Positions 1 to 25,970 of a DNA stretch of 25,970 nucleotides are shown here, one piece after another. Within the stretch, counting starts at the first letter, position 1, and every line of letters begins with the position of its first letter. Origin of the DNA: a virus. The stretch spans positions 1 through 25,970 of IMG/VR virus record IMGVR_UViG_3300042307_001570, one strand, 5' to 3'. Below the pieces are notes generated by a model. The model did no database searches. It saw only the letters and a program-made list of their open reading frames with translations, and had not been told where the DNA came from. The position numbers and the translations under genes were made by a program.

Positions 1-2
1 AT

Positions 3-1001
3 TACCAGACGCTGGTGTGTAACCCCGTTTTTACCGCCGAGAATGGCGTGCCGAACACGGCCAACCTGCGCATGGTGCCGGGGCAGATTTTGCCGTTCAA
101 GCTGCAGGCCGTGCAGATGCCGCCGATACCGGTGGACATTGCCCAAAGCATGATGGGCACGCGCTCGGTCGCCGACCAGCTGATCGCCGCGCCGGACTTC
201 GGCACCGGCAGCCAACAGCCGGGCCGCGACAACAAAACCGCCAAAGAGGTCTCGCTCATTGCCAGCGTCATGGGGCAGGCCGCCGACATGCGCACGCGCA
301 GCTTCCGCCGCGAGCTGGGCCACGGCCTGCGCATGGCTTGGGCGCTGTGCCTGCAATACGTCAAAACCCGCACCGATTATTTTAATCTGGATGGTTACGC
401 GCAGATAGCACCGGAGGCGCTCGAGGGCAGCTACCGCATCGAGCTGAACGCGTCCGGCGACAACTGGAACCGGGGCATGGTGGTGCAGCAGGAGCAAGCG
501 CTTTTCCAGATGTTCCGGGGCGACCCGTTCATCAACCAGGAGGAGCTGCGCCGCGGCCTGCTTAACGCCATGGACCCGCGCAAAACCAAAAAGCTGCTCA
601 TCGGTCAAGGCACCCAGCAGGCCGCGCAGTTGGAGGACCAGGCGCAGGAGATTTCCATCATGCTGCTGGGTTACCCGTCCGAGGTGAAGGAGACCGACGA
701 CCACGGCGCGCACATCCAGAGCATCGCCGGATTTACCCAGCGCCGCGCCACCAAGGGCGAGCCGCTGCCGGCCGAAGTCCTCGGCTTGCTGGCCCAGCAC
801 GTGGCCGCGCACGCGCAGGCATTGCAAAAGGCCAACCGCGACCAGTGGAAAGCGCAGGGCCCGCAGATCCAGCAGTACCTGCAACAGCTCGGAGCCGCCG
901 CACAGCAGGCCGCGATGCAGGAACAGGCCGCCGCCCAGATGCAGCAACTGCAAGCCGGTTTCGGCCAGATGAACAGCAACCCGCAAGAAATCCCCGTCTA
1001 A
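3..1001 (+). CDS. Phage portal protein, C-terminal part (5' end outside the window)
   Basis: The portal is the dodecameric ring at one vertex of the head through which DNA is packaged and ejected. The reading frame is open from base 3 with no start in view; the first possible start (GTG at 15) is in the middle of a folded region, so this is a 5'-truncated gene with 332 codons visible. The sequence contains stretches typical of podovirus portals, such as 'NLRMVPGQILPF', then a long helical part with many charged residues and a Gln/Ala-rich coiled-coil tail (about the last 60 residues, 'QQYLQQLGAAAQQAAMQEQA'). It lies directly before a scaffold-like gene and an N4-gp56-type capsid gene, which is the expected portal position. 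Assignment rests on overall likeness and position; the clip and wing parts upstream cannot be seen. Confidence 0.75.
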   Translation, partial: YQTLVCNPVFTAENGVPNTANLRMVPGQILPFKLQAVQMPPIPVDIAQSMMGTRSVADQLIAAPDFGTGSQQPGRDNKTAKEVSLIASVMGQAADMRTRSFRRELGHGLRMAWALCLQYVKTRTDYFNLDGYAQIAPEALEGSYRIELNASGDNWNRGMVVQQEQALFQMFRGDPFINQEELRRGLLNAMDPRKTKKLLIGQGTQQAAQLEDQAQEISIMLLGYPSEVKETDDHGAHIQSIAGFTQRRATKGEPLPAEVLGLLAQHVAAHAQALQKANRDQWKAQGPQIQQYLQQLGAAAQQAAMQEQAAAQMQQLQAGFGQMNSNPQEIPV

Positions 1002-1004
1002 GCC

Positions 1005-1529
1005 ATGCGCCGCTTTTTTAACTTTTTACGCAACGCCCTGCGCAGCCTCGTGGTGACCGATTACGAGGAGCACGTGCTGGCCGCTGCCCATTCGGCGGCA
1101 CCGCATGCCGAGCTCTTGAAGCGCAGGACTCAGCTTATCGATCACGTGACCGTGATGGAGAAGCGCGAGCGTGAGCTGATGAATTCAGAGCCGCTGCTGA
1201 AGGATATTAAAAAAGCCCTGCAAGAGCCGAGCCGCTGGCTGCCGGACGTGGCGTTGACGGCGACGGAGGCCCGCGAGTGGGGCGTGATGATCCAGAGCCC
1301 GATGGGGATCAAGATCGACACGGCGATGATTAACTTCTGCCAGCAGCAGGCGCAAGAGGCCATCGCGCAACCGCCCGACCGCATCCAGCACGCCGCAGGC
1401 GTGGCCCGTGGGTGCGTCGTGGCCTGGCAACTCGCAAAAACACTTTCCCGCATAGCCAACGCCGAAGTTGGCCACACCGAGTCCGACGTCACCACGGCAG
1501 AAGCCGGGCTCGATCAACACCAGCCGTAG
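1005..1529 (+). CDS. Unknown small head-region protein (174 aa)
   Basis: I do not recognise this protein. It begins at an ATG three bases after the portal stop and overlaps nothing upstream, so it is almost certainly co-translated with the portal. It is mostly helical, with charged segments ('VMEKRERELMNSEPLLKDIKKAL') in the first half and a Gln/Ala helix near residues 110-150. There is no signal peptide or membrane span. Its place between portal and scaffold is where some podoviruses keep small head-assembly or head-completion proteins, but no motif supports a specific role. The gene ends 13 bases before the next start at 1543. Confidence 0.7.
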   Translation: MRRFFNFLRNALRSLVVTDYEEHVLAAAHSAAPHAELLKRRTQLIDHVTVMEKRERELMNSEPLLKDIKKALQEPSRWLPDVALTATEAREWGVMIQSPMGIKIDTAMINFCQQQAQEAIAQPPDRIQHAAGVARGCVVAWQLAKTLSRIANAEVGHTESDVTTAEAGLDQHQP

Positions 1530-1542
1530 CAGATACCCGAAC

Positions 1543-2562
1543 ATGAGCGATACAGCCACCCTTCCCGCCAGCACCGACACCTCCGACGCCGACATGCTCG
1601 CCGCCGCGATGGCCGCCGATGAAGGTCGGGAACTCCCCGCAGCCACCCCCGCACAGGCAACCACCTCGGCCGCGCCCGAGTCCCCCGGCACGTCGGCCGC
1701 CTCCGACGAGAGCGCAGACACCAAAGACCTGACCGAGGACGCCAGCAAGGCCACCAAGCCCGCAGCCAAACCGACCACCGACGCAAAACCCGACGCACCG
1801 GCCAAACCTGAAACCGCTTTTCAAAAGGCGACCAAGGAAGCCGAGCGCAAGGACCGGTCGTGGAAGGCGTTTGACGCGGAAAAGACGGCCTTCCGTGAGG
1901 AGAAAACGAAGATCGTGAGTGAACTGGAAAGCCTGCGACGTGAAGTCACCGCCCTGCGCACGCAGCCAGCCGGACCCACGGAGCCAGCCAAGGACGAGCA
2001 TGGGTTGACCGCTGCCGCGTATGAGCGGGCGGCCAAACGCTATGAAGACGAGGGCGACGCCAACATGGCCAACCTCGCCCGCAACAAAGCCGAAGCGCTT
2101 AAGCAACAGCAGCCTGCCCCGCGCAGCGCCGCCGTGCCCAATGCCGCCTCGGTGGACGAAGCCTGGAAAGCGCCGGAATTCCAACAGCGGTGGGCAGCCG
2201 AGGCTGCCGCCATCGTGCAGGCCGAGCCTGCGCTGGGTGATCCTGCGAATCCGATCTTCAAAGCCGTGGGCGAACTGGTGAATAACTCGCCGTTTGCCTC
2301 GTTTTTCAAAGCCCGCCCCGACGGCATCCGCGCCGCTGTCGAGGTTGCCAAGCTCCAACAAGCCGCCGCGCAGGCCGAGACGCTCCGCAAGGAAGTCGAG
2401 ACCAGCAAGGCCGAGATCGCGCGCTTAACGAAACTCACCTCCCTGCGAGGTTCCCTGCCGAGTGGCCAGCACCCCAGCCCGAAGGCGTTGCATGAGATGT
2501 CGTCCGACGAGGCCGACGCCCATGTGCGCGCGCTGGCTGCATCCGCCGACCGAGGGGCCTAG
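1543..2562 (+). CDS. Putative scaffolding protein (339 aa)
   Basis: A scaffold forms the temporary core that shapes the procapsid and is then lost. The call rests on position (between portal and major capsid gene) and composition: an N-terminal 100 residues rich in Ala, Thr, Asp, Glu and Pro that should be disordered, a strong coiled coil around residues 105-150 ('KEATKEAERK'-like charged helix, then 'EEKTKIVSELESLRREVTALR'-type heptads), and a second helix near residues 275-305 ('LRKEVETSKAEIARLTKL'). I chose ATG 1543 rather than the frame-open ATG at 1468 because 1468 would overlap the previous gene by 62 bases and its first 25 residues are low-quality shadow sequence. No sequence motif is diagnostic, so the family is inferred. 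Confidence 0.65.
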   Translation: MSDTATLPASTDTSDADMLAAAMAADEGRELPAATPAQATTSAAPESPGTSAASDESADTKDLTEDASKATKPAAKPTTDAKPDAPAKPETAFQKATKEAERKDRSWKAFDAEKTAFREEKTKIVSELESLRREVTALRTQPAGPTEPAKDEHGLTAAAYERAAKRYEDEGDANMANLARNKAEALKQQQPAPRSAAVPNAASVDEAWKAPEFQQRWAAEAAAIVQAEPALGDPANPIFKAVGELVNNSPFASFFKARPDGIRAAVEVAKLQQAAAQAETLRKEVETSKAEIARLTKLTSLRGSLPSGQHPSPKALHEMSSDEADAHVRALAASADRGA

Positions 2563-2586
2563 CACCGCATTTAAACACAACCGCCC

Positions 2587-2603
2587 GCCTGAGCACATCA
2601 GGC
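2587..2603 (+). promoter_or_regulatory. Small hairpin in the leader of the capsid gene
   Basis: A perfect 6-bp stem (GCCTGA / TCAGGC) with a 5-base loop lies in the 57-base gap between the scaffold-like gene and the capsid gene, ending 16 bases before the capsid ATG. It has no T-tract, so it is not a terminator. It could shape translation or mRNA stability of the capsid message, but a stem of this size can arise by chance. Confidence 0.25.
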
Positions 2604-2619
2604 AGAACACACCACCACC

Positions 2620-3627
2620 ATGGCCGTTATCGACTCCACCCTGATCGCCAACACGATCCAGCCCCAGTATTCCAAGAAGCTGCTCGGCCACGCCGTCCAG
2701 CTCACCAAGCTCATCGACACCGCGCAGCTCGAGGAGTTGCCCGCCAACGCAGGCAGCACCAGCGTGCGCTTTTTCCGCCCTCCGGTTGCCAATTTGGCCG
2801 CTGAAGGCGCGCCCGCCGCGCTCGCCGAGGGCATTGCACCGTCCGCCTTCCGCTCCATCGCTTACACGCCCATCGACGTGACGCTCGCCCAGCGCGGCGC
2901 CGTGGCGAAGGTGACGGACATCGCCAACAACGTCGGCTTGGTCAAGTACCTCGACACCGCGATCGAGCTGATGGGCGAGGAGTTCGCGTTGGATTTCGAC
3001 ACCCTGCTGCGCAACATCCTGATCCACCCCAGCACCGGCCTGAGCAAACGCTACGGCCAAGGCCTGGCGAGCTTCGCTGCGACCGCCTCGGCCACCGTGG
3101 CCAACTCGGTCATCACCCCGCGCGACCTGCTCAACGCGATGACGCAGCTCAAGATCGCCCGTGCCCCGACCTTCGGCGGCAAGTACGTGGCCGTGCTTCC
3201 CCCGCAGGTGATTTCCGACTTGCTGAGCAATTCGGAGTTCCGCGAGGTCGTGCGCCAGAACAACGCCAACAAGATCTTCAACGGTGAGGTGGGCGAATAC
3301 TACGGTTGCAAAATCGTGGAGGCCACCAACCCGTTCCAGGAGGATGAGACCGAGGGCACCTTTGCCACGACCTTCTCGGCCGCTGGCAGCAACACCACCG
3401 GCCTGATTTACACCAGCATCATCACCGGCAAGGGTGCCTATGGCTGCGTGAACATGAAGAAGATGGGCGCTTCCCCGCAAAAGCCCCAGCTGATCATCAA
3501 CGACAAGCCGGACTCGGGCAACCCGCTCGGCCAATGGATGACGGTGGGCTGGAAGGCCTTCTACGCGGGCATGATCCTCAACAGCGCGTGGGGCATCTCG
3601 CTGCGCACCAAGTCGCAATTCGCCTGA
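2620..3627 (+). CDS. Major capsid protein, N4-gp56 family (335 aa)
   Basis: This is the main shell protein of the head. Its length and pattern fit the N4-gp56 family of HK97-fold capsid proteins: an N-terminal segment 'TLIANTIQPQYSKKLLGHAV', then 'GSTSVRFFRPPVANLAAEG', a central helix-rich part with 'LDFDTLLRNILI', a segment 'ITPRDLLNAMTQLKIARAP' before 'GGKYVAVLPPQV', and a C-terminal 'GQWMTVGWKAFYAGMILN' segment. The ATG follows a CACCACCACC leader with no Shine-Dalgarno, as for most genes here. It is followed by a strong hairpin terminator, which would set capsid output apart from the fibre genes downstream. Confidence is high because several conserved stretches occur in the right order. 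Confidence 0.9.
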   Translation: MAVIDSTLIANTIQPQYSKKLLGHAVQLTKLIDTAQLEELPANAGSTSVRFFRPPVANLAAEGAPAALAEGIAPSAFRSIAYTPIDVTLAQRGAVAKVTDIANNVGLVKYLDTAIELMGEEFALDFDTLLRNILIHPSTGLSKRYGQGLASFAATASATVANSVITPRDLLNAMTQLKIARAPTFGGKYVAVLPPQVISDLLSNSEFREVVRQNNANKIFNGEVGEYYGCKIVEATNPFQEDETEGTFATTFSAAGSNTTGLIYTSIITGKGAYGCVNMKKMGASPQKPQLIINDKPDSGNPLGQWMTVGWKAFYAGMILNSAWGISLRTKSQFA

Positions 3628-3650
3628 GCTAACGCCTGACGAATAACCGC

Positions 3651-3690
3651 CAGGGGCGGACCGGCCAACGTGCCGCCCCTGTTTCAATTT
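3651..3690 (+). terminator. Rho-independent-type terminator after the capsid gene
   Basis: A perfect 9-bp stem, CAGGGGCGG (3651-3659) with CCGCCCCTG (3673-3681), encloses a 13-base loop and is followed by GTTTCAATTT. It begins 24 bases after the capsid stop codon. The stem is strong, but the U-run is broken by CAA, so partial termination or an mRNA-end stabilising role is as likely as full termination. Confidence 0.55.
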
Positions 3691-3718
3691 AAACCAAAGA
3701 CCCGCCGCGCCACCGACC

Positions 3719-6100
3719 ATGTCAACGATCGTCCCCACAGTCCGCCCCTACGCCAAGCCCGCCGTGGTGAGCCTCACCGGCACTCACGTGTTCGTGATCG
3801 ACCACCCGACGCTAGGCATGATGTCGATGAGTTACGCGGACCTGCGCACGCAGCTGGACGCCACCTATGTCGCCGCCCAGGCAGCCTGCGCCGCGAGCCA
3901 AAGCGCCGCCGGAGCGAGCCAAACAGCGGCCGCCGCATCGGCTGCTACCGCCACCACGCAGGCCAGCGCGGCCGGGGTGAGCGCAACGGCGGCAGCGGCC
4001 AGCCAGGTCGCCGCCGCAGCCTCGGCCAGCGCTGCGGGCGTGAGCCAGACGGCGGCCGGGGTGAGTGCGAGCGCGGCAGGTGCCAGCCAGACGGCAGCCG
4101 GGGTGAGCGCCACCGCAGCCAATGCCAGCGCCACGGCGGCCGGACTGAGCGAGACCGCCAGCGCAGCCTCGGCAACGACGGCCAGCACGCAGGCGGGGGT
4201 TTCCATCACGCAGGCGAGCAATGCGGCCGCATCAGCCGCCACGGCAGTCGCAAGCCAGGTGGCCGCCGGAGTGAGCGAAACGGCAGCGGCCGGATCGGCC
4301 AACGCAGCAGGCGTGAGCGAGATCGCGGCAGCGGCCTCGGCGGCAGCGGCCTTGGCGAGCCAGACGGCCAGCGCCGGATCGGCCTCGACGGCGTCGGCGC
4401 AGGCGACGGCGTCGGCCAACAGCGCCAGCAACGCCGCCTCCAGCGCCTCGATCGCGCTCAATGCGCTGGCCCAGACGTTCAAAGGCGGGGTGTCTGGTGC
4501 GAGCGTACCGGCCACGAGCACCGCCACCGGAGACACCTACCGGATCACCACAGCAGGCACCAGCCAGAGCAAGACGTGGGCGATTGGAGACGCTGCGATT
4601 TACGATGGCTCCTCAGGCAGTTGGACGCAGCTCACCGGCTGGTTCGCCTACTGCGACTTACAGGCGGGTATCGCTTCGCAGGGGTTCAAAGGCTACCTGA
4701 ACAGCGACGGCGCAACGCCCGACCGTGCTGCGGGCATCCAAGGCCCGTTTGACGCGGTGAACAACCCGCGAGGCTGGGTGGCGGGCGCGGCTACGCTGGA
4801 GTGGGTTGGTATACTTGCCATACCAACGACCGCATTTCCATCGGGACAAGGAAATCGTGTTTTTCATGTGGGACCTAGTGCAACACCTGGCGTATGGCCT
4901 GCATTTACAGACTCGTGTTTGACTGCGCAATTTTTTGGAAATAACCACGGAAAAACGGGAAACGAGTTTAGTCTAAATCAGAACGGATTGAGCACTAATG
5001 GTTTCGCTAATCGGGAATGGCAATTGTCTGACTTCCGCACGCGATACTCGGGACGAACCATAAAACTGAGAATTAAGATTACGGCTGGCACATCGTCTCC
5101 GTATATTGAAGTCGATGACGTAGATATAACTAGCCTAGGAACATACGCAACATTTGGGACAAGCATCCCCGACTGGCTCGCTTCTACTGGATTCACGCCG
5201 ACCTACCACCTGACGGGCTACAACTGGCACTCCGGCCCCGCGCCCGTGGGCTGCTTTATTCTCGGTTCTCTGACCGACGCCGACCGTGCGTTTCACCGCA
5301 GCACGGGGCATTATCCGGCTTGGGTGGTCGCGGGGGGGAGTATGCTACAAAATACCGGGACGTGCTACACTACATTTGGTGCGGCCATTACGGGAGCTTC
5401 GTCTAGTGGATTTAGTCTTACCACAGTAGGAACTGGATATCATGAAGTAAGAACGGCTCCTGTTTTCTCTGCTGTAAAAGGACAAACAGTTAATATCTCA
5501 TTCACCCAGACTGGCGCTCAGCCATTAACATGCTTTTTGAATGATGGGGTGCAGTATTTCACATCTGCGTCAGGTAGTAATTCATTCACCGCAACGGTTC
5601 AAAACAGCACTTCATCGAATCAACTTGTTTTAGCATTTTCAGGCACGAGCGGGGCTTCTTTTGCTATATCTAATTTGGTCGTAAGGCCAAACGGTGCCCT
5701 CTCGCTCCCCGTCATCCAGCCCATCGCCGTCCTCGACGACGCGACCACCATCGGCGGCAATCAGGCGCGGCTCGTCGGCGTGACTCCGGTGACGGATAAA
5801 CGCGATTGGCGCATCAGCGCTGACACGTTCACGAACGGCAACAAGCAGGTGCTCGAAGGCACGCTGCTCGACTCCACCGCCGACGTTATCGACTCCATCG
5901 AGCAGTTCACCACGGGCACGCCAACGACCACCGTGGGCAGCGTCTCGGCGGGCTCACAATACAAAGCCTCGTCCGCCCTCTCCGCTGGTATCAACCCCGC
6001 CACCCTCGTCACGCGCAAGCTGGCAACGGGTGACATCTGGGTGAACAGCACCTCCACCGCTCAAGTCCGCACCACCATCACTGGCCACCGCGCCGTCTAA
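3719..6100 (+). CDS. Modular tail fibre / receptor-binding protein (793 aa)
   Basis: This is a trimeric-fibre-type protein that probably recognises the host surface. Residues 1-50 form a compact head that should attach to the particle ('VFVIDHPTLGMMSMSYADLR'). Residues about 51-251 are a long Ala/Ser/Thr repeat stalk built from units like 'GVSQTAAGVSASAAG', as in phage tail-fibre repeats. Residues about 252-308 are a small linker module ('GDTYRITTAGTSQSKTWAIG'). Residues about 309-540 are beta-rich and lectin-like (LamG/concanavalin-type by look), and about 541-661 form another beta-rich module ('GQTVNISFTQTG'). The last 130 residues are a separate C-terminal module. The two tip modules are encoded by A+T-rich DNA unlike the rest of the gene, pointing to exchange of host-range modules. 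The gene ends 2 bases before the next ATG. Confidence 0.8.
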   Translation: MSTIVPTVRPYAKPAVVSLTGTHVFVIDHPTLGMMSMSYADLRTQLDATYVAAQAACAASQSAAGASQTAAAASAATATTQASAAGVSATAAAASQVAAAASASAAGVSQTAAGVSASAAGASQTAAGVSATAANASATAAGLSETASAASATTASTQAGVSITQASNAAASAATAVASQVAAGVSETAAAGSANAAGVSEIAAAASAAAALASQTASAGSASTASAQATASANSASNAASSASIALNALAQTFKGGVSGASVPATSTATGDTYRITTAGTSQSKTWAIGDAAIYDGSSGSWTQLTGWFAYCDLQAGIASQGFKGYLNSDGATPDRAAGIQGPFDAVNNPRGWVAGAATLEWVGILAIPTTAFPSGQGNRVFHVGPSATPGVWPAFTDSCLTAQFFGNNHGKTGNEFSLNQNGLSTNGFANREWQLSDFRTRYSGRTIKLRIKITAGTSSPYIEVDDVDITSLGTYATFGTSIPDWLASTGFTPTYHLTGYNWHSGPAPVGCFILGSLTDADRAFHRSTGHYPAWVVAGGSMLQNTGTCYTTFGAAITGASSSGFSLTTVGTGYHEVRTAPVFSAVKGQTVNISFTQTGAQPLTCFLNDGVQYFTSASGSNSFTATVQNSTSSNQLVLAFSGTSGASFAISNLVVRPNGALSLPVIQPIAVLDDATTIGGNQARLVGVTPVTDKRDWRISADTFTNGNKQVLEGTLLDSTADVIDSIEQFTTGTPTTTVGSVSAGSQYKASSALSAGINPATLVTRKLATGDIWVNSTSTAQVRTTITGHRAV
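3870..4470 (+). repeat. Ala/Ser-rich repeat stalk within the tail fibre gene
   Basis: Degenerate in-frame units of about 7 to 14 residues with the pattern G/A-V/A-S-x-T-A-A repeat about twenty times. At DNA level the units share words such as GCCAGACGGC and GGGGTGAG. This is coding sequence for a fibre shaft, not a CRISPR or non-coding tandem array. Length changes here by recombination would alter shaft length. Confidence 0.8.
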
Positions 6101-6102
6101 AC

Positions 6103-6537
6103 ATGATCGAAGAAATCATCTCCCCTTGGCCCATGTCCGTCACGGTTTCAGCCGATCCCCTCGTCATCCTCGATGTCACGGGCATCTCGGGTAATTCCTA
6201 CGTCGTGCAGGGCATCGGCCTCGAATCCCCGACCACGGCCAACGAGGCCAACGTCGAAGCCGAGCTGCCCGTGCTCTGGGCCAACCCGTACCGCTCGCCC
6301 GCGCCGCCACCCTCGCCCGTTACTCCGCTGCAAATCCGCCGCGCCCTCAACGCCTCGGGCATGCGCGGCATGGTCGAGGCCGCCCTCGCCGCCGCGCCAC
6401 AGGACGCCCGCGACGCATGGGACTACGCCACCGAGGTCAAGCGCGACGACGCCACCCTCAACGCCATGGCCGCAGCCCTCGGGCTGACCGCCATCCAGGT
6501 CGACGACCTGTTTAAGCTGGCCGCCTCTTACGCGTAA
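6103..6537 (+). CDS. Small fibre-associated protein (144 aa)
   Basis: The protein has a beta-rich first half (residues 1-65), a Pro-rich linker ('SPAPPPSPVTP', residues about 66-76) and a helical C-terminal domain of about 70 residues. That C-terminal domain resembles a small helical module seen next to or fused to phage tail fibre genes, with the pattern 'R-A-L-x-x-S-G-M...A-x-D-A-W-D-Y-A-T-E-V...D-D-L-F-x-L-A'. A role as fibre cap, connector or assembly factor is possible. Only 2 bases separate it from the fibre stop, so the two are translationally coupled. I recognise the C-terminal module type but cannot name a function with confidence. Confidence 0.7.
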   Translation: MIEEIISPWPMSVTVSADPLVILDVTGISGNSYVVQGIGLESPTTANEANVEAELPVLWANPYRSPAPPPSPVTPLQIRRALNASGMRGMVEAALAAAPQDARDAWDYATEVKRDDATLNAMAAALGLTAIQVDDLFKLAASYA

Positions 6538-6583
6538 CCCGCGCCCCTTTTTTTTAACCACCACCCGAACCCGAAAAACTCCC

Positions 6584-8452
6584 ATGAAACGTATCCTCCC
6601 GTGGCTTTTCGCCATTTACGTCAGCTTCATCACCGCCGCCCAGGCGCAACCCCAGCGCATCGTTGACGGCGGTGGCTGGACCCCGACCACGATCAACAAC
6701 TGGAACATCGGCAACGACCCGAAAGCCGTGCCGTTCGACTGGCGCACCGGCGGCCAGTTGACTTACCAGACCAACCGCGACGCCCGCATCATTGACTGTT
6801 CGTTCACCCGATCCGGCGCTGGGCTGGTAGCCAGCGAGGCCGTCCAAGAAGGCACAACCGGATCCGGCATGACCGTTGCCCAGGCTTACGGCAATCTACT
6901 CATCGACACCGGAACCACCCCGAGCGCCGAGTTTTTAATGCGCTCGGTGGATTCGATCCGGGGCGGCCACATCGCCACCATCAAGGCGACGCTGAGCCAA
7001 AAAATCGTTAACCAACACTTCGGCATCTACCTCGCGGACCTGATCGGCGACTCGGTGCCGTTCACCACCGACGCCACGGGGCTGTTGATTTCGGTGACAC
7101 TGCCCAGCGACCACGGATTCACCGCCGCCAACATCGGCCAAAGCTGCTACCTAGGAGGCGGAGTCGGAGCCGCCGTGATCGTGCCCGGCCGCTACGCCAT
7201 CACCGCCGTAACGGGTGACGTGGTCACCTTTTCCCCTGTATTTGCCGCAACGTGGACACGCTCCACCACCACCGCGACCGTTACGTTTTTAGGCGGCAAC
7301 CCGATCTTTTCCATCGCCGAAGCGGCCACGGTCAGCGCGTCGAGCGATGTGGCGGCCATCGTGAACGGGGCGGTTTCGCTGCTCACCCAGACGAGCGGGG
7401 GTATTACTACCTTTGCTTGCCTAAACGTAGGAGCAACCAGCGGAACGCTCACGCTCACGATGAGCGCCAAAGCCTGGACGCCGAACGCAGCGGGCACCGT
7501 GACGGTCTTTGGCTGGAATTGCGTATCGGCGGTTAAAAACGGCACGAGCGCCACGGCGACGTGGTTTGATACGCAGCGCAAGGGCTGGGCCTCGGGCGCC
7601 AGCACCCAGACCACCACCACGGACGCGAGCCCCGGGCAGATGCTGAAATTCTCGGGCGACACGACCTCGGAGTTTTTTAGCGACGCATCGCCGGCTACCG
7701 CGAGTGCTCTGCAATTCACAGGCCGCGCCTCCCGCATGGAGTCGCTGGTGGATGCAACAACCCCGTTGTTCTTATTTATCCAGGCTTTTAACGGCGTGAG
7801 CGCACCGGCCACCACCACGCGCCTAACGATTGGCAAGTTCTCGCTGGAAGAGACGGGCATCAATAAAGTCATCATTGCAGGCGTGAGCCAGACCGGCACC
7901 GGCAACGCTCAGCGCGTATCGGTTGACCAGATGCCGTCGGTCGCCATTAACACGGCTCCGACTACAACCCCTGTTTCGGGTATGGCAGCCGCAGGTGCGG
8001 TGGCATCGGGCAATCCGGTGCAAGTTGGCGTTGTTGCAGCAACCGCTATACAAACCGCACGAACAGCGGGGCAGATCGTCCCTCCCGCCCACGATAAAAA
8101 CGGCCGCTATATTGGCGCCAACGAGCAGATACGCGATCTGACGCAGATGGTGCCGATGGTGACGCTCACCTCGACGACCGAAACGACCATCGTCCCGGCG
8201 ACCGCCGCTATTTTTAACGATTTGCGCGCGCTGATAATCACCAACACCAGCGCGACAGGAACTCGGGTGGATTTCCGCCATGTGGCCGCAGGCACGGTGG
8301 TGTTTTCGGTCTGGGTTCCGGCCAACACCACGCTGCCCATCACGCTGCCGGTCGTCGCGCGCCAGGCCACCGTTAACACGGCCTGGACGGCGCAACTCGG
8401 CACGGCCGTGACGGACGTCCGTATTACGGCATTCCACATCCAAGCCAACTAA
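6584..8452 (+). CDS. Large beta-rich phage protein with an N-terminal signal peptide (622 aa)
   Basis: The start looks like a Sec signal peptide: Lys-Arg at residues 2-3, a hydrophobic core 'ILPWLFAIYVSFITA', and an A-Q-A cleavage site at residue 21. The rest is Thr/Ala/Ser/Val-rich and appears beta-stranded throughout, with no membrane span. A segment at about residues 90-155 ('EGTTGSGMTVAQAYG', then 'LMRSVDSIRGGHIATIKATL') recalls a domain found in other phage structural-region proteins. The C-terminal 110 residues form a separate beta domain. It lies among fibre and lysis genes. A virion protein does not need export, so it may instead be a surface or periplasmic protein made late in infection or in a lysogen; alternatively the signal-like segment is a membrane-insertion element. 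Function unknown. Confidence 0.75.
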   Translation: MKRILPWLFAIYVSFITAAQAQPQRIVDGGGWTPTTINNWNIGNDPKAVPFDWRTGGQLTYQTNRDARIIDCSFTRSGAGLVASEAVQEGTTGSGMTVAQAYGNLLIDTGTTPSAEFLMRSVDSIRGGHIATIKATLSQKIVNQHFGIYLADLIGDSVPFTTDATGLLISVTLPSDHGFTAANIGQSCYLGGGVGAAVIVPGRYAITAVTGDVVTFSPVFAATWTRSTTTATVTFLGGNPIFSIAEAATVSASSDVAAIVNGAVSLLTQTSGGITTFACLNVGATSGTLTLTMSAKAWTPNAAGTVTVFGWNCVSAVKNGTSATATWFDTQRKGWASGASTQTTTTDASPGQMLKFSGDTTSEFFSDASPATASALQFTGRASRMESLVDATTPLFLFIQAFNGVSAPATTTRLTIGKFSLEETGINKVIIAGVSQTGTGNAQRVSVDQMPSVAINTAPTTTPVSGMAAAGAVASGNPVQVGVVAATAIQTARTAGQIVPPAHDKNGRYIGANEQIRDLTQMVPMVTLTSTTETTIVPATAAIFNDLRALIITNTSATGTRVDFRHVAAGTVVFSVWVPANTTLPITLPVVARQATVNTAWTAQLGTAVTDVRITAFHIQAN

Positions 8453-8458
8453 TCCGAC

Positions 8459-8605
8459 GTGAATGAGCCGTACGAGATCATTGGGCCCGATCCGGACAAC
8501 CCGACCACGCACGTGATGATCATCGTGCGTGGCGTGAACTACTCGGTTTTCCAGGGCGAGGAGCAGCTCACCGCCAACGATATCGCCACCAATCTCAGCC
8601 AGTAA
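8459..8605 (+). CDS. Small protein with GTG start (48 aa), unknown
   Basis: This short frame starts at GTG 8459, six bases after the preceding stop, and ends 26 bases before the holin-like gene. The product begins 'MNEPYEIIGPDPDNP' and ends 'NDIATNLSQ'. It is acidic, with a central beta-hairpin-like stretch ('HVMIIVRGVNYSVFQGEEQ'). Codon use matches its neighbours (G/C at most third positions) and it fills what would otherwise be a gap. The overlapping ATG at 8463 opens a different, poorer frame. No family is recognised. Confidence 0.6.
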   Translation: MNEPYEIIGPDPDNPTTHVMIIVRGVNYSVFQGEEQLTANDIATNLSQ

Positions 8606-8631
8606 CCACCCAACACAGAAAGACACGCACC

Positions 8632-8817
8632 ATGAAATCCTACAAAACCACCCTTGCTGGCGTCATCGCCGCCATTGCCACCTACCTCGCCAAAGATGCG
8701 AGCATTTCGCCTAGTGTGCAGCAGATCGCCGAAATCGTCGGCGTCGCCGCCACGGCATCGCTCGGCTTTTTTGCCCGCGACAACAACGTATCCAGCGAGA
8801 ACGCCGGAGCCAAATAA
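8632..8817 (+). CDS. Holin-like small membrane protein (61 aa)
   Basis: The protein has two short hydrophobic stretches: residues about 5-19 ('KTTLAGVIAAIATYLA') and about 31-47 ('IAEIVGVAATASLGFFAR'), separated by a short polar turn. The K-T-T-L-A-G start and F-F-A-R-D-N ending are typical of small membrane proteins encoded in phage lysis regions, where they are usually annotated as holin-like. It is followed after 3 bases by a spanin-like gene and then a lipoprotein, supporting a lysis role. Hydrophobicity is moderate, so membrane pore formation is inferred rather than shown. Confidence 0.65.
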   Translation: MKSYKTTLAGVIAAIATYLAKDASISPSVQQIAEIVGVAATASLGFFARDNNVSSENAGAK

Positions 8818-8820
8818 CCG

Positions 8821-9066
8821 ATGAGCCTCACCGCGCTCGCCTCGATCATCCTGGCCCTTTGCAAAGCGGTACCCGCCGCCGCGCAGTTGGCCGAGTTGGT
8901 CGGAGCGCAGCTCGCCGAGGCCCGCCGCCATGCCGCCGATGCACAAACCCAAGCCGATCTCACCCGCGTGGCGGCGCAGCCTTGGGCTTGTCCTCGGACT
9001 TGCCCTCACCGGGGGCTGCACTGCACCGAGCAACCTGCCGCGCCTGCGCGCCCAGCCGGACTATGA
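8821..9066 (+). CDS. Possible inner-membrane spanin-like protein (81 aa)
   Basis: The start is 3 bases after the previous stop. Residues 1-25 are hydrophobic ('LTALASIILALCKAVPAAAQ') and could be a membrane anchor; residues 28-52 form a charged helix ('QLAEARRHAADAQTQADLTR'). From about residue 53 the sequence is Pro/Cys-rich and looks like a by-product of the overlapping lipoprotein frame at 8930. This nested arrangement is the known layout of Rz/Rz1 spanin pairs, in which the o-spanin gene lies partly inside the i-spanin gene. It is shorter than most i-spanins, and the anchor is weak, so the call is tentative. Confidence 0.5.
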   Translation: MSLTALASIILALCKAVPAAAQLAELVGAQLAEARRHAADAQTQADLTRVAAQPWACPRTCPHRGLHCTEQPAAPARPAGL

Positions 9067-9145
9067 AGATGCCCTGCGCTGCGCTCCGAATTTCACCCAA
9101 GACGCCCTGAACACGATCGCCAACCTCGAAGCCAACCGCCGCTAA
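8930..9145 (+). CDS. Small lipoprotein, candidate outer-membrane spanin (71 aa)
   Basis: This gene is in another frame inside and beyond the 81-residue gene. The N-terminus has positive residues, then a hydrophobic run 'LGLVLGLALTGGC', giving a relaxed lipobox with Cys at residue 30. The mature part would be about 42 residues, in the size range of o-spanins. Two starts are possible, ATG 8930 and ATG 8939; I list the longer. Its TAA stop shares one base with the next ATG (TAATG at 9143-9147), so it is translationally coupled. Together with its partner it would fuse inner and outer membranes at lysis of a Gram-negative cell. Mature sequence carries one further Cys. Confidence 0.6.
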   Translation: MPPMHKPKPISPAWRRSLGLVLGLALTGGCTAPSNLPRLRAQPDYEDALRCAPNFTQDALNTIANLEANRR

Positions 9146-9531
9146 TGTCCGCCCAGAACTCTCAACTTTTTGAACCCCGTTCCGTCGACGCGTTGTTTTC
9201 GGCGATCATGACGCGCCAGGAGATCGCCGAGGAAAAGACGGAGACGTTCCGTATCGAACTGCGCACCCGATTCGAACGGGGGAGCAAGCGCATGGAAGAA
9301 CTCGCAGCAGCCGTTGAACAGATCCGGATCCACGACCAAAGCATCGATAGCCGAGTAACCCGGCTGGAGGATTCCGACATCACTCGCCGGATCAACACGC
9401 TCGAGCTCGCCGAGACCGCGATCCGCACCGAGCTGGCCCGTTTTAAGGGGGCCTTGTGGGTGATCGGCGGCCTGCTCGGCATCCTGCAAGCCGTGGGCAT
9501 CACCTTGTTAAGCAATTATTTAAACCGCTAA
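9145..9531 (+). CDS. XhlA-like coiled coil with C-terminal membrane anchor (128 aa)
   Basis: Residues about 15-95 are a charged amphipathic helix likely to form a coiled coil ('SRVTRLEDSDITRRINTLEL'). Residues about 103-124 are a single hydrophobic span ('ALWVIGGLLGILQAVGITLL') followed by a short polar tail. This layout, long coiled coil then a tail anchor, is that of XhlA/haemolysin-type phage proteins found in lysis modules, which act with holins. The start overlaps the preceding stop by one base. It closes the lysis cassette; no endolysin is recognised beside it. Confidence 0.65.
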   Translation: MSAQNSQLFEPRSVDALFSAIMTRQEIAEEKTETFRIELRTRFERGSKRMEELAAAVEQIRIHDQSIDSRVTRLEDSDITRRINTLELAETAIRTELARFKGALWVIGGLLGILQAVGITLLSNYLNR

Positions 9532-9554
9532 GATAAAACCGAAAGACCAAAACC

Positions 9555-9818
9555 ATGATTTCACCCGAAGCCGCCCCCGCCTCCGCTCCCTCCCTGATGA
9601 TCCCACTCGCTGCCTTGGCAGTCGAGGGCACCGCGCCGGAGGCCGGTGAGGAGATCAGCCTGCAAGCCGTCACCGCCCGCATCGTCTCGATCGAGGGCGA
9701 CCAGGCGCGCGTCGAGGTTGTCGCCATCAATGGCCAGCCGATCGCGGGCGAGTCGCCCATGAGCGAGGACGACGAGATGCGCGCCATGGCCGAAAAGGCC
9801 GACGGCGCAGCCTATTAA
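9555..9818 (+). CDS. Unknown small acidic protein (87 aa)
   Basis: The protein is acidic and Ala/Glu-rich. Residues 36-60 form a clear beta pattern ('AVTARIVSIEGDQARVEVVA') suggesting a small beta barrel or hairpin; both ends look disordered. The ATG follows 'GAAAGACCAAAACC', with no canonical ribosome-binding site. It has G/C-biased third positions like its neighbours and fills the space between the lysis cassette and the second fibre gene. I do not recognise a family. Confidence 0.6.
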   Translation: MISPEAAPASAPSLMIPLAALAVEGTAPEAGEEISLQAVTARIVSIEGDQARVEVVAINGQPIAGESPMSEDDEMRAMAEKADGAAY

Positions 9819-9846
9819 ACGACCGAGCACCGAAGGATCCAACGCC

Positions 9847-10056
9847 ATGCCGACCTTTGCCTATTCCACCGGGCGCGCCGTCAAAATCAGCGACGGCACG
9901 CCCAGCCTGCGCCCGCGCATCACCGAACAGAGCGACGACGCGAGCATCAGCAAAAGCATCCTGGCCGGTTACCGTGACCTAGAAACACGCGGGAGCCGCC
10001 ACCGCGCCAGCCCGGCCGCCGCCCGCCGGATCCGCGCAGCCCTGCAAACCGCCTAA
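9847..10056 (+). CDS. Unknown small basic protein (69 aa)
   Basis: The product is basic (Arg-rich C-terminal half, 'ETRGSRHRASPAAARRIRAA') with a likely helix at the end. It is the only gene in the window with a fair Shine-Dalgarno-like sequence, AAGGA about 10 bases before the ATG (9833-9837). It ends 11 bases before the next start. No family or function is recognised; the basic tail could bind nucleic acid, but that is a guess. Confidence 0.55.
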   Translation: MPTFAYSTGRAVKISDGTPSLRPRITEQSDDASISKSILAGYRDLETRGSRHRASPAAARRIRAALQTA

Positions 10057-10067
10057 AAAAAACCACC

Positions 10068-10943
10068 ATGCCCGCCACGATTACCTTCACGCGCCCCTCG
10101 TTCGGGGAAAACGACACGCTGCCGCCTTCTGCGTTCAATGCCTGCACCGTGCTCTCGGGCACCGTGCCCGATGCCGAGGCGGGCGCTTATGGCGTGATGC
10201 GTCTGGCGGGCGACCTCACGGGATCGGCATCGGCCCCACAGCTCACCGCCACCGGCGCCACGGCGGGCAGCTATGGGGTAAACGTGCTGAACATCCCGCA
10301 GCTGACGGTGGACGCCAAGGGCCGGATCACCGCCGTGGCGGATCGGGCGCTGGGCACGGCCTACGGCAAGACGGTGATCGAGAGCGCCGATGAGGCCGCA
10401 GCCCGCACGGTGCTGGGGCTGGGTGGCACGACCTTTCTGGACGCGGTCTACGTGGCCGTGATGTCGCGCCAATACCCGGTGGGCGAGATGCTCATCACGC
10501 GGCGCAGCGCCAACCCGAACACGTGGCTGGGCTTTGGCACGTGGGTCGCCTACGGCGAGGGCAAGACGCTCGTCGGCCTGAATGCTGCCGAGGCGGAATT
10601 TGACCTCCTCGACAAGACCGGCGGGGCCAAGACGCACACGCTCGCGGCGGGCGAAATCCCAAGCCATACGCACAGCTTCAGCGGGACCGGAACAACCAGT
10701 ACAACAGGAGCACACGTCCACGTGCAAAACGGTGGAGCAGTTAACCCGAGCGGGGTAACGTTGTTTGCAGGCGTGGCGGGTGCCGGTGGAGCAAATCTGG
10801 GAAATTCAGCGGCCACCTCCAGCACTGGCGACCACGCACACACCGTGACCATTTCCGGCACCACCGGCAGCGCGGGCAGCGGCACGGCGCACAACAACCT
10901 GCAGCCGTACATCACGGTGTTTTTCTGGAAGCGCACCGCCTAA
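10068..10943 (+). CDS. Second tail fibre / collar protein with Gp10 C-terminal-type domain (291 aa)
   Basis: Residues about 1-125 are a fibre shaft-like region ('LTGSASAPQLTATGATAGSY' followed by 'QLTVDAKGRITAV'), a common phage fibre pattern. From about residue 140 the sequence follows the baseplate Gp10 C-terminal / short-fibre type: 'YPVGEMLITRRSANPNTWLG', then 'G-E-G-K-T-L-V-G', 'GEIPSHTHSFSG', 'HVH', 'DHAHTVT', and an ending 'NNLQPYITVFFWKR'. The SHTH, HVH and HAH motifs are the histidine pairs that bind metal along such fibre tips. It is probably a second adhesin or collar protein. Both fibres in one particle could widen host range. Confidence 0.8.
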   Translation: MPATITFTRPSFGENDTLPPSAFNACTVLSGTVPDAEAGAYGVMRLAGDLTGSASAPQLTATGATAGSYGVNVLNIPQLTVDAKGRITAVADRALGTAYGKTVIESADEAAARTVLGLGGTTFLDAVYVAVMSRQYPVGEMLITRRSANPNTWLGFGTWVAYGEGKTLVGLNAAEAEFDLLDKTGGAKTHTLAAGEIPSHTHSFSGTGTTSTTGAHVHVQNGGAVNPSGVTLFAGVAGAGGANLGNSAATSSTGDHAHTVTISGTTGSAGSGTAHNNLQPYITVFFWKRTA

Positions 10944-10955
10944 CCGCCTAAAAAA

Positions 10956-11609
10956 ATGAACCTCGGCGACCTCAAAACCTTTACCGCGGCCAAGCTCGGG
11001 CTGTCGGATTCGATCACGCAACTACAGGCGGGGGAATTCGCAAAAGCGCGCTGGCGCATGTTGTGGAACCACCACCTGTGGCGGCAGTCGCGCATCTTGG
11101 CCGAGGTGGCCGTCACCTCGGGGCAGCAGGAGGTGACGCTGCCCGCAGGCTTCGAACTCGTGCTGGCCGCCCGCTGGAACACCCACACCGGGCTGGCCGC
11201 GCAGCTGGACTTGTCGGTTTTTAATAGCAACCCGGCCAGCTGGACAGCACCGGGGCCGGTCATGGGATACTCGCCGATGCCACGCGATAGCGCCGGGCTG
11301 GTGCGGATCCGCCTGCACCAGGTGCCCGACGCCGCAGGCGTGCTGCTGGCGATGGGCAAGGCCACCTGCCCCGAACTGGTCAGCGACCTCGACGCGCCGT
11401 CGATCAGCGGCACCGACGAGTGCCTCGTGGCGTTTGTGATGGGCGACCTTTACCAGTGGATGCGGCAGTTCTCCAAAGCCGGTGCGTTCTTCCAGGAGGC
11501 GCAGGCCCTACTGGCGAAGATGATCGAAATCGAGACCGCCCAAACCACCGAGCTGCGCCAGCTCTTGCCCTACGCACAGACGCTCGAATGCGATCCGCGC
11601 GATTATTAA
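10956..11609 (+). CDS. Head-tail adaptor / tail tubular protein A-like (217 aa)
   Basis: The adaptor ring sits below the portal and connects it to the nozzle. Length (T7 gp11 is about 196 residues) and layout fit: an N-terminal helix pair ('ITQLQAGEFAKARWRMLWNH'), a central beta-rich insertion (residues about 45-130), and a long C-terminal helix 'QFSKAGAFFQEAQALLAKMI' that would dock on the portal. The gene lies immediately before the nozzle-like gene, the standard order for podovirus tails. The ATG follows CCTAAAAAA, with no Shine-Dalgarno. I saw no diagnostic motif, so the family rests on architecture and position. Confidence 0.65.
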   Translation: MNLGDLKTFTAAKLGLSDSITQLQAGEFAKARWRMLWNHHLWRQSRILAEVAVTSGQQEVTLPAGFELVLAARWNTHTGLAAQLDLSVFNSNPASWTAPGPVMGYSPMPRDSAGLVRIRLHQVPDAAGVLLAMGKATCPELVSDLDAPSISGTDECLVAFVMGDLYQWMRQFSKAGAFFQEAQALLAKMIEIETAQTTELRQLLPYAQTLECDPRDY

Positions 11610-11641
11610 GACGATCCCCTTTTTTTTAGAACCCGCACGCC

Positions 11642-13378
11642 ATGCAACTGTTTAACGACGCTCTGGACGACACACCCGCCGATGCCGGATCGCTGGGGTT
11701 TACCGGCATGGACGCCACCACCAAGCCCGACCAGTTGCCGCCCGACCTGCTGCGCGATGGGCGCAACCTGTGGATGGACGGCAGCGGCATCGTGCAAACC
11801 CGCCCCGGCCTGCGCCTCAACGCGTTCCTCGATCCCGACGCCGTGCTGGCGGTGGGCGATACCCGCGTGCAGGGCGCGGGGTATTACGACACCCCCACCA
11901 CCGAGACGTTGTTGGCGGTGCGCAACGGCAAGCTGTACGCCGTGGACAGTTCGGAGGCCAGCGCCGCGTTTACCCACCTCGCCGGACCGACGCCCTCGGC
12001 CACGGCAGCAGTGAAGTTTGCGCAGTTGGTGGATCGCATGTTTTACAGCGACGGCACGCTGCGCTGGGCGCTCGACAACGCAGGCTGGTCATTCGGCACC
12101 GTTTCGACGTTTTCCACCGCCGCCGCCATGCCGACCTGGGCGACGATCATCGCGCACAACTTCCGGCTGCTCGCCGTGGAGGCCAAGGGTTACAAGCTGT
12201 ACGCGAGCGCCGTGGCCAGCGCGCACAACCCGGCCGATTGGGTGCCGACGGAAAACATCCGCGTGGGCACCGGCGAGGGCGACCCGATCAAGGCGCTGAT
12301 TAGTTCCCAAGGAGGGAACTTGATCGTGCTCAACCTAGGCAGCGCTTGGCTCGTGGACACAACCGCCGCCGCGCTGGCCAACTGGACGGTGCGCAAGATC
12401 ACCGACGTGGCCGGTTGCGTGGAGGGCAAGACGGCAGTGGCGCTGGGGCAGGATGTGTTTTTCTTGAGCCGTTACGGGGTCGTGAGCCTCGGGGCGCTGT
12501 CGGACAACATCAGCCTAAACCCGGCCACCACGCTGTCGGCGCCCGTGCAGCCTTACATTGACCGCATCAACTGGCTGGCCGTGGACACCGCCTTTGCGAC
12601 CGTCTGGCAGGAGCTCTACCTGCTGGCCGTGCCGCTCGATGAGGACACGCTGCCCACGGTGATCTTGCCGTTCAACGTGCGCACGCGGCGCTGGATGACG
12701 CCGTGGACGATCGGCAGCCAGGGTGTGCTCACCGGCGACGCCAGCGGGGCGGCCGTGCTTATCGACGAGGATGACTTCTTTCTGGTGGATGAAACGGGAG
12801 CGGTGCTGCTCGATTCCGGCGTGGTCACGCCCAGCCTGGAGGCGCTGGAATTCACCGGTCTGAGCGCAGCGGCGCTCACCCGCTTTGCCGGACGCCAGGA
12901 GACGGTGATCGGTGACAGCGTGGGCCGGTTGCTCAGGATCGACCCGAGCGCCGAGCGCGACGATACCAACCCGACGAGCAGTCAGCCCGTCGAGAGCTGG
13001 GCCACGCTGAAGGCGCACAACTTCGAGCTGCCGCAAAACCTCAAGCAACCGTTCACCTTGGATGTGCAGTTTGAGCGCAGCACCGCGACCGGCTGCCAGC
13101 TGAACCTCGTGCGCGATGGCCAACTGGCGTACCCCGACATCACGCTCGCCGCCAGCGAGACGATCGCGGCCGGACTTTCCACCGGCAACCTGACCTCGTT
13201 TCCTGTGGTGTTCCCCTTGGTGTTCAAGCCCAACACCACCTACCGCCGCAGCTTCCACTTGCGCGACAAGCCGAGGTTCATCGAATGCGGCCTACAGGTG
13301 CACAGCCCGCGCGGGCGGTTGCGCCTACGCAGCGCGCGGTTTTCGGCGTTCATCGACTCGGCAGAATTGCTCCGTTAA
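11642..13378 (+). CDS. Tail nozzle / tail tubular protein B-like (578 aa)
   Basis: The protein is almost wholly beta-stranded, with repeated blade-like elements that suggest a propeller, as in podovirus nozzle and P22 gp10-like stabilisation proteins. Characteristic stretches are the start 'DQLPPDLLRDGRNLWMDGSG' followed by 'VQTRPGL', a central 'HNFRLLAVEAKGYKLYASA' with 'HNPADW', 'QDVFFLSRYGVVSLG', and 'YIDRINW'. The 'N-x-W-x-x-x-G-x-x-x-x-R-P-G' opening is common to this class. The nozzle hexamer closes the DNA channel below the adaptor. It is one of the larger structural genes and is followed after 17 bases by the next gene. The ATG follows a CACGCC leader. Confidence 0.8.
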   Translation: MQLFNDALDDTPADAGSLGFTGMDATTKPDQLPPDLLRDGRNLWMDGSGIVQTRPGLRLNAFLDPDAVLAVGDTRVQGAGYYDTPTTETLLAVRNGKLYAVDSSEASAAFTHLAGPTPSATAAVKFAQLVDRMFYSDGTLRWALDNAGWSFGTVSTFSTAAAMPTWATIIAHNFRLLAVEAKGYKLYASAVASAHNPADWVPTENIRVGTGEGDPIKALISSQGGNLIVLNLGSAWLVDTTAAALANWTVRKITDVAGCVEGKTAVALGQDVFFLSRYGVVSLGALSDNISLNPATTLSAPVQPYIDRINWLAVDTAFATVWQELYLLAVPLDEDTLPTVILPFNVRTRRWMTPWTIGSQGVLTGDASGAAVLIDEDDFFLVDETGAVLLDSGVVTPSLEALEFTGLSAAALTRFAGRQETVIGDSVGRLLRIDPSAERDDTNPTSSQPVESWATLKAHNFELPQNLKQPFTLDVQFERSTATGCQLNLVRDGQLAYPDITLAASETIAAGLSTGNLTSFPVVFPLVFKPNTTYRRSFHLRDKPRFIECGLQVHSPRGRLRLRSARFSAFIDSAELLR

Positions 13379-13395
13379 CCGCCAAGAAAAACGCC

Positions 13396-13839
13396 ATGAC
13401 ACCGACGATCGAGCAGTGCGCGGAGTTTTTGAAAAAGCACGGGGCCGGGCCCAAGGTATGGCCACCGGAGGCGGTGCTGCCGTGGTTGACCTGGCACTGG
13501 AAAAACGGCGGGGTCGGCATCGCGCACGAGAACGGTGAAATCTTCGCGGTGGGCGTGGCCCGCTGCCTGCACCACCTGAGCGAGTCGGACTCGCACTACA
13601 CCCACTTTGAGGATGGCTTTGTTTTATGGTGCGATGAGCTTGCCAGCACCCGCCCCGAAGGCATATCCATTTTATTGTCACTTGCCCGCGACCGTTTCGG
13701 ACCACGGATGGCCGTCGTCGGGCAAGTGTTCAACCGCCCCGGTAAGCTGCGTATGCTTCCATGGAAAACCGTGGAAAGATATATAACGCAGCAATTTACC
13801 AAAAGCCATGGGCAGTCCGAAAGCACCCGCAGCACCTGA
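13396..13839 (+). CDS. Unknown protein, possibly GNAT-like internal virion protein (147 aa)
   Basis: I chose ATG 13396 over the upstream start at 13285, because the latter would overlap the nozzle gene by 94 bases. The protein alternates helices and strands: 'GGVGIAHENGEIFAVGVARC' is a beta hairpin, followed later by 'ISILLSLARDRFGPRMAVVG' and 'RMLPWKTVERYI'. This pattern is faintly like a small acetyltransferase (GNAT) fold, and T7 has an internal protein (gp13) of similar size and place, but I see no clear acetyl-CoA-binding motif. Its last 32 bases overlap the start of the next gene in another frame. Confidence 0.6.
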   Translation: MTPTIEQCAEFLKKHGAGPKVWPPEAVLPWLTWHWKNGGVGIAHENGEIFAVGVARCLHHLSESDSHYTHFEDGFVLWCDELASTRPEGISILLSLARDRFGPRMAVVGQVFNRPGKLRMLPWKTVERYITQQFTKSHGQSESTRST

Positions 13840-14875
13840 CTACGCCGCCGCCAACCGCGAGGCGATCAGCGCAGACGTATCCACGCTACCAACACGCAAC
13901 CTGATCGAGCAGGCCGCGCAGTTGGGCAAGCTCGTCACCTACACCGACCCCGCCACCGGCCAGCAAATGACCGCGGACTTCACCGGCCTCGGCCAGTCCG
14001 CCCTGATGGAGCAGGCCGCGCAGCTCGCCAGCCAGTACAACGCCGACACCCAACGCCAGCAGCTCGCGCTGCGGCAGGAGCTCGGACTGGCCAATGCCGA
14101 GCAGACGACCAGGGAAATCCAAGCAGCCGACCCGCTCGCCTACCAGGCGCGGCAGGATTTGACGGGGCGAATTCTCGGCGACCTCAATGCGCCCGCATCA
14201 CGCGTGCTGGGCAGCCAGTCCATCTACGACGCCGCCACCCGGCTCGGTGCGCTCGACCCGACCACCGACACACTCAACTACGGGGTGCAGCAGGCGCTCA
14301 AGGACTACAACACCGCCGGATTCAGCGAGTCGACGCAGCGCGAGCTGAACAACCAGATCCGCGCCGGACAGGTATCGCGGGGCAACTTTTTAGGCGACGC
14401 CGCCGCCGTGGCCGAAGCCAGCCAGCAGGGGCAGGCCATGGACCAGCTGCGCCAGGCGCGCCTTGGGCAACTGCTCACCGCGCAAGGGCAGGCCTTTGGG
14501 CAAAATCAGGCGCTCAACCAGGCGAACCTGCAAGGCGCGCAGGCCCTCTCGGGCGACCAGCGCCAAGTCGAAAACACCAACTACGGCCGCAACCAGCAAA
14601 CCCTCGCCAACGCGAGCGCGATGGTGCTGGGCCAGCCGATCACAAACCAGTTCGGCAGCTTGCAGGGAGCCCAGCAGGGCGCAGTGGGCATGGCTCAGGC
14701 CCCGCAAGTCAATGTCGGCGGACTTAACCCGAACGCAGGCCAGCAGAACTATGCAGGCCAGATGCAGGCGTGGCAGACCAACGCCAACATCGCCGCGCAG
14801 GGCAATCCGTGGATGGCGCTCGCCGGTCAAGTCGGCGGCGCAGCCGCTGGTGCAGGTATGGCCGCGCTCGTTTAA
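13808..14875 (+). CDS. Gln/Ala-rich internal virion (ejection) protein (355 aa)
   Basis: The protein is rich in Gln, Ala and Asn and appears helical along nearly its whole length. It ends in a Gly/Ala hydrophobic stretch ('MALAGQVGGAAAGAGMAALV') that could insert in a membrane. This combination, and its place between the nozzle and two further internal-type genes, fits the ejected proteins of podoviruses (comparable to T7 gp14 or P22 gp7 by role, not by sequence), which form a channel for DNA across the cell envelope. The ATG lies 32 bases inside the end of the preceding gene. Family inferred from composition and position. Confidence 0.65.
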   Translation: MGSPKAPAAPDYAAANREAISADVSTLPTRNLIEQAAQLGKLVTYTDPATGQQMTADFTGLGQSALMEQAAQLASQYNADTQRQQLALRQELGLANAEQTTREIQAADPLAYQARQDLTGRILGDLNAPASRVLGSQSIYDAATRLGALDPTTDTLNYGVQQALKDYNTAGFSESTQRELNNQIRAGQVSRGNFLGDAAAVAEASQQGQAMDQLRQARLGQLLTAQGQAFGQNQALNQANLQGAQALSGDQRQVENTNYGRNQQTLANASAMVLGQPITNQFGSLQGAQQGAVGMAQAPQVNVGGLNPNAGQQNYAGQMQAWQTNANIAAQGNPWMALAGQVGGAAAGAGMAALV

Positions 14876-14895
14876 AATAAAAACACACCAACACC

Positions 14896-15723
14896 ATGAG
14901 CTACCTAGCCGACGGATTAAGTCAGGGATTCCAATCAGGGTTCGCCGCAGGCACCCAGAAGAAGCGCGACAAAAAGCAGGCCGAAGACCAGAAGGCCCGC
15001 GACGTGCTGCAAGGCGAACAGGCCAAGGCGCTTCAAACCGAGCGCTTGGAGGCCGATGCCAAGCGGGATTTTGAAAACCGCACCTGGCGCAGCGGGGAAT
15101 CGGAGCTGGATCGTATCAACCGCTCCGATGAGGCCAATGTTGACCGCGCACTGCGTGCCGCCGAACTGACCAAGCGCGCCGAAGCGGAGCAGGCAGACCA
15201 AGCGTTAAAGGCCTCGCTTTATTACGACCAGCAAAGCCGCCAGGATGAACAGGCGAGCGTAGCCCGCGCCCTAGCCGCGCCGATGCAAGCGGAACAACTG
15301 CGTGCCATGAAGCAGCAAAACGACGCCTACGGCCAACCCAAGCCGCTACCCGTGCCAATGGAGACGCTCGAATACGATCCGATGGATCCGACCGGTGCCC
15401 CCAAGCGGCGCATCACCGGCCCTCTCGGCAGCCTTGGCACGATCACGGGAGCGGCCGCGCCAGCCGGAGCCAAACCGGCCAGCGTGATTGATTCATTCCT
15501 CAAGCCGCCCGCTGCGGCAGCTTCCACCACAGCGGAGCCTGCGCAGCCTGCCGCCGCCGCAGCCTTCCCCGCACCCAAGCCTGCGGCCCGCGACAATGGT
15601 GATATGCAGCGCTTGCTGCGCCAGTTTGGAGCCCTGCCGCCCGAACAAATGGCCGCCGAACTCGCCGCCGCTGGTATCCAAGTCAACCCCGACGCCCTCC
15701 GCCGTCCGAACCGCACCTATTAA
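14896..15723 (+). CDS. Coiled-coil internal virion protein (275 aa)
   Basis: Residues 1-20 are Gly-rich ('LADGLSQGFQSGFAAG'), residues about 21-150 form a highly charged Lys/Arg/Glu/Gln coiled coil ('QKKRDKKQAEDQKARDVLQG'), and residues about 180-240 are a Pro/Ala-rich disordered segment. A short C-terminal helix pair ('QRLLRQFGALPPEQMAAELA') ends the chain. It is likely an internal or ejected protein that works with the giant protein that begins 1 base after its TAA stop. Composition and the Gly-rich start resemble ejection proteins such as T7 gp15/P22 gp20 by role only. No enzyme motif is visible. Confidence 0.65.
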   Translation: MSYLADGLSQGFQSGFAAGTQKKRDKKQAEDQKARDVLQGEQAKALQTERLEADAKRDFENRTWRSGESELDRINRSDEANVDRALRAAELTKRAEAEQADQALKASLYYDQQSRQDEQASVARALAAPMQAEQLRAMKQQNDAYGQPKPLPVPMETLEYDPMDPTGAPKRRITGPLGSLGTITGAAAPAGAKPASVIDSFLKPPAAAASTTAEPAQPAAAAAFPAPKPAARDNGDMQRLLRQFGALPPEQMAAELAAAGIQVNPDALRRPNRTY

Positions 15724-15724
15724 A

Positions 15725-18700
15725 ATGCCCGCACAACGCCCCCCCGAGTGGTCCGAACTGGAAGCGGACCCCAAGTGGTCAACTCTCGACCGTGAACAGA
15801 AGCGTGTGGTGCTCGCCAATTGGGGCTCCACCGTGGCGGATTACGTCGCCGAGAACGGCGGGTTTAACCCCGACACTGAAACCAGCTTCAAGACGACGCT
15901 GGCCGGCATTGCCGAAAAGCACGACCTCGTGCCGGGCGTGGGCGAAAAGACTGGCCAGTGGTTCACCGACGCGTGGCACAACTTGAGCCGGGGCGCGCTC
16001 AATGACTTTGTGGGCGGGGTGATCGAGGCCCCGCTGCGTGTTGCCGAGAACGTGTTGCCCAATGATTGGGTGGACGCGGAATCGGCAGCCAACGCGGTCG
16101 CAGGATTTCGCAAGGCGGTTGATGAGGCGCACCCGGTACGCCCCGAGTTTGCCGAGAGCATCCCCGGCCAAGTGGTGCGTGGTTTGGGTCAAGCCATCCC
16201 GAACGTGGCGCTGGGCGCCCTGCGCCTGCCCGGCCTCGCCGCCGGTGCGGTGGCGCAGTCCTTTGACCAAGGCTACCAGGACGCCGTGCAGAGCGGAACC
16301 ACCCCGAGCGAGGCGTTTAAATCAGGTGTGGCCAACTTGCCCGGAGCCATTCCCGAATACTACGCCGACAAGGTGGCGCTTGGTGGACTCATGAGCGCGG
16401 CCAAGGTGGCCCCGCTCAAGCGCGAAATCGTCAAAGCAATCGCCACGGGAGCAGCCAGCGAGGCCACCCAGCAGACGTGGTCTAACGCCGTGGCCTCGTA
16501 CATAGTCGGCTACGATAAAGAACGCGAACTTACCCAGGACGTGGGGAATTCGGCACTGGTTGGCGGACTCACCGAGGGAATCGTGCGTGCAGGCACCAGC
16601 GTTGCAGAAAATGCCGCCGCCCGCTCGGGGCACAAGGAGTTTGCCCAGCAGCTCGACACCGCAAAAAACATCCCCGAAAGCACCAAGACGCTCCTGCTCC
16701 AGCAGGACCAGCTCCGGCGCGGCCTGCGCCCGGCTCAAATGTTTCCCGCCGGAACCACCCCTTTGCCCATGATCGATGGCATGGAGCAGGTGAAAAATGA
16801 GCGTGGCGTTTTTCATTTTAACCCGAAGCAAATCACCGCGGCCGAAATCCTCTCGGCCAGCCGCGACGGCAAAGAAAACGAGATTTTAGGGCTTGGGCCC
16901 GTGAGCAAACCCGCAGCGCAGGCCCGCGCCGCCGCGACCGGCGAAAAGCTCGTGGCCGTGGCTGAACGCGCCGCCGATGGCACTGAAATCAAAACCACCA
17001 TCGGCACCACCGGCACCGCGCCCGCGCAGGTCGCCGCGCTGGAGGCCAGCAAATCGCCCGGCTCCACCGTCAAGGTTGAGGAGATCGGCAAGACGATTGT
17101 GGAGCGCCAGCGCGCCGCGCAGGCTGCCGTGGAGCAAAAGGCCCGCGAGGAAAAGCTCGCCGAGGATACCCGCCGCGCCGAGGCGCAGGCCCGCCGCGAT
17201 GGTGACAAGCTACGCTTTGAAGAAACCCTGCTCGCCGCCGATGCGTTGGAGCAGGACCGCGCCGCCGCATGGCCTGCGGTCAACGGAGCGCTCAAGAGCT
17301 TGTCAAACTTCGTGGACGACACGTCCTATGCACTCACGCAGCAACAGCGCGAGGCCGCGCTGAAGCGCATCGCCCGCCTGCAACCCCGCGCCGAGCAACT
17401 CAAGGTGGGGCATGACGCCGCCGCCGATGCGCGGTTTAATGCGGACAAAGCCGCCGCTGCCGCCGCCGAAAAGGCCAAGCAGGAAAAGGTGCGTGCCGAC
17501 CAGGCGCGCATCGACGCGATCGACGCCACCGGCCGCGACCCGTCCACGAACCGGATCGTGCAGATCGAGAATTTAACCGACGACGACCTGGCCGACGTCG
17601 GCAACGACCTGCAAAAAAACGGCCTGACGCCGCAGAGCTACGAGGCCGAGCTGATGCGCCGCGAGCGCCAAGCCGCCGAGGAGGGCAACCGGTCGAATTT
17701 CACGCTGCGCGATTTGTTTGTTGGGAAAAAATCGGCCCTCAACGCCGCCGGATTAACCGCGCCCCTGCGTTTGCCTACGCCCAAGACCGAGACCGAACGC
17801 GGTGGTTTGGGTGGCGAGCTCAAGACGCTGCGCGAAAGCTCGGGTGCGTTTGCGTTTTTCCAGAACAACGCGCCCGCGCTCGACCGCATGGCGCAGACCC
17901 TGCGCGGCCTCGGGTTTAAGGTGCAGACCGAGAACGACGTGGTGGAGCTGGTCGGCCGTGCGTTTGGCGGCGAAGACGTGCGCCCGGAGACCGAGGGTGA
18001 GGTGGAGTTTGCCGCTGCCGCCCGACGGGTAGAGCCGATCGCCACGGGCATCACCGAAAGCGCAGCCACCCTTGCCAGCAAAGAAATCCCCGCCGCCACC
18101 AACCCAACGGTCAAGCAATCCTTGACCGTTGCCGCACTCCCCAACGTCGAGGTCGAGCGCCTGCGCGCCGCCCACGCGAAGGCCCTCGGCCCTCGCATGG
18201 CCGACCTTGACCTGCGCGTCGGCTTGTTGGCCGAACTACTGGAGCAGGAAGGCTACCCGAAAGCCGCCGCCAACCTGCGCGCCAACAAACTTGGTGAAGC
18301 GGAGGCCGTGGTGGCCAACCGCCGCGCCCCGCAGTTTCGCGCCGAAATCGTGCGCCTGCGCCAGGAGCAGGCGTTCATCCTCGTATCGGCAAAAGCTGCC
18401 GCCGATGGCAAGATGACCGGCCTGATTTCCCACGAACTCGCCCATCGCTATTGGGACACGCTGCCCGAGGACGCCAAAGCGATCGAGCGCGCCGCCGCCG
18501 ACCGTGCGCTGGCAAACAAGACCGGCCCGCTTTTTAATGCCCAGGGGGAAAAGCAGACCAACATCGCCATCACCGCCGAGGAGCTGCGCGCGGCCGGACT
18601 GAGCGCCACGCTCGAGGCCGACCCTGATCTGGTTTACAAGGAATACTTCGCCGAGCTTACCCGCATCGAAAACGAACGCTACCTCGGCAACCGCGTCGAG

Positions 18701-21700
18701 GCCAGCAGCGCCCCGGCCCATACCCGCCGCCTGCTCGCCCGCCTGCGCCAGTGGTTGCAAGAGGTGTTTGATGCGGTCCGCCGCACCACCGGCCGCGCCG
18801 ACCTATCGCGCGAAGGTTTCCGTGAATGGCTCGCCGGAGCCAGCCAGGAGCAGACCAATCGGACCGCGCTCGCCTACGCCACCCGCCGCGCGCCCGCGTT
18901 TGCGACCACGCAGCAGATCAAGACCGAGACGCCCGAGTTCAAGCGCTGGTTTGGCTCATCAAAAGTAGTAGACGATAGCGGCAAACCACGCGTGGTTTAT
19001 CATGGCACCGGTAATGCAGGTTTTTCGGTCTTCAATAATTTATCCTGGTTTGCTGATTCACAGGATATTGCTTCCGGCTATTCCAAACAAATCCCAGCTG
19101 GAAAAACTGAAGCCGAAAACCAAGCCGTTTACCCTGTCTATATCGCAATAAAAAACCCCAAGCGGGTTGATTTTTTCGCCCTACGGGATGATGTCGAAAA
19201 GTGGTTATCACCTAATAGTAAATACGACGGGATAATCATAGATCGTTCAATGGTTCCAAACAGCAGGGGGAATTTCTATGTAGTAAAATCCCCCACGCAG
19301 ATCAAATCCGCCATCGGTAACAACGGGAACTACGATCCCGCCGAGCCGCGGATCGACCAGGCCACCCAAGCCACCTTTGATCTTGGCGGCATGAGTCCCG
19401 GCCTGCCCCTGCCTAACGCGATCCGCAATCTCACTCCCCGCTGGCAAAATAAAATCCTGCGGTTCGATAGTAACCTGGACAAAGCGCTCTACTACGCCGG
19501 AGGCGAGGGCAAGACCGAGACCCGCACCGCAACCATTGACCACCTCGCCCGTGAAACAGGCCTGAGCACGGGGCAAATCGCCAGCCTTGCCCGCACCTTG
19601 CGCGAGAAAATTTCCCCTCTCGCCGCATCCACTGCCACCGATGGAACGCTGCGCATTCCGGCGTTAATGGAAAACGAGGCAGCCAAACTTGCATCACCGG
19701 CCAAACCTGCGCAGCCTTCCTCAAGTGAAAACCAACAGCAAGACACCGGCACCACCATTGCCCGCTACGTTGACGGCAACGGCACGTCGGCCCAAAAACG
19801 CGCCGAAGCCATCCAGCAAATCAGCGCCGTCCACGCCATCGCCGACAACCGCAAGCTCGACGAAAGCGATTATCTACAAGCAGCCGGAGGAAAGAATAAT
19901 AATGAAAATGACGCGAATTCGGGGGCGGACTCCGACGAGGCCCTACGGAATCGGGGACGAGTAGACCAAGCCGCCAAGCAGGAACGTGCGCGGCGCGCGT
20001 TGACCAATCCCGAGAAAATGCTTGAGCGGGCGTTGCTCGACGACAATCGCATCAGCAGCATCATTCCCGAGTTGGTCGCAAATCCGCGCCGCTCGTGGGA
20101 TATTCGCGGGGCGGTCATCAAAACCCCCAGCGACCTGCTCGCACTCACGCAAATCCTGCGCACGCCCTACGCTGAAACGGGAAAAGTGATTCTCGTTAAC
20201 AGCCGCAACGAGGTGGTGCACGCGGAAATCATTAGTATCGGCACCACCACCAGCACGTATTTTGCGCCCAGCCACTTGGCTCAAGTGCTCGCACGGGCAC
20301 CGAAGACGACGGAGCCCTACGGGATCATTGTTTCGCATAACCATCCCAGTGGCGACCCGACGCCCAGCGCGCCGGATATGCGCATGACGCGGGTGTTTAT
20401 AGACGCGGCCCAATCAGCCGGGCATTACCTGCTCGATCACGTCGTCACCAATGGCAAGCGCTACTACAGTTTTAAGGAAACCGGCGTGATTGCCGAACCC
20501 ACGGGGGCAACTTCATTCACCGACCTTGCACCAGCCGCACGCGGAGCCGAGGCGGATCCTGATTTATCGGCCAACCAAACCCGCGCACCGTGGGAAGTGG
20601 TGGCCCGCGAAGACCTCAAAGCGATCAATAGTCCTTATGATGCCAGCGTGTTTTTAGCCACGGCGCGGCAGGTCGCACCGGACGCCATGCACGTCATCTA
20701 TGTAAACCGGCGCAATCAGATGGTGTCGTTTGAGCGTATTCCGAAGGCCACAGAACTGAGCGCGCAGGCCATGCGCCAGCGCCTTTTTGAATCCATGGGC
20801 AGGGAAGGGGCCACCGGCCTGTTTGTGGATATGCCGGACAGCTTATCGGGCGTAGACTCGATGCGAACCATGCGGATGCTCAGAGAATTTGCCACGAAAA
20901 CGGATTTTGTCCTGCTCGATGTTACGGGTAAATTCCAGGGATCGAACACCCACGACAGTGCGAAGATGATGGGGTTTATCTCCGAACCAGGGCAAAAGAG
21001 CTTTGGGGGAGTAGGCGAAGACGCTAAGCGCCCCATGGACAGAAGGGCTACGGCTGATCAAACTGCCATTATGCCCTCTCATCCTTGGCCTAAGGACTTT
21101 CCTGACGTGCTATGGCACGCGGAACAAACCGCCATTAGCGCGCATCCCGATTACAAAGCGGCCAAAGCAGGCGACAGCGCGGCAGCAGTGCGCTTGGTGG
21201 ATGCGTTTATCAACCGTGATAAAGCCGCCGATCTCGCGCAAAAATACCCCGAGGCCATTATTCTTCCGGTTCACGCGGAGGAAGCGGGCGGAAGAAATGC
21301 CATCCCTATTACCTATGCGGCCCGCATGGCTATGCTGTCGGGCCTGCCACTCGAAACTCAAATCGTGCAAAGCAATCGGCGCTATGCCACAGGCAAGGAC
21401 GGTCTTTATCGCTGGGCCAATCGAGCAACATTTGAGGGACCAGTCGAAACCGGTCGCGATTATATTATCATGGACGACATGCGCAGCATGGGCGGCACAC
21501 TCGCTGCACTGCGCAACCACATCGAAGACGGAGGCGGGCGCGTAGTCCTCGCTTCTACACTCGGAGCTGACAGCCGCCGCCTTGCCCAAGACCGAGTTAC
21601 GCTCGCACCTAGACCCGAAGTCATTGCGGAGCTTGACCGCCGCTTTGGCCTTAACCAGATTTCCAACACTCTCAATGAACTCGGTATTGCCCAAGACGCC

Positions 21701-24700
21701 CGCCACCTCACCGGTCCAGAAGCCACATGGCTCTCAACCTGGCGCGGCTCGCTTGACGAATTCCGAGATCGAGTCCTTGCGCTCCGACGCGGCAATGAAG
21801 GCCAAGGAGGCGTTTCGACTGTTTCACCTTCAGGACCAAGCAGCGGACCAGAAGGCGGCGTAAGTTACGCCACCAGCCAACGCGATCAAGATTCTGCGGT
21901 CCAAGAACCCACCGCACCCACCAACGCCGCCGCAGCCCTCAAGGCCGCGCTGCCCGCAGGCGTCACCACGGCCGCCGCGCTCGAGCGCGAGCAGGAAGCC
22001 GAACAGGCCACGCTATCCGAAGCCGCGCGCGAAGCCCGCCACCCCGCCGCCGTCGGCGCGACCGAACCCGGCGAAGCTTGGGCGAGCGTGGCCAAGATGG
22101 CCGAGAAGCAGCTCACCGAGGAGCGCGCCAGCATTGCCAAGCACCTCGACGAATACGCCCTCGACCTGGCCGACATTGAAAAGGCTCACCTGCAAGGCCG
22201 CACCGCTGCGCTCAAGGCCGAGATCGAGCGCCGAGCTGATCCCGTGGAGCGCGCCACCAAGGTCACCGCGCTGCCCAAGATGGACCGCAAAGAGGCGCTC
22301 AAAACCGAGCTCGACCGGGGCCGCCGCCTGCGCGACGACGGACTCAAGACCGGCAACGATACCGCGGCCAACGAGGGCACCCGCATCGTCAAGGCCGCCA
22401 CGGCCCGACTGGATGAGGAATACCCCGGCTGGGATGCCAAGAAACCAGTTGTTAAGGATTCCTTAATAACTGCCACCAAGCCCGCACCGGCCGCCCTCGC
22501 CACGCAGGACGATGGCCGCAACCTGCCGCCGACCGCCCCGCCGGAGCCGCCCGAAAACGGTGCACCTCGCCCCGACGACGCCGCGCCCGACCGGGGTCGT
22601 GCCCGCGCCGCCTTCGGCCACAGCGCCTACACGCCCAACTTCCTCGAACGCACCACCGAGCGCCTGCGCTCCATGGCCGTCGGATTCCGTGGCGCAATCC
22701 CGGAGCTGCCCGCATTCCCGGCACTGGCCGCGAAGACCGACCGCTTCATCCGCGACCAAGGGCCCGCGTTTTACAACAACCTGAAGGCGTTCTACCGGAC
22801 CCTGAGCAGCGCCAACGACTACGTGCAGCGCACCGCCGAGGAGCAGGTCGACGCCATCACCGGCCCGCTCATGAAGACCGGCGTGGCCTTCGATGCCACT
22901 GCTTACGCCCAACTGAAGAAACGCCAGGAGCAGGCGCGCCGCCTCAAAGCCGAGGGCAAACTGATGCCCGCCGGAGCCGGGGCCGAACTCGACGCCCTGC
23001 AAAGCCAGCTCGAGGCGCACCCTTACGTGCTGTTTAACAAATTGGTTTATTTCATGGACCTGGACTGGCGCGGGCGGAATTTGAAGGACAGCGAGGGCAA
23101 CCCAATCAAACTACCCGACGGTCTCAACCAGACCGAGATCGACAACGAGCTGGCCCGCCTCGGCGGCCTGATCGCTGCGAGCCCGCATGCCCAGCTGATC
23201 GAGACCGCGTTTGACCGCCACATGGCGCTGGTGAAACAGACCGCCGAAGACCTCAAAACCCGCGACCTGCTGGCCGCCCAGCACCTGGACAACCCGTACT
23301 ACTTCCCCCACCTGACCCTCGAAATCACACGGGGCGACAAGGTGATCGAGCGCGAGCTGCGCCCCGAGCGCGTGCGCGTGGGCACCGAGGCGGACTTCAG
23401 AGGCTACCTGCAAGAGCCCACCGGCAGCCTCAAGCCGATCGAGAGCGACTACGTGCGCGCGGTTTATTACCACCTCGTGCAGGTGGGCGCGCACAACCTC
23501 AAGGCCGACGCGATCCGCGACCACGCCCGCAGTTACGATGTGATGGAGCAGGTAAAGGACCGCGCCAAAGTGCTATCCAAGCAGCGCGGGCGCTCGGTTT
23601 CATGGGAGGAAGTGTTTCACAGCGAATACGCTCCGGCCGGTTACGTGCTGTACGGCACCGACAGCCGCGACGCGTTCCCCTCGGTCATGGTGGACCGCGA
23701 CAAGCTGGCCCGCCGCCTCGGTGAAGCCCTCACCAGCGCCGACCTGCACGAGCAGCTGAAGGAACTTGGCGTCAAGGGCATCAAGCTGCTGCCCGAAGAC
23801 CTCAAGGAGACCCTGATCCAAGGCCAGCGCGAGACGTGGATCGTGCCCGCCCGCGTGGCCGAGGCGCTACGCGGCATCGCCGATCGCCAGAAAAAGACCA
23901 GCGAGCCCATCGAGAGCGCCATCAAAAAGGTGAACGGCGCGTGGAAGGGCTGGAAGTTGTTCATGCCGCAGAACCACATCCGCTACGAATACGGCAACAT
24001 TGTGGCCGATTTGGAAAAGCTATTCAGCGCCAGCCCGCGCACGTTCAAATACCTCGGCCAATCGGCCAAGGAGATGCGCGCGTTCTTCCAGGGCGAGGCC
24101 CCGAGCGCCGACCTGCGCGCCGCGCTCAAGGACGGCGTGATCAACGCGATCACCGCCGCCGAAATGAACCAGCTGCAGCGCCTGCGCGCGTTTGAGAAGT
24201 TCCAGACGGTGGGCGAACGCATCACCACACAGCTCAAGAAGCGGAGCAGCTCGGCGCTTTACCAGCCGATCACCAACATGGTCGGCCTGGGCGACTTGAG
24301 CAGCGTGGAGCTTTCGGCCTTGCGCGAGGGCGTGACGCGTTACGCCAACTACCTCGCCAACTTGGAGGCGATCCGCAACAACGCACGCCCCGACTACGCC
24401 GGAGCCTACTGGCGCGACATCGAGGCGATCGGCGACAGCCGCCCCGGAGCCAACGACAAAGCCCAGCGCCAGGCGGCGCAAATCAGCAAGGCGACGTTCG
24501 GCGATTACGGCGACCTGAGCACCAACGGCCAATACTTGCGCGACAAACTGATCCCGTTTTACAGCTGGATCGAGGTCAACTTCAAGTACCACGCCAACCT
24601 GCTGCGCAACTTGCGCGACCAGGTGCGCGGCGACATCGACGGCGGCACAGGCAACGCAGCCGCAACCGCAGCCCGCGTGGCCGGAGCGCGCGCCGGTGGC

Positions 24701-25777
24701 TTCGTGCTGCGCCTCGCGCTGCCTTACGCCGCCGTGATGCTCTGGAACGCCATGGGGCCGCACGGAGTCGACGACGACGACCTGAGCGAGGAGGACCGGC
24801 GCCGGTTCCACATTCGCCTGGGCAAAGACGAGAACGGCAAGCCGCAGGTGGTTTATACGAACACGGCGCTGGCCGACGTCACCAAGTGGTTCTCGGGCCC
24901 GAAGTTTGCCCAGGCCGCCACCGCATGGGTGACCGGCAAGACCGACTTCGTGACCGCGATCGACAGCTGGGCGAAGGACATCCCGGGGGATTTTGCCAAC
25001 AACACGATCGGCAGCGCCGGACCGGTGATCAAGTTACCCGCCACCGCGATCCTCAAAAAGAACTTCTTCCCCGACGTGCTGGATGCGCGGACGATCCCCG
25101 ACTACGACATGCGCCGGGCGATCATCAGCCAGATGACGGACGACTTCACCGCGGACCGCATCGAGGCCACGGTGAACAAAGACTACCTCGCACCCAAAGA
25201 CCTCGGCACCTGGGCGAAGCAGCTGGTGCTCCAGGTGCGCCAACGCGACCCGGAGAGCTGGGCGTTTTACGGCATCAAGGACAAGGCCGCAGAGTGGGTG
25301 GAGAAGCGCACAGGCCAAAGCCGGGACAGCAGCTACAACGCGCCGGACCAGCAGGTGCTGCGCAACTTCCGCCGGGCGATTTACCAGGGAGACCCGGAGA
25401 CGGCGGCGAAGTTTTACCTGCGCCTGCTGGACCTCGGCTACACGAGCGACCGCTTCACGGCCTCGATCCGCGCCCAGGAGCCGCTGGCCGGAGTGCCCAA
25501 AGACCTGCGCCGCGACTTTGTGGCCAGCCTGAGCGAAGGCGAGCGGGCGCAACTGGAGCGCGCGTACCAGTTCTACGTGCGCATGAGCACGAGCAAAGGC
25601 ACGGAGCGGGCGCTATTCCCGCGCAAAGAGTGGGGCGAACGCGGCCAGCAGTACTACCAAGCAAACCCCCGGGTGGGCGTGCTCACGCAGACGATGCAAC
25701 GCACGGAAGCGATGGCCGAGGAGGAGCTGGTGGCCCGCGCAAAGTGGGAGATGCAACGCAGTTTGATGCGGAATTAA
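15725..25777 (+). CDS. Giant polyvalent multi-enzyme virion protein: zincin, ADP-ribosyltransferase, RadC/JAB, phosphoribosyltransferase, LPD38 (3350 aa)
   Basis: I start at ATG 15725, one base after the preceding stop; the frame is open to 15488 but that part shadows the previous gene. Domains by residue: 1-320, Gly/Ala hydrophobic, membrane-active look ('GQVVRGLGQAIPNVALGALR'); about 455-600, coiled coil; about 800-980, zincin with HELAH at 903-907 and possible third ligand in EYFAE (973-977); about 1075-1205, ADP-ribosyltransferase with YHGTG (His1093), Tyr1119 and QIKSA (Gln1192); about 1422-1592, RadC-type JAB domain with HNHPSGD (His1538, His1540) and Asp1551; about 1623-1745, degenerate JAB-like copy; about 1782-2020, phosphoribosyltransferase-like with MDDMRSMGGT (Asp1917-1918); about 2046-2240, coiled coil; about 2300-3350, LPD38-like region ('AWKGWKLFMPQNHIRYEYGN', 'LIPFYSWIEVNF') with one hydrophobic span near 2990-3010. 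Polyvalent proteins are known phage effectors delivered with DNA. Individual substrates are unknown. Confidence 0.9.
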   Translation: MPAQRPPEWSELEADPKWSTLDREQKRVVLANWGSTVADYVAENGGFNPDTETSFKTTLAGIAEKHDLVPGVGEKTGQWFTDAWHNLSRGALNDFVGGVIEAPLRVAENVLPNDWVDAESAANAVAGFRKAVDEAHPVRPEFAESIPGQVVRGLGQAIPNVALGALRLPGLAAGAVAQSFDQGYQDAVQSGTTPSEAFKSGVANLPGAIPEYYADKVALGGLMSAAKVAPLKREIVKAIATGAASEATQQTWSNAVASYIVGYDKERELTQDVGNSALVGGLTEGIVRAGTSVAENAAARSGHKEFAQQLDTAKNIPESTKTLLLQQDQLRRGLRPAQMFPAGTTPLPMIDGMEQVKNERGVFHFNPKQITAAEILSASRDGKENEILGLGPVSKPAAQARAAATGEKLVAVAERAADGTEIKTTIGTTGTAPAQVAALEASKSPGSTVKVEEIGKTIVERQRAAQAAVEQKAREEKLAEDTRRAEAQARRDGDKLRFEETLLAADALEQDRAAAWPAVNGALKSLSNFVDDTSYALTQQQREAALKRIARLQPRAEQLKVGHDAAADARFNADKAAAAAAEKAKQEKVRADQARIDAIDATGRDPSTNRIVQIENLTDDDLADVGNDLQKNGLTPQSYEAELMRRERQAAEEGNRSNFTLRDLFVGKKSALNAAGLTAPLRLPTPKTETERGGLGGELKTLRESSGAFAFFQNNAPALDRMAQTLRGLGFKVQTENDVVELVGRAFGGEDVRPETEGEVEFAAAARRVEPIATGITESAATLASKEIPAATNPTVKQSLTVAALPNVEVERLRAAHAKALGPRMADLDLRVGLLAELLEQEGYPKAAANLRANKLGEAEAVVANRRAPQFRAEIVRLRQEQAFILVSAKAAADGKMTGLISHELAHRYWDTLPEDAKAIERAAADRALANKTGPLFNAQGEKQTNIAITAEELRAAGLSATLEADPDLVYKEYFAELTRIENERYLGNRVEASSAPAHTRRLLARLRQWLQEVFDAVRRTTGRADLSREGFREWLAGASQEQTNRTALAYATRRAPAFATTQQIKTETPEFKRWFGSSKVVDDSGKPRVVYHGTGNAGFSVFNNLSWFADSQDIASGYSKQIPAGKTEAENQAVYPVYIAIKNPKRVDFFALRDDVEKWLSPNSKYDGIIIDRSMVPNSRGNFYVVKSPTQIKSAIGNNGNYDPAEPRIDQATQATFDLGGMSPGLPLPNAIRNLTPRWQNKILRFDSNLDKALYYAGGEGKTETRTATIDHLARETGLSTGQIASLARTLREKISPLAASTATDGTLRIPALMENEAAKLASPAKPAQPSSSENQQQDTGTTIARYVDGNGTSAQKRAEAIQQISAVHAIADNRKLDESDYLQAAGGKNNNENDANSGADSDEALRNRGRVDQAAKQERARRALTNPEKMLERALLDDNRISSIIPELVANPRRSWDIRGAVIKTPSDLLALTQILRTPYAETGKVILVNSRNEVVHAEIISIGTTTSTYFAPSHLAQVLARAPKTTEPYGIIVSHNHPSGDPTPSAPDMRMTRVFIDAAQSAGHYLLDHVVTNGKRYYSFKETGVIAEPTGATSFTDLAPAARGAEADPDLSANQTRAPWEVVAREDLKAINSPYDASVFLATARQVAPDAMHVIYVNRRNQMVSFERIPKATELSAQAMRQRLFESMGREGATGLFVDMPDSLSGVDSMRTMRMLREFATKTDFVLLDVTGKFQGSNTHDSAKMMGFISEPGQKSFGGVGEDAKRPMDRRATADQTAIMPSHPWPKDFPDVLWHAEQTAISAHPDYKAAKAGDSAAAVRLVDAFINRDKAADLAQKYPEAIILPVHAEEAGGRNAIPITYAARMAMLSGLPLETQIVQSNRRYATGKDGLYRWANRATFEGPVETGRDYIIMDDMRSMGGTLAALRNHIEDGGGRVVLASTLGADSRRLAQDRVTLAPRPEVIAELDRRFGLNQISNTLNELGIAQDARHLTGPEATWLSTWRGSLDEFRDRVLALRRGNEGQGGVSTVSPSGPSSGPEGGVSYATSQRDQDSAVQEPTAPTNAAAALKAALPAGVTTAAALEREQEAEQATLSEAAREARHPAAVGATEPGEAWASVAKMAEKQLTEERASIAKHLDEYALDLADIEKAHLQGRTAALKAEIERRADPVERATKVTALPKMDRKEALKTELDRGRRLRDDGLKTGNDTAANEGTRIVKAATARLDEEYPGWDAKKPVVKDSLITATKPAPAALATQDDGRNLPPTAPPEPPENGAPRPDDAAPDRGRARAAFGHSAYTPNFLERTTERLRSMAVGFRGAIPELPAFPALAAKTDRFIRDQGPAFYNNLKAFYRTLSSANDYVQRTAEEQVDAITGPLMKTGVAFDATAYAQLKKRQEQARRLKAEGKLMPAGAGAELDALQSQLEAHPYVLFNKLVYFMDLDWRGRNLKDSEGNPIKLPDGLNQTEIDNELARLGGLIAASPHAQLIETAFDRHMALVKQTAEDLKTRDLLAAQHLDNPYYFPHLTLEITRGDKVIERELRPERVRVGTEADFRGYLQEPTGSLKPIESDYVRAVYYHLVQVGAHNLKADAIRDHARSYDVMEQVKDRAKVLSKQRGRSVSWEEVFHSEYAPAGYVLYGTDSRDAFPSVMVDRDKLARRLGEALTSADLHEQLKELGVKGIKLLPEDLKETLIQGQRETWIVPARVAEALRGIADRQKKTSEPIESAIKKVNGAWKGWKLFMPQNHIRYEYGNIVADLEKLFSASPRTFKYLGQSAKEMRAFFQGEAPSADLRAALKDGVINAITAAEMNQLQRLRAFEKFQTVGERITTQLKKRSSSALYQPITNMVGLGDLSSVELSALREGVTRYANYLANLEAIRNNARPDYAGAYWRDIEAIGDSRPGANDKAQRQAAQISKATFGDYGDLSTNGQYLRDKLIPFYSWIEVNFKYHANLLRNLRDQVRGDIDGGTGNAAATAARVAGARAGGFVLRLALPYAAVMLWNAMGPHGVDDDDLSEEDRRRFHIRLGKDENGKPQVVYTNTALADVTKWFSGPKFAQAATAWVTGKTDFVTAIDSWAKDIPGDFANNTIGSAGPVIKLPATAILKKNFFPDVLDARTIPDYDMRRAIISQMTDDFTADRIEATVNKDYLAPKDLGTWAKQLVLQVRQRDPESWAFYGIKDKAAEWVEKRTGQSRDSSYNAPDQQVLRNFRRAIYQGDPETAAKFYLRLLDLGYTSDRFTASIRAQEPLAGVPKDLRRDFVASLSEGERAQLERAYQFYVRMSTSKGTERALFPRKEWGERGQQYYQANPRVGVLTQTMQRTEAMAEEELVARAKWEMQRSLMRN
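18104..18133 (+). repeat. In-frame palindromic element, copy 1
   Basis: A perfect 11-bp inverted repeat (18105-18115 with 18121-18131) around a 5-base loop lies in the linker between the N-terminal coiled-coil part and the zincin of the giant gene. It encodes P-T-V-K-Q-S-L-T-V-A. It aligns codon for codon with the element at 22445-22474. Confidence 0.75.
22445..22474 (+). repeat. In-frame palindromic element, copy 2
   Basis: A near-perfect 25-base palindrome (22447-22471) in the linker before the LPD38-like region encodes P-V-V-K-D-S-L-I-T-A. Ten base pairs align with those of copy 1; four differ by paired changes and one becomes G-T (G-U in RNA). The local sequence is A+T-rich in an otherwise G+C-rich stretch. 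Confidence 0.75.
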
Positions 25778-25841
25778 AACCTCACTGGTTGCAGTTTGGC
25801 TACAGTAAAACCATAAACTATTGATTTGTAACAAAAAACAA
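25778..25841. other. A+T-rich non-coding end of the phage
   Basis: After the giant gene's TAA the sequence turns A+T-rich up to the tRNA fragment. I see no gene, terminator hairpin or promoter with confidence. Such stretches beside att cores often hold integrase or accessory-factor binding sites, but no clear arm-type repeat is visible. Confidence 0.5.
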
Positions 25842-25891
25842 GAGGTATCGTAAACCGCAGGTCGTCGGTTCAATCCCGACCATCGGCTCCA
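25842..25891 (+). other. 3' half of tRNA-Thr(CGU): putative phage attachment site
   Basis: Reading back from CCA (25889-25891): discriminator T; acceptor strand CATCGGC (25881-25887); T-stem GTCGG/CCGAC around loop TTCAATC (25864-25880); 5-base variable loop; anticodon 3' stem ACCGC (25854-25858); loop ATCGTAA with anticodon CGT (25849-25851). The 5' stem strand GAGGT pairs with ACCGC except for one mismatch, and upstream there is no D-arm or acceptor partner, so the gene is only a 3' half. The missing acceptor strand GCCGATG is that of many tRNA-Thr genes. Integrases commonly use this part of tRNA genes as att core. Confidence 0.75.
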
Positions 25892-25970
25892 GTTTTTGAG
25901 AGGTAAAAAGACCCAACTGGACCAATTGCTTTAAAGTGGCTAATTTCGGCCCCGTGGCTTCAGTTGGCTA

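What the first reader, a model, noticed from the sequence alone, without database searches (positions are those of the whole stretch)
15725..25777. A 3350-residue phage polyvalent protein combining at least five effector-type domains
One uninterrupted frame links a zincin, an ADP-ribosyltransferase, an intact RadC-type JAB domain, a degenerate JAB-like copy, a phosphoribosyltransferase-like domain and an LPD38-like C-terminal region behind a membrane-active-looking N-terminus. Polyvalent proteins are an established class (Iyer, Burroughs, Aravind and others), but this order and the presence of all these enzymes in one chain, in a phage with an N4-gp56 capsid, may be undescribed. The likely role is to enter the cell with the DNA and alter host proteins, ubiquitin-like tags, nucleotides or defence systems.
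Basis: partly seen in the sequence, partly recalled or inferred. Interest (0 to 1): 0.8.

Follow-up and report, generated by a model that had tools for sequence, protein, structure and literature searches.

The report
Giant phage protein with paired RadC domains
A phage, probably of Verrucomicrobia, makes one 3,350-residue protein that carries a protease and several foreign enzyme modules between two conserved ends; one module, an intact RadC enzyme domain followed by its own inactivated copy, recurs in every RadC-bearing giant viral protein examined and seems not to have been described.

Summary
The frame is real: 3,350 aa, 26% of a circular 38.7-kb temperate phage genome, found letter for letter in an independent contig. 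Zincin (HELAH...E), ART-PolyVal, RadC, a degenerate second RadC and a phosphoribosyltransferase are confirmed. LPD38 and a membrane-active N-terminus are not. Relatives (IMG/VR contigs, Opitutaceae MAGs, a prophage-like element on a 450-kb Opitutales contig) share the N-terminal half, the zincin and a 1,200-aa helical C-terminus, but the centre is swapped: LPD3, zeta toxin, ART, PRTase or nearly nothing. In the window the inserted block has GC3 0.62 against 0.82 elsewhere.

The new part is the JAB pair. All 22 other giant viral frames that carry RadC, and two in bacterial genomes, have the same degenerate copy directly behind it. Copy 1 keeps all JAMM residues (23/23); copy 2 has lost both metal histidines (23/23). 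Profile-profile E = 4e-13; the copy-2 profile also retrieves ordinary cellular RadC; the giant RadCs form one clade (98/95). This resembles MPN+/MPN- pairs (BRCC36-KIAA0157, CSN5-CSN6) in a single chain.

Delivery, processing, activity and targets are all inferred. The protein is a polyvalent protein; the RadC/pseudo-RadC module is a new variant.

The parts
15725..25777 (+). 3,350-aa polyvalent protein gene
   Evidence: identical in G001
15725..18124 (+). conserved N-terminal half of the carrier (aa 1-800), no named domain
   Evidence: shared by all siblings that cover it
18341..18907 (+). zincin metallopeptidase-like domain, HELAH at aa 903-907 and E977
   Evidence: motif invariant in 7/7
18971..19330 (+). 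ART-PolyVal ADP-ribosyltransferase domain (aa 1083-1202)
   Evidence: Pfam PF18760 E 1.5e-16, full length
19355..19693 (+). unnamed domain (aa 1211-1323) shared with L030 and L026
   Evidence: 57-61% identity
20123..20485 (+). RadC-type JAB domain with intact JAMM residues (E1484, H1538, H1540, S1548, D1551)
   Evidence: Pfam PF04002 E 5e-23; residues 23/23
20588..20992 (+). degenerate second RadC copy (aa 1622-1756), metal histidines lost
21107..21778 (+). type I phosphoribosyltransferase domain (aa 1795-2018), KfrC-related
22136..25774 (+). conserved helical C-terminal region of the carrier (aa 2138-3350)
   Evidence: 45-61% identity in siblings; fold unresolved
2620..3627 (+). N4-gp56 family major capsid protein
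   Evidence: TIGR04387 198 bits

Best explanation
This is a polyvalent protein of a temperate N4-gp56-capsid phage, probably of Opitutales (Verrucomicrobiota). A conserved carrier (N-terminal half, zincin, 1,200-aa helical C-terminus) holds an effector slot between the zincin and the C-terminus. In this phage the slot took up four modules: ART, an unnamed domain, a RadC/pseudo-RadC pair and a KfrC-like PRTase. Most likely the protein is made late, packed in the virion and ejected with the DNA, and the zincin cuts it so that the effectors separate (inferred). The RadC pair probably works as one unit, in which the active metal-dependent copy is held or shaped by its inactive neighbour, as MPN- partners do for MPN+ enzymes, acting on nucleic acid, nucleotides or a protein of the host (inferred). 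Shown: domains, conserved ends, variable centre, foreign composition, recurrence and decay of the pair. Not shown: packaging, cleavage, any activity, any target.
For: Domain matches. Carrier ends and zincin present in the siblings that cover them, with LPD3 (G003, G005, L029, L026), zeta toxin (L032), ART and PRTase (L030) or PRTase (L031) as variable parts, and nearly direct zincin-to-C-terminus joining in G005. GC3 0.62 in aa 1063-2030 against 0.82 in the rest. Gene next to head and tail genes and the integrase. Pair: 22/22 other RadC-bearing giant frames plus L143 and L144 carry copy 2 within about 50 residues of copy 1; homology E 4e-13; copy-2 profile finds ordinary RadC proteins, and 4 of 21 copies match Pfam RadC; JAMM residues kept 23/23 in copy 1, metal histidines absent 23/23 in copy 2; AF2 pLDDT 82, pTM 0.76; four deposited viral models align over the whole pair, TM 0.60-0.67; giant RadCs lie on one side of a branch, 98/95.
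Against: No data on expression, packaging or cleavage. The zincin matches no curated profile. The full order is seen in one phage (two identical contigs). The tandem search used this RadC as bait, so giant-type RadCs were favoured among the 80 loci, and a few of the 22 are near duplicates (L068/L069, L073/L074). Placement of the two RadC halves rests on one AF2 model with 21 sequences. The degenerate copy could be a binding or spacer domain rather than an activator.
Confidence: 0.6

Rival explanations
1. The second RadC copy is a non-catalytic binding domain or a decaying duplicate with no effect on the first copy; the pair is a historical accident carried along with the module.
For: Copy 2 is far less conserved than copy 1 (33% mean column identity) and has lost the metal site.
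Against: It is kept in all 25 giant frames seen with conserved residues of its own (WE at the start, H, D, S, G) and a well-predicted fold, which a decaying duplicate would not show.
Confidence: 0.3
2. The RadC pair is a deconjugase that removes ubiquitin-like tags laid by bacterial defence systems (CBASS Cap2/Cap3, Bil/Bub).
For: JAB fold with a full JAMM motif; weak fold matches to JAMM1 with its ubiquitin-like partner, to BubCD and to BRISC.
Against: RadC is by far the best fold match, and RadC-type JABs are argued to lack the groove for the ubiquitin tail (PMC5512222).
Confidence: 0.15
3. The protein is not injected but acts inside the virion or during assembly (scaffold, maturation), with the enzyme domains used late in infection.
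For: Gene lies next to capsid, adaptor and tail genes; the carrier ends are conserved while the enzymes vary.
Against: ART, PRTase and zeta-type enzymes have no evident use inside a particle; related virion proteins (T4 Alt, N4 RNA polymerase) are known to be injected (PMC5512222).
Confidence: 0.2

Closest known systems
Phage-type polyvalent proteins (Iyer et al. 2017, PMC5512222)
   Same: Very large multidomain phage protein with zincin, ART and PRTase; unlike activities in one chain; in the neighbourhood of virion genes.
   Different: Carries RadC, which that survey in one section lists only for conjugative elements, plus a pseudo-RadC copy the survey does not mention; the carrier C-terminus matches no LPD model.
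RadC-type JAB domain (PF04002, TIGR00608; structure 2qlc)
   Same: Full JAMM motif and fold.
   Different: Lacks the N-terminal part of RadC (match begins at model position 89 of 212); fused in a giant chain; followed by a degenerate copy; own clade.
MPN+/MPN- pairs: BRCC36-KIAA0157, CSN5-CSN6, RPN11-RPN8 (PMC4579573)
   Same: Active JAMM domain beside a homologous domain that lost its zinc ligands.
   Different: Here in one chain, of RadC type and viral; contact, activation and substrate unknown.
KfrC of conjugative plasmids (PMC8124265)
   Same: Related PRTase (E 3e-22) with an acidic PRPP motif; KfrC growth inhibition on overproduction depends on its DDT motif.
   Different: Here one domain of a giant phage protein.
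T4 Alt and N4-type virion ARTs
   Same: Predicted injected ADP-ribosyltransferase.
   Different: Different ART clade from Alt; no RNA polymerase module in this chain.

Membership tests
Phage polyvalent protein | Two or more biochemically unlike domains in one chain | tested here: met
   zincin, ART, RadC, PRTase
Phage polyvalent protein | Encoded by a phage or other invasive element | tested here: met
   circular 38.7-kb phage with N4-gp56 capsid, terminase small subunit, integrase
Phage polyvalent protein | Delivered into the host with the DNA | not testable with these tools
   needs virion proteomics or an injection assay
RadC-type JAB domain (copy 1) | Profile match and JAMM residues E, HxH, S, D | tested here: met
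   81.7 bits; residues in 23/23
RadC-type JAB domain (copy 2) | Homology to RadC | tested here: met
   hhalign probability 97.9, E 4e-13; profile retrieves cellular RadC
RadC-type JAB domain (copy 2) | Metal-binding residues | tested here: not met
   HxH absent in 23/23
MPN+/MPN- type pair | Intact JAMM domain with a homologous partner lacking zinc ligands | tested here: met
MPN+/MPN- type pair | The two domains touch and the partner supports activity | not testable with these tools
   AF2 pTM 0.76 is only suggestive
ART-PolyVal (PF18760) | Full-length profile match above cut-off | tested here: met
   61.9 bits against 31.2, positions 1-139 of 140
Zincin metallopeptidase | HExxH plus downstream Glu ligand, conserved | tested here: met
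   invariant in 7/7
Zincin metallopeptidase | Match to a known zincin profile or structure sequence | tested here: not met
   no Pfam match; no PDB match at E<=10
Type I phosphoribosyltransferase | PRPP loop with DD motif and profile match | tested here: met
   Pribosyltran on sibling L030 at E 2e-4, below the curated cut-off
LPD38 (PF18857) | Profile match in the C-terminal region | tested here: not met
   none at E<=10 in the window and 6 relatives, none; the controls did not ring either, so very remote homology is not excluded

The most novel reading that the evidence does not exclude
Giant phage polyvalent proteins carry a conserved in-cis pair of an active RadC and a pseudo-RadC, a prokaryotic counterpart of MPN+/MPN- pairs; the pseudo-copy is needed for activity or substrate choice, and the module moves as a unit between otherwise unrelated giant injected proteins.
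Probability: 0.4. Interest if true: 0.75.

Novelty: new variant of a known kind. Interest (0 to 1): 0.58.

Why it matters
RadC is widespread in bacteria and its function is disputed. A viral lineage that always keeps an inactive copy beside the active one gives a handle on what RadC binds and cuts. The sibling phages show that the effector part of a polyvalent protein is exchanged while the carrier stays, so the parts needed for packaging and ejection can be mapped by comparison.

Tried and rejected
LPD38: no match in window or relatives. Membrane-active N-terminus: no strongly hydrophobic segment there. Assembly error: excluded by the identical independent contig. Fold of the C-terminus: AF2 model too poor to search (pLDDT 51). 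A scan with the RadC pair's own peptides found only the identical contig; the broader RadC profile found the rest. tblastn for the pair or for copy 2 alone: no phage or plasmid record covers both copies, so cultured phages seem poor in it, although the structure search did find deposited viral proteins with it. PDB match for the zincin: none. Literature for a RadC/pseudo-RadC tandem: none found in the held library, which lacks most subscription papers.

Full report
Observation. Window 15725-25777 is one open frame of 3,350 residues. The window is itself a whole IMG/VR record. A second IMG/VR contig, G001 (38,859 nt), carries the same frame without a difference, and its ends overlap by 127 nt, so the genome closes at 38,732 bp. 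The frame is therefore no assembly artefact and takes up 26% of the genome. The phage has an N4-gp56 capsid protein (TIGR04387, 198 bits), an SU10-type adaptor, a terminase small subunit, an integrase directly downstream of the giant gene, a replication initiator and a DnaC-like loader. The integrase points to a temperate phage.

Domains. Pfam finds ART-PolyVal at aa 1083-1202 and RadC at 1467-1587. The zincin motif HELAH 903-907 and a later Glu (E977) are invariant in seven sequences, although no curated or PDB profile matches. The region 1795-2018 is a type I phosphoribosyltransferase: it matches PHROG_22413, its three-member profile matches adenine phosphoribosyltransferases at the PRPP loop, a sibling matches Pfam Pribosyltran weakly, and plasmid KfrC/TraN proteins are relatives. 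In KfrC of plasmid RA3 the growth defect on overproduction depends on the corresponding acidic motif (PMC8124265). LPD38 could not be found, and hydropathy gives no support to a membrane-active N-terminus.

A carrier with a slot. Relatives were found in IMG/VR, in two Opitutaceae MAGs and on a 450-kb contig of a genome of the same order. They share the N-terminal half, the zincin and aa 2138-3350, but not the centre: G005 and L029 have LPD3, L032 a zeta toxin, L030 several ARTs plus PRTase, L031 only PRTase, and G003 LPD3 and ART. In G005 zincin and C-terminus are almost directly joined. In the window the block aa 1063-2030 has GC3 0.62 against 0.82 in the rest (chi-square p 7e-35), and the ART alone 0.51, so it probably arrived from elsewhere. 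A low-GC3 insert is not seen in every sibling. On the long Opitutales contig an integrase, a replication initiator and a DnaB-like helicase lie just upstream of the giant gene.

The RadC pair. Within the window protein the two copies already match by BLASTP (E 1e-5 for that single comparison). Of 80 RadC-bearing viral loci, 23 lie in giant frames: G001's own and 22 others, 1,544-5,465 aa, a few of them near duplicates. All 22 carry the same degenerate copy right after RadC. Profile against profile gives probability 97.9 and E 4e-13 over 117 columns, while a PRTase control gives nothing. As an independent test, the copy-2 profile was run on 388 genomes of the phylum and matched 176. The two best hits lie in giant frames that also have RadC just before (L143, L144); the other 28 hits examined are ordinary RadC proteins, the best at about E 1e-13. 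Four of 21 copies also match Pfam RadC. AlphaFold2 with the 21-sequence alignment gives pLDDT 82 and pTM 0.76, with the same order of helices and strands in both halves. Foldseek finds RadC 2qlc first, then much weaker JAMM1, BubCD and BRISC. Four deposited viral models align over the whole pair at TM 0.60-0.67; they are named RadC-like, helicase, or not at all. Copy 1 keeps E, H, H, S and D in 23 of 23, and copy 2 keeps neither histidine in any. In a tree of 106 RadC domains the giant-protein RadCs are one side of a branch with support 98/95. A single origin and later spread of the pair is the simplest reading.

Working model (inferred). The conserved ends and the position next to virion genes suggest packaging and ejection; the zincin would then cut the effectors free, as Iyer et al. 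proposed for polyvalent proteins (PMC5512222). The ART would modify host proteins and the PRTase would act in PRPP-dependent nucleotide chemistry. The RadC pair would act as a unit. In eukaryotes JAMM enzymes are paired with homologues that lack zinc ligands, and such a partner is essential for BRCC36 activity (PMC4579573). The same logic in one chain is the favoured reading, but no result here shows contact or activation.

Comparison with the literature. Iyer et al. [quoted passage not shown] Their text does not describe a second copy. The held library gave no description of a RadC/pseudo-RadC tandem. The protein as a whole belongs to a known kind; the pair is a new variant within it.

Limits. 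The order of all modules is known from one phage. The tandem sample was drawn with this RadC as bait. Host assignment rests on two MAG contigs of 4-5 kb and one long contig in the same order. Nothing about expression, packaging, cleavage or activity was tested.

Noticed in passing
window 19355-19693 (aa 1211-1323): Unnamed domain of about 110 aa (LPNAIRNLTPRWQ...ALYYAGG) shared at 57-61% with siblings L030 and L026, at different places relative to the other domains; no Pfam match.
   Followed up: partly
window about 17790-18070 (aa about 690-780): Part of the conserved middle region (GLGGEL..L...LD..A..LR..GF...DV) seems shared with otherwise unrelated giant proteins L066, L073, L074 and L110; no Pfam match.
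   Followed up: partly
L072, aa 359-514 of its 3,126-aa frame: The Gly/Ala-rich N-terminal region (window aa 132-330) recurs in an unrelated giant RadC protein, so it may be a general part of such proteins.
   Followed up: no
L043 and L044 (G375 contig C4, about 105-120 kb): Chromosomal relative: integrase, replication initiator and DnaB-like helicase just upstream of a 2,324-aa polyvalent gene; none of the ten neighbours scanned matched a structural PHROG, so it may be a satellite or a remnant.
   Followed up: partly
L038, L039, L040 (G350, G268, G324): Short pieces of the C-terminal region with a stop codon inside in three further genomes of the order, probably prophage remnants.
   Followed up: no
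L027: A 24%-identity relative of the C-terminal region in a Fretibacterium MAG, so the carrier C-terminus reaches beyond Verrucomicrobiota.
   Followed up: no
window 3719-6100: Putative tail fibre gene with lowered G+C (0.55 in 5001-6000 against about 0.65 around it) and little similarity to siblings.
   Followed up: no
L063, L069, L072, L073, L077: Other giants combine the RadC pair with the same PRTase family; L077 also has ARTs, and L073 reaches 5,465 aa without an end inside the locus.
   Followed up: partly
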